Of a DNA stretch of 64,000 nucleotides, positions 1 through 64,000 are shown one piece after another. Under the pieces are notes generated by a model, which saw nothing but the letters and a program-made list of their open reading frames with translations, did no database searches and was not told the origin of the DNA. The stretch's first letter is position 1. Every line of letters begins with the position of its first letter. The position numbers and the translations under genes were made by a program. The DNA comes from Candidatus Uhrbacteria bacterium (GTDB taxonomy: Bacteria > Patescibacteriota > Patescibacteriia > 2-12-FULL-60-25), in contig JADZFU010000002.1 in the NCBI GenBank assembly GCA_020854265.1, forward strand, positions 31,746 through 95,745, given 5' to 3'.

Positions 1-9
1 TTTGCCTTC

Positions 10-417
10 ATGTTCATCCCTCATGAAGCAATCTATTACGATTTGCTCGTCAACAAAATCGGCGAAATAGGGGAGGATACGGAGAGCCTGCTCCAGCGTG
101 CATCGACAAAATATCATGTTATTATCGTCTCCCCGACGAGCTTTACGGCATATCTCCAAACCGTGCTCCAAGGGCTCCGCGCGCTCAAAATCGAAGAACA
201 AGCCAAAGAGATACGCGCGCGTGTTGGCGATTTGGGACGCCACCTTGCCCAGTACGATGAATCCTTCACGGCTATCGGCAAGCACCTCGGAACCGTAGTC
301 AATAAATACAATGACGCGGATAAGGCGCTTAAGCTCATCGACAAAGATGTGTTAAAGATTTCCGGATCGGGAACGGGCCACATCCCTTCGCCCGTCGATA
401 AACCGCTTATCGAATGA
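10..417 (+). CDS. rmuC: RmuC-family DNA recombination protein, C-terminal part (gene probably starts upstream of window)
   Basis: FMFIPHEAIYYDLL and IIVSPTSFTAYLQTV segments typical of the RmuC C-terminal domain; open at the 5' side. Confidence 0.65.
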   Translation: MFIPHEAIYYDLLVNKIGEIGEDTESLLQRASTKYHVIIVSPTSFTAYLQTVLQGLRALKIEEQAKEIRARVGDLGRHLAQYDESFTAIGKHLGTVVNKYNDADKALKLIDKDVLKISGSGTGHIPSPVDKPLIE

Positions 418-1028
418 ACAAGACACGCATCCTCCGCTGGTTCATAGGCAGCGGCCTGCTTGCGGTGACCTTTGTCTCCGGAGTTATTTTGTATGTCCAG
501 ACCAAGGAGATCGGCTTTATCAAACCCGATGCTGTTTCCATCGAAGAGGCTCCGTATGCCATTGTCCTCGGCGCAAGCGTTACCGAGAGCGGAAATGCAT
601 CCGACGCGCTCATGGACCGTATCTTGACCGGAGTTGAGCTGTATCGCGCAGGCAAAGTCGACAAAATCCTGATGACAGGCGATGATGGCGCCTTCCACAT
701 TGATGAAGTACGCGTCATGGCACGCATTGCAACCGAGCTAGGCGTGCCGGCTACGGATCTGGTGGTTGACGGACATGGCTACCGCACCTATGAAAGCTGT
801 AAACGCGCCAAAGAGGTTTTTCAGATAGACCGCGCCGTCATAGTGACTCAGCGGTTCCATCTAGCCAGAGCGCTCTATTTATGCCGTTCATTCGGGATCG
901 AGATCCAAGGCTTGGCCGCGGATCGGCAAACCTATCAAAAAATTATCCAATTCACGACACGAGACCTCCTTTCAAGTTTTAAAGCCTGGTTCGATATAAA
1001 TATTTACTCGCCCAAACCACCCGTATGA
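414..1028 (+). CDS. SanA/YdcF-like DUF218 envelope protein
   Basis: N-terminal TM; AIVLGASVTESGNASDALMDRI, KILMTGDDG and VTQRFHLARALYLCRSFGI motifs; 4-nt overlap with both neighbours. Confidence 0.75.
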   Translation: MNKTRILRWFIGSGLLAVTFVSGVILYVQTKEIGFIKPDAVSIEEAPYAIVLGASVTESGNASDALMDRILTGVELYRAGKVDKILMTGDDGAFHIDEVRVMARIATELGVPATDLVVDGHGYRTYESCKRAKEVFQIDRAVIVTQRFHLARALYLCRSFGIEIQGLAADRQTYQKIIQFTTRDLLSSFKAWFDINIYSPKPPV

Positions 1029-1750
1029 ACGCCGTCCACTTAACGGATTTGGAAAAAACCTATGCAAATGGCGTGCATGCCCTGCACCGCGTCAATTTAG
1101 AAATTGAATCCGGCGATTTTTTTGCTCTCCTCGGTGCAAATGGAGCAGGGAAAACTACCATCATCGGAATTTTGACCGGCTTGGTAAACAAGACGGGAGG
1201 AAAGGCTATTGTCCACCAGGTTGATCTTGATGAAGATATCGATGGAGTGAAGTCACAAATCGGCGTTGTGCCGCAGGAGTTTAATTTCAATATTTTCGAG
1301 AAGGTGGAGTCAATCATTCTCGATCAAGCCGGTTTTTACGGTGTTCCTCGCGATAAAGCAAAACCGCGTGCCGAGGAGCTCTTGAAAGCGCTAGGTTTGT
1401 GGGAAAAGAAAGATATGCAAGCCATGACCTTGTCGGGTGGCATGAAACGCCGATTGATGGTGGCTCGGGCACTAATGCATAAACCAAAAGTCCTTCTTTT
1501 GGATGAACCGACTGCCGGCGTGGATGTCGAATTGCGCCGCGGCATGTGGGAGTATCTGAAAGAACTCAATAAACAGGGAACCACCATAGTGCTTACTACG
1601 CATTACATGGAAGAGGCTGAGCAGCTTTCCCGTACGGTTGCCATTCTTAAAAAAGGGGAGATTGTAAAACTTGCTCCGACAGCCGAATTGGTAAAAGAAC
1701 ATGGTTCGATTGAAAAAGCGTATCTCGCATTCACACACGAAACGATATGA
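1025..1750 (+). CDS. ABC transporter ATP-binding protein
   Basis: Walker A GANGAGKTT, signature LSGGMKRRL, Walker B VLLLDEPTAG, H-loop TTHYMEEAEQL. Confidence 0.95.
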   Translation: MNAVHLTDLEKTYANGVHALHRVNLEIESGDFFALLGANGAGKTTIIGILTGLVNKTGGKAIVHQVDLDEDIDGVKSQIGVVPQEFNFNIFEKVESIILDQAGFYGVPRDKAKPRAEELLKALGLWEKKDMQAMTLSGGMKRRLMVARALMHKPKVLLLDEPTAGVDVELRRGMWEYLKELNKQGTTIVLTTHYMEEAEQLSRTVAILKKGEIVKLAPTAELVKEHGSIEKAYLAFTHETI

Positions 1751-2520
1751 AGAATCCCATCCAGTGGGTTGCCATGAAGACAATCCTGAACCGCGAGATT
1801 GTCCGCTTATTCCGGATCTGGCCGCAGACATTTTTGCCGCCCGTGATCACTCAGGGTTTATACTTTTTGATTTTCGGTACCTTCATCGGTTCCCAAATCG
1901 CACCGATTCAAGGCATTAGCTACATGAGCTATATCGTGCCGGGTATCGTGATGATGTCGGTGATAACGGCTGCGTATACCAATGTTGTCTTTTCGTTTTT
2001 CGGTTCAAAGTTTCAGCGCAGCATTGAAGAGCTGCTCGTTGCGCCGGTTTCAAATGCGACCATCTTATCAGGCTATGTTGCCGGAGGGATTTTCCGAGCG
2101 TTTTCTACCGGCATTCTGGTATTTTGTGTTTCGATCTTCTTTACGCGTCCGTCCATCAAAAATATTTTTATCATCGTGATCTTTGCTTTGCTTACCTCAA
2201 TTGTGTTTGCACTTGGAGGATTCTTGAACTCGCTCTATGCGAAAAAATTCGATGACGTGAATATTTTTACGACCTTCGTCCTGACACCGCTCACGTACCT
2301 TGGCGGCGTGTTTTATTCGCTGGATATGCTTCCGCCATTCTTCAAGACTATTTCTTACGCGAATCCCATAGTGTACATGGTGGATGGCTTCCGTTACGGG
2401 TTTTACGGGATCGCGGATACGAATCCGCTTATCGGGTTTTTCTTTTTACTCGTGGTAGCAACTATTCTGACCATCATCAACCTGCGTCTTTTAAAACAGG
2501 GAAGGGGACTCCGTACGTAA
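1747..2520 (+). CDS. ABC-2 type transporter permease
   Basis: Six-TM ABC-2 permease pattern, 4-nt overlap with the ATPase gene. Confidence 0.9.
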   Translation: MKNPIQWVAMKTILNREIVRLFRIWPQTFLPPVITQGLYFLIFGTFIGSQIAPIQGISYMSYIVPGIVMMSVITAAYTNVVFSFFGSKFQRSIEELLVAPVSNATILSGYVAGGIFRAFSTGILVFCVSIFFTRPSIKNIFIIVIFALLTSIVFALGGFLNSLYAKKFDDVNIFTTFVLTPLTYLGGVFYSLDMLPPFFKTISYANPIVYMVDGFRYGFYGIADTNPLIGFFFLLVVATILTIINLRLLKQGRGLRT

Positions 2521-2558
2521 ATAAGGCTATATAGAGCCAAGTTTTGTTAAGTAAAAAC

Positions 2559-2587
2559 TTGACAAAAGTAATAAAATATGCTATCAT
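2559..2587 (+). promoter_or_regulatory. Sigma70-like promoter TTGACA-N17-TATCAT
   Basis: TTGACA 2559-2564, 17-nt spacer, TATCAT 2582-2587, upstream of the lipoprotein gene at 2670. Confidence 0.75.
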
Positions 2588-2669
2588 GAACACATCGTAG
2601 CTCACGTATTTTTTTGTCCTTCAAAACGATTTGCCGAGCCTTTCTCGGCTGATCAAGAAGAGGGTAAAG

Positions 2670-3386
2670 ATGCGATACAGCTGCGGGTTCTTTTTCATTC
2701 CGATGTTCCTGCTTTCCGGTTGCTACATCAACCACGGGCTTACGTCCGCCACGGACAGCGGCGGCCCTACGGCCACCGACTCCGGCTCCTACGTGTGGCC
2801 TGATGCGGGTGCGCCGACTATGGGCCACGCCGAGATCATCATCGATCGCAACAACCACACGGTTTCGACGACGATCGATTCGACGTCCTTCCCCGTCACC
2901 ACGGGCCTCATGGACCTGTACGCCATGAATAGTGGCGACCTCAACGGCACGATCGAGCGCATCACGCTCGAGACACGTACCATCCACATCGACGAACGGA
3001 ACGTGTCATCGCCGTCCAGCATCCGCCAAGTCGTTGACCGATGCTGGATGTACCTCTTCGGCGCGGCATACGAGTCGCGGGTCGAGGCACGCTTCGAAGG
3101 CGATACCCTTGTCTTCGAGGATCTCGGCATCCCCGTGACGACCGAAGACCGGGGAACCAGCTTCAGCGATTTCGCACACATCGTGCTGCTCTGCGAAGTG
3201 AATCCGGATGAAGCAGCGCTTGGTCCGGATGAGCTGTTCCGCGTGTGGTTCTCGATGGACTGGGAGACGGGTGCGTCACTGGTCGAAGGACCGCCCTCTA
3301 CCGTCCAAGGGACGCTCACCCTGGACCAGAACACGGATCCGAGGGTAGAAGGTACTTCCCTGTACACCGACATCGTCCGACGCTGA
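2670..3386 (+). CDS. Hypothetical lipoprotein
   Basis: MRYSCGFFFIPMFLLSGC signal/lipobox; SD-like AGAGGG before ATG 2670; C/G-ending codon style; followed by a terminator. Confidence 0.75.
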   Translation: MRYSCGFFFIPMFLLSGCYINHGLTSATDSGGPTATDSGSYVWPDAGAPTMGHAEIIIDRNNHTVSTTIDSTSFPVTTGLMDLYAMNSGDLNGTIERITLETRTIHIDERNVSSPSSIRQVVDRCWMYLFGAAYESRVEARFEGDTLVFEDLGIPVTTEDRGTSFSDFAHIVLLCEVNPDEAALGPDELFRVWFSMDWETGASLVEGPPSTVQGTLTLDQNTDPRVEGTSLYTDIVRR

Positions 3387-3395
3387 CGATCACGA

Positions 3396-3432
3396 GACCC
3401 GCTCCGATTCACTTCGGGGCGGGTCTTTCAAT
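3396..3432 (+). terminator. Rho-independent terminator
   Basis: GACCCGCTCCGA...TCGGGGCGGGTC stem followed by TTTCAATTTT. Confidence 0.85.
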
Positions 3433-3435
3433 TTT

Positions 3436-3936
3436 CTACATTTGGTTGCGTAGCTGAAAAAAGAAGATGACTGACAGGGCGGCCAATGTGAGAACGAATA
3501 CCAGGGCAATAGTACGGATGGTGTCACGGTTTCCTTTTTTGCGAAGCGCATCGCGTTCTGCCATTGATTGGACGGATGTCGGAGGCTGGCGGTTACCTAC
3601 AATTATTTCGAGAGGTTCGGTCATTTGCGGGTAGAACCAGATCCAGCTTATAGGCGCTAGAATAATCGAAAACACAAGCGATGCCTTGTTCACCTGTTTT
3701 GTTTTTTGTTTCAGCTCATGACATTTCCAGACAAACAATCCTAGAAGACAGACATATCCAATTAGCAGAAAGACCGCAAAGTCACGATTGATTTGATACA
3801 GCAAGACATACAAGTAGTCCGAAGCGAATATGGCGATGAGAACGACCACGAACATGGAACGAAGAATATTCAAATCGTGTCGGGCCTGTTCTATCGAGGT
3901 ATAGGCTGTCAGGCGCATGTATTCTTCTTTGGTCAT
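3436..3936 (-). CDS. Hypothetical membrane protein
   Basis: Complete ORF with about four hydrophobic segments. Confidence 0.55.
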   Translation of the reverse strand: MTKEEYMRLTAYTSIEQARHDLNILRSMFVVVLIAIFASDYLYVLLYQINRDFAVFLLIGYVCLLGLFVWKCHELKQKTKQVNKASLVFSIILAPISWIWFYPQMTEPLEIIVGNRQPPTSVQSMAERDALRKKGNRDTIRTIALVFVLTLAALSVIFFFQLRNQM

Positions 3937-3956
3937 ATATGGAGAAAAGATAGCAC

Positions 3957-3979
3957 AAACCCCGCTTTAGCGGGGTTTT
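3957..3979 (-). terminator. Rho-independent terminator (possibly bidirectional)
   Basis: AAACCCCGC TTTA GCGGGGTTTTA, directly after the 35-aa ORF on the minus strand. Confidence 0.75.
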
Positions 3980-3982
3980 AGG

Positions 3983-4090
3983 TCAGGAGGGCGGCGGTTT
4001 GACCGCATAGTAGATCTCGTAGATGCGATCGTATACGAGCCGCACTCGATCCACGATCTTTTTGAGACCGTATTTGATTTTCTTCCGCAT
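3983..4090 (-). CDS. 35-aa microprotein (MRKKIKYGLKKIVDRVRLVYDRIYEIYYAVKPPPS), absent from the supplied ORF track
   Basis: SD CGGAGG overlaps the end of the upstream ORF (TCGGAGGCATGAGCTGATG); stop adjacent to a terminator. Confidence 0.6.
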   Translation of the reverse strand: MRKKIKYGLKKIVDRVRLVYDRIYEIYYAVKPPPS

Positions 4091-4094
4091 CAGC

Positions 4095-4283
4095 TCATGC
4101 CTCCGAAGGGGATGGAGCCTTGGCGAAGGGGAGAGCGGCGATTTCCATGAGGAATTCCGCCAGCTGGTAAATGCCGAGCATGATCACGAGAAAGAACTCG
4201 ATGATCGGAGCGAAGGAATGAACGGTGTCCGGATCATCGGATGCATCCGGGTGAGGAAGATCCGAATCGGCGTAGGCGGACAT
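4095..4283 (-). CDS. 62-aa membrane microprotein (MSAYADSDLPHPDASDDPDTVHSFAPIIEFFLVIMLGIYQLAEFLMEIAALPFAKAPSPSEA)
   Basis: SD GGAGG 6 nt upstream of ATG 4283; one hydrophobic segment; promoter upstream. Confidence 0.65.
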   Translation of the reverse strand: MSAYADSDLPHPDASDDPDTVHSFAPIIEFFLVIMLGIYQLAEFLMEIAALPFAKAPSPSEA

Positions 4284-4299
4284 AAAAACCTCCACAAAA

Positions 4300-4328
4300 A
4301 TCCTAAAGGAGACGAAATGAAGGGTCAA
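4300..4328 (-). promoter_or_regulatory. Promoter TTGACC-N17-TAGGAT
   Basis: -35 at 4328-4323, 17-nt spacer, -10 at 4305-4300, just upstream of the 62-aa ORF. Confidence 0.6.
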
Positions 4329-4413
4329 ATCAACAGGTGAGAAAAATTCATTTTTGAAGGCAGGGTAGGGCAGTAAAGACTGGATTTCAGGATATGCATG
4401 CGTCGCACAATAT

Positions 4414-4488
4414 ATGTTATACGTCGCATAGTGGAGCTTTTTTCTAATCTTGGCCTTTTAGCGATTCCACTTTGCGTACGTATAACAT
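4414..4488. repeat. Imperfect inverted repeat, ~22-bp arms
   Basis: ATGTTATACGTCGCATAGTGG (4414-4434) versus CCACTTTGCGTACGTATAACAT (4467-4488); one indel, one mismatch. Confidence 0.75.
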
Positions 4489-4489
4489 T

Positions 4490-4534
4490 CGCGATATTTC
4501 TAAACGCCCGCACGCGTCGTCTAGAAATATCGCG
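4490..4534. repeat. Perfect 13-bp inverted repeat
   Basis: CGCGATATTTCTA (4490-4502) and TAGAAATATCGCG (4522-4534). Confidence 0.85.
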
Positions 4535-4553
4535 TTCAAAAAATATTTCTCAA

Positions 4554-5408
4554 TTATTTCTCCTTCAGCGTAACGCGTCCTGGAACTCTAACGTCCAGGT
4601 ACTCCACAGCCTTGATTTTTGTCCCAGACGATTTAAACGCGTTGTAGGTATTCACCTGTAGGTCTATAGGTGTCGTGATATCCATGATCACGTCATATCC
4701 ATCGCGGCTAAGCACGCTAAAGCGTGTACTCGTAGCTTTTGGAGGCTCAACTTCACGATATGACATGCCGTCGCGTGTTAATTGATCCGCTAGATCAAGC
4801 CATTCACGGACTTCGCGCGTATCTGCAATGGTAAAACCAACTCCAATTGGATCATCAAAATTACGTTTAATGATTGGAGCTTCGTCAGGACGAGATAAAC
4901 GCTGACCGAGTAGACGAGCTTGGGCTTCACGTTTTTCTTCTGCAGATAATTCATCCGTGACCACGCCTTGAAGATCTACCCAGAGATATTGCTGTTTTGA
5001 ATGGAAAATCAGCCTTTTAGACCTCTCCTCTACCGAGAGTCGTAAAATACTGGTAAATGACTTATCCACATCCACTTTTGCTGTAAATAGACGCTCTTTT
5101 AGCTGATTTTCAAGCTCCGACTCATTAATGAACCACATATGGCGCTTTAGCCATTCTGGCCCCCCTTCCCTACTATCGAGGGTCCGGAAGACTTCGCGTG
5201 TAACATCCATAGGATCCAAGGTCTTTAGTCCCCTCGCCTCGACTTCGGTCACCATAAAAAGCGGACTCATGAATAGAACATAGAGCCATCCAATCACCGC
5301 GCTTATCCCAAGCATGCTAAAAGCCGCATTACGCTTGCTCCAGCGCTCGGCACGGACTGCTTGGCTCCAATCGCCGCTCGAATACGCGGCTGCGCGTTTC
5401 GACTTCAT
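4554..5408 (-). CDS. ftsQ: FtsQ/DivIB-like cell division protein
   Basis: N-terminal TM, POTRA-like segment, position after ddl. Confidence 0.7.
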   Translation of the reverse strand: MKSKRAAAYSSGDWSQAVRAERWSKRNAAFSMLGISAVIGWLYVLFMSPLFMVTEVEARGLKTLDPMDVTREVFRTLDSREGGPEWLKRHMWFINESELENQLKERLFTAKVDVDKSFTSILRLSVEERSKRLIFHSKQQYLWVDLQGVVTDELSAEEKREAQARLLGQRLSRPDEAPIIKRNFDDPIGVGFTIADTREVREWLDLADQLTRDGMSYREVEPPKATSTRFSVLSRDGYDVIMDITTPIDLQVNTYNAFKSSGTKIKAVEYLDVRVPGRVTLKEK

Positions 5409-6316
5409 AATGAATTATTACCGGCTAATCGGATCATGTGATCGAGCAGTTTTGGATACGTAATACCGGCCGTGCGTGCTGCCAATGGTAAAAGCGATGT
5501 CTCGGTCATTCCTGGAAGTGTGTTCGTTTCTAGGACTTCGATACCCTTTTTCCCCCAAATCATATCGGTGCGCGAATATCCCCTGCAACCAAGTATTTTG
5601 TGTGCTTTTAAAGCCAGCGCCTGTGCTTCAAGAGTGATCTTTTTTGGAATTGGAGCCGGACAAATTTCTTCACACATTCCGGCTATGTATTTTGCTTCAA
5701 AGTCAAAAAAAGCTGTTTTCGGACGAATTTCTATGACTGGTAGGGCTTGCGAACCGAGAATTCCGACCGTGAGCTCTCGTCCGGCACGGAATGACTCTAA
5801 GAGGCAGGAGCCTTCGGCTTTTATGCGGGATTCGATCAGCTTTTTCCATTGCGAATATGGCGGGTTCACCGAGACGCCTACGCTCGAACCATCCATATTG
5901 GGTTTAATTACGATTTGCTTTCCAAGTTTAGATTTAATCCGTTTTAGATCGACTGATTCGACGATGATTGATGGCGGCGTCGGGATCCCGTTTTGACGAT
6001 ACATGGCCTTGGTTTTTTCTTTATCCATAGTCAAGGCAGAAGCAAGTACTCCGGAACCCGTGTATGGGATATTCAGCCAATCCAAAACCCCTTGGATAGA
6101 CCCGTCCTCGCCGCCTTTTCCGTGTAATGCATTGAAAACGATATCAATACGGCCTGATTTTGCATCTTTAATAAAGCGCATGAGTTGGGTTTTTGGATCA
6201 TACGCGCGGATTTGGTACTTTTTACGATCGAGATGCTTGATGATTTGCTTACCGGATTTTAAAGAGATCTCCCGTTCATTGGAGATTCCGCCCAATAGGA
6301 CTCCCAGCCGTTTCAT
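5405..6316 (-). CDS. ddl: D-alanine--D-alanine ligase
   Basis: LLGGISNEREISLKSG, HGKGGEDGSIQG, GSSVGVSVN, EVLETNTLPGMTETSL motifs. Confidence 0.95.
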   Translation of the reverse strand: MKRLGVLLGGISNEREISLKSGKQIIKHLDRKKYQIRAYDPKTQLMRFIKDAKSGRIDIVFNALHGKGGEDGSIQGVLDWLNIPYTGSGVLASALTMDKEKTKAMYRQNGIPTPPSIIVESVDLKRIKSKLGKQIVIKPNMDGSSVGVSVNPPYSQWKKLIESRIKAEGSCLLESFRAGRELTVGILGSQALPVIEIRPKTAFFDFEAKYIAGMCEEICPAPIPKKITLEAQALALKAHKILGCRGYSRTDMIWGKKGIEVLETNTLPGMTETSLLPLAARTAGITYPKLLDHMIRLAGNNSL

Positions 6317-6320
6317 GGTG

Positions 6321-7451
6321 CTATTTTACCAAGATTTTAGGTATTTGCGGATTCAATCTGGCAACCACCTCGTAGTTGATGGTTCCGGCGAGTTTTGCCA
6401 TGTCTTCTGCCGTGATCTGCTGTTTACCGGATTTGCCAATTAGCACCACCTCATCCTCGATGCGAACACCCGGCACATCCGTCACATCAACCATGCACAT
6501 ATTCATGCAGACTCGGCCAATTACCTTGCATCGCCGGCCACGAATAAGAACATGCGCACGCTTTGACATGCCGGATCGGTCAAACCCGTCATAATATCCA
6601 ATTGGCAATACAGCAATTTTAGAATCTCGTTTGACTCGTTCGGTCAATCCGTAGCTTACGGCAGATCCTTTTGGGACCGATTTTACTTGGGCAATCATGG
6701 TCTTCCATTCGAGGACGGGTTTCAAAACAATGTCATGTTTTTTGTGTTTTGACGTACGCGTCTCTTTCGATGGCCAAAGTCCGTATAACCCAATCCCCGC
6801 TCTCAAAAGATTGAAATGCGTATCCGAGTACAAAATTGATGCAGCAGTTGCAGCCGTATGAAGATACTTTGGGTAAATATTGTGTTCTTTTAAAATAGCT
6901 ATTCCCTTTTTGTACTCACTCAACTGCTTATCTGCATATGCCCGCGATTTCGTGTCTTCTATATTCGCGAAATGAGTGTGGACGCCCTCCACAACCATTC
7001 TTGAATCGCTTTTAATTTGTTTGATGATGGCCGGTAAATCCTTGAGCCTTATCCCCTGCCGCTGAAGGCCGGTTTCAATCGGAAGATGAAGTTTGAATTG
7101 TTTTTTTGTTTTCAAACGCGACAATGCACGAAACGTTTCTGGATTATAGGCAACAAAAGAGAACCCTTGCTCTACAGCCTCGACGAGCCGAGAGAGCGGG
7201 GTGTATCCGAGCACGAGAATAGGCGTATGCATCCCCTCGCGGCGCAGCTCATGCGCTTCGTCGAGCGAATCGACGCCAAAAAGTTTTATTCCTGTTTTTT
7301 GCAGATTGCGGGCAATAGCAATTACACCGTGCCCATAGGCATTTGCTTTAACCACGGCCATGACCTCGGCGTCTCCTGCCAGACCCAAAAAGGCCTGCGC
7401 ATTATGCCGCAGGGCCGATTTGGAGATTTCAATCCATGTCTTGTGAACCAT
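6321..7451 (-). CDS. alr: Alanine racemase
   Basis: AVVKANAYGHG PLP-lysine motif; RAGIGLYGLWPS; C-terminal GRVCMNMCMVDVTD. Confidence 0.95.
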   Translation of the reverse strand: MVHKTWIEISKSALRHNAQAFLGLAGDAEVMAVVKANAYGHGVIAIARNLQKTGIKLFGVDSLDEAHELRREGMHTPILVLGYTPLSRLVEAVEQGFSFVAYNPETFRALSRLKTKKQFKLHLPIETGLQRQGIRLKDLPAIIKQIKSDSRMVVEGVHTHFANIEDTKSRAYADKQLSEYKKGIAILKEHNIYPKYLHTAATAASILYSDTHFNLLRAGIGLYGLWPSKETRTSKHKKHDIVLKPVLEWKTMIAQVKSVPKGSAVSYGLTERVKRDSKIAVLPIGYYDGFDRSGMSKRAHVLIRGRRCKVIGRVCMNMCMVDVTDVPGVRIEDEVVLIGKSGKQQITAEDMAKLAGTINYEVVARLNPQIPKILVK

Positions 7452-7453
7452 GC

Positions 7454-8725
7454 TTATCCGATTGTATCGAATCCCGTAAACGGAACAAGCACCTCTGGAA
7501 TTTTGATGGATCCATCGGCTTGCTGGTTATTTTCCATGATTACGATCAGGGCGCGGGCCAATGAAATTGCCGTGCCATTCAGCGTATGAGCGTATTCGAG
7601 CGTTCCGTCTTTGCGGCGGATACGGACATTCAAGCGACGTGCTTGGTAATCGGTGCAGTTCGAGGTGCTGGTGATTTCTCCATAACCGCCCTTGCCTTCA
7701 TTTCTCCCCCACATCCAGCCTTCCAAATCATATTTGCGATACGCGGGGCCGCCCAAGTCTCCGGTACAGATATCTACGACTTGGTATGGAATGCCGAGTT
7801 TTTGGAAAATACGCTCTTCCAAACGGCGGAGCTCGATGTGCATTGCGTCCGACTGCTGCGGCGTGCAGAACACGAAAAGCTCGACTTTTGAAAACTGGTG
7901 CACGCGGTACAGGCCATACGACTCGCGGCCATACGCGCCTGCTTCGGTACGGTAACAATGAGAAATACCGGCGTACTTGATCGGCAAAGATGCTTCATCG
8001 AGAATTTCGTCTTTGTGATAACCGCCAAGGGTTATCTCCGAGGTTCCGATGAGCGATAGATCTGAATTTTCAATAGAGTAGATCTGTGCCTCGGGACCCC
8101 GCGGATTAAAACCGGTACCGACTAATACTTCGTCACGCGCAAGGTCGGGCGAACTCATCGGCGTATAACCCTCGGCCGCCATTTCTCGTACCGTCCACGT
8201 GATGAGCGCCTGTTCGAGCAATGCGAGCTTTCCTTTCAAAAAATAAAACTTTGCACCTGTAACTTTGGATGCGCGCTCGAAATCAATCAGGTCAAGCGCT
8301 TCTGCCAGCTCGACATGGGATTTTGGCTGGAAAGGAAGTGAAGCGACCTCCCCGACCGTGTCTATGACCTTGTTATCCGCGTCTGAGGCGCCCACAGGCG
8401 CTTCCGGGTGGTTCAGGTTGGGTACCTTGAGCATGGCGTCCTTAAACGCCTTATCGGCATCCTCGAATGATTTTTCTGAAGCAGCGAGCTCATCTTTGAG
8501 CGCTTTGCCGCGTTCAATAAGATGCGGCCGCTCATCAGGCAATGCCGATTTCATTCTGTCTGCGATTTCGTTCCGTTCTTTACGCAGCTCCTCCACTCGC
8601 TTCAAGAGCGAGAGACGACGATCATCGAGAGCCAAAAGCACGTCGACGTCGAAAGGCATGCGTTTTTGCTCCGCATGCAGACTAACGGCTTGGGCGTTCT
8701 CGCGGATGAATTTGATATCCAACAT
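7454..8725 (-). CDS. serS: Serine--tRNA ligase
   Basis: MLDIKFIRENAQAV start; class II motifs FRTEAGAYGRESYGLYRVHQF; TLNGTAISLARALIVIMEN. Confidence 0.97.
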   Translation of the reverse strand: MLDIKFIRENAQAVSLHAEQKRMPFDVDVLLALDDRRLSLLKRVEELRKERNEIADRMKSALPDERPHLIERGKALKDELAASEKSFEDADKAFKDAMLKVPNLNHPEAPVGASDADNKVIDTVGEVASLPFQPKSHVELAEALDLIDFERASKVTGAKFYFLKGKLALLEQALITWTVREMAAEGYTPMSSPDLARDEVLVGTGFNPRGPEAQIYSIENSDLSLIGTSEITLGGYHKDEILDEASLPIKYAGISHCYRTEAGAYGRESYGLYRVHQFSKVELFVFCTPQQSDAMHIELRRLEERIFQKLGIPYQVVDICTGDLGGPAYRKYDLEGWMWGRNEGKGGYGEITSTSNCTDYQARRLNVRIRRKDGTLEYAHTLNGTAISLARALIVIMENNQQADGSIKIPEVLVPFTGFDTIG

Positions 8726-8727
8726 AG

Positions 8728-8755
8728 TTTTCAGTTTTTAGTGTTCAGTTTTTTG
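8728..8755. repeat. Degenerate heptanucleotide tandem repeat (4 units)
   Basis: TTTTCAG TTTTTAG TGTTCAG TTTTTTG. Confidence 0.6.
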
Positions 8756-10225
8756 TTTCGGACGGAGGGTTGGGTAAAGGATTACCTCCTTGAGCGATGG
8801 GGCGCCGGTCAGAATCGCCACCAGACGGTCTATGCCCATTCCCATGCCGGATGTGGGCGGAAGCCCATGCTCGAGGGCGGTGAGGAACTCCTCGTCCTTT
8901 GGCTGAGCCTCCTCGCTCCCCTGCTCCGATAACGATTGCTGCTCTTCAAATCGTTGGCGCTGGTCAAGCGGGTCATTGAGCTCGTGATAATAGGCATTGA
9001 TAACTTCCATCCCTTCGACAACGAGTTGGGCGGTTGCGCTTTTTTGCGGATCCTCGGCTGAACGGCCCGATAACGGCTTCATGGCTACCGGATAATCGAG
9101 TACCCAAACCGGTCCGCGCAGATTTGCGCGGGCGGTTTTTTTGTAGAGCTCGTCGAGATGCTCGCCAAGTCCGACGCATTTTGAGAAGTCGATCGAGAGA
9201 TCGGCCGCTTCCGATGCTTCCACGACATCTTCTGCATCTTCAAATTGATCAATATCCATTCCGGTCGCTTCTTTGATTGCTTCACGGAATGTGATCCGCG
9301 GCCACGGTGCGGAGAAATCGATTTCTCCCCCTTCCGTTTTGATGATGCTGGTCCCCATGGCTTCTTGCATCATATGACCAAGCATATCCTCCATGAAGGC
9401 GAGAAAACGTTCTTTCTCACCAAATGCCCAGTAGAGCTCGAGCATGGTGAATTCGGGATTGTGGCTCGGATCTATTCCTTCGTTACGGAAACAGCGGCCG
9501 ATCTCATACACCTTTTCAAATCCGCCGACGATCAATCGTTTCAAATACAATTCCGGTGCAATGCGCAAAAAGAGATCTACATCGAGCGCATTATGATGAG
9601 TGACAAAAGGTCTGGCAGCCGCTCCGCCTGCAAGTCCTTGCAAGATAGGCGTCTCGACTTCCAAAAAATTGTTGGCGTCCAGATACGTACGCAGTGCAGA
9701 AATGAGACGTGAACGCGTCACAAACCGCTGACGGACTTCGGGATTGGAAATAAGGTCAAGCTCGCGCTCGCGATAACGCGTTTCGACATCGGCCAAGCCA
9801 TGCCATTTTTCGGGCAGAGGCAAAAGCGCCTTGGTCAAAAGACGCCATTCGGCAACTTCGAGGGATTTCTCTCCACGCTTGGTGGTAAAGACGGTGCCGG
9901 ATGCTTCGACAAAATCCGCGGGATCGATGTGGTCTCGAAATAAGGCGAATGCCTCGCCAATGACATCTTCTTTGAAGACGAGCTGGAGGGAGCCGCTTTC
10001 ATCGCGCAGGTCCGCAAACATGACGCCGCCATGGACGCGGATCGTCATGACGCGGCCGGCGAGAATTAATGGCTCTTTTGAAGACTCGAGCAGTTCAAAT
10101 GACGCCAGAGCATCGCCGCACATGTGCGTGCGTCCGGTTTGTTTTGGATACGGATCGATTCCCTTGGCTGATAAGGCTTCGAGCTTCGCCAATCGGACAG
10201 AACGTTCATCCAGCATATGGCCCAC
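8738..10225 (-). CDS. lysS: Lysine--tRNA ligase
   Basis: FRNEGIDPSHNPEFTMLELYWAF; GMGMGIDRLVAILTG; OB-fold N-terminus. Confidence 0.97.
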   Translation of the reverse strand: MGHMLDERSVRLAKLEALSAKGIDPYPKQTGRTHMCGDALASFELLESSKEPLILAGRVMTIRVHGGVMFADLRDESGSLQLVFKEDVIGEAFALFRDHIDPADFVEASGTVFTTKRGEKSLEVAEWRLLTKALLPLPEKWHGLADVETRYRERELDLISNPEVRQRFVTRSRLISALRTYLDANNFLEVETPILQGLAGGAAARPFVTHHNALDVDLFLRIAPELYLKRLIVGGFEKVYEIGRCFRNEGIDPSHNPEFTMLELYWAFGEKERFLAFMEDMLGHMMQEAMGTSIIKTEGGEIDFSAPWPRITFREAIKEATGMDIDQFEDAEDVVEASEAADLSIDFSKCVGLGEHLDELYKKTARANLRGPVWVLDYPVAMKPLSGRSAEDPQKSATAQLVVEGMEVINAYYHELNDPLDQRQRFEEQQSLSEQGSEEAQPKDEEFLTALEHGLPPTSGMGMGIDRLVAILTGAPSLKEVILYPTLRPKQKTEH

Positions 10226-10228
10226 AAT

Positions 10229-10684
10229 TTAGCCGATTTCCAAGACTTCGTACACCGTGGTTCCGCCGGGAGTACTGACCGACACCTTGTCGCCAGCCTT
10301 TGCGCCCATTAACGCGGACCCGATCGGAGATTCGTTTGAGATCTTGCCGGCAAGAGGATCAGCTTCATTTGAACCGACGATTTGGAAACTTTTTGGCTTT
10401 CCATTGACCATGACTTTTACCGTGGTGCCGATCCGGACATTGGATGCGCCCTTCTCGTTTTCGACGATAACCATATCTTTCAAAATCGATTCGATTTCCA
10501 TGATGCGGCCTTCGACAAAACCGAGCGCGTCTTTGGCCTCGTGGTACTCGGCATTTTCGGACAAGTCGCCGAGCGCCTTTGCCTCTTCGATGCGGTTGGC
10601 GAGTTCGCGCCGTTTATTGGTTTTGAGATCTTTGAGCTCGTCTTTGAGCTTCTCAAGAAATTCGGGTGATACGTATTGAGTCAT
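10229..10684 (-). CDS. greA: Transcription elongation factor GreA
   Basis: LKDLKTNKRRELANRIEEAKALGDLSENAEYHEAKD; ISNESPIGSALMGAKAGD. Confidence 0.95.
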   Translation of the reverse strand: MTQYVSPEFLEKLKDELKDLKTNKRRELANRIEEAKALGDLSENAEYHEAKDALGFVEGRIMEIESILKDMVIVENEKGASNVRIGTTVKVMVNGKPKSFQIVGSNEADPLAGKISNESPIGSALMGAKAGDKVSVSTPGGTTVYEVLEIG

Positions 10685-10694
10685 AGACAGAATG

Positions 10695-10723
10695 AAAAGC
10701 GGGTCCGACGTACGGACACGCTT
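10695..10723 (-). terminator. Terminator-like hairpin between mrdA and greA (mrdA terminator or greA leader attenuator)
   Basis: Minus strand AAGCGTGTCCG-TACGT-CGGACCCGCTT followed by TTC. Confidence 0.6.
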
Positions 10724-10746
10724 CCTTAAATAAATTCATTTATTCG

Positions 10747-10775
10747 ATCGTAAACGAGGCTGTAAAAGCCGTCAA
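10747..10775 (-). promoter_or_regulatory. Promoter TTGACG-N17-TACGAT upstream of greA
   Basis: -35 at 10775-10770, -10 at 10752-10747, immediately after the mrdA stop. Confidence 0.6.
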
Positions 10776-12650
10776 CTAGAAGGCCCCCTCCCTTGCCTGA
10801 CGAAGGTTCCACCATGCCTCCAAGACGCGTCTGGCGACCGGTACGGCAACAGCCGAACCCTCTCCCCCCTCTTCGAGCAGGACGGTAACCACCACCTCGG
10901 GATTTTCAAATGGTGCAAAGGAAGTAAACCAGGCATGCGTATTTTTTTCCGAGTGCCATTGGGCTGTACCTGTTTTTCCAGCGACCGGAAATGCCATATT
11001 CGATAACGCACGTCCTGAGCCATACGTCACATTGTCGCGCATGCCGAGACGCACCTCTTTGACCGCATCTTCTGGCGCAATCCGTTCCATGGTCGTGGTT
11101 GCTGCTTCGGAGGCAAGGTGCGGGATGACTTTATATCCCCCATTCGCGATTTCAGCCGTGTAATGCGCTACTTGGATCGGCGTTACGAGCAGGTCGCCTT
11201 GTCCGATCGAGAGATTGTATGTGTCGCCGACATACCAACGTTCGCCTTTTTGTTTTTCTTTCAATTCACGAGTCGGGACTTGTCCTGACACTTCTCCGGG
11301 AAGATCGATGCCTGTTTTTGTCCCGAGTCCGAATGCACGCATCCAGTCGTTGATTTTATCGACACCGAGTCCCACAAAGGATTCATATCCGCCTCCCACG
11401 GTGTAGAAAAACGTATTCACCGACCACGCAATGGCATAACGGACATTCGAAGGTCCATGACCGCCGGCTTTCCAGTCAGGAAAGAACCACGGTCCGACGG
11501 AAATCCCGCCCACGGACAGGATAGACGTACGCGGCGTAACTATTTTTTCTGCCAATGCAGCAACAGCGATGACAATTTTAACCGTTGATCCGGACGGGTA
11601 TGTTCCTGCCCATGCACGCGGGAACAGCGGTTGGTCAGGATTTTGAGCAAGCGCCTGATATGCAGTGGAAGATACTCCTCCGGAAAAAATATTGTTGTCG
11701 TATGCAGGCCAAGAGACGAGCGCCAAAATGGATCCGTCACGAGGGTCCATGGCAACGACGGACCCGCGTCCAAGCTTGTCTTTATCAAGCTGTTCTCGCA
11801 AAGCGGTCTCGGCGGCTTTTTGCAATTCGATATCTAGCGTTAACCGGATGTCGGAACCGTCTATGGCTGGAGTTTCACCGACCGATGCTTTGATGCGGCC
11901 GCGTGCATCGACTTCGCTTACTTTTTGACCTCGCACGCCGCGCAAGAGACTTTCGAGAGACTTTTCAAGACCCGCTTTTCCGATTTCATCCGAACGGACA
12001 TACCCGTCGGCGCGGCCATTTTCGAGTTCGTCGGGCGAGATCTTGCCGACATATCCGAGCACATGCGAGAGACTGGGCGTTTCGGGACTAAAGGGATAAC
12101 GACGCCGCGCAGCGACAACCAAATTAAAACCCGGGAGGTCGGGCAAAGCGATTGCAACCGACATTGCCTGTTCGTACGGGACATTCTCGGCGAGTACATA
12201 GGTTTCATCCCGTGCCGTACTGGTTGATGATACGTATGGCAACAAATCATTGATCGAGAGCCCGAGGATGCGGGCGACCCGGCTGGCTGCCTGCTCAGCC
12301 TCGCCCGCATCGGGCGGAAGCTCAAGCGGAGTCATGGTGACTTGGAAGCGCGGGATATTGTCTGCCAGTACACGATTTTGCCGATCGCGAATAATCCCGC
12401 GCTTTGGGAGGATAGCGAGCTTGCGCAAGCGGTTTGCTTCGGCTTTTTGCTGATACGCGGCGCCCTCTTGGATTTGCATCCATGCTGCCCGTGCTCCAAG
12501 CCCTAATCCAACGCATGTTATGACGATTGCCGCAGCGATAAATCGTTTCCGCAAAAAAACGCGGCCGATAAACAAGCCGCTCCCAGGCAAGGTGGTAGCC
12601 GCCGCCTCAAACAGCACTTCATGCTGAAAATCGGAAGCGTTTTTCTTCAT
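10776..12650 (-). CDS. mrdA: Penicillin-binding protein 2 (peptidoglycan transpeptidase)
   Basis: GTYPSGSTVKI (SxxK), SVN, KTGTAQ motifs; PBP dimerisation domain; next to mreDCB. Confidence 0.92.
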   Translation of the reverse strand: MKKNASDFQHEVLFEAAATTLPGSGLFIGRVFLRKRFIAAAIVITCVGLGLGARAAWMQIQEGAAYQQKAEANRLRKLAILPKRGIIRDRQNRVLADNIPRFQVTMTPLELPPDAGEAEQAASRVARILGLSINDLLPYVSSTSTARDETYVLAENVPYEQAMSVAIALPDLPGFNLVVAARRRYPFSPETPSLSHVLGYVGKISPDELENGRADGYVRSDEIGKAGLEKSLESLLRGVRGQKVSEVDARGRIKASVGETPAIDGSDIRLTLDIELQKAAETALREQLDKDKLGRGSVVAMDPRDGSILALVSWPAYDNNIFSGGVSSTAYQALAQNPDQPLFPRAWAGTYPSGSTVKIVIAVAALAEKIVTPRTSILSVGGISVGPWFFPDWKAGGHGPSNVRYAIAWSVNTFFYTVGGGYESFVGLGVDKINDWMRAFGLGTKTGIDLPGEVSGQVPTRELKEKQKGERWYVGDTYNLSIGQGDLLVTPIQVAHYTAEIANGGYKVIPHLASEAATTTMERIAPEDAVKEVRLGMRDNVTYGSGRALSNMAFPVAGKTGTAQWHSEKNTHAWFTSFAPFENPEVVVTVLLEEGGEGSAVAVPVARRVLEAWWNLRQAREGAF

Positions 12651-13174
12651 AGACGCTGATCGCTACGGGCAACGGTCACAAAGCGCTTGGTCAATCCGGC
12701 GATGACCAAGAAGGTTGCGGCCGTGATTCCCATATCCCAAAGCATGGTCCAGAGGATATTGGAAGGAAGATGCCAAGGCTCGGAGGAGAATCCGATAAAA
12801 TATCCTGCTGTTCCCGTAATAAACGAGGAGATGATGTCCAGGATGCGGGCTGAAAACGCCATGGCTGAGGCAGCGTATACGGAACGGTTGGTTAGTAGAC
12901 GCTCGGCAGCCAAGTCGAGAATAAAAAGAATGAGCATGTATCGCAGCATGTGCATGTCGGCGGACGACCAACCGTATGCATCAAGAAATGCCGCACCGGA
13001 TAAGGCGGCGGCATAGGCTTTTCCGCGAGAACTTGAAACAAGCAGGATTACAGCGATTGGCAATATGGGACGAAATGAAAACGGCCCATCAACAAAAGGA
13101 AGCATCCCTGCCTCCCAGACGCCTGCGAGCAGTCCGACAGCTATAGCCAATACCCAACGCAATATACCCGTCAT
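12647..13174 (-). CDS. mreD: Rod shape-determining protein MreD
   Basis: Small polytopic membrane protein between mreC and mrdA. Confidence 0.7.
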   Translation of the reverse strand: MTGILRWVLAIAVGLLAGVWEAGMLPFVDGPFSFRPILPIAVILLVSSSRGKAYAAALSGAAFLDAYGWSSADMHMLRYMLILFILDLAAERLLTNRSVYAASAMAFSARILDIISSFITGTAGYFIGFSSEPWHLPSNILWTMLWDMGITAATFLVIAGLTKRFVTVARSDQRL

Positions 13175-13971
13175 AAACGAGGACGAAGGGCGGTCGGGCG
13201 CAGAACGGAGATGAATACGACTCGATCAAGCGGTACCAGAGTCTCAACCGATGCATTCATGAATGGATCGGTCGGTTTGCCATCGACCGTACTTACAAAA
13301 CCGATCGGGAGGTTCCCTGGAACTTTTTCTTCGGTACCGGCCGTTACGACGAGCTGGTCGATGGCGAGCTCGGCCGAAGACGGCACATAGGTCAGCACCG
13401 AGGCGCCATTCCCCCGTCCTTCGAGGATGCCTGACAATGGGCCTTGGGTTTGTAGGGCCGCCGCCACGCGGCTGCGCGGATCAGTAACCAATTCTACCGT
13501 TGCAACTCTCTCAAGCAGACGGCTGATTTTTCCGATGAAAATTCCATCATCGGTAATAACCGCTTGTCCAACTTCCAGGGAATCTTCGCTTCCACGGTCG
13601 ATCATAAACAGGGAGCGGCGTCCGCCAATATCGCGGCTGATAACACGCGCGCCCACACTGTCATAACCCGATCGGTCCAGAAATTTTGCCTGCGAACGCA
13701 AAGTGCGGTTCTCTTCTTCCAATGATTTTAATCGGACATAATCTACCGTTAGCGCGGCCAAGCGGCTTTCAAGCTCTTTAATCCGCTCGGCATCCCCCGA
13801 GTTTGTGACCGTCTCGCTATCACGCGAAACCAAACCGGATGTGAAACGGACCACGGGCAAGGTTACCGATCGGAAAAAATCTCCTAGGGGACGAAAGATT
13901 CCGGCCAAGGTTAAAATCAGAACCGCAGCTACGGCCCCTCCGATCCAAAGCCAGCGCCATGATCCATTCAT
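13171..13971 (-). CDS. mreC: Rod shape-determining protein MreC
   Basis: TM plus coiled coil plus beta domain (MIDRGSEDSLEVGQAVITDDGIFIGKI). Confidence 0.85.
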   Translation of the reverse strand: MNGSWRWLWIGGAVAAVLILTLAGIFRPLGDFFRSVTLPVVRFTSGLVSRDSETVTNSGDAERIKELESRLAALTVDYVRLKSLEEENRTLRSQAKFLDRSGYDSVGARVISRDIGGRRSLFMIDRGSEDSLEVGQAVITDDGIFIGKISRLLERVATVELVTDPRSRVAAALQTQGPLSGILEGRGNGASVLTYVPSSAELAIDQLVVTAGTEEKVPGNLPIGFVSTVDGKPTDPFMNASVETLVPLDRVVFISVLRPTALRPRL

Positions 13972-13985
13972 GTGTTCAATAAAGG

Positions 13986-15038
13986 TTAAATCCCTTTCAT
14001 CAAGTCCGCAGCCGGGATAGCAACATCATTTAATAGTGCCTTATCTTCTAGAAGTACGGCTGTGCCGCGAACGACGCAGTTGAGCGTATCATCGGCAACG
14101 CGGACAGGAAGACCGGTGCCGCGGCTAATCGCCTGATCGATGCCGCGAAGCAAGGATGTCCCTCCCGTAAGCATGATGCCGCGCTGCTGGATATCGGCCA
14201 CCAATTCCGGCGGAGTTATCTCGAGAATTGCCTTGATTTGATCGACGATCGCTTTGATTGAACGTCCGAGCGCCTCGCGAATTTGCGCGTCATTAACCGT
14301 GATCTCGCGCGGAAGACCGGAGAGAAGATCGCGGCCGCGCATGGAAGTCTCGAGTGTCTGCTCGAGCTCGACCGCGGAGCCGATGGAAATCTTTAACTGC
14401 TCGGCTACGCGCTCTCCTAGCAAGAGATTAAAGACATCACGTGAATATTGGATAATGTTTTTATTCAATTCTTCACCGGCAATAGGAATGCTTTTGGAGG
14501 TAACGACACCATTTAATGAGATGACGGCGATTTCGGTTGAACCGGCTCCAAGGTTCACGACCATATTTCCAAAGGCTTCGCCAATCGCGAGTCCGGCCCC
14601 GACGGCGGCTGCGATCGGCTCTTCAACCACAAGAACCTCGCGGGCACCGGCGCTTGAAGCGGCATCTCCCACGGCTTTACGCTCCACCTCGGTTACATCG
14701 AGCGGAACACAGATCACAACCTTCGGACGAGGAATGGCGAATGCCTTGTCGTCGTGGACCTTTTCAAAAAAGTAACGCAGGAGTTTCTCCGTAACTTCAA
14801 AGTCGGCAATAATGCCGCGTTGGAGCGGCTTGCTCACTTGGATATGTCCTGGTGTTTTTCCCACCATGGCGAGCGCGTCCTCTCCAACAGCCATGACCTG
14901 ACCGTTGCGTTTATTGATTGCCACGACCGATGGCTGGTTAATTATGACTCCCCGTCCGCGTACATGTACGCGGGTATTTGCGGTGCCCAGATCGATACCG
15001 AGCTGTTTGGTTAATCCGCCTAAAAACGAGGGCCACAT
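13986..15038 (-). CDS. mreB: Rod shape-determining protein MreB
   Basis: LGIDLGTANTRVHVRGRGVIINQPSVVAI; VVEEPIAAAVGAGL; ITNDAQIREAL-type actin fold motifs. Confidence 0.97.
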   Translation of the reverse strand: MWPSFLGGLTKQLGIDLGTANTRVHVRGRGVIINQPSVVAINKRNGQVMAVGEDALAMVGKTPGHIQVSKPLQRGIIADFEVTEKLLRYFFEKVHDDKAFAIPRPKVVICVPLDVTEVERKAVGDAASSAGAREVLVVEEPIAAAVGAGLAIGEAFGNMVVNLGAGSTEIAVISLNGVVTSKSIPIAGEELNKNIIQYSRDVFNLLLGERVAEQLKISIGSAVELEQTLETSMRGRDLLSGLPREITVNDAQIREALGRSIKAIVDQIKAILEITPPELVADIQQRGIMLTGGTSLLRGIDQAISRGTGLPVRVADDTLNCVVRGTAVLLEDKALLNDVAIPAADLMKGI

Positions 15039-15083
15039 AGCCGCTGTATCTTAGCGGAGCGGATGCGGAAAAGGCTATGCCCG

Positions 15084-15473
15084 TCAAGACCTCCGGCCTT
15101 CTTGAACCAATAAAGACAGATATTCGATCAACCCGACCAAACCCAATAATACGAGGAAATTCCACCATGCGAGCCAGCCATTTGCAGATAAGGCCAAGCA
15201 GATAACGCTAAATGCGCCCAATAACAATGCATGACGAAATGCAATCCGAACCTCACGGAATGCGGTTTGATGACGTTTGCGCAGCTGTACGCGAAACAAA
15301 ACGCCTAGCACCGAAAGCGTGCCAACCAGAGCCAGAAAAAGAGATAGATAGAATGCAACAAAACCCGTTATCCCTGCTTCAAAGGGGTTCATGCTGTTTA
15401 TGACATATCCCAATACAACCCAAGCCAGGACGCTGGAAGCGAGCATGAGGGCAACAAAAGAACGATATCCCAT
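15084..15473 (-). CDS. Hypothetical membrane protein
   Basis: Four predicted TM segments. Confidence 0.55.
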   Translation of the reverse strand: MGYRSFVALMLASSVLAWVVLGYVINSMNPFEAGITGFVAFYLSLFLALVGTLSVLGVLFRVQLRKRHQTAFREVRIAFRHALLLGAFSVICLALSANGWLAWWNFLVLLGLVGLIEYLSLLVQEGRRS

Positions 15474-15488
15474 GTCTTATAGCTTACC

Positions 15489-15788
15489 TTAGCGCTGAAT
15501 CGCTTTCAACGAGAGGATGACCTTTGACCCGAGTGCGCGATTGATCTCGTTCCGAATACGGACTTCCCACACTTTTAGCTCTTGGAGTGCCGCCGGAGCC
15601 AAGGCGCGTACCTTTAGCTCGCCTCCGGCAAATGACACGCACTCGATATAGACGGCTTTTTCTTCGCCCCAAAGCGCAACCAGCGTCTCTTGCGCCACGG
15701 ATAAAACGCGTACCGCTTCAATTTGCTTTGATATTCCGGCACTTCGTAAGGCGGATGGAAGAATCCGTTTAATCGGTTCAAAACTCAT
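15489..15788 (-). CDS. DUF721/DciA-like small protein
   Basis: MSFEPIKRILPSALRSAGISKQIEAVRV...LWGEEKAVYIECVSFAGGELKVRA; start overlaps helicase stop (ATGA). Confidence 0.5.
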   Translation of the reverse strand: MSFEPIKRILPSALRSAGISKQIEAVRVLSVAQETLVALWGEEKAVYIECVSFAGGELKVRALAPAALQELKVWEVRIRNEINRALGSKVILSLKAIQR

Positions 15789-18727
15789 AGCTTTTTGAAC
15801 TCGCAAATATTTTTGAAATCGCAATATTTACACGTAAAGGGCTCGGGGGTCGGCTGGTAGTCCGACAAAGTGATGCTTTCCATGCGTTCTTGGACTTTGG
15901 ATAAAAACGCTTCACGCTTTTCTTCTTTTAAAACGTCTACCTCAGCCTCGACCCAATCGAGTACATAAACATACGCAAGACGGGCAACCGTAAGCCCCTT
16001 CTCCTCAAGCGCGATTTGGTAGAGATGGAGCTGTTCTTTAGCTTCTGCGTCGAGCTCGTCTTTGGCTGCGCCCGTTTTGTAATCGTACACGACAACGGAA
16101 CCGTCCGGGAGTTTGTCGATACGGTCTACTTTTCCTTTAAGCGAATGGATGCCCATGACGAGAGTGAACGGCATTTCGACGCCAAGAAAATCCGGGGCTT
16201 TCACCGCACAAGCATTCCAAAAATTTTTCACAGCCAATTTTCCTTTTTCTTTATATTCATCGTGCCGCGTACGATTTTCATACCATTCGTCTATCCAGGC
16301 TTCTTCGAAAATATTGAGCGATTCTTCCAAGGTTACGCGGAATCCTCCCGCGGTTGCGGCAGGCGTTTCGGCCGCATCTCCAAACAGCGTCCCTTGCGAA
16401 GCACTGCCTCTCGCCAAATGCAATTGCACGATTTGCTGGTACGCATTGTGGACCGATTGTCCGAAACTTTTTTGGTACGAACCAAACTTGGGAATGCGGT
16501 AAATATGCTCAAATTTATATTGGAGCGGACACTTTTTGAATGCCATGAGCTGGGTGAAACTGAAACGTTTTTTCAGCTCGTAATGGACGAGGTCGGCGCG
16601 TGCGTCCTCTTGCTGTTCGCGAATCTCCAGACGCCGTACGTCATCCACCAGCGGTCCGTCGAGAACAGGGACTTGGAGTCCTGCCTCGGTGAAAAACGCA
16701 GACGGTTTTTTTGGACGTGTTCCACCATAATGCGAAGCACCGCTCAAATAGAGACGGTCTTTTGCCCGCGTGATCGCAACATAAAAAAGCCTGCGCTCTT
16801 CTTCTAGGTGCACATCCCCTTCCGGGAGCCGCTCTTGCACTAAACCGTCAGGCAATGGAATAGCGTCGTTGCGGGCGCGCGTAGGAAAGCGCTGGTCGAC
16901 GAGGGAGGCGACAAAAACGTACTTGAACTCCAATCCCTTGGCCGCATGCACGGTCATTATTTTGACGAGCTCCGGACCAGCGTCAGGATCAAAATCAAGA
17001 CCGCCTTCTTCTCCGGAATCCATCTCTAAGCGCAGCTCTTCCAAGAAACCGCGAAGAGACGGTCCTTGGGTTGAACGCTCGTACCGCTTGATGCGCTCGG
17101 CAAAACCGTTGAGATGTTGGATTGCTTCGCGCTTCTCGCGTTCCGGCAAGCGCATGACTTGGGCGAGATAACCGGTTTTATCGAGCAGCAGCTGGAGCGT
17201 ACGGAGCGGAGACTCGCGGCGCGCAGCTTCGGCCAAGCCTTCGAGATGCAGGACGATTTTATCGCATTGCCGTACTCCGTCTTCGGAGACATGGGCGAGT
17301 TTGGCTTCTTTCAATGCCAGCCAAAGCGGCATCCCCTTACGATTGGCGTATTGGAGAAGCTCGGCCACGTCTTTTTGACCAATCGGATAGCATGCGAGAT
17401 TTAATACGCGCCACATGGCTGACGACTCGTGGTATCCGTCGAGCAGGCTCAGGAGTGCAAATATATCGAGAACTGCAGGCTTCCCGTACAAACCGCGTAA
17501 AGCAAGAAACTGGAACGGCACTCCGCTCCGGTCAAATGTATGGACAAAGGGCTCGGCACCGTCATTGGAACGGACAAGCACGCAAAAATCGTTCCATGTC
17601 GCTTCAGGATCTTCTTTTTTTAGACGGAGTATTTCGTCGGCGACGGATTCTGCCTCATCCTCGACGGTTTTGCGCCAAATAACATTGACCGCTCCCCCCT
17701 CGCCCCGCATGGCGGTTAGCGCCTTGGACAGACCCGTATCTGCCAAACGGACTTCGAGACGATTCGGGTCATTCTTTTTGATGAAACCGTAGGCAGTATC
17801 AAGAATGGATTTGAACGAACGGTAATTCTCGGTGAGAGCGACGGTTTTGGCTTCGGGAAAGTCGTCCCTAAATTGGAGTATGTTGGCAAGCGATGCGCCG
17901 CGGAATTTATAGATAGCCTGGTCGTCATCACCAACAACGGTAATATTTTTGGTGGAACCGCTTAGCAGTTTGATCAGTTCGTATTGCGCCCAATTCGTGT
18001 CCTGAAATTCGTCGATCAAAAGATACTTGAATTGCTTGCGATACTGCTCGAGTACAGCCGGACGCTCGCGAAGCAGGCGGAGCGTCTCGAGGATTAAATC
18101 ATTCATGTCGAGACTCCCCTCCTCGCGCAGGATTTTTCGGTATGCAAAATAGGTATCCGCAAGCTCCATAAGTCGTGCTCGCTCACCTGTTACAAACTCC
18201 GCATCTCCATCAAGAGCGGCGTTTTGCGCAAACTCGAGATACCGTTCCGGACTTACGTCTTCGTCTTTGGCGCGCGAAAAGTGCTGGAGCAAGGCACGTA
18301 AAAATTTGACCGGATTGCCGAGCGGCTTGTAGTGGTTCAGCGGCAGTTCGTTGATGCGGCGTTTGAGCAAAAGCCAGGCATCGGTATTGGTGAGCAGGCG
18401 GAATTTGTTGGGAAGTCCGATTTCAAGCGCGTGAGCCTCGAGCATGCGCTGGCAAAAACCATGGAAGGTCGAAATCCAAAAATCGTATGTACCGGTCGGG
18501 AGGAGCTTGAGTACGCGATCCTCCATCTCGCCTGCCGCTTTTTCGGTGAATGTGAGCGCGAGAATATTTTCCGTTGACATCCCTTCTTGCGCAAGCAAAT
18601 GCGCATATCTGCGGGTGAGTACCGTGGTTTTGCCCGTACCTGCTCCGGCAACAATCAAGAGCGGACCCGTATCATGGGTAACGGCCGCGGCTTGCGCTTG
18701 ATTCAGGCCTTCAAACAAATCTGACAT
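15785..18727 (-). CDS. UvrD/PcrA-like helicase with C-terminal PD-(D/E)XK nuclease domain
   Basis: GAGTGKTTVL, DEFQDTNWAQYELI, GDDDQAIYKFRGA, YVAITRAKDRLYLSG; C-terminal VVVYDYKTG and Cys residues (CKYCDFKNIC). Confidence 0.92.
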   Translation of the reverse strand: MSDLFEGLNQAQAAAVTHDTGPLLIVAGAGTGKTTVLTRRYAHLLAQEGMSTENILALTFTEKAAGEMEDRVLKLLPTGTYDFWISTFHGFCQRMLEAHALEIGLPNKFRLLTNTDAWLLLKRRINELPLNHYKPLGNPVKFLRALLQHFSRAKDEDVSPERYLEFAQNAALDGDAEFVTGERARLMELADTYFAYRKILREEGSLDMNDLILETLRLLRERPAVLEQYRKQFKYLLIDEFQDTNWAQYELIKLLSGSTKNITVVGDDDQAIYKFRGASLANILQFRDDFPEAKTVALTENYRSFKSILDTAYGFIKKNDPNRLEVRLADTGLSKALTAMRGEGGAVNVIWRKTVEDEAESVADEILRLKKEDPEATWNDFCVLVRSNDGAEPFVHTFDRSGVPFQFLALRGLYGKPAVLDIFALLSLLDGYHESSAMWRVLNLACYPIGQKDVAELLQYANRKGMPLWLALKEAKLAHVSEDGVRQCDKIVLHLEGLAEAARRESPLRTLQLLLDKTGYLAQVMRLPEREKREAIQHLNGFAERIKRYERSTQGPSLRGFLEELRLEMDSGEEGGLDFDPDAGPELVKIMTVHAAKGLEFKYVFVASLVDQRFPTRARNDAIPLPDGLVQERLPEGDVHLEEERRLFYVAITRAKDRLYLSGASHYGGTRPKKPSAFFTEAGLQVPVLDGPLVDDVRRLEIREQQEDARADLVHYELKKRFSFTQLMAFKKCPLQYKFEHIYRIPKFGSYQKSFGQSVHNAYQQIVQLHLARGSASQGTLFGDAAETPAATAGGFRVTLEESLNIFEEAWIDEWYENRTRHDEYKEKGKLAVKNFWNACAVKAPDFLGVEMPFTLVMGIHSLKGKVDRIDKLPDGSVVVYDYKTGAAKDELDAEAKEQLHLYQIALEEKGLTVARLAYVYVLDWVEAEVDVLKEEKREAFLSKVQERMESITLSDYQPTPEPFTCKYCDFKNICEFKKL

Positions 18728-18736
18728 GCCCTATTT

Positions 18737-19792
18737 TTATCCGCGTTGCCGTATCTTGTCCATCAAATCCAGATAGAACTTTACATTGACCATGGTCGCC
18801 AAACGCTGGCCGAGCATTTCATCAACCGTGAAGAGGTGGCGCAAATATCCCATGGTGTACCGCGAGAGCTCCGGACCTTCGCCGATTGGCTCTTTGGACA
18901 TTTTCCATTTTTCATTCGTTATTTGTACGGTTTCGTAGAAATCCGGACGGGACAGGTCATCGTGTATGAACCGGTACAACTGGCCGTGGCGGGCATTGCG
19001 GGTCGGAAGCACGCAATCAAACATGTCTATCCCCCGTTCCACATAGCCGACAATTTCGTGCGGCTTGGCACCTCCCATGAAGTAGCGTGGTTTATCCTTG
19101 GGGAGAATGGGATCCAGCGCTTCCAAAACTTTGCACGCCTCCTCGAATGGTTCTCCGACGGATAAACCGCCGATGGCATACCCGTCGAAACCGATATCGA
19201 TCAATTCTTGTGCCGAACGCTTGCGAAGTTCGATATCCGTTCCGCCTTGGACAATGCCAAATAGGAGCGCTCCGGGATTGATCGAGTCTTCGCGCGTCTT
19301 TTCGAATTCATTTTTGGACCGCTTTGCCCATTCCGTGGTGAGCGCGAGAGCGGTTTCAAGATCTTCCCGTTTGGCAGGCAGCTCGGTGCACACATCAAGA
19401 ACCATGCAAATATCCGAACCGATGGTTCTCTGGATCTGCATGCAGAGCTCGGGCGTGAGCATCATTTTGGCGCCGTCGATATGGGATTGGAACTGCACGC
19501 CTTCGGGTGTCAGCTTGCGCAAACCGGATAGGGAAAAAACCTGGAAGCCGCCAGAATCGGTGAGAATGGCGCCATTCCAGTCCATGAATTTGTGGAGGCC
19601 GCCCATTTCTTTCATGACATCCATGCCAGGACGAAGCCATAAATGATACGTATTCGAAAGCAGAATCGGAGAACCAAGATGCTCGATATCAAAAGACGAG
19701 AGGGTTTTTACCGCACCGCGCGTGGCGATCGGCATAAAAAATGGCGTTGCCAAGTCGCCATGCGGCGTATGAATGACCATTTTACGCTTCAT
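18737..19792 (-). CDS. tgt: tRNA-guanine transglycosylase
   Basis: TDSGGFQVFSL, GIVQGG, GGLSVGE motifs. Confidence 0.95.
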   Translation of the reverse strand: MKRKMVIHTPHGDLATPFFMPIATRGAVKTLSSFDIEHLGSPILLSNTYHLWLRPGMDVMKEMGGLHKFMDWNGAILTDSGGFQVFSLSGLRKLTPEGVQFQSHIDGAKMMLTPELCMQIQRTIGSDICMVLDVCTELPAKREDLETALALTTEWAKRSKNEFEKTREDSINPGALLFGIVQGGTDIELRKRSAQELIDIGFDGYAIGGLSVGEPFEEACKVLEALDPILPKDKPRYFMGGAKPHEIVGYVERGIDMFDCVLPTRNARHGQLYRFIHDDLSRPDFYETVQITNEKWKMSKEPIGEGPELSRYTMGYLRHLFTVDEMLGQRLATMVNVKFYLDLMDKIRQRG

Positions 19793-20535
19793 AATTTTAC
19801 GATGGTACCAGGCTCGACTTCTTTGAAGAGCGTTTTCTTCGCCCAGTTGGAACGCTTAATAGCCCAGGCAATCCCGAGCGTGATGCTCATGAGTACGATG
19901 AATAGCGCCCAGGCACGCGGCTCGCCAAAGGCTTCGCCGAGTACGGCAAATGTCACGGCGCCCGGTATGGTTCCAAGGAATGATCCAAGGGCATATTGGC
20001 GGTAGGTCATGCGCGTCATGCCGGCGCCAATCGACACAAAATCGAATGGGAAAAAGAGCAAGCGCATGGCCATGGTCGAGATAAAGCCCTGTTCCGTAAG
20101 TACATCGTCATACTTTTTGACCCAGCCGCGTTCGTTCTCGCTCACAAAATGACGGCCGAGATATCGTCCAAAAAAGAAACTGACGGCGGCAGAAATATTC
20201 AGTCCAATGACAACTACGGCCGATCCGACCAAAGGACCAAACAGAGCGCCGCTGATGACATTCAGTCCGGATGTCGCAAACGGGATTATGGTTTGGGCAG
20301 TAAAGACCATAATCATGATAAACGGCCCCCATGCGCCGGCGTCTTCGACATCCTCTTTAATCATGCCGGGCAGATCACGGACCGAGATATCATTTACATG
20401 CAAGAACGCGTACACGCTGATGATTACCACGATATAAAAAACCAAAACCAGAAGCTTCAGGAAGTGGGCGCGTTCAATCCGCTGCATATCCCCTATTGTA
20501 ACTGTTCTTTCTTTTCTTTCATAAATGCCGACCAT
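19789..20535 (-). CDS. TVP38/TMEM64 (SNARE-associated/DedA-like) membrane protein
   Basis: Hydrophobic; FFGRYLGRHF...FPFDFVSIGAGMTRMTYRQYALGSFLGTIPG; likely start at M 20484. Confidence 0.75.
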   Translation of the reverse strand: MVGIYERKERTVTIGDMQRIERAHFLKLLVLVFYIVVIISVYAFLHVNDISVRDLPGMIKEDVEDAGAWGPFIMIMVFTAQTIIPFATSGLNVISGALFGPLVGSAVVVIGLNISAAVSFFFGRYLGRHFVSENERGWVKKYDDVLTEQGFISTMAMRLLFFPFDFVSIGAGMTRMTYRQYALGSFLGTIPGAVTFAVLGEAFGEPRAWALFIVLMSITLGIAWAIKRSNWAKKTLFKEVEPGTIVKL

Positions 20536-22118
20536 TCTTCCAGCAGGTTGAGGAATATTTTGAATGGCGCTTCGAAAATGAAGTCAAAAAAGAAGACAAA
20601 GACATTAAACTGGGAAATCGTTTCCGAGAGATAGCGCCCGGCGCGCAAAATCGGAATCGAAAAGAAGTCCATGAATATCCCGACAAGGCTTTCCGGACGC
20701 TCAACCGCCACAAACTCGCGCGTCACACTGCGAAGCCGGAATGCGAAAAAACTCACGACACACAAGAAGAACACGAAGATCAGCGAGCTGATCCATGTGA
20801 AGTGGACTTGGTCGAGCAGGAAGAAGACCAGGCCGAAGGTAACGACAAATGCGAACAAGTAGGCCGATGTCAGAAAAAGCCAGCCCCAAAAACCGTTCTT
20901 TTTTGGCAAACGAACCTCGCGTCCCTTAGGTCCTTCGGGAGACAGGAGCTCGTCTACTCCTTGCTTGATCCGCTTCACGTTATCTTTAGACGGAGGACGG
21001 ATAAGTATACCGACCAAAAGCATCAATATTGGCGGGAAAATGACATTCACCGCAAGCGGGATGCGGTGGATCTCCCGGTATACGGCAAGTTCGGACGGAA
21101 CTTCCATCAAAATTGCCACGAGCATCTTGGTCACAAACAAATAAATCATGGCGCGAACGGTTCCGCGGCGGAGCTTTGCTTTCGATTCAAGAATGCGGCG
21201 TTCGGCAATACGCTCGACCGCAGCATGCAGCTTTGCCGGATCGTTCATGAGCGCCTCGGCTTTGGAAGGATCCTCCAATAAAGCCGTACGCAGGATATTC
21301 AATGAGATAGACCAAGGCTTGATTGCCGCTTGGAATTTTGGTGCGAGCGGATGGCGAAGAGCGGCATATACGCGCGGTTCAAGACCGGCCATGGCAACGG
21401 CCATGTCGGTTGGCGACTCTACCCACTCCTCGGGACGCATCCAAGCAGGTTCATAGGCACGGAGCAGCTTGAAACCGATCATGTCGGCATCGGCCTTGAT
21501 GAGCATGCGGTGGCAGGCAACGTATACCTGTAAACGGCGCTCGGTCTCGTCCAACTCCCCATCTTTAATGGTGATACGTTCGCACAATTGCTCGAATAGG
21601 AAGTTGACGAACGCTTTTGGCTGGGAATGATCGTCAAGGACTTCTTCCATTTCTGCGGAGATGATGCCGAGCAGCCACGAGTCATAACGCTCATTGCCGA
21701 CATGCACGCGTTTCACCGCGAGATACTTATGGATGACCTTGGCTGCTTCCTGAATTTTCGTGTCAGGTAGAAACCCGTTCGGGAAATACCGTGCGGCAAC
21801 CAGCTCGCGCAGGAGCTGGGTTGCGATTTCCTCAGGCTGGCTTTCGAGCGATAAATGGCGTTTCAGGATGCGGTAGATTGCCGCTTTGCGTAAAAGGTGG
21901 TCGTCTTGGTAGTCGACGGCATTGCGAATGCGCTCGTACAGAACGGCAAAACGGCTCACCGCAGCGTGAACGGTAATACGCGACGTATCCGGTACATCTA
22001 CCGGCTTTGGCGACTGGACTGCCTTGGCCAAATACGATGTTTTTGCGAGCGCGTAAGACCCCATAATGAGACTCGTAGCGTAGATTAAAATACATATTTT
22101 GTCCAGCCTAAGACGCAA
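20493..22118 (-). CDS. Hypothetical large membrane protein
   Basis: 541-aa ORF (possible TTG start) with TM segments near both ends. Confidence 0.55.
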   Translation of the reverse strand: MRLRLDKICILIYATSLIMGSYALAKTSYLAKAVQSPKPVDVPDTSRITVHAAVSRFAVLYERIRNAVDYQDDHLLRKAAIYRILKRHLSLESQPEEIATQLLRELVAARYFPNGFLPDTKIQEAAKVIHKYLAVKRVHVGNERYDSWLLGIISAEMEEVLDDHSQPKAFVNFLFEQLCERITIKDGELDETERRLQVYVACHRMLIKADADMIGFKLLRAYEPAWMRPEEWVESPTDMAVAMAGLEPRVYAALRHPLAPKFQAAIKPWSISLNILRTALLEDPSKAEALMNDPAKLHAAVERIAERRILESKAKLRRGTVRAMIYLFVTKMLVAILMEVPSELAVYREIHRIPLAVNVIFPPILMLLVGILIRPPSKDNVKRIKQGVDELLSPEGPKGREVRLPKKNGFWGWLFLTSAYLFAFVVTFGLVFFLLDQVHFTWISSLIFVFFLCVVSFFAFRLRSVTREFVAVERPESLVGIFMDFFSIPILRAGRYLSETISQFNVFVFFFDFIFEAPFKIFLNLLEEWSAFMKEKKEQLQ

Positions 22119-22145
22119 AAATACCGCTTATTCTGCGGTATTTTT
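22117..22145 (-). terminator. Bidirectional rho-independent terminator after the tRNA pair
   Basis: AAAAATACCGC TTATTCT GCGGTATTTTT. Confidence 0.85.
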
Positions 22146-22150
22146 CATGG

Positions 22151-22224
22151 TGGACGCCGAGGGATTCGAACCCCCGACCCTCTCGGTGTAAACGAGATGC
22201 TCTAACCAACTGAGCTAGGCGTCC
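22151..22224 (-). tRNA. tRNA-Val (anticodon UAC); CCA encoded at 22148-22150
   Basis: GGACGCCTAGCTCAGTTGGTTAGAGCATCTCGTTTACACCGAGAGGGTCGGGGGTTCGAATCCCTCGGCGTCCA folds as a cloverleaf. Confidence 0.95.
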
Positions 22225-22248
22225 GGGGATCAGTTCAAGAACGTATGG

Positions 22249-22332
22249 TGCGGCGAGAGAGACTTGAACTCTCATGACCTTGCGGTCGCCACCCCCTCAA
22301 AGTGGTGCGTCTACCAGTTTCGCCACCGCCGC
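22249..22332 (-). tRNA. tRNA-Leu (anticodon GAG); CCA encoded at 22246-22248
   Basis: GCGGCGGTGGCGAAACTGGTAGACGCACCACTTTGAGGGGGTGG...with long variable arm and GTTCAAGTC T-arm. Confidence 0.93.
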
Positions 22333-22384
22333 CCCATCCGTTCTCGAACGTTTTTAGCGGGCAGAGCGTACCAAAAACATCTCA

Positions 22385-23134
22385 TCACCGCAAGCCCTCT
22401 TTCCCGCGCCTGCCGGTGATAAATCGGAGCTTGGCCGGTACGGCTTCGATCTTGAATGAAAACCCGTTCAGCACCTGTCCGTCCACGATTGCATCCACAG
22501 GCTGGGTCGAGCTGATCGAGCCATGCGTAAGCAGAAGGCGGGTTTCCGGAATGGGTTTTTTATTCATGGACCATCGGCTCTTTTGTCCTTCGACAATCAC
22601 GGATGCCTCGAGCTTTCCATCTTTACAATTGCCGGTTGATGACAAGTTTTGGATACGGATCGAACCACCAGCGGCGGGCTGTATCCGAAATCTTCCTTCG
22701 ACATCTAGCGTTGCATCGGTTGCGGGGAGAATGGCTTCCGTCAAAAAATATCGATCGCCGAAACGCCCGACATCCAGCGTTTCAACAAAGCGCGCTCCGA
22801 TGGTGTCGACGGAGGCGAGTCCGATAGGGATGCCGAGCCAATTGGCGATTTTGGAGGTCTTGGTGAGCGGGACAAACCCGATCGTCACATCAAGCTCGGG
22901 TAAAAACCACATCAGTTTTTCAACAGTTCGGTCATCGCCGACGAGTACCAAATTTTTCGCTCCTCCCCTCACTAAGTCCTGTGCTTGGTCTTTGGCATGG
23001 CGAAAGAGCGCGGTTCGTGCGACGCGTCCGTTTATCCCGCGCTGAGCCAGTTCCGCTTCGAGCCTCGATATCTCCCGCTCGTAACGGCGGTCATTCAGAA
23101 ATTCGTCGTAGAGATAGGCGTACGCCGGGTTCAC
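22385..23134 (-). CDS. Diacylglycerol-kinase/YegS-like lipid kinase-related protein
   Basis: LVLVGDDRTVEKLMW, GFVPLTKTSKIANWLGIP resemble the DAGK catalytic region; motifs degenerate. Confidence 0.5.
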   Translation of the reverse strand: MNPAYAYLYDEFLNDRRYEREISRLEAELAQRGINGRVARTALFRHAKDQAQDLVRGGAKNLVLVGDDRTVEKLMWFLPELDVTIGFVPLTKTSKIANWLGIPIGLASVDTIGARFVETLDVGRFGDRYFLTEAILPATDATLDVEGRFRIQPAAGGSIRIQNLSSTGNCKDGKLEASVIVEGQKSRWSMNKKPIPETRLLLTHGSISSTQPVDAIVDGQVLNGFSFKIEAVPAKLRFITGRRGKEGLR

Positions 23135-23135
23135 A

Positions 23136-23552
23136 TTAGGCTGATTGCGTCTTTCCGCCGATAGAGAGCTTGCCGTCTATGCGGGCTCCAGACTCGACTG
23201 AGAGCGTTTCCGAAACAAGATCGCCTTTGATGCGCGCGGTTGATTTAAGATCGATCCGCTTATCGGCCGTAAGATTGCCCTCGACCGTTCCGGAAACAAT
23301 AGCCGAACCTGCTTTCACATCGGCATGAATAACGGCCTCGGTACCGACCGTTAGCTGACCGGTCGCGGACAGACTTCCTTTGACTTCGCCATCGATTACG
23401 ACATCTCCGTCACTCCCAAAATCACCGTCGACTTTGACGCCTTTGGCAATAATTGTGGCGGCAGGGCGTGAAGGCGCCGATGCAAGCGGCACATATGCCG
23501 GGACGGCTGTATCGCTCTTGTCCGAGTCTCTTGGCGTAGAAAATAAAGCCAT
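23136..23552 (-). CDS. Bactofilin (polymer-forming cytoskeletal protein)
   Basis: IAKGVKVDGDFGSDGDVVIDGEVKGSL...VEGNLTADKRIDLKSTARIKGDL beta-helix repeats. Confidence 0.92.
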   Translation of the reverse strand: MALFSTPRDSDKSDTAVPAYVPLASAPSRPAATIIAKGVKVDGDFGSDGDVVIDGEVKGSLSATGQLTVGTEAVIHADVKAGSAIVSGTVEGNLTADKRIDLKSTARIKGDLVSETLSVESGARIDGKLSIGGKTQSA

Positions 23553-23593
23553 ATTGATTAGACCAGACCTTACAAAACGCGCAGGCCTAGGTC

Positions 23594-23628
23594 AAAAAAG
23601 CCCCGCACTCCTGCGAGCACGGGGCTTT
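23594..23628 (-). terminator. Rho-independent terminator
   Basis: Minus strand AAAGCCCCGTGCTCGCAGGAGTGCGGGGCTTTTTT. Confidence 0.9.
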
Positions 23629-23923
23629 AACCGTTGTAGATAAGAGTCACGTAGACATACGTCGCCAAGCACCAAGCAAGCTTGCAAGGCCAAACGAGCG
23701 CCAGCAGAAGGACGTACAGTACCGTCCAGAACCGTCCGCCTTCGACCGCAAGGCCGCAGAGCGTATTCGGATACATGCCGATATCCTTCTCGTGCCATGT
23801 CCACGGGAACATGAGACGGGCCAGGAATGAAGATGAGTCGCGCTTGTGCCAGGCGCGAAGCGAAAGAACGGCGACCAGCACGCCGATGAGCGGATATGCC
23901 AAACCCAACCAAACAAAGGGCAT
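23627..23923 (-). CDS. Hypothetical 98-aa membrane protein downstream of argS
   Basis: SD GGAGG before ATG 23923; hydrophobic segments; stop codon at the edge of a strong terminator. Confidence 0.65.
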   Translation of the reverse strand: MPFVWLGLAYPLIGVLVAVLSLRAWHKRDSSSFLARLMFPWTWHEKDIGMYPNTLCGLAVEGGRFWTVLYVLLLALVWPCKLAWCLATYVYVTLIYNG

Positions 23924-23944
23924 TTTTCCTCCGTCCCCTCCTTA

Positions 23945-25666
23945 CTACATTTCGTCCGGAAGCGGAATACCCAGCAATCCGAGACCCATGGCGAGCGCGT
24001 GACGGGACGCGGCGGCAAGACGCAGCCTGCTTTCACGCAAAGAACCCTCGGACTCTAGAACCGGAACGTCTCGATAAAATGCATTGATGGCTTGGGCTGT
24101 TTTCAAGCACCATTGAGCGATGACCGACGGGCGCATTTCGCGCGCCGAGAGCTCGATGCGCGTCGGGAAGTCTGCCAAAGCGAGCGCAAGGGATTTTTCC
24201 GATTCATGGTCAAATGCATCCGATAAGGCAGCGTCCGTTTCCGGCAACTCCCCTGCTTTTTTCAAAATGGATGCGAGGCGCGTTGCCGCGTATTGGCAAT
24301 ACGGTCCGGTATCGCCATCAAACGACATGGCCTGTTCAAGATCAAAAGTGAAGATTTTATCATTATCCTGTTTGAGCATCCCAAATTTCATGCCGGCCAT
24401 GGCGAGCGTCCATGCCGTGTGCTCGACTTTTCCTACGGACCAGCCATGTTCTGCGTGGCGGTCGGTCACCTCCTTGGAGGCATACTTGATTACTTCTTCG
24501 CGGAAGGATTGATACGTCACGATATTCCCCTCGCGCGAGGACATGGCACCCGATTTGAGCGTAACAAATTCGTATCCGATAAATTCGTGCGGGGTTTTGA
24601 TTCCCATGCGCTTGAGCGTCTCGAAGAGCTGCTTGAAGTAGAACGACTGGCGGTTATCGACCAAAATCAAGGAGCGCAAAGCATCCGGATATTCCTCCGC
24701 CTTTTTTTCGGCAAGCGCCAAATCCTTGGTTGCATACAGCGATGTCCCGTCGGATTTTCGCACGAGAAATACTCCGAGCTTCACGTCTTCAAGATCGACA
24801 ACCATTGCGCCTTGCGATTCTTTTGCAATGCCTTTTTTTATCAGGTGGTCTACCATTTCTTGTCCCCGATCAACGACTTCGGACTCGAGATACTGCCGTT
24901 CGATTTTTACGCCGAGATCGTCAAAAATTTCTGCCATCTCGTCCAGAGACCAACGACGCGTCTCGAGCCAAAGCGCTTCCCATTCGGGATCATGCGCTTC
25001 GAGCTTGCGCTGAACCTCGGACACTTCTTCTTTGTACTCGGGATGCGCTTCGAGCTCTTGGGATGCCTCGGTATACATCCTGCCCAAAAATTCGCCAGTC
25101 TTTACCATTTCCTTTCCGCTCTTTTTGATCCACCACAAACATTTTGCAACATGCGCACCAACGTCGCCGTGATAGCTGACGGGAATGCATTTCCAGCCGG
25201 CATGATTCAGAATCGCATGTAATGATGAGCCAAGCACCAAGTTGCGCAAATGTCCGACATGGATCTCTTTGTGCGTGTTTGGCTGGGCATATTCCAATAC
25301 GATTTTCCGGACATCCGAAGGCCGCTCATAGAGTCCGATGGCTCCGTAATTGTTTCCGGCAACTTCGATATCGCGTATTACGCGGCGTACGGCATCCCCG
25401 ATACGGAGCGTTGCATTTACATACGGACCGGCAGCCGTAACTGAAATAAAATCCGAATGCTCCAGCTCCACCTTTGATGCAATATCTTTGGCGATTTCGG
25501 CCGGGCTCTTCCCAAAAACTTTTGCCAACTTGAAACAGCCGTATGCCAAATCTCCCAATTTTTGGTCGGGAGGCGTGACAATGTCTTCGGGACGGATCGA
25601 TTGCTCGGATGCGTCCGAGAGACGCCGGGCAAAATCGGCTGTCCAAAAATTCCAAGCGGTACTCAT
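23945..25666 (-). CDS. argS: Arginine--tRNA ligase
   Basis: EYAQPNTHKEIHVGHLRNLVLG (HIGH-like), MSSREGNIV. Confidence 0.96.
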   Translation of the reverse strand: MSTAWNFWTADFARRLSDASEQSIRPEDIVTPPDQKLGDLAYGCFKLAKVFGKSPAEIAKDIASKVELEHSDFISVTAAGPYVNATLRIGDAVRRVIRDIEVAGNNYGAIGLYERPSDVRKIVLEYAQPNTHKEIHVGHLRNLVLGSSLHAILNHAGWKCIPVSYHGDVGAHVAKCLWWIKKSGKEMVKTGEFLGRMYTEASQELEAHPEYKEEVSEVQRKLEAHDPEWEALWLETRRWSLDEMAEIFDDLGVKIERQYLESEVVDRGQEMVDHLIKKGIAKESQGAMVVDLEDVKLGVFLVRKSDGTSLYATKDLALAEKKAEEYPDALRSLILVDNRQSFYFKQLFETLKRMGIKTPHEFIGYEFVTLKSGAMSSREGNIVTYQSFREEVIKYASKEVTDRHAEHGWSVGKVEHTAWTLAMAGMKFGMLKQDNDKIFTFDLEQAMSFDGDTGPYCQYAATRLASILKKAGELPETDAALSDAFDHESEKSLALALADFPTRIELSAREMRPSVIAQWCLKTAQAINAFYRDVPVLESEGSLRESRLRLAAASRHALAMGLGLLGIPLPDEM

Positions 25667-25669
25667 ACG

Positions 25670-26884
25670 TTATTTCCGGATACGGACAAAATGGCGCTTG
25701 CCTTTTTGGATGAGTACGGGTTCTTCATCGAGTTCGAGTGCGGTTTTTACATCTTTCATGACTTTATCGTTGACCTTGACTCCGCCCTGCTCGATTTGCC
25801 GGCGCGCTTCGGATTTGGATTCGCACAAGCCGCTTTCAACCAAGGCGTCTACAAGAAGGATTTCCGATTTTTTTAGCCGGACCTCGGGGATCTCTTCCGG
25901 CTTTTCGCCTTTCTGATGCACCGATGAAAACTGCGCGGCTGCGGATTCTGCCGCGTCTTCGCCAAACATCCATGCGACAATACGCTTGGCGAGCTGGTGT
26001 TTGAAGACCATTGGATTTTCGCCGGAGGCAATAGCCGTCTTGATATCATGGACTTCCGAGGCAGGCGCCTGCGTGCAGATTTCAAAACCCGGAATAATCA
26101 TCGGATCGCTCCAGCTCATGACTTTTCCGTAGGCGTCCTCCGGAGAATCCGTAAATGCAATGATATTACCTTCGGTTTTACCCATTTTCTTGCCTGAAGG
26201 ATCCGCCAAAAGCTTGAGCGCTATTACGATTTTGTCTTTATTTTTTAATCCCTTCTGCAAATCGCGGCCGGCGAGCATGTTGAATGTCTGGTCATTGCCG
26301 CCAATCTCCGCATCCACATCCATGGCAACCGAGTCATACCCCTGCATCAGCGGGTACAAAAATTCGTGCAAATGGACGGGCTTGCCTTCGGTGATGCGTT
26401 TTTCAAACATGTCACGCTCCACCATTTGTTGGACGGTAAAATGCGAGGCGAGCTCGACAACCTCGGCAAAACTCATCTTTGCAAGCCAATCGCTATTAAA
26501 TTTGAGCTCGGCTGCGTTTGGACCGGTAAAGCTGATGATATGCGAAGCCTGCTCTTTATAGAGCTTGCAGTTGGCGAGCACTTCTTCACGAGACAGCTGC
26601 TTGCGTACGGATGATTTGTCGGTCGGATCGCCGATCATGGCTGTAAAATCGCCAATCAGCATGATGACTTCGTGGCCAAGCGCCTGCATCTCGGCAAGCT
26701 TTTGGAGCTGGAGCGCATGACCCAAGTGAAGGGTCGGACCGGTTGGATCGATGCCGACATAGACCCGCAGCTTTTCCCCTTTTCGCAAACGCGCACGTAC
26801 AGCGTCTTTGGATGGATACACATTCTCAACCCCGTGATTCAGGAGCCAGTCGATCTGTTTTGTATCGGTTGAGACTTTGGGCAT
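25670..26884 (-). CDS. tyrS: Tyrosine--tRNA ligase
   Basis: GIDPTGPTLHLGHALQL; KKMGKTEGN (KMSKS-like); C-terminal S4 domain. Confidence 0.95.
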   Translation of the reverse strand: MPKVSTDTKQIDWLLNHGVENVYPSKDAVRARLRKGEKLRVYVGIDPTGPTLHLGHALQLQKLAEMQALGHEVIMLIGDFTAMIGDPTDKSSVRKQLSREEVLANCKLYKEQASHIISFTGPNAAELKFNSDWLAKMSFAEVVELASHFTVQQMVERDMFEKRITEGKPVHLHEFLYPLMQGYDSVAMDVDAEIGGNDQTFNMLAGRDLQKGLKNKDKIVIALKLLADPSGKKMGKTEGNIIAFTDSPEDAYGKVMSWSDPMIIPGFEICTQAPASEVHDIKTAIASGENPMVFKHQLAKRIVAWMFGEDAAESAAAQFSSVHQKGEKPEEIPEVRLKKSEILLVDALVESGLCESKSEARRQIEQGGVKVNDKVMKDVKTALELDEEPVLIQKGKRHFVRIRK

Positions 26885-26899
26885 ATTAGTGAGATGATA

Positions 26900-29494
26900 C
26901 TACACGCGTTTCTTTAACGCATCGCGCTTGGCTTTTGCTTCTTCGAGCTTGTCCGACATGGAGCGGACAACTTGCTCGGGCGCTTTGCTCGTGAAATCAA
27001 CATTGGAGAGCTTGACCTCGGTTGAGACGATGTAGGTTTCAAGATCGGCCAGTTCTTTTTCGATTTTGGCTTTTTCTTTTTCGAGATCGACTGCTCCGGC
27101 AAGATTCAAGCCGACCGAGATGTGTCCGAGCGCCGTGACGGGCCATCCTTCCGTGATTGCATCTACCCGTTCAAAGGCAGATGCGTTCGACAAGCGCTTA
27201 ACCCACTCGAGGTTCTCGACAACGGTGTTAGCAAATTCATCACTTGTCGTAAAAACAAATTCGACTTTCTTTGCCGCTTCAACGCCTTGTTCGGCGCGCA
27301 AGCGGCGCATTTCGGTTACCATGTCTCTCAATGCTTCGAACTTAGCTACTGACATGCCATCCACCTCAACTTTCGGCCATGTTGCGGTTATAAGCTTCCC
27401 CTCTTTGCTGGAAAGCCCCCAAATGTACTCCGTTACGAATGGTAAGAATGGATGCCATAAACGCAGAAGTGTATCCAGCACTTTTTGAAGAATTTCGGTT
27501 TTCCCTTTTTCGACTTTGGCGATTTCCAAATACCAGTCGGCAAGAATGGTCCACGTAAATTCCCGAAGCTCTTCGGATGCGGAGGAGAATTGCGCCGCAT
27601 CGAGCTTTTCTGTTACAAACTTCGTCAACTCTGTTAAACGTTGCAAAACCCATTTATCTGCCAGAGTTTGTGTTTTTGCCGGAATCGGATCGGCTTCGAT
27701 TGTTGAGATGATAAAGCGCGAAATATTCCAGATCTTGTTTACGAGATTGCGGCCGTTCTCGACCTTTTCCATGTAGAATCGGGAATCGTTCCCAGGCGTT
27801 GTTCCGCTCAAGATGCTGATACGAAGCGCATCCGTCCCATATTTCTCGATCACGTCGAGCGGATCTATTCCGTTTCCAGATGACTTGGAAAATTTCTTTC
27901 CGTGCTCGTCGCGGACAATGCCGTGAATGTACACGTCCTTGAACGGAATTTGTTCGAGTGCGTATTCGCTCATCAAAATCATGCGCATCATCCAGAGATA
28001 CAAAATCTCGTATCCCATCTGCATGAAGCTGGTTGGATGGAAGGTTTTGAGATCGTTGGTTTTGTCCGGCCAACCAAGCGTCGAGAATGTCCATGAGCCC
28101 GAGGAGAACCATGTATCCAGTGTGTCCGGATCTTGCTCCCAGCCATCGCCTTGCGGCGCTTCGGTGCCGACATGCATTTCATCTGCGCGATACCAGACAG
28201 GAATGCGGTGCCCCCACCAAAGCTGACGCGACAAGCACCAGTCGCGGAGATTCTCGACACGGTCGAGGTAGAGCTTGGCAAAACGGTCCGGCGTAATACG
28301 GACATGCTCTCCGACAACGGCTTCACGCATCAAATCGCGCAGGGTTTTTCCGCGGGATGGAATCACCTTGTTCATGTCGAGCCACCACTGGGTCATCGGA
28401 ATCGCTTCGATCACATCGCCATAACGGTCGGATGTGCCGACGCTTTGGACAATCTCCTCCTCTTTTTCGAGAAGATCGTTTTTCTTGAGCCATGCGACAA
28501 ATTTTTCACGTGCCTGCTCGACGGATAAACCCGCATACTCGCTCCCCGCTTCTTGGGTCATCTTTCCGTCCGGACCGATGACCGGTATGAGATTGATCGG
28601 TTCGCCTTTGGCTTTTTGTTTTTCGAACATCGCAAAATCGATGGCGCTATGCGCAGGCGTGACTCCGAGTGCGCCGGTTCCGAATTCCGGGTCAACGCTT
28701 TCATCGGCAATGATTTTTATTTCTAACGGCTTGGCGGCTCCGACGTCCACGGTGAATGTCTGGCCAATCAATTTTTTATAGCGTGCATCTTTTGGATGGA
28801 CAGCTACCGCCGTATCGCCAAGTTTGGTTTCCGGACGCGTGCTCGCGATGGTGATCGGGAAATCTTTCGAATATTTGAACGTGTATATCTTGGCCGGGCG
28901 TTCTACATGCTCGATTTCGTCGTCGGATGCCGTGCTCTGTCCTTTGACGGACCAGTTCACGACTCGATAGCCGCGGTAAATAAGCCCGTCATTGTACATG
29001 CGGACGAATAACTCTCGCACGGCGCGGTTCCGATCTTCGTCAAACGTATACGCCAAGCGAGACCAATCGGCCGATGATCCCATTTTTCGGATTTGATTGA
29101 TGATGGTGGCTTTTGACTCTTCGGCGAATTCCCGGATTCTTTCAACCAGTTTTTCGCGTCCGAGCTCACGACGCGGATCCTTCATGCCTTCAGCCATGAG
29201 CATCTTCTCGACTTTTGCTTGCGTGGCAATAGCCGCGTGGTCGGTTCCCGGAAGCAGCAAGGTCTTTTTTCCGCGCATGCGCTGGAAACGGATCATGGTG
29301 TCCATGATGGACTGTTCAAGCGAATGCCCTAAATGAAGCACGCCGGTGACATTCGGCGGCGGCATCATGATGGAATATGGCTCGCCAGAACGCGTATCAG
29401 GATTGAATGCGCCCGAGGCTTCCCATGAAGCGTAGATTTTGTCCTCGACACCCGAGGCCTCATAGGCCTTTGGCCACTCCTGAGATCCAGACAT
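26900..29494 (-). CDS. valS: Valine--tRNA ligase
   Basis: PPPNVTGVLHLGH; KFSKSSGNGIDP; C-terminal coiled coil DLEKEKAKIEKELADLE. Confidence 0.96.
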   Translation of the reverse strand: MSGSQEWPKAYEASGVEDKIYASWEASGAFNPDTRSGEPYSIMMPPPNVTGVLHLGHSLEQSIMDTMIRFQRMRGKKTLLLPGTDHAAIATQAKVEKMLMAEGMKDPRRELGREKLVERIREFAEESKATIINQIRKMGSSADWSRLAYTFDEDRNRAVRELFVRMYNDGLIYRGYRVVNWSVKGQSTASDDEIEHVERPAKIYTFKYSKDFPITIASTRPETKLGDTAVAVHPKDARYKKLIGQTFTVDVGAAKPLEIKIIADESVDPEFGTGALGVTPAHSAIDFAMFEKQKAKGEPINLIPVIGPDGKMTQEAGSEYAGLSVEQAREKFVAWLKKNDLLEKEEEIVQSVGTSDRYGDVIEAIPMTQWWLDMNKVIPSRGKTLRDLMREAVVGEHVRITPDRFAKLYLDRVENLRDWCLSRQLWWGHRIPVWYRADEMHVGTEAPQGDGWEQDPDTLDTWFSSGSWTFSTLGWPDKTNDLKTFHPTSFMQMGYEILYLWMMRMILMSEYALEQIPFKDVYIHGIVRDEHGKKFSKSSGNGIDPLDVIEKYGTDALRISILSGTTPGNDSRFYMEKVENGRNLVNKIWNISRFIISTIEADPIPAKTQTLADKWVLQRLTELTKFVTEKLDAAQFSSASEELREFTWTILADWYLEIAKVEKGKTEILQKVLDTLLRLWHPFLPFVTEYIWGLSSKEGKLITATWPKVEVDGMSVAKFEALRDMVTEMRRLRAEQGVEAAKKVEFVFTTSDEFANTVVENLEWVKRLSNASAFERVDAITEGWPVTALGHISVGLNLAGAVDLEKEKAKIEKELADLETYIVSTEVKLSNVDFTSKAPEQVVRSMSDKLEEAKAKRDALKKRV

Positions 29495-29505
29495 AGAATG
29501 ACCTA

Positions 29506-29534
29506 AGCTTAGCGAAGAAATTTGGTTTTGCCAA
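29506..29534 (-). promoter_or_regulatory. Promoter TTGGCA-N17-TAAGCT for valS
   Basis: -35 at 29534-29529, -10 at 29511-29506; 11 nt from -10 to ATG. Confidence 0.6.
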
Positions 29535-29560
29535 TAACCTTTAACAAAACCGTCAATGGT

Positions 29561-29589
29561 TTGACATCTTTATAAATCTTGGCTAATTT
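29561..29589 (+). promoter_or_regulatory. Promoter TTGACA-N17-TAATTT for the DHH-like gene
   Basis: TTGACA 29561-29566, TAATTT 29584-29589; 12 nt to ATG 29602. Confidence 0.7.
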
Positions 29590-29601
29590 AGTGGATCAGT
29601 T

Positions 29602-30735
29602 ATGGCTCTACGCCCAGAACAACAGGCAGTTGAACTGATCAGCCGCGCAAAGAATATTTTGATCACGACGCGTGAACACGCGTCGACGGATTCGCTTTCC
29701 TCGGCCGTTGCCATGGGTTTGGTGTTAAAAAAGCTCAATAAGACTTTTGATATTTGCGTCCCCGGTTACGATGCGGCCGCACATCCCGCTTTTTTGCCCA
29801 AGCTTGATATCCGCCATAAACCGGGTGCCATGCGTGCATTCCATATCTCGCTTGATGTACGCGAGACTCCGCTCTCGGAGCTTTTGTACGATGTAAAGGA
29901 TGGCAAGCTTGAAATTACCCTTGTTCCAAAACAGGGCGATTGGATGCCAAAAGATGTCGCATTCAAACATGGGGATGACCGATACGATTTGATTATTGCC
30001 CTCGATTCGCCTGATATGGCGTCGCTCGGAGACATTGCGAAGAATCAAGCGGATTTTGTGTACCGCACCACCATCATCAATATCGACCATAGCGCCGCCA
30101 ATGAGGCTTGGGGACAGGTGAATCTCGTGGACTTGAACGCGGTCTCAACGAGCGAGGTATTGTTTACGTTCTTGCAGGGCTGGAACAAGAGCTTTATCGA
30201 TGAAGCGCTCGCCACTTCCCTTTTGGCCGGCATGATTTCCAAAACAAAAGGGTTCCGCACTCAGAATGTCACTCCCAAAACGCTTAAGACATCCTCGGAG
30301 CTCGTTACGCTCGGTGCGAAACGCGGCGATATCGTATCCGCTTTGTGGCGCACGCAATCGATTGCGAATCTCAAGCTTTGGGGACGCGTGCTCTCGCGTT
30401 TGGAGCAGGACCGAGAACTCGGATTGGTCTGGTCCATTCTCGGCGAAAGCGATTTTTTGGAAGCCGGGGCAAAAGCCGATGCCTTGGAAGGAGTTGTTGA
30501 CGAGCTGATCTCGTATGCACCGGAGGCAAAGACGGTTCTATTGGCCGTCAAAAAAACCGACGGCTTGCATGTACATGTTTTTGCACAAGCTCCCCGCTCG
30601 GCAGCCGAGCTTGCCCGTGTCTTTGAGGGCAGCGGCAACCGCGAGCGCGCCTTGTTTATTTCGCGCGAGAACGCTTCGCCAAACGAGACGATGAAGAAGA
30701 TTTTGGAGCGGATGCGCGGCTCGCTCGCTGTCTAA
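29602..30735 (+). CDS. DHH-family phosphoesterase-like protein with altered catalytic motifs
   Basis: NIDHSAANEAWGQVNLVDLNAVSTSEVLF and ALDSPDMASLGD match DHH family layout. Confidence 0.75.
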   Translation: MALRPEQQAVELISRAKNILITTREHASTDSLSSAVAMGLVLKKLNKTFDICVPGYDAAAHPAFLPKLDIRHKPGAMRAFHISLDVRETPLSELLYDVKDGKLEITLVPKQGDWMPKDVAFKHGDDRYDLIIALDSPDMASLGDIAKNQADFVYRTTIINIDHSAANEAWGQVNLVDLNAVSTSEVLFTFLQGWNKSFIDEALATSLLAGMISKTKGFRTQNVTPKTLKTSSELVTLGAKRGDIVSALWRTQSIANLKLWGRVLSRLEQDRELGLVWSILGESDFLEAGAKADALEGVVDELISYAPEAKTVLLAVKKTDGLHVHVFAQAPRSAAELARVFEGSGNRERALFISRENASPNETMKKILERMRGSLAV

Positions 30736-31231
30736 ACGCTTCATAGAGCAAAAGCGCGGCAGCGACCGAAACATTAAAGCTTTGCACAAAGCCGACCATC
30801 GGAATCACCAGATTCAGGTCGGCTTTTTTGGATAATTGATCGGATACGCCGTCATGCTCATTCCCGATGACGATGGCGACAGGAGCGGCGAGATCCGCCT
30901 TGGCAGGATCAATGGCAGAACCCGTGAGCTTGGTTACCGCAATTTTGAATTTTTTCTTTTTGAGATAGGAGGCCAGCTTTGCAACCGAATCCCATTTGGT
31001 GATCTTGAGCCATTTGGCCGCCGAGGCGGCGGACTTTGAGCGGAGCTCGCGATTTTTTGGAGCTTTATTGACGGTATACAAAAGATGCACCTCCCCTACT
31101 CCAAATGCATCGCAAGAACGGAGGATGGCCCCGACATTGTGCGGGTCATCGACATTTTCAAGCACAATCGCCAGCGTTTTTTGCCGCTGGGACATGACTT
31201 GCTCTATTTTATGCTGTCGGTTCGGCGTCAT
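30656..31231 (-). CDS. SpoU/TrmH-family RNA 2'-O-ribose methyltransferase
   Basis: LENVDDPHNVGAILRSCDAFGV; VIGNEHDGVS; IPMVGFVQSFNVSVAAALLLYE; start may be 31195. Confidence 0.92.
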   Translation of the reverse strand: MTPNRQHKIEQVMSQRQKTLAIVLENVDDPHNVGAILRSCDAFGVGEVHLLYTVNKAPKNRELRSKSAASAAKWLKITKWDSVAKLASYLKKKKFKIAVTKLTGSAIDPAKADLAAPVAIVIGNEHDGVSDQLSKKADLNLVIPMVGFVQSFNVSVAAALLLYEAFRQRASRASAPKSSSSSRLAKRSRAK

Positions 31232-31511
31232 TGATCAACTGTTTAAGACTGTAGAGCGCGGCCAGCGTCATATCTGCGCGATCCATCAGCGAGAATGCGT
31301 AATTGCGAACGGCGCCATAAGACTCATATCTTTCGTCAACCATATAATCACCCGGACTGCCGGCCATATCATCGATCTTGGAGACCATCTCCATGCATTG
31401 GGCGAATACTGCCTCAGCGCGAGTAATCTCGGCGTCAATCACCTGCTCGACCGAAGGCTTTTCAGATTCGGGCGCAGGCGGAAACGGATTGCGGAACATT
31501 TTTTCTGACAT
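31209..31511 (-). CDS. Hypothetical protein
   Basis: 100-aa ORF between similarly oriented genes. Confidence 0.5.
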   Translation of the reverse strand: MSEKMFRNPFPPAPESEKPSVEQVIDAEITRAEAVFAQCMEMVSKIDDMAGSPGDYMVDERYESYGAVRNYAFSLMDRADMTLAALYSLKQLINDAEPTA

Positions 31512-31512
31512 A

Positions 31513-31752
31513 TCAGTTTCCTTGCTGGATCTGCCGATGGATCCAGTCGAGGCGCGAGAGCCCGTCGCCTTTGGGCGCGCGTTCCATCAAATTTTTTAAA
31601 CGGTCTACCTCGACGCCAAGATGCTTGATCTCGGAAGTGATGGCATGGGCTTTGGCGCTGATGGCCGAAAGCGTGCTCTGCCGATGCGTATTAGGCATGG
31701 AGGAGAGCTGGCGGGCGACCTTATTGGACTTCGGCATCATAACCTTGCACAT
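31513..31752 (-). CDS. Hypothetical small protein
   Basis: ORF contiguous with the next gene. Confidence 0.45.
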   Translation of the reverse strand: MCKVMMPKSNKVARQLSSMPNTHRQSTLSAISAKAHAITSEIKHLGVEVDRLKNLMERAPKGDGLSRLDWIHRQIQQGN

Positions 31753-31768
31753 ATTCTAGCTGACAGGC

Positions 31769-32248
31769 ATGATCGTGACGAAGTTTATGTCAACCATTAT
31801 CGACCAAGACGCTACATATGTAGCCGCTATCAAGAACAGTATCGGCAGCAAACAGTTCCGCAACTTGTTTGCGGACGTTGACGGCAAGCGCATGGATTTG
31901 ACCGAGAACGGACGCTTGGCCTGTGCCTTTTACGTATCGTGGATCCTGTTTCATTTCGGATACCTCAAAGACCCGCATGTTACGGTAGACGGAACGGTAA
32001 AGGATCTCCGAGCGAACGGATGGGTGGATACGGAAGATCCGAAAGAAGGCGATGTGCTCGTATGGGAGCCGACCATGGACCATGATCCGGAGCAGCCGCA
32101 CCAGCATATTGGTTTTTATTTGGGAAATGGCCGCGCCGCGAGCAATAGCTCAAAACTCGGAGAAATCTTCGAGCACGACTCTACTTTTGAAGGGAAACGA
32201 CGGTTGATTTCAATTCTTTCCAGACCGGCTCAGACCCAATCTCGTTAA
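31769..32248 (+). CDS. NlpC/P60 or CHAP-like hydrolase (putative)
   Basis: Cys-containing RLACAFYVSWIL followed by GDVLVWEP and HQHIGFYLGNGRAASN (Cys...His layout). Confidence 0.55.
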   Translation: MIVTKFMSTIIDQDATYVAAIKNSIGSKQFRNLFADVDGKRMDLTENGRLACAFYVSWILFHFGYLKDPHVTVDGTVKDLRANGWVDTEDPKEGDVLVWEPTMDHDPEQPHQHIGFYLGNGRAASNSSKLGEIFEHDSTFEGKRRLISILSRPAQTQSR

Positions 32249-32696
32249 ACGAAAGTCGTAAAAAGAACGGTCCTTTGGCTTCGCGCATAAACCGGGCACG
32301 GTCCGGCGGCATGGTGTGCGAACTTTTCAAATTGTCGTTCAAATCGGCGGCTTTGATGGCCCAAGCCTGCGGATCGCGAGCATCCACCAATCCAGCCATC
32401 ATTTTTATCCAGCGCGCATCGCCTCCTTCGATCATATCGTCATGCGTACATAACCTGACGAGACCCACGGTGCGTTCGGAAAACCCAAGACGGAGCAACT
32501 CATCAAATGAGGTTGCCCCGTCTTCAACAATATCGTGCAGGATACCTGCGAGAACGACTTCGTCAGGGTAGCCATGGCTTTTGAGCGTATCCGCTACCCG
32601 GAGCGAGTGCTTGTATGCAGGCTCGTCCGAACCTTTCCGGGTTCCAGGAATACGCGTGCGGACCAATTCTTCCGCTTGGGCAAATACGTCCGGCAT
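32181..32696 (-). CDS. Single-domain HD hydrolase resembling the Rel/SpoT-MESH1 hydrolase domain
   Basis: KHSLRVADTL, LAGILHDIVEDG, AIKAADLNDNL. Confidence 0.65.
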   Translation of the reverse strand: MPDVFAQAEELVRTRIPGTRKGSDEPAYKHSLRVADTLKSHGYPDEVVLAGILHDIVEDGATSFDELLRLGFSERTVGLVRLCTHDDMIEGGDARWIKMMAGLVDARDPQAWAIKAADLNDNLKSSHTMPPDRARFMREAKGPFFLRLSFNEIGSEPVWKELKSTVVSLQK

Positions 32697-32698
32697 GT

Positions 32699-34051
32699 TT
32701 AGCGCGCGCCGTCCATCAATGGCTGCATGACGGGAAGATTTGGCGTTTGGAAGGCCTCATCCGCGACAAGCGGGACAACGGTTTGGTATTTTTCCGGCTC
32801 TTGTCCGCTCATTCCGCGATCGATAGTTCCTTCGGCGATAAGCGCCGGGAGAATGAAGATACGGCTTTGATTGTCAGCCCATGTCTCATGACGCATCCAG
32901 CCGATTTTTACGCTGGAAATGGTCACGCGCACCTCAGACGTCCCGGCCTCGCCGTACCAACCGTATACCGGATTATTTCCGCCGGCATTAAGACGCTTGA
33001 GCGCCTCTTCGGATGTGATGAGCGGATAAGCGGATGCGTCCTCTTCGTTTACTTGGAAGACATTTCCTCCCATAACCGTATTCGACTCGATATCGACGGA
33101 AACGGAGGCGCGGTTGGACGGCCAGCCGCCTGATCCGACAACCGGGAGACCGCCGCGCATTTCCGGATATACGACGCTCACCTGCATTGGATATCCTCCG
33201 CACGGCGACGGGTAAATCATCATTTTGGCATCTTCAGCTGCTGCAGGTTCGGCCATAATGCACGGCATGGATTCGCCGCGCAGGAGCGGCATGATCTCCG
33301 GATACTCTTGGATTATCCCCTGTCCGGCAAAAGAACCGAGACCATGGCTGCGCAAAAAGGCGTCGGCAGCTGCGAGCACGCGCTCTTTATCGAGGCGGAC
33401 CTCGCGGCGTTCGCGCGGCTGTTCTTTGGACCAGTCGATTTCTTTCCACCAGTTCAAGTTACGGCTCGGGATATCGGTATTCCAGACAAACCCTTCATTG
33501 TCCTTCCATGAAACATTTGCGTATTGGACAGCTGAAATACCATTCGAGATTTGCGACGGTACGCCAGCGACGGAGATAATACTGCGCGCGCTCGAGACAT
33601 CAATGCTCGGCAAGCGTACGCGGTACACATCGCTTTCGGATCCCCATGTCGGAAGCGAGGCAGTCACGTTATAAACCACTTTTGCTTGGTTCGGCTCTGG
33701 ATACGGCATGATGCGGGCAACTCCGGAAGAACCGGCTGTGCCGCCTCCCACATTTGTAACGGCTACATCAAAATTAGCAGCTGGCTCCTTTGCCGGTGCG
33801 GTTGTCGGTGCTTGAACCTGCACCGAGCTAAGCGGACTGACTGCGGCGATAGGCGCCCCCATAGGACGGGCGGAGATTGCTTCGGCTGAGCCGAGCGCGC
33901 CGTAATTCAAGACGTTCGGGATCTTTCCAAAGCCTTGTTTTGCGGGAACAGGCTCGGGCTTGGATGGCTGGGTTATGGATGGCGCGGCAGGCTGACAGCC
34001 GGCACCGAGTATCGCGAGAGCGACAAAAACAGAAAGGATCTTTTTATGCAT
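32699..34051 (-). CDS. Hypothetical lipoprotein
   Basis: MHKKILSVFVALAILGAGC signal/lipobox. Confidence 0.7.
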   Translation of the reverse strand: MHKKILSVFVALAILGAGCQPAAPSITQPSKPEPVPAKQGFGKIPNVLNYGALGSAEAISARPMGAPIAAVSPLSSVQVQAPTTAPAKEPAANFDVAVTNVGGGTAGSSGVARIMPYPEPNQAKVVYNVTASLPTWGSESDVYRVRLPSIDVSSARSIISVAGVPSQISNGISAVQYANVSWKDNEGFVWNTDIPSRNLNWWKEIDWSKEQPRERREVRLDKERVLAAADAFLRSHGLGSFAGQGIIQEYPEIMPLLRGESMPCIMAEPAAAEDAKMMIYPSPCGGYPMQVSVVYPEMRGGLPVVGSGGWPSNRASVSVDIESNTVMGGNVFQVNEEDASAYPLITSEEALKRLNAGGNNPVYGWYGEAGTSEVRVTISSVKIGWMRHETWADNQSRIFILPALIAEGTIDRGMSGQEPEKYQTVVPLVADEAFQTPNLPVMQPLMDGAR

Positions 34052-34089
34052 AGTGATTATCCTAACGTATCAAATGCGCACCCGTTACA

Positions 34090-35511
34090 CTAGTTCGACG
34101 AGCCGGCGTGCATGGCGCGGATAGCCGGCAATGCATTGCGAAGTTTTTTTACGTAGTCGATGGTTTCAGGCTGGAGGCGCGAACGCTTCAGGATTTGTGC
34201 CGGTTTAAGCTCGCCGCTGATTTGCTCGTCCCAGATTTGGATCGCGGTCCGGACTCGGCCATAGCCTCCATTGTATGAAGCGGCCAAATACTCGTAGGTT
34301 TTTTGGTCGATTTTGTGATTGGCCTGAACGGTTTCGGGCAAATACGCGAGAATGGTATCCATGTAGCCGATCGAGGCTTTGGTGGCATTATGATGGTCCT
34401 TCATGCCGGCTTCGAAATCCGGTTTCAGACCAAGCTCGGGACGGTTTTTTGCCTGACTGGTGTATGTGGACGGAATGAATTGGAACATTCCGAGCGCTCC
34501 GGCGGATGATTTGGCGTAGTTGTATGCCTGGCCCGGATTAAGCGCGACCGTGGTGTAGACGCGCTCGACAGCCCGCTCGGCATTATTGCGCAGCGATGTG
34601 CCATCCATATGCTCGATGACGGCAATTGCCTTGATGAGATCCGGCTGGACAACATCGGCAACAAGCTTGCCGTCGATTGCACGGGATTTGGCGCCGCGTG
34701 CGCGCAGTTCGTCAAAGGCTTTGTCCACCATGCCGTCTACCAAGCGCATCCCCTCTTTCACAACTACCGGACGATGGAGCTTGGACGAGTATGGCGTATA
34801 TACCGCCTCTTCTACAGCATACTCCACTACCTTGGTGCCCTGTTTTATCTCATTGAAAATTGGATAGCGCACGGCAACCACGCTGTATTTTGGATCGTTG
34901 ATGGCATAGTCGGAATTGATCCAGTTGGAAACACGAACGGAGATTCCGGCCGGCGCTGGCGTTTGGACCGTGAGCTTGGAACCTTGCTTTACCGCCTGCA
35001 CATAGGTGATGGCATCGGTTGATTCGTTCCAGACTGCCAAGGTGACATTACGCGGAGCGTCTTGGCCGATGGGCTGCATTTTGTAGCGGACGTCTTTGCC
35101 TTCGGCACGGATCTGCGCACGGAGCTCTTCTTGTGCTCGATAGACGGCTTGCAGCTCGCGCGGGAGGTTGGATGTCGAAACGGTCGGTGCAGGCATTCCG
35201 TCGGATGTGAATCCGAGCTGGCGGAGGATTTCTTCTTTTGTAGAAGCGATGGTGCCGGAACCAGGATGATAAAAACGACCGTCCTTCATTTGAAGGATGG
35301 TCGGTGCTTGGCCGATATCGGTGACTTGCTCGGATGTTTTGCCGAGTTTGGCGAGTAAGGCTTCGCGAGATGCCTCGATATTACCGGTGGCCGGATGGTA
35401 ATAACGGCCGTCCTTCATTTGAAGAATGGTGATTTCTTCGGCGTGCGCAAAACCGGCAAACCCCGCCAAGACGGAGACACTAAGAGTGAGCGAGATGATC
35501 CAAGAGCGCAT
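34090..35511 (-). CDS. Secreted lytic transglycosylase (SLT-like domain) with N-terminal peptide repeats
   Basis: Signal peptide; two ILQMKDGR(Y/F)YHP repeats; SSAGALGMFQFIPSTY and AASYNGGYGRV motifs. Confidence 0.8.
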   Translation of the reverse strand: MRSWIISLTLSVSVLAGFAGFAHAEEITILQMKDGRYYHPATGNIEASREALLAKLGKTSEQVTDIGQAPTILQMKDGRFYHPGSGTIASTKEEILRQLGFTSDGMPAPTVSTSNLPRELQAVYRAQEELRAQIRAEGKDVRYKMQPIGQDAPRNVTLAVWNESTDAITYVQAVKQGSKLTVQTPAPAGISVRVSNWINSDYAINDPKYSVVAVRYPIFNEIKQGTKVVEYAVEEAVYTPYSSKLHRPVVVKEGMRLVDGMVDKAFDELRARGAKSRAIDGKLVADVVQPDLIKAIAVIEHMDGTSLRNNAERAVERVYTTVALNPGQAYNYAKSSAGALGMFQFIPSTYTSQAKNRPELGLKPDFEAGMKDHHNATKASIGYMDTILAYLPETVQANHKIDQKTYEYLAASYNGGYGRVRTAIQIWDEQISGELKPAQILKRSRLQPETIDYVKKLRNALPAIRAMHAGSSN

Positions 35512-35519
35512 GATTTGGA

Positions 35520-36122
35520 TTATACCACACGAGGCCGGCGGGGCGGGAAGGGATTGGGCGGACGCGGACGGAATCCTTGGCGGTTTTTTCGCTCTTCATA
35601 GGAAATAATTCGCAATGCTTTGGACAAAAGACGGTCCAAATTACGATATCCGCTTGTGGAAAACGCTTTATGTGCCTTGACCCATGCCGCTTCCCAGATC
35701 GCGCCTTCTCCGGTCAGCGTCTCTTTGGCTTCCGAGGGCGCTTCGAATAGAAAGAAGTGGACGGTTTTCTCGATGGTTGTGCCCTCGCGGCGGAATCGGA
35801 AAAGAGTGCGGCCGATCGGAGCAATATATTTTAGACCTTCAAGTCCGGTCTCCTCCTTGATTTCACGGACTGCCGTTTGCACCAGAGTCTCCCCTGCCTC
35901 TTGATGACCTTTGGGAAAGGTCATGCGGTTATATGGATCTTTGATGAAGAAAATCTCAACATGACCGCCCTTTTTGCGGTAGATGATCCCGCCAGCCGAA
36001 ACCTCGCTCCGAAAGCGCTGGTTACGGTTGGGTCGGCGATGCTGGTGCCGCATCTGCTGCGGGCGCCTCGCCGGTGAGGATCCCGATGGCGCGGTCGAGC
36101 TGGGGGTCGCGTTGGGCTTCAT
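35520..36122 (-). CDS. NUDIX hydrolase
   Basis: FPKGHQEAGETLVQTAVREIKEETGL NUDIX box; start may be 36056. Confidence 0.92.
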   Translation of the reverse strand: MKPNATPSSTAPSGSSPARRPQQMRHQHRRPNRNQRFRSEVSAGGIIYRKKGGHVEIFFIKDPYNRMTFPKGHQEAGETLVQTAVREIKEETGLEGLKYIAPIGRTLFRFRREGTTIEKTVHFFLFEAPSEAKETLTGEGAIWEAAWVKAHKAFSTSGYRNLDRLLSKALRIISYEERKNRQGFRPRPPNPFPPRRPRVV

Positions 36123-37338
36123 AGTCTTCGGAGGTTCGTTCGACGGTTACGTCGGGCTCGAGGCCCGTTTTATTAATGGTGCGTTCATTTGGCGTGAGCC
36201 ATTCGGCAATGGTGATTTTGATTGCCGAGCCGTCTTTCAAGTTGATGTAGTCCTGTACCGAGCCTTTACCGAAGGTGGTTTTGCCAACCACGGTGGCGAG
36301 TTTGAGATCCTGCAGGGCGCCGGAGACGATTTCGGATGCGCTGGCCGAGCCTTCATTGACGAGTACGACGGTTGGCAATCCAGCTAACCGTTTCTTTCCG
36401 GTACCGCGCAGCTGTTCGAAGATTTTTCCTTGCCGCCGCTCTTTGACTACCACCGCATCTCCTACCCATTCTCCGGCCATATAAACGGCCGTATCTAGGA
36501 AACCGCCGGGGTTGTTACGCAGGTCAAGAATGACTCCTTTGGCGTCTTTCCGGATTGCTTCTTCGACGGCTCGGTCAAAGTTGTCGCGGGTATCCATGTT
36601 GAAATTCGTGACAACGATATGCGCGATATTTTTATCCTCGATCCAGTTGAGCCGTACGCTCTTGATTTGGATTTCATCGCGCGTGATCTCGACATCGAAT
36701 GGGTCCTTTCCCGTATCAGGACGGAATATGGTGAGCTTTACCTTGGTCCCTTTATCCCCGCGGATCAGGCTCACGGCTTTTTCTACGGTATAACCGGCCG
36801 TGTCGGCATCATCGATTTTGATAATCAAATCGCCGGCTTTGATACCAGCGCGCTCGGCCGGCGTATCAGGCAAAGGCGCGACTATGGTAAGGGTGCCCTC
36901 TTTGAGGCCGATCTCGGCGCCTATGCCGGAGAACTTGCCTGATAATGCCTGCTGGAATGCCTCGGCGCCTTTTGGCTCGAAGAAGTTGGTGTACGGATCG
37001 CCGGTTGCCTCGGCAAGCCCTTTCATGGCGCCGTAGAACAATGACTTGTCCTCGATAGGCTGCTGGTAATATTTTTCTTTGATGATGGTCCAGGCATCCC
37101 AAAAGAGCTTGAACTCGACATCTTGCGAAGCGATGTTCGCCGGAGGCGATTGACCAATACCGATGACAAAGCCGGTCGTGGAAGCGGAGGATGCTGTTTG
37201 CGATTTATCCCCAAAAGCCTCGACTCTGGTCCATGCGCGGCCAAAGAGGATGCCAAGAACCAAGCCGACAATCAAAAAGACGAAGACGGCTTTTTGTTCC
37301 TTCTTGGGCGCTTGGGCGTTTTGGTAGAGAGGATTCAT
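36022..37338 (-). CDS. S41 family carboxyl-terminal processing protease
   Basis: PDZ domain; VILDLRNNPGG; VNEGSASASEIVSGALQD; GKTTFGKGSVQ. Confidence 0.95.
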   Translation of the reverse strand: MNPLYQNAQAPKKEQKAVFVFLIVGLVLGILFGRAWTRVEAFGDKSQTASSASTTGFVIGIGQSPPANIASQDVEFKLFWDAWTIIKEKYYQQPIEDKSLFYGAMKGLAEATGDPYTNFFEPKGAEAFQQALSGKFSGIGAEIGLKEGTLTIVAPLPDTPAERAGIKAGDLIIKIDDADTAGYTVEKAVSLIRGDKGTKVKLTIFRPDTGKDPFDVEITRDEIQIKSVRLNWIEDKNIAHIVVTNFNMDTRDNFDRAVEEAIRKDAKGVILDLRNNPGGFLDTAVYMAGEWVGDAVVVKERRQGKIFEQLRGTGKKRLAGLPTVVLVNEGSASASEIVSGALQDLKLATVVGKTTFGKGSVQDYINLKDGSAIKITIAEWLTPNERTINKTGLEPDVTVERTSEDYEAQRDPQLDRAIGILTGEAPAADAAPASPTQP

Positions 37339-37356
37339 ATCTCAAATTGAGTACGC

Positions 37357-38625
37357 TTAGGGTTCGAGGATTCTTTCAATGTCGGCACCGAGCGCTTTCA
37401 AGCGAAGGTCGAGATTCTCGTAGCCACGGAAAACCATCTCGGCATCATGGATGAGGGTTTCACCCTGGGCGACGAGTCCGGCAAGTACCATGGTGGCTCC
37501 GGCACGCAAATCGAGCGAGCGAATCTCGGTTCCGCGCAGCGGCGTCGGTCCGGTAATAATAGCGCGATGCGGATCAGCAATAATGGCATTGGCGCCCATT
37601 TTTGTGAGCTCGTTGATATATCCCATGCGCGATTCGAACATAGGATCGTGGATAAGGGTTGTTCCATGACACTGGGTGGCGAGCAAACCAAAGATTGCTT
37701 GAAGGTCGGTTGGGAAACCCGGGTAGATCATGGTCTGCAATTTGAAGGAGTCCATCCTCCCTACTCCCTGAACATGCAGAGTGTTCTTTATGATTTCATG
37801 GCGGATGCCGACGCGCGTAAGTGCATTACGGATAGCATCGAGATGTTCGGGCACAACCGGAGCGATTTCTATCTTGCCGCGGGTGAGCGCGGCGGCGACA
37901 GCAAAGGTTCCGATCTCGAGCATGTCAGGCACAACAGCCCAAGCCTGCGAGGGCGCCTTGAGTTTTTTTACGCCGTCGATCTCGATCTCATGCGTGCCAA
38001 TGCCTTTGATTTTGGCTCCGCATTTTACAAGGAAGCGGCAGAGGTCCTGAACATGCGGCTCGGCGGCAGATAAACGGATGGAAGTGTGGCCAGTGGCGGT
38101 TACCGCGGCCATGATGAGGTTTTCGGTAGCGGTTACGCTAAACTCCGGAAGGATAATGTAATTGCCGACCAGCTCTTTCGATTGAAGGACTATGGTTTCA
38201 TCGTCCTGAGATGAAATTTTTGCACCGAGCGAAGAGAGCGCAAACAAATGCGTATCTATCGGACGATTGCCTATGGAACAGCCTCCCGGCTCATTGACGG
38301 CGATTTTTTTGAAACGCGCGAGCATCGGTCCCAAAAGCAGGATCGAGAAGCGCATCTTTTTCATTTTCTTTTTATCAAGCTTGGACGGGTCCAAATCCTT
38401 GGTATTGATAGAGAGCTCATGCTCGCCGGTCCAGTCAATTTTGGCGCCCATGTCGCGGATAATATCCAAAAGCTGGAGCAGATCCGTGAGCTTGGGGACA
38501 TTTTTGAAGCGGACCGTGCCATCCACCAAAAGCGAAGAGGCCACCAAAGGGCCGATGGCGTTTTTTGCACCGTAGACGTCGATGCGGCCGGCAAGATGCT
38601 TGCCGCCCTGGATTTTCATCTTCAT
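37357..38625 (-). CDS. murA: UDP-N-acetylglucosamine 1-carboxyvinyltransferase
   Basis: GAKNAIGPLVASSLLVDG; EPSP-synthase-like fold segments; LRAGATMVLAGLVA. Confidence 0.95.
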   Translation of the reverse strand: MKMKIQGGKHLAGRIDVYGAKNAIGPLVASSLLVDGTVRFKNVPKLTDLLQLLDIIRDMGAKIDWTGEHELSINTKDLDPSKLDKKKMKKMRFSILLLGPMLARFKKIAVNEPGGCSIGNRPIDTHLFALSSLGAKISSQDDETIVLQSKELVGNYIILPEFSVTATENLIMAAVTATGHTSIRLSAAEPHVQDLCRFLVKCGAKIKGIGTHEIEIDGVKKLKAPSQAWAVVPDMLEIGTFAVAAALTRGKIEIAPVVPEHLDAIRNALTRVGIRHEIIKNTLHVQGVGRMDSFKLQTMIYPGFPTDLQAIFGLLATQCHGTTLIHDPMFESRMGYINELTKMGANAIIADPHRAIITGPTPLRGTEIRSLDLRAGATMVLAGLVAQGETLIHDAEMVFRGYENLDLRLKALGADIERILEP

Positions 38626-38698
38626 ATTTTCGTTCAGGAAAAAAGCACCAACTTGGCTTTTTTCTAATCAAAAACCAGTGTATCCTGTCTGCAGACAC

Positions 38699-40009
38699 AT
38701 GCCAAGATCCCATTACCGTGCTCCTTTCCACAGGCGCGTAATCCCCTGGATTTTCATCGCTGTATTTATCGTAGCCGCTCCGACGTTGATTTTTTACACC
38801 TCGGGCTACCGTTTTAATCCAAATAAAAACACAATTGAACGGAACGGTACTCTCATTTTGGATACCGAACCCGGAAATGCCCTGATAGAGCTCACGGGCA
38901 ATGTATCTAACATGCGCACGCCGGAGACTTTGCAGAGCATGGCGCCGGGTCCGTACCGTATCCGCTTTACCTTGGACGGCTATCATCCTTGGGAAAAGAC
39001 GCTCGAGATAAAACCCGAGCAAGTTACCTTTGCCAATACAGTCATGCTGTGGAAAGACACGGACCCCGCATTACTCCGCACCACGGAGGCGACGCGTATT
39101 ACATCCAATAATGACGGGGATTTGGCTGCCGCGTACGATTATCAAAACCATACCATCCAATTTTTATCGGCAAATGGGTCCTTGCTCGGAAGCCTCCCTC
39201 TCCCCAAAACCCTGCCCACATCCACAGGCATGCTCCTGCGCTGGAACCAAAGCGGCACATCGGTTTTGATCAATGGACGGAGTACGGATGATGTAGGCGT
39301 CCTCGTAAACTCGGACCGCCGAACTCCGGCCGAAGTTTTGCCAGCCGGCGTGTATTTTTGGAATGGGAATACCCTCATCGGTCACGGAAAAGCACGGAGC
39401 TACATCCTTGAATCGCGCCAAGGATCTTTAGAGAGCGAGGTGCTGACCGATGCCCAACGCGGACATTTGGACGGACTTACCCTCCAGCACAATACAAGCA
39501 CGGATACGCTCGTGATACGCTCCGGCTCCATTTTGCACCAGCTCTACTCCCTGCCAAATGGCGATTGGCAATTTGCCGGCAAAGCACAGCCGTACCAATT
39601 ACTGAAAGACGGAAACCGGTGGCTGGCCGTACGTATCCGCGCCACAGGCAATGAGAGCCGCCGCATCACAGGCGATGAGCCTCGCTGGCTGCAAGACAGC
39701 AATATCCCGACGGCAATCTTTTTAAATGGAAATGAACTTTGGGTTTGGGAATTGGATAAAGAGCCGGTCCTTATTTCACGCCAAAGCGAGCAATTTATCC
39801 AAGCCGTATGGCATCCAAAAGGAACCACGATTTTTGCGGCTATTGGAAAAACCGTCTATGCCATAGAGCTGGATGACCGCAGCGGGCGTATTTGGACTCC
39901 CCTCGCCTCGTTTGACCGGATTGAAGACGTGGCCTACCTCAACGGAAGTCTGGTCATTGCCGCCGAACAAAATAACCTCAAAGGAATTTGGAGATTGGAA
40001 CTCGAATAA
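38699..40009 (+). CDS. PEGA-domain membrane-anchored protein
   Basis: N-terminal TM; GTLILDTEPGNALIELTGN...PYRIRFTLDGYHPWEKTLEIKP. Confidence 0.75.
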   Translation: MPRSHYRAPFHRRVIPWIFIAVFIVAAPTLIFYTSGYRFNPNKNTIERNGTLILDTEPGNALIELTGNVSNMRTPETLQSMAPGPYRIRFTLDGYHPWEKTLEIKPEQVTFANTVMLWKDTDPALLRTTEATRITSNNDGDLAAAYDYQNHTIQFLSANGSLLGSLPLPKTLPTSTGMLLRWNQSGTSVLINGRSTDDVGVLVNSDRRTPAEVLPAGVYFWNGNTLIGHGKARSYILESRQGSLESEVLTDAQRGHLDGLTLQHNTSTDTLVIRSGSILHQLYSLPNGDWQFAGKAQPYQLLKDGNRWLAVRIRATGNESRRITGDEPRWLQDSNIPTAIFLNGNELWVWELDKEPVLISRQSEQFIQAVWHPKGTTIFAAIGKTVYAIELDDRSGRIWTPLASFDRIEDVAYLNGSLVIAAEQNNLKGIWRLELE

Positions 40010-40456
40010 TTACTGGCGCGAGAATACCAGAACCACGCCATCATCCGAGGTCATGGTTAGCACGTTGTTTTCGTGTGAAAGCTTGTAGCCGCTTGCGAGA
40101 CTACCCGTGAACGCGCTCTCGGCCTCGCCCATGACGCCGGCACAAAACATTTTGGTGGAAATAACGGTCGGGGCTTTTAAGACATCGTTTTCGTCAACGG
40201 TATAATCCCCGCTCATATTGTTGCAGACCTTGCCGGACATTTTTGTGCCGTCAAACGTAATGGTGAGGTCAAACTCGCTGACGTTTTTGGCTGCTGCCGA
40301 ACCCTGCTTCATGGAGGTCATTTTCCATGTGTCTTTGATGGCGTCGCTGATATTGTCGTACGCCACGGTTTCGGGAACTTGCGGTGCAGCTGGTTTATCC
40401 CAGCAACCGGCACCGAGTAAAGCAACCACGGACAAAGTAGCGAGTATGCGTTTCAT
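40010..40456 (-). CDS. META-domain (HslJ-like) lipoprotein
   Basis: LLGAGC lipobox; DLTITFDGTKMSGKVCNNMSGDYTV...TKMFCAG. Confidence 0.7.
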   Translation of the reverse strand: MKRILATLSVVALLGAGCWDKPAAPQVPETVAYDNISDAIKDTWKMTSMKQGSAAAKNVSEFDLTITFDGTKMSGKVCNNMSGDYTVDENDVLKAPTVISTKMFCAGVMGEAESAFTGSLASGYKLSHENNVLTMTSDDGVVLVFSRQ

Positions 40457-40470
40457 ATAAATGCATTGTC

Positions 40471-40490
40471 ACTCCCGCGCAGGCGGGAGT
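40471..40490. repeat. REP/dRS3-like palindrome copy a
   Basis: ACTCCCGC GCAG GCGGGAGT; inverted orientation relative to the other copies; both-arm (compensatory) T>C/A>G change. Confidence 0.8.
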
Positions 40491-40501
40491 CCAGAGCTTT
40501 A

Positions 40502-40938
40502 TTTGCAGAGGGTGTTGCACGAGTATTGCAGAGAGGGTGAGCCGTCACCCTCTCTGCACTCTCCCGCTGCGCACGAGACTGCGATCCTCGCATGGCTGGC
40601 CATTCGCTGTGGCCTCGCGCGGGTAACTCCTCGTCCTCAATAGATTTCTTTTCGTTTCGTACTCGTCAAACACCCCCGCGCGAGCTACGGCCTTGCTCAT
40701 GGGCCATGCTCCGGTTCTCGTAGTGCGCGTTAAAACCCGCCCGTGTGAGCACCGGAAAACGGCATGGCGAGCCAAAGCGAATCTGCGAGGCGGTGTCTGA
40801 CGGCCCGCGACACAACAAAAACTATTGAGGAGCGGGCCTAGTTCGCCGAGCAGCTGCAGGCGAGGCCTAAGCCGTTTGAGGAGCGAGACGAGGGCGGCAC
40901 GAGGAGTGCAGAGGGTGTCGTGCAACACCCTCTGCAAA
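40502..40938. mobile_element. Candidate non-autonomous TIR element or structured non-coding element
   Basis: Perfect 21-bp terminal inverted repeats TTTGCAGAGGGTGTTGCACGA at 40502-40522 and 40918-40938; subterminal hairpins 40527-40558 and 40907-40936. Confidence 0.55.
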
Positions 40939-40944
40939 AGAAGT

Positions 40945-41739
40945 TTATCGAACCAAATTTCCTACATTGATGAACGGCGTCGCGCCGGATCCCATCACGG
41001 ACGGGAGCTTGCCATCCCACTTTTCAAGTGCGCGGAGTTCAAGAATTTGCGGGCTCGACTGGAGAGCGGCGCTTTCGATGCGCAAAGCCTCGGCTTTACC
41101 GCGTGCCTCGGCGATTTGCTGTTCGGCTTCGAATTTGATCTGTTCGAGTTTGTTTTTGGCGGCAAGCGCTGACTGCTCGGCCGTTACCTTGAGCTCAATA
41201 GCTTGATCAAAAGCAGCGGAGAATTGGAAGTCGACGATATTGAAGTCGTCGATGAGAATACCGCGCGGCTGGAGCTTTTCGACAAGGTGGGCCTTGATCG
41301 CATCGCGCACTTCCTCGCGCTTTGTGATCAATTCTTCGGCCGTGTACTTGGCTGTCGTGGACTTAACAGATTCCTGAAGCGCCGGATCAATCAAGCGGAC
41401 ATTATAATTAATACCAATCTCCTGATAGATATTGGCAACGCGAGTCGGGTCGATGTGGTAGTTCAAGGCGACCTTGGAGTTGACGGTTTGGAGGTCCTTG
41501 GAAGCAGCCGTGGCAATCACCTCTTCTTTTTGGATTTTGACGTCCATGATTTCTACTCGGTCCATGACAGGAATGCGGACGTAAAGACCTTCATTCAAGA
41601 CCTTGCCCGTAACAGCACCCCAGCGGAGCAAAATACCGCGTTCACCAGCGCCGACGGTGCCAAAAGGCCAGGCGATGACCAAGATCATGACGGCAAGAAT
41701 ACCGACAACAAAGCCAGAAACGAGAATGGGAGTTTTCAT
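40945..41739 (-). CDS. SPFH/prohibitin-family membrane protein
   Basis: MKTPILVSGFVVG TM; GVNPGERGI-like GAGERGILLRWG; SALAAKNKLEQIKFEAEQQIAEARGKAEALRI. Confidence 0.9.
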   Translation of the reverse strand: MKTPILVSGFVVGILAVMILVIAWPFGTVGAGERGILLRWGAVTGKVLNEGLYVRIPVMDRVEIMDVKIQKEEVIATAASKDLQTVNSKVALNYHIDPTRVANIYQEIGINYNVRLIDPALQESVKSTTAKYTAEELITKREEVRDAIKAHLVEKLQPRGILIDDFNIVDFQFSAAFDQAIELKVTAEQSALAAKNKLEQIKFEAEQQIAEARGKAEALRIESAALQSSPQILELRALEKWDGKLPSVMGSGATPFINVGNLVR

Positions 41740-41841
41740 ATGGGGAGACCTTAGCAAAAATGGTGGGGAGAACAAGGGTGTCTTATGCTTTCTCCGATTC
41801 TCAGTTTCCAAACGCGACCATGTAAAGTTATTTTATATTTT

Positions 41842-43977
41842 TTAGTTTGCTCTCTTGCAAAAATTCACAAACTCATCTTTAGTCAGAGTTTTTTCACTCC
41901 CTCCGGCGTACTGAAAAATCCGCCAACTTTCATCGCGCATGATTGGCAAGTAGAATATCTGCCCGGTTATTTTTGATGCTTGCTTAAACGCTTTTTTTAA
42001 TTCTTCTAATTTTGCTCTGTAGATGTTGTTATCAAAACCACCAGCTACAGTAGATGATATATTAACGCTTTTCACTTCAAAAATATGTATTCGATCAAAA
42101 CTGTCTTTCATTACAAAATCAGGATATGAGGAATGCAGTGCACCGAGATAATACTCAAACTTTATCGGCGAGTTCGCAACATAATTTTTACCCCACAAAT
42201 ATATTTGTTTTGCTTCTAATATTTCTGGCTCTTTTTTACCGAACAGATCAACAGCTCCGGCTTTTGGATTCTGCTTGCCAACAGTTACTCTTTTACCAAC
42301 TCGCGCAGCGCCAGCCGGTACATCATCTTTTACAAGGTCTTTTAAAATACTTGTCCACGCACGCTCCGCTTCGCTATCAAATGCAAACTTCTCTTTTCCG
42401 TCGTTTCGTTTCCATACCCAGTCGCCAATATCTACATAATTACCATTATCCGTATAATGTGAAGTCGGGGCAAAAGATACTTCTACCTCTTTTCCGTTTT
42501 CGTCTCTTACCACTTCCATGCTTTCTTCATAATCATTCACATAGTGACTGCTTTCACTTGCCACCGCCTCAATATTCTCCGCGAACTCACACCATTTTGC
42601 GTAAGTTGTCGCATAATTTTCGCCCATTTCTCGCACGCTGTTTTCGGCTTTTACAAAATCTCGCCACAAAGCAAAAATGGAACTCGGAGCAGGTACCACA
42701 GCTTGCTCTCTCAGGAAAGTCGCCAGATTAAAACTTGTCTTTTTCGTTAAAGGCTTTAGTCGTGTTGTTTTAATCCTGATCTCATCGGTAATGATTTTAC
42801 TATCCTGCCACAATTTCACACCAAAACTCTTTCGTAAATCTTCGGGAACAATCCCCCATATCCACGCGGTCATAGCAAGTTTTTGTGCTTCTTCTCCCAA
42901 CTCTTCAAAATCAAGTAGTCGCGGGTTGCGCCTTACTCGACCCATCACTTGTTCATCCAACTGTTTGCTCTTACTGTCCCGCATTTGGAAAAGCATACAC
43001 GCACGGGGAATATCCCACCCTTCGGTAATCACCATTTTGAAAATGATAATATCAATTGTGCTCGAGTTTTCTTTAGCATAATCTTTCCACTTGCTAACAG
43101 GCAGCTTTTTTGCCTTAAAAGTATCGTTCGTGTCGCACTGCTTCTCGTCATTGACAATCAGCATCCACTTCAAGTCTGCATGTTTAGCTTTTGCCAGCTC
43201 TTTTTTTATCTCGGCAATCTCCTCGTCCGCCTTGTCTTTGTTGCTAATCTGGATAATGAGGCAAGGGTTTACACCCAGCAGGTTGCGATAATCTTTTTTC
43301 ACTTCTGCAAACTTTTCAATCGGGTCCGCTACACTTATGTTTTGATCATCAATTAACTCAATATCTTTAATTAGTTTCGCATTCACTGCGTCATCATTTT
43401 TAATCTCTACATCAGGGTGTTGTCCGCGCGAAAGTTTTGGAGTAGCAGAATAGTTGTATATTTTAGTAAAAAACTTTTGCGATAGGTTGTCTAGATTATT
43501 CGTGGCAATATGGCATTCATCCTTGATCAAATAGACTTTTCTCTCTTTTCCTCCCAGCATCTGCCCGCTTGTCATATCATGCAAAAATCCTTCCATCGCC
43601 CCTTGCATGAGACGTCCGCGCTTTTTATACAAATCTCGGGGCAAAAGATACACATTGTATTCGGTTGGCACAAACAACCGTTCTTCACCTGCAACCTGGC
43701 TACTTATTAGGTACGGCTTTAATTCTGGAAAATTACCCTTAGCAGAATATTCTTGAAACTTCTCATAATTTTGTATGGCTAAATCACCTTTTGAAAGCGT
43801 GGATACGAGAAAAACCACATGTTTGTCCATAGACAAAATGCGGTTCATCATATCCGCCATCATATAGGTTTTACCACTTCCGGTAGGCGCCTTGAAAGTA
43901 ATCTCCTCTTGCTTAGAGGTGAGTTCAACAAGAGCTGAGACAGCGTTTTTTTGTAAGTCTATAGCTTCTTGCTTCAT
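41842..43977 (-). CDS. res: Type III restriction enzyme Res subunit (DEAD/DEAH helicase + nuclease)
   Basis: APTGSGKTYMMADMM, IKDECHIATNN, VITEGWDIPRACMLFQMRDSKS, QVMGRVRR; C-terminal YPDFVMKDSFDRIHIFEVKSVN (PD...EXK). Confidence 0.9.
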   Translation of the reverse strand: MKQEAIDLQKNAVSALVELTSKQEEITFKAPTGSGKTYMMADMMNRILSMDKHVVFLVSTLSKGDLAIQNYEKFQEYSAKGNFPELKPYLISSQVAGEERLFVPTEYNVYLLPRDLYKKRGRLMQGAMEGFLHDMTSGQMLGGKERKVYLIKDECHIATNNLDNLSQKFFTKIYNYSATPKLSRGQHPDVEIKNDDAVNAKLIKDIELIDDQNISVADPIEKFAEVKKDYRNLLGVNPCLIIQISNKDKADEEIAEIKKELAKAKHADLKWMLIVNDEKQCDTNDTFKAKKLPVSKWKDYAKENSSTIDIIIFKMVITEGWDIPRACMLFQMRDSKSKQLDEQVMGRVRRNPRLLDFEELGEEAQKLAMTAWIWGIVPEDLRKSFGVKLWQDSKIITDEIRIKTTRLKPLTKKTSFNLATFLREQAVVPAPSSIFALWRDFVKAENSVREMGENYATTYAKWCEFAENIEAVASESSHYVNDYEESMEVVRDENGKEVEVSFAPTSHYTDNGNYVDIGDWVWKRNDGKEKFAFDSEAERAWTSILKDLVKDDVPAGAARVGKRVTVGKQNPKAGAVDLFGKKEPEILEAKQIYLWGKNYVANSPIKFEYYLGALHSSYPDFVMKDSFDRIHIFEVKSVNISSTVAGGFDNNIYRAKLEELKKAFKQASKITGQIFYLPIMRDESWRIFQYAGGSEKTLTKDEFVNFCKRAN

Positions 43978-43979
43978 AA

Positions 43980-45608
43980 TTATTTGCCTTCAAGGGTTTT
44001 GGTGGTGCTTTCAAAATTTTCACACACCCATTTTATTTTTTCATTCACTCCGAGTTTTTCCTTGCCATATAATGTTTCGTCTATTTGCTTAAATGGTTCA
44101 TCAGAATACGGCGCCACCGTGGCAATATCGTAGACATCAAGGTTATCGCCGAGAGTCTTATTGTTTTCAATCCATTTAAAATCTTTATCACCATTTAAAG
44201 TTTTTCCAAGCATTATTCTGCGAAGTCTTTCAACAGTTATTTCGCTTAAAAGGTGTGGCCGTTTTAATTTGTCACACAAATTTATTTGTTTTTTTATTGT
44301 GCTTTCTTCTTTTTTATTATCAGCAATGACTAAAAGAGAATTATCTAAATTTTCATCTAATTGAACGCCAATAAAAATTCTTGCGCCTTCATCGTTTTGA
44401 TTCAATTCCAATACCGCTTGTCCTGTTGTCCCAGAACCCATGAAAAAGTCTAAAACAACCGCATTGTTATCTTGATATAATTCCAACAGTCTATAAATCA
44501 AATCGACAGGTTTAGGAAAATCAAACACTTCATCACCAAGTATGTCAACTACCATCTTTCTTCCAGTAATTGCAGTATGAACGTCAGTAAAAAGACTGCT
44601 TTGAATCAGCCAATTATTTGAATTGGGGAATATTTTTAGTCTCGGAACTCCGTCCCCGTTTTTTGAAAAATATATATCATTGTTTTTAATTGCTTCTTCA
44701 TACTCTTCTTTTGATAAAGTCCAGTTTCTTGTGTATGTTTTTCCCGTCGGGGTTGTTATTGTATAATATTTACTTCCTGTTGTTGATTTAATTCCATTTC
44801 TTGACATGTTTCCAGAAAACCATCCCCCACGAGGATCATTGTCAGGATTTGAAAAATCGCTTTCTATTTCAAAGTTTCTTTTAGAAGCATATTTTCCAAA
44901 AGATTTTTCACCCATAAAATATGCCAGTATGTATTCGTGTTCTTTTCTAACGGTTTTAGAGGCGGTTTTAACAAAAGAAGTTTCACTTTTATCTTGTAAG
45001 CACCATATATAGGTTTCTCCTTTGCTTTCACCGAATACCTCATCAAACAATCCTTTCACATACGCCTGATTTTTATCGTCAATACTACAAAAGATCACAC
45101 CATTATCACTCAAAAGCTGGTGGGCGAGGACAAGGCGCGGGTAAAGCATTGAAAGCAGATTGTCCCGCGTGATCGCATTCTCATAATTCGTCTCGGCAAA
45201 CTCGCCCATACTATCTTTGCCGTAAGGCGGATCAATATAGATCACATCAATCTTGCCACGGTATTCAATGAGGAGGTTGTGCAGGGCGTCATAGTTGTCG
45301 CCGATGATGAGCTTGTGCGTAAGCGCGTTTTTGTCTTGCACAAAACTCAACTTCTCATTTTTCTTGAAAAACTTAATCGTGTCGGTCATTTTCTCCAGTC
45401 GTTTGTCAAAATGAAAGCCGGTGCGTTTATAGGTGGTGCCGAGTTCAGCAATCATTATGGCCTCGTTGATGGTTTCGGCTTGCTCGATGAGTTTTTTCAA
45501 GAGGTCGGCATTCGTCTTTTCTATAATCTTGTCAGCAATACGCTTGTCTATCTCCGCAACAAGATCGTCTTTAACTTTTTTTATGTTGTTTGTCATAGAT
45601 TTTTCCAT
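43980..45608 (-). CDS. mod: Type III restriction-modification DNA methyltransferase, Mod subunit
   Basis: DVIYIDPPYG (DPPY) then VVLDFFMGSGTTGQAV (FxGxG), beta-class order; directly upstream of res. Confidence 0.93.
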   Translation of the reverse strand: MEKSMTNNIKKVKDDLVAEIDKRIADKIIEKTNADLLKKLIEQAETINEAIMIAELGTTYKRTGFHFDKRLEKMTDTIKFFKKNEKLSFVQDKNALTHKLIIGDNYDALHNLLIEYRGKIDVIYIDPPYGKDSMGEFAETNYENAITRDNLLSMLYPRLVLAHQLLSDNGVIFCSIDDKNQAYVKGLFDEVFGESKGETYIWCLQDKSETSFVKTASKTVRKEHEYILAYFMGEKSFGKYASKRNFEIESDFSNPDNDPRGGWFSGNMSRNGIKSTTGSKYYTITTPTGKTYTRNWTLSKEEYEEAIKNNDIYFSKNGDGVPRLKIFPNSNNWLIQSSLFTDVHTAITGRKMVVDILGDEVFDFPKPVDLIYRLLELYQDNNAVVLDFFMGSGTTGQAVLELNQNDEGARIFIGVQLDENLDNSLLVIADNKKEESTIKKQINLCDKLKRPHLLSEITVERLRRIMLGKTLNGDKDFKWIENNKTLGDNLDVYDIATVAPYSDEPFKQIDETLYGKEKLGVNEKIKWVCENFESTTKTLEGK

Positions 45609-45668
45609 ACTTTAGATCCTGACCATTATCACTTCCCCGCCCACACTTTACAAGCTACCCTCATCCCC

Positions 45669-46376
45669 ATGCCCTCCCTCTTTCACCCCTCCTCCTCTCG
45701 AGGCTTCCGGAACCACGACTGGCTGCAAACCGCTCATAGTTTTAGCTTTGCTAATTACTGGGATCCAAACAAAATGGGTTTTGGGGTTTTGAGGGTATTG
45801 AATGACGACACGATCGGGCCGGGGCAGGGTTTTGATCTGCATCCGCATCGGGATATGGAGATTGTGACCATTCCCCTGTCCGGCACGCTCAAACATGAAG
45901 ACAATAAAGGCAATATGGGCGTCATCGGGCCGGGGGCTGTGCAGGTCATGAGTGCGGGCACGGGAATCGTGCATTCGGAGTTTAATGCATCCGAGACCGA
46001 GCCTGTGTCTTTATTGCAGCTGTGGGTCGAGACGGATGCGCTGGATCATGATCCGCGGTATGAAGATCGGAAGTTCCCGAATGCGGAAAAGAATACGCTC
46101 CAGCTCTTGGTTTCGCCGGATGGACGCGACGGATCACTCATGATCCATCAACAAGCGTTTTTCTCTCTTGGTGATTTTACTGCGGGTACGAGTAGCGAAT
46201 ATGGAATGACCAATAGTGGAAACGGGGTGTATGTTTTTGTGATCGAGGGTGAAATCGAGGTCGAGGGAAAAACACTCAAGAAGCGCGATGCGCTTGGTGT
46301 TTGGGGAGAAAAAGAAATTGATTTGAAATTCAAAGCGGATTCAAAAGTCCTGCTGGTTGAGGTGCCGATGGAATAA
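45669..46376 (+). CDS. Pirin-family protein
   Basis: HDWLQTAHSFSFANYWDP, HPHRDMEIVTIPLSGTLKHEDNKGN, VQVMSAGTGIVHSEFNA. Confidence 0.95.
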   Translation: MPSLFHPSSSRGFRNHDWLQTAHSFSFANYWDPNKMGFGVLRVLNDDTIGPGQGFDLHPHRDMEIVTIPLSGTLKHEDNKGNMGVIGPGAVQVMSAGTGIVHSEFNASETEPVSLLQLWVETDALDHDPRYEDRKFPNAEKNTLQLLVSPDGRDGSLMIHQQAFFSLGDFTAGTSSEYGMTNSGNGVYVFVIEGEIEVEGKTLKKRDALGVWGEKEIDLKFKADSKVLLVEVPME

Positions 46377-46379
46377 CCG

Positions 46380-46856
46380 TTAATTCAGGAGCCAAATAGA
46401 GAGGTTGAGATACGAGGCAAATGTTACCCATGCAAGATATGGCGCCAGCAGGTATGCCGCGGGACGAGAAAGTTTTTGAAAAAGAACTATCGTCCAAATA
46501 ATGGACAGCCAGAGCAGGACAATATCGAGGAAAGCAAGGCCCGGATTTTGTAGTCCAAAGAAAAACATCGACCACAAAATATTCAGTCCGAGCTGAAGCC
46601 CAAACACGGACAATGCTTCTTGTACGTCTTTGCGCTTCCATCCCTTCTGCCAAATCAAGAATGCCGCAATTCCCATGAGTATGTAGAGCACGGTCCATAC
46701 CGGACCAAAAACCCACGAGGGCGGGTTAAGTGCTGGCTTGGTTAAACTTGAATACCAAATCGGGAGCGAAGCGCTTGTGAATATCGAACCAATGGCGGCC
46801 GCTATCAGGCAGACAGCGATAGAGAAAAAACAGGCAATAATATCTTGGCGCTTCAT
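46380..46856 (-). CDS. tspO: TspO/MBR family protein
   Basis: WYSSLTKPALNPPSWVFGPVWTVLYILMGIAAFLIW. Confidence 0.95.
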   Translation of the reverse strand: MKRQDIIACFFSIAVCLIAAAIGSIFTSASLPIWYSSLTKPALNPPSWVFGPVWTVLYILMGIAAFLIWQKGWKRKDVQEALSVFGLQLGLNILWSMFFFGLQNPGLAFLDIVLLWLSIIWTIVLFQKLSRPAAYLLAPYLAWVTFASYLNLSIWLLN

Positions 46857-46866
46857 ATGTTGATGG

Positions 46867-47280
46867 CTATCCCAAAGCCTTACGCAATCTCTCCCCCATC
46901 TCTTTTAACGAAGACGGTTCTGCTGGTTTTCCGTGCCACAATTCATATCCGTCGTTTTCGTGGCGCGGAATGACGTGGAAATGGAGATGGAAAACTTTTT
47001 GTCCGGCGATCTCACCATTGTTCTGATGGAGATTGATGCCACTTGCACCGGTTGCCTCTTTTACGGCCTTGGCGACTTTTTGCACGCCTTGGATGACATG
47101 CGCGAGAATTTGCGGATCGGTATCAAGCAGGCCTTCGGACCAGATTTTCGGGACAACGAGAGTGTGGCCGGGATTTACGGGAGCGATGTCGAGAAATGCA
47201 AACACGTGGTCGTCTTCATAGACTTTTTCACACGGGATTTCGCCGGCAATAATTTTTTTGAATAGTTCAGTGTTTTGCAT
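46867..47280 (-). CDS. HIT-family hydrolase
   Basis: FLDIAPVNPGHTLVVPK; HLHFHVIPR. Confidence 0.95.
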   Translation of the reverse strand: MQNTELFKKIIAGEIPCEKVYEDDHVFAFLDIAPVNPGHTLVVPKIWSEGLLDTDPQILAHVIQGVQKVAKAVKEATGASGINLHQNNGEIAGQKVFHLHFHVIPRHENDGYELWHGKPAEPSSLKEMGERLRKALG

Positions 47281-47281
47281 A

Positions 47282-47731
47282 TTAATTCATGAAGATTGAA
47301 ACCTCTTCTTCAACTTCTATCACCTTGATTGTGTCTCCTCTTTTAAGAGAGGGTCCATCCTGTTTTTGGACTGGATTCCCGCCTTCGCGGGAATGACATA
47401 AGGCAATTACAACAAGAACAATGAGTCCGGCAAAGGCGGCGAAGATGAGACGCGAGGCGATCCCGCCTTCCCAGAGGGCGAGGAAGAGGTATCCGATAAG
47501 GAGAAGTGCGGACGGGATCAGGAGTGCGAGCCGCGTCCAAAGGGATCGGCTATGAATTGCGGGAGATAAGAGGCAGACAATAAGTGTCGTGATGACCAAA
47601 ATATGGAGATTGAAATACGGCAAAATGGATCCGGGTAAAGCGATTTCATAAGCGACTAAGACAAAACATAGAGCGGCCAGCGCGGCAGCGCACTGCTGAT
47701 AGAGATATGCGAGCCAGTATTTTATGGCCAT
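47282..47731 (-). CDS. Hypothetical membrane protein, possibly NfeD-like, carrying a REP palindrome
   Basis: TM segments; tail GDTIKVIEVEEEVSIFMN; CHSREGGNPV encoded by REP. Confidence 0.5.
   Translation of the reverse strand: MAIKYWLAYLYQQCAAALAALCFVLVAYEIALPGSILPYFNLHILVITTLIVCLLSPAIHSRSLWTRLALLIPSALLLIGYLFLALWEGGIASRLIFAAFAGLIVLVVIALCHSREGGNPVQKQDGPSLKRGDTIKVIEVEEEVSIFMN
47375..47394. repeat. REP/dRS3-like palindrome copy b
   Basis: ATTCCCGC CTTC GCGGGAAT inside ORF 47282-47731. Confidence 0.9.
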
Positions 47732-49185
47732 AGACGCTGGATTGCAGAACGCGCTTCGCGCTTCATGGTTTCAAAAAAGGCTGGCCATGACAAAGGAGGG
47801 CGGCGATACTCGAGCGAGGCGTAGCGAATATCGAAGGCTCCGGCACGGGAGATCATCCCGGGCAGCCCGAGGACGAATTTTAATTCTCGAGTATCAAAAA
47901 GCGAATAGCTCGTGGTCACGCGCCACCAGCCATCGCCCAAATCAGTCGGCTGCTGATACGGAGTGAGAACGGCCGTAATCCCCTCATTGGCAGGGTCCGC
48001 ATCGGCAGTGAGCCGTCGCGGATACGGGAGAAAGTTGATATCAGGATCAAGAGAGAAATATCCATCGCCAATAAATCGGATGGTGCCGGCCGGAGCCTCG
48101 AGCCTCGCAAATCCGCTCCGGTCGGTACCGCGTCGGGAGAGGACAAAAGGAGTATGCGTTTTGCCGACACGCACCGTGGTTTGGCCGAGCGTTACATCTT
48201 GAACGCCCTCTTTGTGGAATGTCTCGGCAACTGCATGGATGGAATTCGTCCAAGCAATGGCCGGAATGATGTCGGGCTTCCATCCGACATTGTCTCCAAA
48301 AAATATACGCGGACCGATGACCCAGCGCGGATGCTCGGTGCGAATTTCGCGGATGAAAAAGTCATCGTCCGCGATAAAAGACAGGCGGTAAATCCCGGGC
48401 TTAAGATTGTCGATGCGTATGGTTTTTTCTACGTCCGCACTTGGCCGGTTATCTGCAATACCGCTGAGATTCACAGCTTCGGTCCAAATTAATTCATCGC
48501 CATGCATGAGACGGAAGGCGGCGGTGTTTTTTCCTTCTTTATTGCGGTTTACGTCTTGGACGACAAAACGGAAGCGGATGGAGTTGTCCACCGGAACAAC
48601 ATGAAAGTCGTGAGATCCGCGCAAGGAGATTTCGTAGGTTTTTTCGGCTATCGGACGGTCGGACAAAGCGGGCTCGGTGGCCGTGGCGTACCAAACCATC
48701 AGCTTGGAAAAGTCTTGGGAGAGAAGCTCGCTATCGGCAAAGCCCTCTCGGACAAAACCGCGTGCTGATCCGAGTGAGACCGGGCGCCAGCCTCGAGATA
48801 AAGCCTCGCTCCAAAGCGGATGCATTTCGAAATTGAAATTCGCTTCGTCGCGGAGCAAGCCCAATTCGGCAAGCGGCTGTCGGATGGAGCGGGTTTCAAA
48901 CGAGATATCCAGTTGGTCATAGGCACCAGGGAGGCGCGCCGAACCATAGACCGGTTCGGCGATAATACGCTGCCCTGTCCAGCCTTCGGGCTGGAGACCG
49001 GGCGATGTTACACGCTCTCCCGGCTCGAATGGATTGAACCAGGGACTCTTTCCCTCAAAGACGAAGGAGAATTGCGCAATACCATTTGGCGGAAATCGCT
49101 GGGACACGATCAATGCGCCCAGACCGATGACGACGGACCAGGCGATAAAGATGGCGAGCCATCTAGACCATAACGGGAGCTTCAT
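47722..49185 (-). CDS. Hypothetical membrane-anchored extracytoplasmic protein
   Basis: N-terminal TM at MKLPLWSRWLAIFIAWSVVIGLG; overlaps neighbours. Confidence 0.6.
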   Translation of the reverse strand: MKLPLWSRWLAIFIAWSVVIGLGALIVSQRFPPNGIAQFSFVFEGKSPWFNPFEPGERVTSPGLQPEGWTGQRIIAEPVYGSARLPGAYDQLDISFETRSIRQPLAELGLLRDEANFNFEMHPLWSEALSRGWRPVSLGSARGFVREGFADSELLSQDFSKLMVWYATATEPALSDRPIAEKTYEISLRGSHDFHVVPVDNSIRFRFVVQDVNRNKEGKNTAAFRLMHGDELIWTEAVNLSGIADNRPSADVEKTIRIDNLKPGIYRLSFIADDDFFIREIRTEHPRWVIGPRIFFGDNVGWKPDIIPAIAWTNSIHAVAETFHKEGVQDVTLGQTTVRVGKTHTPFVLSRRGTDRSGFARLEAPAGTIRFIGDGYFSLDPDINFLPYPRRLTADADPANEGITAVLTPYQQPTDLGDGWWRVTTSYSLFDTRELKFVLGLPGMISRAGAFDIRYASLEYRRPPLSWPAFFETMKREARSAIQRLWP

Positions 49186-50726
49186 TTGATCGGCTGGAGA
49201 CGGTACAAAACCTCGCGGCTGTCGGCATATAGCTCGACAGGCTCTAATCCGGCTTTGCGCCATTCATCGCGCTGGCTTTGCGACAGCGAGCGCGTAAATA
49301 ATCCGATGCCTATTTTGGATGAATCGCGGCCCAAACGCGCGATTGTCTCCATGTCTGGCGACGGCGACCATGCGCGAAAATCCGGAAAGAAGATTTTATC
49401 CGAGCGGTCAGAAATAATCACGTCTTCAGGCTTGAAAAACTCTTTGGCCTTTTCATTGATACGATCGTAGCGCGCTATCTCCGGCTGAACGTTGAGCAAG
49501 CCCTCGCTATCGGCCGCATACGCTTGAAAGACTCCGGCAAAGACGAGAATGAGCGCCATGAGACCTATGATGATGCGGCCATTGCGGCGCGATTGAATGA
49601 TTGTATAGAGCCAAGCAAATACTCCGCCGGACAAAACACCGAGCGGCAGCAGATAACGGATGAAGGAATTGCCGACCGTCGGTATCCCTTGGATATTATC
49701 GGCGTACCGGCCATTGCCGTAATAGAGAATTAAGAAGAGACAAGACCAGATAACCAAAAGCGGTACATGTTTTTTAGACTGGATTCCCGCCTTCGCGGGA
49801 ATGACATAGGTAACTACAAATGCGACCAAAAGCGGCACCATCCATGGGAAAAGCGGGCCGAGCAAAAAATGGTAGCTATTCCAGATAATATTTCGGAGGC
49901 TGAGGCCGAAAGGCAGAAAGGCAGGGTTTTGAGGCGCGCTCGAGACAACCGCTACGGCATATGGATCGGGATTTCCTCGTATGAAGTATCCAATGCCAAA
50001 TACGCTCCCGTAGGTAACTTGGGCCTGCCATGCCAAAGGCAGCCAGGCGATCAGTATGCCAAGACAGAAGAGAAGAAGTTGCTTGCGCGTAGGACGCCAC
50101 TCTCTTCCAAAATAAATGAACCAAGGAAGTATCCAAATAATCTCTACCGGACGAATCGCGAGCGTTGTTGATACGAGAAGACCGGCAATGAATACATGCC
50201 ACGGTTTTTTCATCACGGACAAAATCCAACAAGACCAGATCACAAGCGCGATCAGGCCGGCATTCGGAAAGAGCGAACGATTTGCGTATAAAATCAAGGC
50301 AGGCGTGGAGAATGCGATGAGAGTACCGAGCTCGGCGGCATTGGTCCCAAGCGGACGAAGAATGCGGTAGAACGGATAAATCGCGGACAAGATAACCAAC
50401 ATGGCCGCGAATGAAATCCAGCTTGGTCCGGTTATTCTTATGAGTAATGAATTGATCCAAGGCCAGCCCATAAATCCGACCGGAACTATGGCATCGAATC
50501 GCGTGATCCAGCTACGCGGATGCAGACCAGGAAACTTCCAGGCCAAAGGCTCGGATAAAGACACACTCCCCTTTTTTGTCCACTCCAAAGCCGAGACAGC
50601 TACCGCGGTTTCATCCGGTGAAAGATAGCGGTCAGAGCCGCGTATAGGTAAATAGGAAAAGAGCCCGCCAAATAAACAAAAAAGCGCGGCAAGTCCGAGC
50701 CATTCACGTTTTCCCATGCGCTCCAT
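49182..50726 (-). CDS. Polytopic glycosyltransferase (GT39/PMT-like)
   Basis: ~10 TM segments, DRYLSPDETAVAV acidic N-terminal loop; contains VIPAKAGIQ from REP. Confidence 0.65.
   Translation of the reverse strand: MERMGKREWLGLAALFCLFGGLFSYLPIRGSDRYLSPDETAVAVSALEWTKKGSVSLSEPLAWKFPGLHPRSWITRFDAIVPVGFMGWPWINSLLIRITGPSWISFAAMLVILSAIYPFYRILRPLGTNAAELGTLIAFSTPALILYANRSLFPNAGLIALVIWSCWILSVMKKPWHVFIAGLLVSTTLAIRPVEIIWILPWFIYFGREWRPTRKQLLLFCLGILIAWLPLAWQAQVTYGSVFGIGYFIRGNPDPYAVAVVSSAPQNPAFLPFGLSLRNIIWNSYHFLLGPLFPWMVPLLVAFVVTYVIPAKAGIQSKKHVPLLVIWSCLFLILYYGNGRYADNIQGIPTVGNSFIRYLLPLGVLSGGVFAWLYTIIQSRRNGRIIIGLMALILVFAGVFQAYAADSEGLLNVQPEIARYDRINEKAKEFFKPEDVIISDRSDKIFFPDFRAWSPSPDMETIARLGRDSSKIGIGLFTRSLSQSQRDEWRKAGLEPVELYADSREVLYRLQPIK
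49783..49802. repeat. REP/dRS3-like palindrome copy c
   Basis: ATTCCCGC CTTC GCGGGAAT inside ORF 49182-50726. Confidence 0.9.
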
Positions 50727-50745
50727 ATCATGCTAACCTTAACCT

Positions 50746-52209
50746 ATGAAACGGTTTTCTTCCATGCTGGCCGCCACTCTGGTCGCGGCGCAGATTTTAA
50801 GCCCGATTTTGGTATCTGCCCAGTCGAGCGCAAATGAGCTCATCCCCCAAGCAGATCTGGCCCTTGGTTTTGATCCAAACTCCATTATCGATGACCGCGA
50901 CATGTTTGAGGTTGAGCGCATGAACCTCCAAAGCTTGCGCTCCTTTTTACGCGCACGCGGAACGTTGGGACATATCAAAATCAAAGACATAGACGGCCAA
51001 GACAAAGAGCCAGCCGAAATCATTTGGCGCGTGGCCACTTCATACAGCATGAACCCGCAGTACTTGCTGGTCTTGCTGCAAAAAGAGCAGAGCTTGGTAG
51101 AGGATCCTAATCCTTCGCAAAAACAATTTGATTGGGCTACCGGCTATGGCGTGTGCGACTCCTGCTCCAAAGACGATCCCCGCATCCAGGATTTTAAAGG
51201 CTTTGCCAATCAGCTTGAATACGCCGCAAAACAGCATCGCGAGCGCTATTTGATGCAGCTTCTCACCAAAGGCACGACGCTCTCCGGACATGCGGCCAAT
51301 AAAACCGTCAAAATCAACGGCATGGATGTAACACCGGCAAATAATGCAACCGCCATGCTGTATACCTATACTCCGCACATCCATGGCAACTTAAATTTGT
51401 GGCGTATTTGGCGCCGCTGGTTCTCGCTCAACTTTCCGGATGGGACGGTTGTCCAAGGCAAAACGTCGGGACAAATTTATCTCCTGCGCTTTGGCGTAAA
51501 ACGGCCGTTTAAAAACAAAATGGTCGCATCGAGCATGATTGATCCGTCTAAAGTCGTCATGGTGGAAGACAGTCAGTTATCCGCGTATCCAGACGGACCG
51601 ACTATTTCTTTCCCGAATTATGCCATTGTCGAAACCGAAGACGGCAAGCGCTACTTGATTGATGGCCAGAGCAAACGCTTGATCGTAAGCAATACCGTAT
51701 ACCGCAAACTTGGCTTTACCGAAGACGATATCATCGAAGGCTCCTCTGCAGACCTCGCATCCTACGAAAGCGGCCGCGATATCGAAAGCGAAAAACAGTA
51801 TCCGACCGGACTCCTCGGACAAGGTCCGAATGGCGGCGTCTGGTTTATCCAAGACGGCATTCGTCATCCAATTACAGACGCGACGGTTTTCAAACTGTAC
51901 TTTAAAGGACGCAAACCAAAGCCCATGGCCGATGCCGAACTTGAGGCGTACGAAAAGGGCGCCGCCTACCAATTCCGCAACGGAGAACTGGTCCGTGCGG
52001 CGAGCAAACCCGATGTGTATGTCGTCGAGAATGGCGTCTTGCGTCCGATTTTGTCCGGCGAGGTTTTTGAACAGCTTGGCTGGCAATGGCACAATATCGT
52101 GACCGTTCCTGACCGCGTTTTGCGCGACTACACCATCGGTAATCCAGTCCAAATGCAAAACGCTCCCCGCTTAATTGATGCCGAAACAACGGTAGCCACA
52201 AACCTATGA
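50746..52209 (+). CDS. Secreted protein with peptidoglycan-hydrolase-like N-terminal region and C-terminal repeats
   Basis: Signal peptide; NPQYLLVLLQKEQSLVEDP; repeated (G)(V)WFIQDGIRHPI / VYVVENGVLRPI / RYLIDGQSKRLI motifs. Confidence 0.6.
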   Translation: MKRFSSMLAATLVAAQILSPILVSAQSSANELIPQADLALGFDPNSIIDDRDMFEVERMNLQSLRSFLRARGTLGHIKIKDIDGQDKEPAEIIWRVATSYSMNPQYLLVLLQKEQSLVEDPNPSQKQFDWATGYGVCDSCSKDDPRIQDFKGFANQLEYAAKQHRERYLMQLLTKGTTLSGHAANKTVKINGMDVTPANNATAMLYTYTPHIHGNLNLWRIWRRWFSLNFPDGTVVQGKTSGQIYLLRFGVKRPFKNKMVASSMIDPSKVVMVEDSQLSAYPDGPTISFPNYAIVETEDGKRYLIDGQSKRLIVSNTVYRKLGFTEDDIIEGSSADLASYESGRDIESEKQYPTGLLGQGPNGGVWFIQDGIRHPITDATVFKLYFKGRKPKPMADAELEAYEKGAAYQFRNGELVRAASKPDVYVVENGVLRPILSGEVFEQLGWQWHNIVTVPDRVLRDYTIGNPVQMQNAPRLIDAETTVATNL

Positions 52210-52997
52210 TCGTATTCGCCGCCATTACCCCGCATACGCCGCTTCTCGCACCGAGCATCGGCAAAGAGCATGCTGAAAAACATGTAGAGACCTTGCGTGC
52301 CTACAAAGAATTGGCGGAATCGCTCTACCTTGCCAAGCCGGACTCTATCGTCATCATCTCGCCGCATGCGCCGCTGTATCCCGATGCATTTAGCGGTAAT
52401 GTCGCGCAAAAATTTACCGGCGTCCTCAAAGATTTTGGCGATCACGGAACAAATATCCCCGTCCGCGCCGATTTTCTTTTGCTCGACCATATCCATCGAG
52501 GCATGCGCCAAGAGAATGCTCCGTTTACCATGACCAGCGCCGAGGAGCTGGATTATGCAATTACCGTCCCTCTCCTGCTCTTGGGAGAGGCGGCCACCAA
52601 GCCTAAGCTTGCTCCGATCGGCATTTCGGGTTTGGATGCGCGCGCCCATTTTGATTTTGGCACCAAATTGAAAAATATTTTGCAGGCAGAAAATAGCCGC
52701 ATCGCGATTATCGCATCCGCTGACTTGTCCCACCGCGTGAATCCGAACTCCCCCCAAGGAGCCCTGCCCGAAGGCGAAGCCTTTGATAAATTCGTGCGTG
52801 AAAAGGTTTTGGCCTTGGACGGGCCTGGGTTCTTGGCCGCCGATCCGGACATGGTCGGAAAAGCCCAGCAGAGCGGCTATAAACCGATTGCCATTCTGCT
52901 TGGTGTTTTGGATGGTATGAATGTCAAAGCCAAAGAACTCGCATACGAAGCTCCCTTTGGCGTAGGCTTGATGACAACGAGATTTGATCTCGCCTAA
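52206..52997 (+). CDS. MEMO1/LigB-type extradiol dioxygenase-like protein
   Basis: ITPHTPLLAPSIG, IVIISPHAPLYPDAFSGN, IIASADLSHR. Confidence 0.75.
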   Translation: MIVFAAITPHTPLLAPSIGKEHAEKHVETLRAYKELAESLYLAKPDSIVIISPHAPLYPDAFSGNVAQKFTGVLKDFGDHGTNIPVRADFLLLDHIHRGMRQENAPFTMTSAEELDYAITVPLLLLGEAATKPKLAPIGISGLDARAHFDFGTKLKNILQAENSRIAIIASADLSHRVNPNSPQGALPEGEAFDKFVREKVLALDGPGFLAADPDMVGKAQQSGYKPIAILLGVLDGMNVKAKELAYEAPFGVGLMTTRFDLA

Positions 52998-54690
52998 TGT
53001 GTTTGTCCGCGTCATTCCTGTAACCCGGACTCCGCCTGGGGTGGAGTATTTTGATTACCTGATTCCGGCGGGCATGAAGATTGAACCGGGAGACCTATTG
53101 TTTGTCCCCTTCCGCAAAGGGCAGATCGTGGCACTTGCGGTTTCCATTTTGAAAACATCTCCCTTTGCCTCGCGTGCCAAGCTGGTTGCTTCGACTTATG
53201 CCGATATCAAGCTCCCGAGGGCTTCTATCGAGCTTCTTGATTGGATAGCAAGGCAGACGTTTACCTCAAGACCGGCCGTTTTAAAAGCATGGCTGCGCGA
53301 TTTGCCGAAGCGCCCGTTTTTTTCTGGACCAGATTCCCTCCTTCGCGGGAATGACGGTAAAAAAGGAATCCTGTCCGCCACGTGGAATTTGGATCATCAA
53401 ACAAAAATGGTCGAAACTGCCAGCCAGCTTCTCGCGGATGGAAAACGCGTGCTGATCATTTCTCCTTGGAAACCACGGACGGATAGATTACGCGAACGGC
53501 TTGGAAACGGAGCCGTGCTGCACAGCGATTTGAATGCTGGCGATGCGTTTCGTGCTTGGACGGGATTTTTATCGGGAGAAATAACCCTCATGATTACAAC
53601 CCGCGTAGGCGCATGGATGGCGCCCTTTGCAGACGTGGTTTTGATCGATGAACCCGAGAATGACGACCATAAACAGGATGAAATGGCTCCGCGTTATGAT
53701 GCGCGTAAAATCGCCATTTGGTGCGCGGAGCATGCCGGAGTCGATGTCCATGCATTTGGACTTACCCCGCCTTTGCATGTGGATGATGCCGCTCCGGAAA
53801 TTCCATGCGAACTTGAAATCTTGATCCGCCATCCAAATGGCCACTCGCCTGTACCCTGCATCCAAGCCGAGACGCTCAACCGACTGATTGCACATGAACG
53901 GCCAACCGTCGTATTCCATCCGGTCAAAGGCGATATTGCCAAACTTACATGCCGCGATTGCGGCTGGCAGCCTGTCTGCAAAAATTGCGAGTTCACACTT
54001 TCGAGCGAATCGTCATATGCCATTTGCCGCCGCTGCGGTACAAAGACCGAACTCCCGCTGCAGTGCTCAGATTGCGGAGGGACGGATCTTGGAAAGTCCC
54101 TCCCAGGCATTGATCGCCTCAAAAACGTGTGGAGCAAAAAGGTGGAGGAAGCGCCCCCGGACTGGCGGAGTGTTTCGGTTGCGGATTTGGAACGCGAGTT
54201 TTTACGCGAGACTTTGGTTGTTGTGACAGATCCGAATCTGCTTGGACCCTCCGAGGATGTCCGACGCCAAGAAAAACTTGCGGTGACCTTCCGACGTCTC
54301 GCCAACCGCGTACGGGAGGCAGAAGGATTTTTACTCATCCAAACCCAACCGGAACACGAGGGCCTCTGGCGCGAATGGCTGACGACGATCGGATTTAATA
54401 CCTGGCGTGAGAAGGAACGCGCCGAACGCAAGGTCTTTGGCTATCCTCCATCCAAACGCCTCATTAAAATCATTTTAGAAGATGATGATGAGCGCATACT
54501 TGATGAAGTGAAAAAGGTTACGGAGCTACGAGGTCCTTTTAAGGTTCCGCATCGTCCCAAATCAAGAAAGGACAGATTTATATGGCTGGCCTCGCCAAAA
54601 GACCAAATGTCAGGCGAGCTTATGGATGCCTTGGCCAAGCTATCGACAAAAGCCCTGATAGACCTTGACCCAATCGCCTTTTTCCGCTAA
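52984..54690 (+). CDS. priA: PriA-like primosomal protein N', degenerate helicase domain
   Basis: N-terminal 3'BD-like region; IDEPENDDHKQDEMAPRYDARKIAI (cf. DEEH...KQ...PRY.AR); zinc-binding CRDCGWQPVCKNCEFTL...CRRCG...CSDCGG; no Walker A. Confidence 0.85.
   Translation: MISPNVFVRVIPVTRTPPGVEYFDYLIPAGMKIEPGDLLFVPFRKGQIVALAVSILKTSPFASRAKLVASTYADIKLPRASIELLDWIARQTFTSRPAVLKAWLRDLPKRPFFSGPDSLLRGNDGKKGILSATWNLDHQTKMVETASQLLADGKRVLIISPWKPRTDRLRERLGNGAVLHSDLNAGDAFRAWTGFLSGEITLMITTRVGAWMAPFADVVLIDEPENDDHKQDEMAPRYDARKIAIWCAEHAGVDVHAFGLTPPLHVDDAAPEIPCELEILIRHPNGHSPVPCIQAETLNRLIAHERPTVVFHPVKGDIAKLTCRDCGWQPVCKNCEFTLSSESSYAICRRCGTKTELPLQCSDCGGTDLGKSLPGIDRLKNVWSKKVEEAPPDWRSVSVADLEREFLRETLVVVTDPNLLGPSEDVRRQEKLAVTFRRLANRVREAEGFLLIQTQPEHEGLWREWLTTIGFNTWREKERAERKVFGYPPSKRLIKIILEDDDERILDEVKKVTELRGPFKVPHRPKSRKDRFIWLASPKDQMSGELMDALAKLSTKALIDLDPIAFFR
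53333..53352. repeat. REP/dRS3-like palindrome copy d (one arm diverged)
   Basis: ATTCCCTC CTTC GCGGGAAT inside priA. Confidence 0.8.
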
Positions 54691-54701
54691 TATCACCCGA
54701 A

Positions 54702-55187
54702 ATGTCCGATACTTTCCCCTTGGTGACCTTGCCTGCCGCGAGCTTGCGTGAACGCTCGCGCGAGCTTGATATTGCCGAGATCACCACGCCGGAGTTTCAA
54801 GCATTTTTGGATAAACTGATTCGAACCATGTTTGTGGAAGACGGCGTCGGAATTGCCGCTCCGCAAGTCGGAAATAATATCCGCGCCATTGTCGTGAATG
54901 TCGGAAATGGCGCCGAGTGCTACATGAATCCGGAAATCCTCAAAAAAAGCGAAACCCTGCAAGACAGCGAGGAGGGCTGTTTGAGCGTCCCGGGAAAATT
55001 CGGACTGGTAAAACGCCATAAAAAAGTCACCGTACGTGCTATCAACCGCCATGGCCGCCGCGTCGAATTTGAAGCGAAACAATTTCCTGCCATTGTGTTT
55101 CAACACGAGGTGGATCACTTGGATGGCGTGCTGTTCATCGACAAGGCTGATAAGGTAGTCGAAGTAAAAAACGCGAAGCATATTTAA
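54702..55187 (+). CDS. def: Peptide deformylase
   Basis: GVGIAAPQVG, EGCLSVPG, QHEVDHLDG. Confidence 0.97.
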   Translation: MSDTFPLVTLPAASLRERSRELDIAEITTPEFQAFLDKLIRTMFVEDGVGIAAPQVGNNIRAIVVNVGNGAECYMNPEILKKSETLQDSEEGCLSVPGKFGLVKRHKKVTVRAINRHGRRVEFEAKQFPAIVFQHEVDHLDGVLFIDKADKVVEVKNAKHI

Positions 55188-55188
55188 C

Positions 55189-56007
55189 ATGACAAAGATC
55201 GTTTTTTTCGGGACTTCGAGTTTCGCGGTTCCGGCCTTGCGAGCGCTTGCGAGCGATCCGCGTTTTTCGATCGTTGAAGTTATTACCCAGCCGGACCGAC
55301 CTGTCGGACGCCATGCCGAGATGACCGAAACGCCGGTCAAGCAAGCAGCCAAAGAGCTTGGATTGCCGGTTTTTACCGAATTGTCCGAAGCGGCATTTGA
55401 TGCGGCTGTCGTCGCGAGCTACGGGGTCATCATCAAACAGCATATTCTGGATCTGGCTCCACACCGCTTTCTCAATATCCACGCTTCCCTCCTCCCAAAA
55501 TACCGCGGAGCCTCGCCTATCCGCGAAGCTATTAAAAATGGCGATGCGGAAACAGGCGTAACCATTATGGAAATGGATGCGGGCATGGACCATGGCCCGA
55601 TTCTCTCCATCCACAAAGAGCCTATTCTCAAAGACGATGATACGCCGACTTTGACCGAGCGCTTGGCTGCTCTTGGCGCCGCCGTGATCGGAGATGTTTT
55701 GGCAGGCGTACTGGACGGCAGCATCCAGCCTGTACCGCAAGACGAATCCGAGGCGACCTATGTCAAACTCCTGAAACGCGAAGACGGAAAAATTGATTTG
55801 GACAGCATGTCACCCGAGCAAATTGAACGGCTGATCCGCGCAAATCGTCCATGGCCCGGGACATACATCGAAAAGAATGGAAAACGTCTGAAAATTTTGG
55901 ATGCGCATCTTGAAGACGGTAAGCTTGTTTTTGACATGGTTCAGCCAGAAGGAAAAACGGCCCAAACTTGGGCCGCCTTTCTGCGTGGAAACCGCGACTG
56001 GAATTAA
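55189..56007 (+). CDS. fmt: Methionyl-tRNA formyltransferase
   Basis: FFGTSSFAVPALRAL; NIHASLLPKYRGASPIREAI; VTIMEMDAGMDHGPIL. Confidence 0.96.
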   Translation: MTKIVFFGTSSFAVPALRALASDPRFSIVEVITQPDRPVGRHAEMTETPVKQAAKELGLPVFTELSEAAFDAAVVASYGVIIKQHILDLAPHRFLNIHASLLPKYRGASPIREAIKNGDAETGVTIMEMDAGMDHGPILSIHKEPILKDDDTPTLTERLAALGAAVIGDVLAGVLDGSIQPVPQDESEATYVKLLKREDGKIDLDSMSPEQIERLIRANRPWPGTYIEKNGKRLKILDAHLEDGKLVFDMVQPEGKTAQTWAAFLRGNRDWN

Positions 56008-56753
56008 CGGTTTACAACCTTGGCTTCCATCTTGGATGGAGTGCCTCCTTGCGAGATCACCTCGCTCTTTACGAGACCGATATCGCGGACCAGCCAAATG
56101 GTCTGTTCGATTTTGATCGTGGTTGGCAGAGCCGGATTGGATGTTTCGATCACTTGTTTGATCTTTTTGGCCGTATAGGTACCTGCCGGTACGGTCACAG
56201 ACTCCTCGCCCAAAACCTCGCTTGTAATTTTCATTGTTTGCTCTTTTCCATCGAGCAGAGCCTTTAGCTGTTCGTTCGAGACCATGATTTTGACCTTATA
56301 CTCGCTGGTCCATTTCTTTCCGGTTGAAAGATCGGCGGGGAGAAACTCACCCGTTGTGGAGATTGTCTCAAAGCTGATGCCTTGGCCAAATGCCGAGGCA
56401 AAGTCGAGGTGCCCCTTGGCTCGGATCGACCCGTTCTGACAGGTAAATTCCTGTGAAATCTTGTTGGTCGTGCCGCGAACAATAAAGGTGTATTCCAGCT
56501 TGTGGTCGCCGCCGGCCGTTGGCGGAAGCGTTGCCATGGTGAAATCGCTATCGACTCCGGTCATGCCGTAAACGATCGAGGTATTCGGCGTAAACGGATA
56601 ATAAGGATTATTACAGGCCGAGGCGGATGATCCCCCGCCAAATAACCCGCCTGACGAACCTGTCCCTGCCGTTGGAGCAGCAGTCGGACCGCAGCCAGCA
56701 CCGAGCAAAGCAGCGATAGCTATCACGGAAAGCAAACGTGAAGATAATTTCAT
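56004..56753 (-). CDS. Hypothetical lipoprotein
   Basis: MKLSSRLLSVIAIAALLGAGC lipobox. Confidence 0.7.
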   Translation of the reverse strand: MKLSSRLLSVIAIAALLGAGCGPTAAPTAGTGSSGGLFGGGSSASACNNPYYPFTPNTSIVYGMTGVDSDFTMATLPPTAGGDHKLEYTFIVRGTTNKISQEFTCQNGSIRAKGHLDFASAFGQGISFETISTTGEFLPADLSTGKKWTSEYKVKIMVSNEQLKALLDGKEQTMKITSEVLGEESVTVPAGTYTAKKIKQVIETSNPALPTTIKIEQTIWLVRDIGLVKSEVISQGGTPSKMEAKVVNR

Positions 56754-56773
56754 ACGGGATTATCCTAGCACCC

Positions 56774-56801
56774 TTGCATACTTTTGCCAGCATGGTAGTA
56801 T
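56774..56801 (+). promoter_or_regulatory. Promoter TTGCAT-N16-TAGTAT
   Basis: Upstream of the SD-led ORF at 56838. Confidence 0.45.
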
Positions 56802-56837
56802 TCCGGTCCGTTCTTTTTTTTACACAGGAGGAAATGC

Positions 56838-57272
56838 GTGAAGGATCAGGATCGTACATTGGCCAGAGAAGCCCTGGCAGCCATCATGCTCGAATCCAAG
56901 GTCCGGACCTTCCCGGAGCGCCCCCTCGCCTATCGCCGAGCCTTCGAACAGCTCGCACGCGACTACGAAGAGGTCGATGCCATGATCGGCTGTCTCCTCA
57001 AGGACAGCGATTCAACCGACGAGCGCTCGCCTTTCGATGCGGCCATCGGCTATGTGAAGCTCATGTACCTGCGAACCTCTCGCCAGCCGGATGTGAATCC
57101 GCTGGCGCCATACGAGTTCCGGACTCATGCGCCGATCACCATCGGCCTACAAGGCCGCAATTTCCCCCATCAATTCGCCCTCATGCTGCCTCTGCATGGC
57201 CTGCGCTTCTCGTTCCTCATCAAGGCCGAGACTCCAAAGCCAGCCGGCAGCTACACGCACGCCTCCACCTGA
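56838..57272 (+). CDS. Hypothetical 144-aa protein
   Basis: AGGAGG SD before GTG 56838; C/G-ending codon style; followed by terminator. Confidence 0.65.
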   Translation: MKDQDRTLAREALAAIMLESKVRTFPERPLAYRRAFEQLARDYEEVDAMIGCLLKDSDSTDERSPFDAAIGYVKLMYLRTSRQPDVNPLAPYEFRTHAPITIGLQGRNFPHQFALMLPLHGLRFSFLIKAETPKPAGSYTHAST

Positions 57273-57274
57273 CT

Positions 57275-59341
57275 TCACCCCGCCTTTCCAAAAGGCGGGG
57301 TTTCAATTTGGGCTTCCATCAAAATCAATAAGACCAATCCCAAAGGATGGTTTAGGTATGGTGTAAAAATATGGATTGCCGCCAATGCAGCGAGAGCCGG
57401 AATCCAAGAATACAGACCAGATCTGTGAAGCCGATATGCGAGTGAAAAAATAACCCAAAGCATGATCGGAATTCCGAGAATCCCGAATTTGACCCAGAAG
57501 TCGAGCCAGCCCCACTCAAATGCATAGGTGGTGTATGTACCGCCTGTAGCCTGAACGATGCGCGGGTCCTTGCTTTGATAGGTGACCGTTGCACCAAATC
57601 CGTGACCCAAAATTGGCTGTTCTCCAATTTTGCCCTTGAGCGCTTCGAGCAATTCCCAGCGGCTGGATGATGCGGGGTCGGAGGCTGTAGCACGAGCACT
57701 AAAAATATCGAGTAAACCTGCCCATGGCGTAAGCATGACCACGATCAATATACCGACAGCAATCGCGCCTGAGAGTTTTACGGATTGTCCGAGTATTCCG
57801 ATCTTGCGTCGGAAAACAATCACAAGAGAAATAAAAATACCGAGTGCCGTACCAATCCAAAAACTTCTGGAGAAAGAAACGAGAATAACGGCAAACGCAA
57901 TCGCTATCCAAATAAACGTATTTGACGTGATGCGTTTTGATGCGGCGGCAACGGCGAGCATGACTGCGTAGATCTGTGATTGGATGAAAATGCGATATAC
58001 GCCTACTCCCTCTTTTAGTTCGGTAATTTCACCTATGCCGGATTTTCGTAGCCAGTAATACAAACTATCTACGCCATGCGAGAAGAGCGCGTAAAGAACG
58101 AGAGTTTGAACAAAAAGCCAAATGAGTCCGACGGTGGCGGCTGTTTGGATCTCAGACCAAAACGCTTTTTGTTTTGCAAGATGTAATGCCGGAGCACACA
58201 AAATCAAAATCCCCCATGAATTGGCATCCGGAACGATAAATGGCTGTTTCAATATCAACCCCCGGAATAGGCCGTATGCAAGGATAACCGCTACAAATAT
58301 CCAGGCCGTGCGGGTTTGGAGCCAAGTCTTCCAGTCCGGTTTTTCTTTGCGGATCCAAATCCCTCCCAGCCAGCCAAGCACGAAACCTGCCACCATCAGA
58401 ATCCGGACGGACACTCCCCCGTCCATGGACACATCCGCCCCCAAAACGAATAGCCGACCTTTTGAACCAATAAGATGTTCGATAAAAATCGTCGCGATAC
58501 CCAGCTCAGGTTTTTGGTAACCCAGCCAGACTAAACACAACCCGATGAGCACACAAATGATACTGCTCATGATCGGATCGTGGACGGCGAAAAATGAAGC
58601 GAGCTCAGCCGTGGCAATAATCGCGAGCCAGTGATAGGTCTGGATCCCGGCTTTCGCGGGAATGCTAAGGCCGTGTTTTTTTCTGATAATTTCTCGTGCG
58701 GTCTGAAATTTTTTGACTGACTTTGGAGCCCAGCCAATTTGATTCCATGGCAGATCGTAGACAAAAGACGGGAGCCACTGACTCATGCCCGATTTACGCG
58801 GAGCAATTGTATAGAGCGATTTATTGATGAAATGTCCGGTTTTTCCTTGTTCTGACATGGTGAGGAATAAATCCCAGTCTTGGAATTTTTTCAGAGATTC
58901 ATCAAAACGCGGAAATGCTTCTCGACGAATCAATGCGCTTGTATGGATATAATTTTCTTGCTTGAGAGCTTCCGCATCAAATTCCCGCGATGGGAATCGC
59001 TTCAATCCCCAAAAGAATGACGGGTATGCAAATGACGCTTTCGGGTGGGATTCGAGCTCAGCGAGCATGGTCTCGAGCGCATTTGGAACCAGCTCTGCAT
59101 CTGCATCTAAAAAAATAACATACTCCCCTTTGCTCTGATCAAATCCGGCATTTCGCGCTTTTGGTGCACCCAAATTGTGTTCAAATCGGATATTCGCATT
59201 TTTGATCGGTGTGACTGATCCGTCATCCACGATGATAATCTCGAAGTCCTGAAAGGTTTGTTTTTTAAGGGAAGCTAAACCCTTCTCCAACTCATCCCCA
59301 TGGTTGAAGGCCGGGATAATAACGGAAATCTTAGGGCTCAT
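57275..59341 (-). CDS. Fusion: N-terminal GT2 glycosyltransferase + C-terminal O-antigen ligase/Wzy-like polymerase
   Basis: KISVIIPAFNHGDELEKGLASLKKQTFQDFEIIIVDDGS...FLDADAEL (GT2); then ~12 TM with SRWELLEALKGKIGEQPILGHGFGA (Wzy_C-like). Confidence 0.8.
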   Translation of the reverse strand: MSPKISVIIPAFNHGDELEKGLASLKKQTFQDFEIIIVDDGSVTPIKNANIRFEHNLGAPKARNAGFDQSKGEYVIFLDADAELVPNALETMLAELESHPKASFAYPSFFWGLKRFPSREFDAEALKQENYIHTSALIRREAFPRFDESLKKFQDWDLFLTMSEQGKTGHFINKSLYTIAPRKSGMSQWLPSFVYDLPWNQIGWAPKSVKKFQTAREIIRKKHGLSIPAKAGIQTYHWLAIIATAELASFFAVHDPIMSSIICVLIGLCLVWLGYQKPELGIATIFIEHLIGSKGRLFVLGADVSMDGGVSVRILMVAGFVLGWLGGIWIRKEKPDWKTWLQTRTAWIFVAVILAYGLFRGLILKQPFIVPDANSWGILILCAPALHLAKQKAFWSEIQTAATVGLIWLFVQTLVLYALFSHGVDSLYYWLRKSGIGEITELKEGVGVYRIFIQSQIYAVMLAVAAASKRITSNTFIWIAIAFAVILVSFSRSFWIGTALGIFISLVIVFRRKIGILGQSVKLSGAIAVGILIVVMLTPWAGLLDIFSARATASDPASSSRWELLEALKGKIGEQPILGHGFGATVTYQSKDPRIVQATGGTYTTYAFEWGWLDFWVKFGILGIPIMLWVIFSLAYRLHRSGLYSWIPALAALAAIHIFTPYLNHPLGLVLLILMEAQIETPPFGKAG
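57278..57304 (+). terminator. Rho-independent terminator overlapping the 3' end of the convergent gene
   Basis: CCCCGCCTTT CCA AAAGGCGGGG TTTC. Confidence 0.85.
58644..58663. repeat. REP/dRS3-like palindrome copy e
   Basis: ATCCCGGCTTTCGCGGGAAT; encodes SIPAKAGIQ at the GT2/Wzy junction. Confidence 0.8.
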
Positions 59342-60441
59342 ACCTGCTCATCAAATAGCATGCCACGGAATTGAAGTCCGCGCTCGTGCCATCGGAAATC
59401 GCGTAATGCACGCTCCCGGCCAGCCATACCAAGGCGCTGACGTAAATCCGGATCTTTCAAAAGCCATTTGACTGCATCAGCGATTTCGCGCGGATCATGC
59501 GGGTTAATGAGGTAGCCCGTGGTTTGGTCTTCAATCGCTTCTTTTGCTCCGCCGCTATCTCCGGCCAAGACCGGGAGACCCGCCATAGCTGCTTCAAGGT
59601 AGACGATGCCGAATCCCTCGATATCCTTGCCATCATCGCGGACCGGGAGGGCGAATACGTCGGCGGCTGCATACCAAAGATCGCGCTCGGCATCGGATGC
59701 TTGGGTAATAAAACGAACGCGGCCAGGAAAATGAGAAGCAATACGTTCAAGCCGCGGACGGTCTTTACCGTCCCCGATGATTACCAGCTTGGCCTCAGAT
59801 GGCATAAACCCCAGTGCTTCGATAAGACGATCCAGACCTTTGCGGGGCACATGTCGCGTAACAGCCAAAATGATGAATTCCCCTTCCCCTACCATGGCCG
59901 TTTTTCGCGCTTGGACTTTGTCGCCAACTTCAAAGGAATCAACGCCTGGCGTCACGATTTTTGGGATAATGGATGCATCAAATGCCATGAGCTCGAGTGC
60001 GACGATATTAGAATTTACCACGACATGTTTGGCAGATTTGAGCACCTTGCGCGTCAGCCAGCGGCGAAATGGGGTAGATATTGCCAAGCGCAGATCCAAG
60101 CCATGAAGCAGTACAACATACGCAGGACCGCCGAATTTTTTGGCGATCCAAGCTGCCGTCCCAACAGGTAATACATGGCTAATGAGCGAGACCGAGTAAC
60201 CATCGCGCGCAATATCACGGAAGAGCTTGACCATGCGGCGCCATTTCCACGGACCGAATCGCGCAAACATCGGTACTGCGTATACCGATCCGGGACCTTC
60301 GGTTTCATGACCTTTGGGAACAAAGACATCAATATCCTCTCCTAATTCACGGACAAGCGAGCCCAGATAACGCGCAATACCGCCCCGTTCGGGCGGATAA
60401 TCAATCGTGACCAAAGCGGCCTTGGGCAGAATGTCGGTCAT
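59338..60441 (-). CDS. Glycosyltransferase family 4
   Basis: PERGGIARYLGSLVREL; VTRHVPRKGLDRLIEAL; EGFGIVYLEAAMAGLPVLAGDSGGAKEAI. Confidence 0.93.
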   Translation of the reverse strand: MTDILPKAALVTIDYPPERGGIARYLGSLVRELGEDIDVFVPKGHETEGPGSVYAVPMFARFGPWKWRRMVKLFRDIARDGYSVSLISHVLPVGTAAWIAKKFGGPAYVVLLHGLDLRLAISTPFRRWLTRKVLKSAKHVVVNSNIVALELMAFDASIIPKIVTPGVDSFEVGDKVQARKTAMVGEGEFIILAVTRHVPRKGLDRLIEALGFMPSEAKLVIIGDGKDRPRLERIASHFPGRVRFITQASDAERDLWYAAADVFALPVRDDGKDIEGFGIVYLEAAMAGLPVLAGDSGGAKEAIEDQTTGYLINPHDPREIADAVKWLLKDPDLRQRLGMAGRERALRDFRWHERGLQFRGMLFDEQV

Positions 60442-60443
60442 GC

Positions 60444-61916
60444 TTATTTATCGTGTAGGGCTTCGTCTTCGGTTGCTGGAGCTGTCGCACGGCGATGCAG
60501 CCATTTCATGGTTTTCAATACGTCGGAAACCGTGAGTAATCCGAAAACGAACAGGCCTACGGTAGCGATAGAAATGCCAAATGTGAAGGCGAAAATATCG
60601 GTCATGGGAGGGATGATAAAATGCGTTCCAATCCATGTGAATGCAGCACAACCGAGACCGCGCAATAACAAAGGAACCATGAAACCGGCGTCGATATCAT
60701 TACGCGCAAAATACCAGCCTACGCCAAATAGGACGATGAAGGACCCTACCCCGGCCCAAGCTGCACCCACCGGACCCATGCTCGGGATCAATAGGAGGTT
60801 CAATGCAAAATTTACCAGCATGGTGATTCCCATGGCTGTTGTTTTGAGACCTGCGCGATGGGTTGCATTCAACAAAGATCCGATGGGGAAATCGAGAAAA
60901 ATTGGGATGAGTACCCACGGAAGCACCATGAGCGGGAGGATGGATCCGGAAAATTGCGGACCATAGAGCAATGGAATGAGACGCGGAGACAAAGCCGACA
61001 AGAGCGCAGCCATTGGCACGGAAGCAATCATCATCAAGCGAAGCGATCCATTAACGATAGGTTTGAGCGCTTCGCGTTCTTTCTCGGCCACGTTTGCGAG
61101 TCCGGGATAGAGCGCGGCGACAAATGCGAGCGGTAAAAATTGCAAAGCGTAGGTAAGCTTGTATGCGACGGCGTATTGCCCAACTGCAACCGAGCCATGC
61201 ATGGCCTTGAGCATCAAGGTATCGACGTAGGAATACACTTTGACGAAAATTCCGGCCAAGGCAAATGGAAATGCCTGTCTAAGCAAGACCATCGGTAAAA
61301 TCGCAGAACCGTCTGATGGCCATAATTTTAGACGATATGCCATGGCTATACTCCAACCGACATTCCAGAGCGAGCCGGCGGCAAGACCCCATACCAAACC
61401 GATAACTCCAAATCCGAGATAGGCCGAGGTGATCCCGACGGTTGCCGTTAGGATTTGGCCGATAAACATCCCCAACGCCTCGTACCGAAGTTCGCGGCGG
61501 CCGCGAATAACCGCATACCAGATGAGCGAGACCGAGTCGGCGGACATCACAAAACACGCTGCAATGACGACGGCGGTAAAGGTATCCCCGCTTACACCGG
61601 TAAAGAAGGCGTAGGCAATAGCAAGAACGGCCGCTAACGGAACTAGAACCGACTTCACGAGCAGAGCTCGGCCGAATAGTTTAAGACCTTTGCCTTCGTC
61701 GGCGGCGGTCTCTCGGATAACAACCGGGGTGAGACCGAGATCAGCCAATGTAACAAAGATTGATGTGATCGAAATCGCGAAGTGGTACTCCCCGGTTACA
61801 CTGGGTCCGACCAGCCGAGCGATAACGGTAAAGGCAATAAATGCGATCGCCTTTTGGGCCGTGGTTGCCGCCAAGAGCCAAGCCGCATTCTGGGCGATTT
61901 TCTTCACGTGGGACAT
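60444..61916 (-). CDS. Wzx-like polysaccharide flippase (MATE/MVF superfamily)
   Basis: 12-14 TM; NAAWLLAATTAQKAIAFIAFTVIARLVGPSVTGEYHFAISI. Confidence 0.88.
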   Translation of the reverse strand: MSHVKKIAQNAAWLLAATTAQKAIAFIAFTVIARLVGPSVTGEYHFAISITSIFVTLADLGLTPVVIRETAADEGKGLKLFGRALLVKSVLVPLAAVLAIAYAFFTGVSGDTFTAVVIAACFVMSADSVSLIWYAVIRGRRELRYEALGMFIGQILTATVGITSAYLGFGVIGLVWGLAAGSLWNVGWSIAMAYRLKLWPSDGSAILPMVLLRQAFPFALAGIFVKVYSYVDTLMLKAMHGSVAVGQYAVAYKLTYALQFLPLAFVAALYPGLANVAEKEREALKPIVNGSLRLMMIASVPMAALLSALSPRLIPLLYGPQFSGSILPLMVLPWVLIPIFLDFPIGSLLNATHRAGLKTTAMGITMLVNFALNLLLIPSMGPVGAAWAGVGSFIVLFGVGWYFARNDIDAGFMVPLLLRGLGCAAFTWIGTHFIIPPMTDIFAFTFGISIATVGLFVFGLLTVSDVLKTMKWLHRRATAPATEDEALHDK

Positions 61917-62057
61917 GGCGGAATAGTACACAATTCTTGACAAGAAAGCCAAATTATTCCAATAAAAACCTCTAAATGCTTTAGGCAGCCTCTTTATGGA
62001 CGCAGGGACCAAAAAATGGGGTGTTGTTCTTTGTTATATTTGTTATATTCATTGTGT

Positions 62058-62654
62058 ATGAAAAAACTTTTTACCATGATCGGGGTCATTGCGCTCCTCG
62101 GTGCTGGCTGCGGTGCGCCGACAGCTACGAATACTCAAACAGCGGAGACTGCCCCAACGACTGCTTTAAAAGACACTCCCGATCGTCCTACTCGCTCTTA
62201 TGATGCGACTGACAAGAATCCCGGTACTTCTTTGAATCCAATCGACAAAGGCCGGGAGATCCGCTCGGATGCGTTTCGTTATAAATTACTTGATGTCAGA
62301 CAGGACGGCGACATTTTTCTCGTGAAACTTGAAATAGAAAATCTGACACCTCTCACGCTCCAAACATCGGTAGCGGAGGCGTTTTTAAGCGAACGGAATG
62401 ACAATAATGCAAATACAAATTTTGCGACAGATTTTCTCTACCCGCGTAGCAATATCGGCGTGGATTTGGGCGGAGATATTTCAAATTTCGAACCAGGCCA
62501 AAAGGTTGTAGGTTATTATGTAAAAAAGCTAAAAGCTGGTCGCAGTGCAGACACCATGTACTTTGTAATAAGAAATCTGGGATATAACGCAGAAACACAG
62601 AAGGTTGACGGAGTAGGCGGAATTGGATATGTCGATGCGTTCAGAATCCGATAA
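62058..62654 (+). CDS. Lipoprotein with possible DUF4352-like domain
   Basis: MKKLFTMIGVIALLGAGC; FRYKLLDVRQDGDIFLVKLEIENLTPLTLQT. Confidence 0.6.
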   Translation: MKKLFTMIGVIALLGAGCGAPTATNTQTAETAPTTALKDTPDRPTRSYDATDKNPGTSLNPIDKGREIRSDAFRYKLLDVRQDGDIFLVKLEIENLTPLTLQTSVAEAFLSERNDNNANTNFATDFLYPRSNIGVDLGGDISNFEPGQKVVGYYVKKLKAGRSADTMYFVIRNLGYNAETQKVDGVGGIGYVDAFRIR

Positions 62655-62677
62655 AATCCATCCCAATTGACGTGTAA

Positions 62678-62712
62678 GAAAACCGCCCGATACCCCTTAG
62701 GGTACCGGGCGG
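62678..62712 (-). terminator. Rho-independent terminator
   Basis: Minus strand CCGCCCGGTACCC-TAAGG-GGTATCGGGCGGTTTTC. Confidence 0.85.
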
Positions 62713-62728
62713 AGGTGCGTCGCGGCAA

Positions 62729-63616
62729 TCAGCGACGCATCAGCTTGCGGACGATCTGGCGAGCCTCCGACCATGCGATCTCTCGACCGCTAGACTTGGC
62801 CGCCTCACGGACATCGCGAGCCATTTTGAACTCGATGAACTTCACGAGCCTTGCCTGACCTTCGGGCGAGTCATCCTTATCCAGCGCGTCTTGAATGGCT
62901 TCTACCGGGTTACGGCTTAGCCATCGCTCGAAGCGCTGGAGCTGCTGCAGCTGCAGCTCTTGCGTCATGCCCTGGTTCAGTTCCGAACTCTGTGTGAGCT
63001 TATCGTTCAACATCAGCTCCGGTACCTGCTCTTGGATGAGCTCGAGCTGCATTCCGAGCCGCTTTTCGAGCGGCTTCTCGGCCGAGTGCGGCGACCGAGG
63101 CGGCTGCTTCTTACCCTGAAAGAGTCCGTCCTCAAGGAAGCGGTCGAGCATCCCGATAGCGGCATCAAGGTTGTCTTGCGGCAACCTAGACCACTCGACC
63201 ATCCAGAGCCAGCGTTCATTGTCCTTGAAGTTGCTGACCCACGCGATTTTGCGCCGGCGCTTGCCGGTATGCCACACCTGGTGGCGATCGAGCTCGAAGC
63301 GGATACCTTCCGGCATGTCTGCCTTCTTGAGCCGCTCGAGATCGAGTGGGGACAATTCGATGAACAGCGTATTGTCGTCAACCCCGATCGCCTTGATGTA
63401 CGGCGAAGGCGGAAGGCGTTCGTACTGCATGTACCGGCGTTTGCCTTTGCCGCCTGTGAAGATCAGGGAGCCAGGCACTCGGTCACCAAGGACCGAGCAC
63501 GCGTGCTCCTCTTCAGGCTTGGCATAGGCCGAGAGCGCGAGCTGTAGCTGCACCCCGAGAACGCCGAGCGAATTGTCGATCTGAATGAGCTCCTGCCGGA
63601 ACTCCAAACACAGCAT
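62729..63616 (-). CDS. Hypothetical 295-aa Q/L/R-rich protein
   Basis: SD GGAGG before ATG 63616 (MLCLEFRQELIQID); C/G-ending codon style; promoter and terminator flanks. Confidence 0.7.
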   Translation of the reverse strand: MLCLEFRQELIQIDNSLGVLGVQLQLALSAYAKPEEEHACSVLGDRVPGSLIFTGGKGKRRYMQYERLPPSPYIKAIGVDDNTLFIELSPLDLERLKKADMPEGIRFELDRHQVWHTGKRRRKIAWVSNFKDNERWLWMVEWSRLPQDNLDAAIGMLDRFLEDGLFQGKKQPPRSPHSAEKPLEKRLGMQLELIQEQVPELMLNDKLTQSSELNQGMTQELQLQQLQRFERWLSRNPVEAIQDALDKDDSPEGQARLVKFIEFKMARDVREAAKSSGREIAWSEARQIVRKLMRR

Positions 63617-63798
63617 ACTTGCCTCCAAAGGAACGTGGTTAGACCACGCTCCTCTGAAGACGGCGGGGTTCCCGCAGCGGGACCGTCAGAGCGTGGCCGG
63701 GTTACCCCGACCGGAAATAATTACGCTATCCGGATCTCATGACAAACCCTTTCTTCAGGACGATGGCTCACTGAATGCCTAGGGGTGAAGGTGTGAGG

Positions 63799-63826
63799 AA
63801 CCAGGAACAACGAACCAGGAACCAGG
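63799..63826. repeat. Heptanucleotide tandem repeat (4 units)
   Basis: AACCAGG AACAACG AACCAGG AACCAGG. Confidence 0.75.
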
Positions 63827-63901
63827 ACCGAGCGCGAGAGCTAGGCGTAGCTACCAGAATTCGGACATGGGTACCTCCCTGCCATGTTGGGTGGTGGATG
63901 T

Positions 63902-63930
63902 CATATACCATTTTTTTATTATTTTGTCAA
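63902..63930 (-). promoter_or_regulatory. Promoter TTGACA-N17-TATATG
   Basis: -35 at 63930-63925, 17-nt spacer, -10 at 63907-63902; drives the long leader of 62729-63616. Confidence 0.7.
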
Positions 63931-63942
63931 TCCTTATTTAAC

Positions 63943-63971
63943 AAAAAACCCCGCTTTGTAGCGGGATTTTT
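63943..63971 (-). terminator. Rho-independent terminator (bidirectional-looking)
   Basis: AAAAAACCCCGC TTTGTA GCGGGATTTTT. Confidence 0.8.
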
Positions 63972-64000
63972 GTTGTGCGATTAACGCTTGGACCACTGCG

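Follow-up and report, generated by a model that had tools for sequence, protein, structure and literature searches.

The gap between an SPFH gene and a META-domain lipoprotein gene of a Candidatus Uhrbacteria genome is filled by a 437-bp element with a perfect hairpin near each end, and the question is what kind of DNA this is. A preliminary description, made from the sequence alone, had offered two answers: a non-autonomous transposon of the MITE kind, or a structured non-coding RNA of large size whose closing stem is the terminal inverted repeat (TIR). We have analysed the element both within its window, meaning the whole stretch of 64,000 nucleotides that contains it, and across related genomes. 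The source genome (G000) has 1.0 Mb in 7 contigs.

Anatomy of the element

The features of the locus, in window coordinates, are:

40010-40456, minus strand: gene of a META-domain lipoprotein, flanking the element opposite SPFH (PF03724, 7e-17)
40502-40522, plus strand: left outer inverted repeat TTTGCAGAGGGTGTTGCACGA, matching in inverted form the right hairpin's outer arm plus loop; in this copy only
40527-40558, plus strand: left terminal hairpin, stem 40527-40540/40545-40558, 14 bp perfect, 4-nt loop GCCG
40527-40602, plus strand: modelled 5' part of the left module: hairpin, then C-rich stretch, then CTGCGATCCTCG motif
40569-40730, plus strand: long irregular stem of the left module with internal loops and an apical helix (RNAalifold and pair counts on alignment A1, helices 2-7)
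40863-40936, minus strand: right module, a diverged inverted copy of the left module that ends in the right hairpin
40907-40936, minus strand: right terminal hairpin, stem 40907-40918/40925-40936, 12 bp perfect, 6-nt loop
40918-40938, plus strand: right outer inverted repeat, exact reverse complement of TTTGCAGAGGGTGTTGCACGA
40945-41736, minus strand: SPFH/Band 7 gene (PF01145, 5e-34), stop 6 nt from the element (7 nt in the preliminary description)

The coordinates and sequences described earlier for the 21-bp repeat, the 14-bp and 12-bp stems, the CCTCAATAG pair and the GGCCCGC pair are all correct. The inner 21 bp of the outer inverted repeat are perfect and the repeat extends to 26 nt at 92% identity; it is the only pair of perfect inverted 21-mers at most 5 kb apart in the window. 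Likewise, apart from the two terminal hairpins, no perfect hairpin in the whole 64 kb has a stem of at least 12 bp and a loop of 3-8 nt (mean of ten first-order Markov windows: 0.0). The base composition is indeed unlike that of the neighbours, with a GC content of 0.61 in the element and 0.51 in the flanks, and against dinucleotide shuffles the fold of the whole element has z-scores of -9.3 and -11.0 on the two strands. The basal helix CGCGCC/GGCGCG of the irregular stem is disrupted in the window copy.

Nothing indicates that the element codes for a protein: its 130-aa minus-strand frame has no match in Pfam, a search of the genome contigs with its peptide found no encoded relative, and the related copies have no open frame of comparable length. 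Thus, the view that no convincing protein is encoded stands, and the protein homologue that had been named as evidence against it was not found.

Two further features of the neighbourhood were observed. A short palindromic repeat, CACTCCCGCGCAGGCGGGAGTCCAGAG (40470-40496), abuts the left side of the element and has a second copy (89%) at G000:C4:229322-229349; we take it to resemble dRS3-type intergenic repeats. Immediately upstream of the SPFH gene are two genes, res- and mod-like, of a restriction-modification system that resembles type III (41842-45608, minus strand; PF04851, PF01555).

A dispersed family of inverted modules

In its own genome the element is single-copy, with no other place carrying these ends at E 10. 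A DNA search matched one of 57 relatives, Candidatus Uhrbacteria UHB N2_1 (G014), which belongs to a different genus of the same family and has at least seven dispersed copies; this genome was also the only match in a search of genome contigs with the hairpin pattern. The reading as a one-off palindromic region is therefore removed and, with a dispersed family shown, the absence of a second copy that the preliminary description had named as its own refutation falls away.

The inspected copies are all intergenic, as judged by inspection of open reading frames, but vary in their arrangement relative to the neighbour genes, some lying upstream of genes. One G014 copy is found directly 3' of the SPFH gene, the same place as in the window. 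At the window copy, a transcript read from SPFH would carry a very stable structure 3' on that mRNA. The two genomes of the same genus as the source, G001 and G002, lack the element at the SPFH locus and have no match elsewhere: in G002 the SPFH gene is followed by a different palindrome and then another gene, in G001 by that gene directly. This leaves two possibilities for the SPFH copy: an ancestral origin followed by loss or replacement in G001 and G002, or two separate gains. The window copy has probably been in place between SPFH and the neighbouring gene for a long time and is likely immobile by now.

The unit of the family is a module of about 100-200 bp in which a C-rich linker joins a perfect terminal hairpin to a long irregular stem. 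Full elements, found in the window genus and in G014, have ~300-440 bp and consist of two such modules in inverted orientation, with hairpins at both ends (in G014, for example, a left hairpin TGCAGGGAGGGTGA-GTCG-TCACCCTCCCTGCA and a right hairpin TGCAGAGAGGAAA-GCGC-TTTCCTCTCTGCA). This architecture follows from a covariance model, R1, that was built from left ends only; right ends are in the training set of neither R1 nor the second model, R2 (below). R1 matches the right ends of G014 copies on the opposite strand with 49, 44, 44 and 40 bits and the window right module (40865-40936) with 27.0 bits (E 2e-4); the window left module (40527-40602) scores 88.7 bits, its sequence belonging to the training set. 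Half-elements occur as well: the G014 copies C10 and C24b are left modules only and end after the basal GGCGCG. The TIR of the preliminary description is the right hairpin's outer arm plus loop, present a second time in inverted form outside the left hairpin. Other copies of the family do not have this extra repeat, and it is not what defines the ends of the family.

A search of 41 genomes of the family for the TGCAGRG-hairpin pattern found three copies in G031, and these led to further ones in G035, G060, G061 and G062. In sequence the copies of these genera are very different, yet their layout is the same and their stem carries a GCGNTNCTCG-type motif. The model R2, built only from this group, scores 33.5 bits (E 7e-7) for the window right module, 22.1 bits (E 7e-4) for the window left module and 22-33 bits for the G014 copies; unrelated control loci were silent save one match with an E of 0.04. 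In the reverse direction, R1 finds G031 and G035. The profiles thus link, in both directions, the window and G014 elements with those of two other genera of the family; the homology of the two groups rests on profile matches and layout, and plain DNA comparison does not join them. Locus L086 in G005 (33 bits with R2) may be a further, short member.

An R1 scan of 384 genomes of the class, run with stricter filters that may miss weak members, gave no credible match in the ~340 genomes outside the family: the only two matches there, in G373 and G044 from two other families, are apparently chance, both lying within putative coding genes. The genus-g15 element has DNA matches in G281, G291, G319 and G340, which were rejected as short purine-rich or end-hairpin-like stretches, and plasmid and phage sequences had no match to the element.

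The right halves of genus g15 (L091, L093, L097, L098) differ: they have a conserved GAGCCAGGAC..TTTG.AAATGAGTA...AAAGAGAGAGCG within a GGGGCC/GGCCCC helix and an end hairpin CCACTTTTG/CAAAAGTGG, and their loop conservation looks RNA-like. Near an element copy in G035 there is a SAM riboswitch (RF00162, 52.6 bits, L093 2158-2296).

Pairing, spread and competing explanations

When the full copies are aligned, 91% of the cells are paired, and compensatory changes that alter both sides occur in 26 of the 83 consensus pairs. Shuffles gave 9.6 such pairs and reached 26 in 0 of 500 cases, and slid controls gave at most 7; the consensus structure came from the same alignment as the pair counts, which favours pairing somewhat. 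The left module alone has compensatory changes in 12 of 52 pairs, and its terminal hairpin in 4 of 14 across the family. Pairing is maintained while the sequence changes, and the covariation that the preliminary description had proposed to look for on homologues is present. Template switching during replication can also create and maintain hairpins with compensatory changes (PMC8794818), and maintained pairing alone is therefore no proof of an RNA function. Of the proposed large RNA closed by the TIR, the paired structure with covariation is retained; the TIR is secondary and peculiar to the window copy.

Evidence for spread comes from G031, where unlinked copies are 94-99% alike and two of the three copies, at unlinked places, share an internal deletion between GATGCTCG repeats, which is what copying of the short form itself would produce. 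Near-identical copies at unlinked loci need some copying process; together with the common deletion, patchy presence and intergenic positions they speak for dispersal. Several results speak against it. No adjacent direct repeat beyond chance, as a target-site duplication would leave, was found at the window copy and four full G014 copies (the test was confined to the window and G014 rows, leaving out the genus-g15 copies). No autonomous element with the same ends is present in G000, and all G014 matches are short elements, so that the suggested search for a transposase sharing these ends came back empty in both genomes; G000 has no Y1 transposase (Y1_Tnp) either. Among close relatives we saw no pair of empty and filled sites and observed no transposition event.

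G014 encodes a RAYT-like protein of 173 aa (NF047646 with E 1e-14, below the curated cut-off; PF01797 with 25.6 bits, cut-off 23), and its gene (L143, G014:C10 at ~46.7 kb) lies on the same contig as an element copy, ~17 kb away. The hairpin of the element was not found beside this gene, and that the protein is involved in the spread of the element is a guess. The coding sequence contains a different palindrome of its own, GTAGGGGCGACGCA/TGCGTCGCCCCTAC, read as VGATHASP. G031 has a short Y1-like fragment (a 55-aa frame) and, separately, an interspersed repeat of ~54 bp (CCTGAACCTCTTTTGTCATGCCACGGCTCCCG...) in at least 8 places, twice beside the hairpin element (L083, L085; G031:C1 174235, 619055, 690432, 985734, 1262217, 1371608).

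We consider the element a member of a non-coding palindromic interspersed repeat family that is specific to one Candidatus Uhrbacteria family and has spread non-autonomously, as a mobile element without a transposase, with a probability of about 0.6. The mobile form would be hairpin-forming single-stranded DNA on which an enzyme acts in trans, a mechanism proposed for REPINs; the terminal hairpins would be the ends recognised by this enzyme, which would be absent or unrecognised in G000. Against mobility, the SPFH position common to two genera fits retention better than it fits the usual behaviour of an active mobile element, and the copy numbers are low, from 1 to about 7.

The main rival, which we regard as unlikely, is a large structured RNA, either a 3'-UTR element or an independent non-coding RNA, with its fold under selection and the copies being paralogous RNA genes. 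In its favour are the strong folds (z of -9 to -11 in the window and -4 to -8 in two G014 copies), compensatory changes well above the slid controls, the similar internal-loop motif GCGNTNCTCG at the sides of the stem in all genera and the same position after SPFH in two genera. However, the element has only sub-threshold chance matches in Rfam at a relaxed threshold and belongs to no known family there; its presence is patchy, with half-elements, deletions and varied arrangements relative to neighbour genes; and template switching could also yield the covariation. On the forward strand, G-U and A-C departures from pairing number 2 versus 7, 4 versus 7 and 2 versus 4 pair columns, none significant: they lean, if anything, to the strand read from SPFH, and the lack of a significant strand preference is as expected of a DNA palindrome. 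We give little weight to a variant in which a structure-conserved module with the GCGNTNCTCG-type loop acts as RNA or as a protein-bound cruciform, kept at SPFH in two genera while its sequence drifts.

Alternatively, the copies could be neutral quasi-palindromes that serve no function and have no enzyme of their own. Template switching would then have preserved and sharpened them, and recombination would have moved them. The lack of a transposase partner agrees with this, as do the G031 deletion between short direct repeats and the extra half-hairpin outside the left end of the window copy, which resembles a product of template switching or slippage; the near-identical unlinked copies with their need for a copying process, and the module layout conserved between genera, make it quite improbable. 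That the element serves the SPFH operon as a transcription terminator or insulator is very improbable: several relatives (L060, L061, L066) do have a normal intrinsic terminator 5-15 nt after SPFH, where the right hairpin sits here, but a scan found no intrinsic terminator in the element, neither hairpin is followed by a T-tract, and other copies lie upstream of genes.

Comparison with known repeat systems

The closest layout is that of REPINs and REP doublets (Bertels and Rainey 2011, PMC3116915; Di Nocera et al. 2013, PMC3733652): in both, two inverted hairpin-tipped units flank a structured spacer, and both are non-coding, extragenic, dispersed and found as singlets and doublets. REP units have 20-40 bp, however (PMC3116915, PMC3733652), whereas those of the element have ~100-200 bp. 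No unpaired GTAG or CGTC tag of the REP type was seen, the hairpin foot being TGCAG or (T)AAGGGG, and instead of the linked RAYT of a REPIN there is none in G000 and none adjoining any copy, with copy number low. As size, tag and transposase linkage fail, we do not class the element as a REPIN, despite its REPIN-like layout.

Bacterial MITEs and intergenic repeat units (Correia, enterobacterial RU-1 to RU-3; PMC2229807, PMC2759123, PMC6382973) are, like the element, short, palindromic, non-coding and intergenic with inverted ends; the element differs from MITEs in the lack of a target-site duplication and of an autonomous partner and in ends that are hairpins rather than simple TIRs. The element has inverted ends (21 bp and perfect in the window copy, inverted hairpin modules elsewhere) and dispersed copies (at least 7 in G014, 1 in G000), so that from the earlier MITE-like label the dispersed non-coding repeat family survives; strict membership of the MITEs, which are of the DDE-transposase type, fails on the missing duplication and partner.

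The ends of IS200/IS605 elements and their non-autonomous derivatives have subterminal hairpins and no target duplication, as does the element, but its two ends are inverted copies of each other and it has no associated Y1 transposase. Large bacterial structured RNAs such as GOLLD, ROOL, OLE and HEARO are comparable in size class, strong fold and covariation; the element differs in being multi-copy and modular and without an Rfam match.

What is known of dispersed palindromic repeats comes mainly from larger genomes, mostly those of proteobacteria, and our literature search turned up no publication that describes such repeats in CPR bacteria. This previously unnamed family of hairpin-tipped intergenic repeats is best called a new bacterial palindromic interspersed repeat family. 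With no transposase apparent, it endures in Uhrbacteria genomes of 1 Mb and keeps its pairing despite divergence between genera, which makes it a test case for how such repeats are maintained: by a transposase in trans, by selection on the fold or by template switching.
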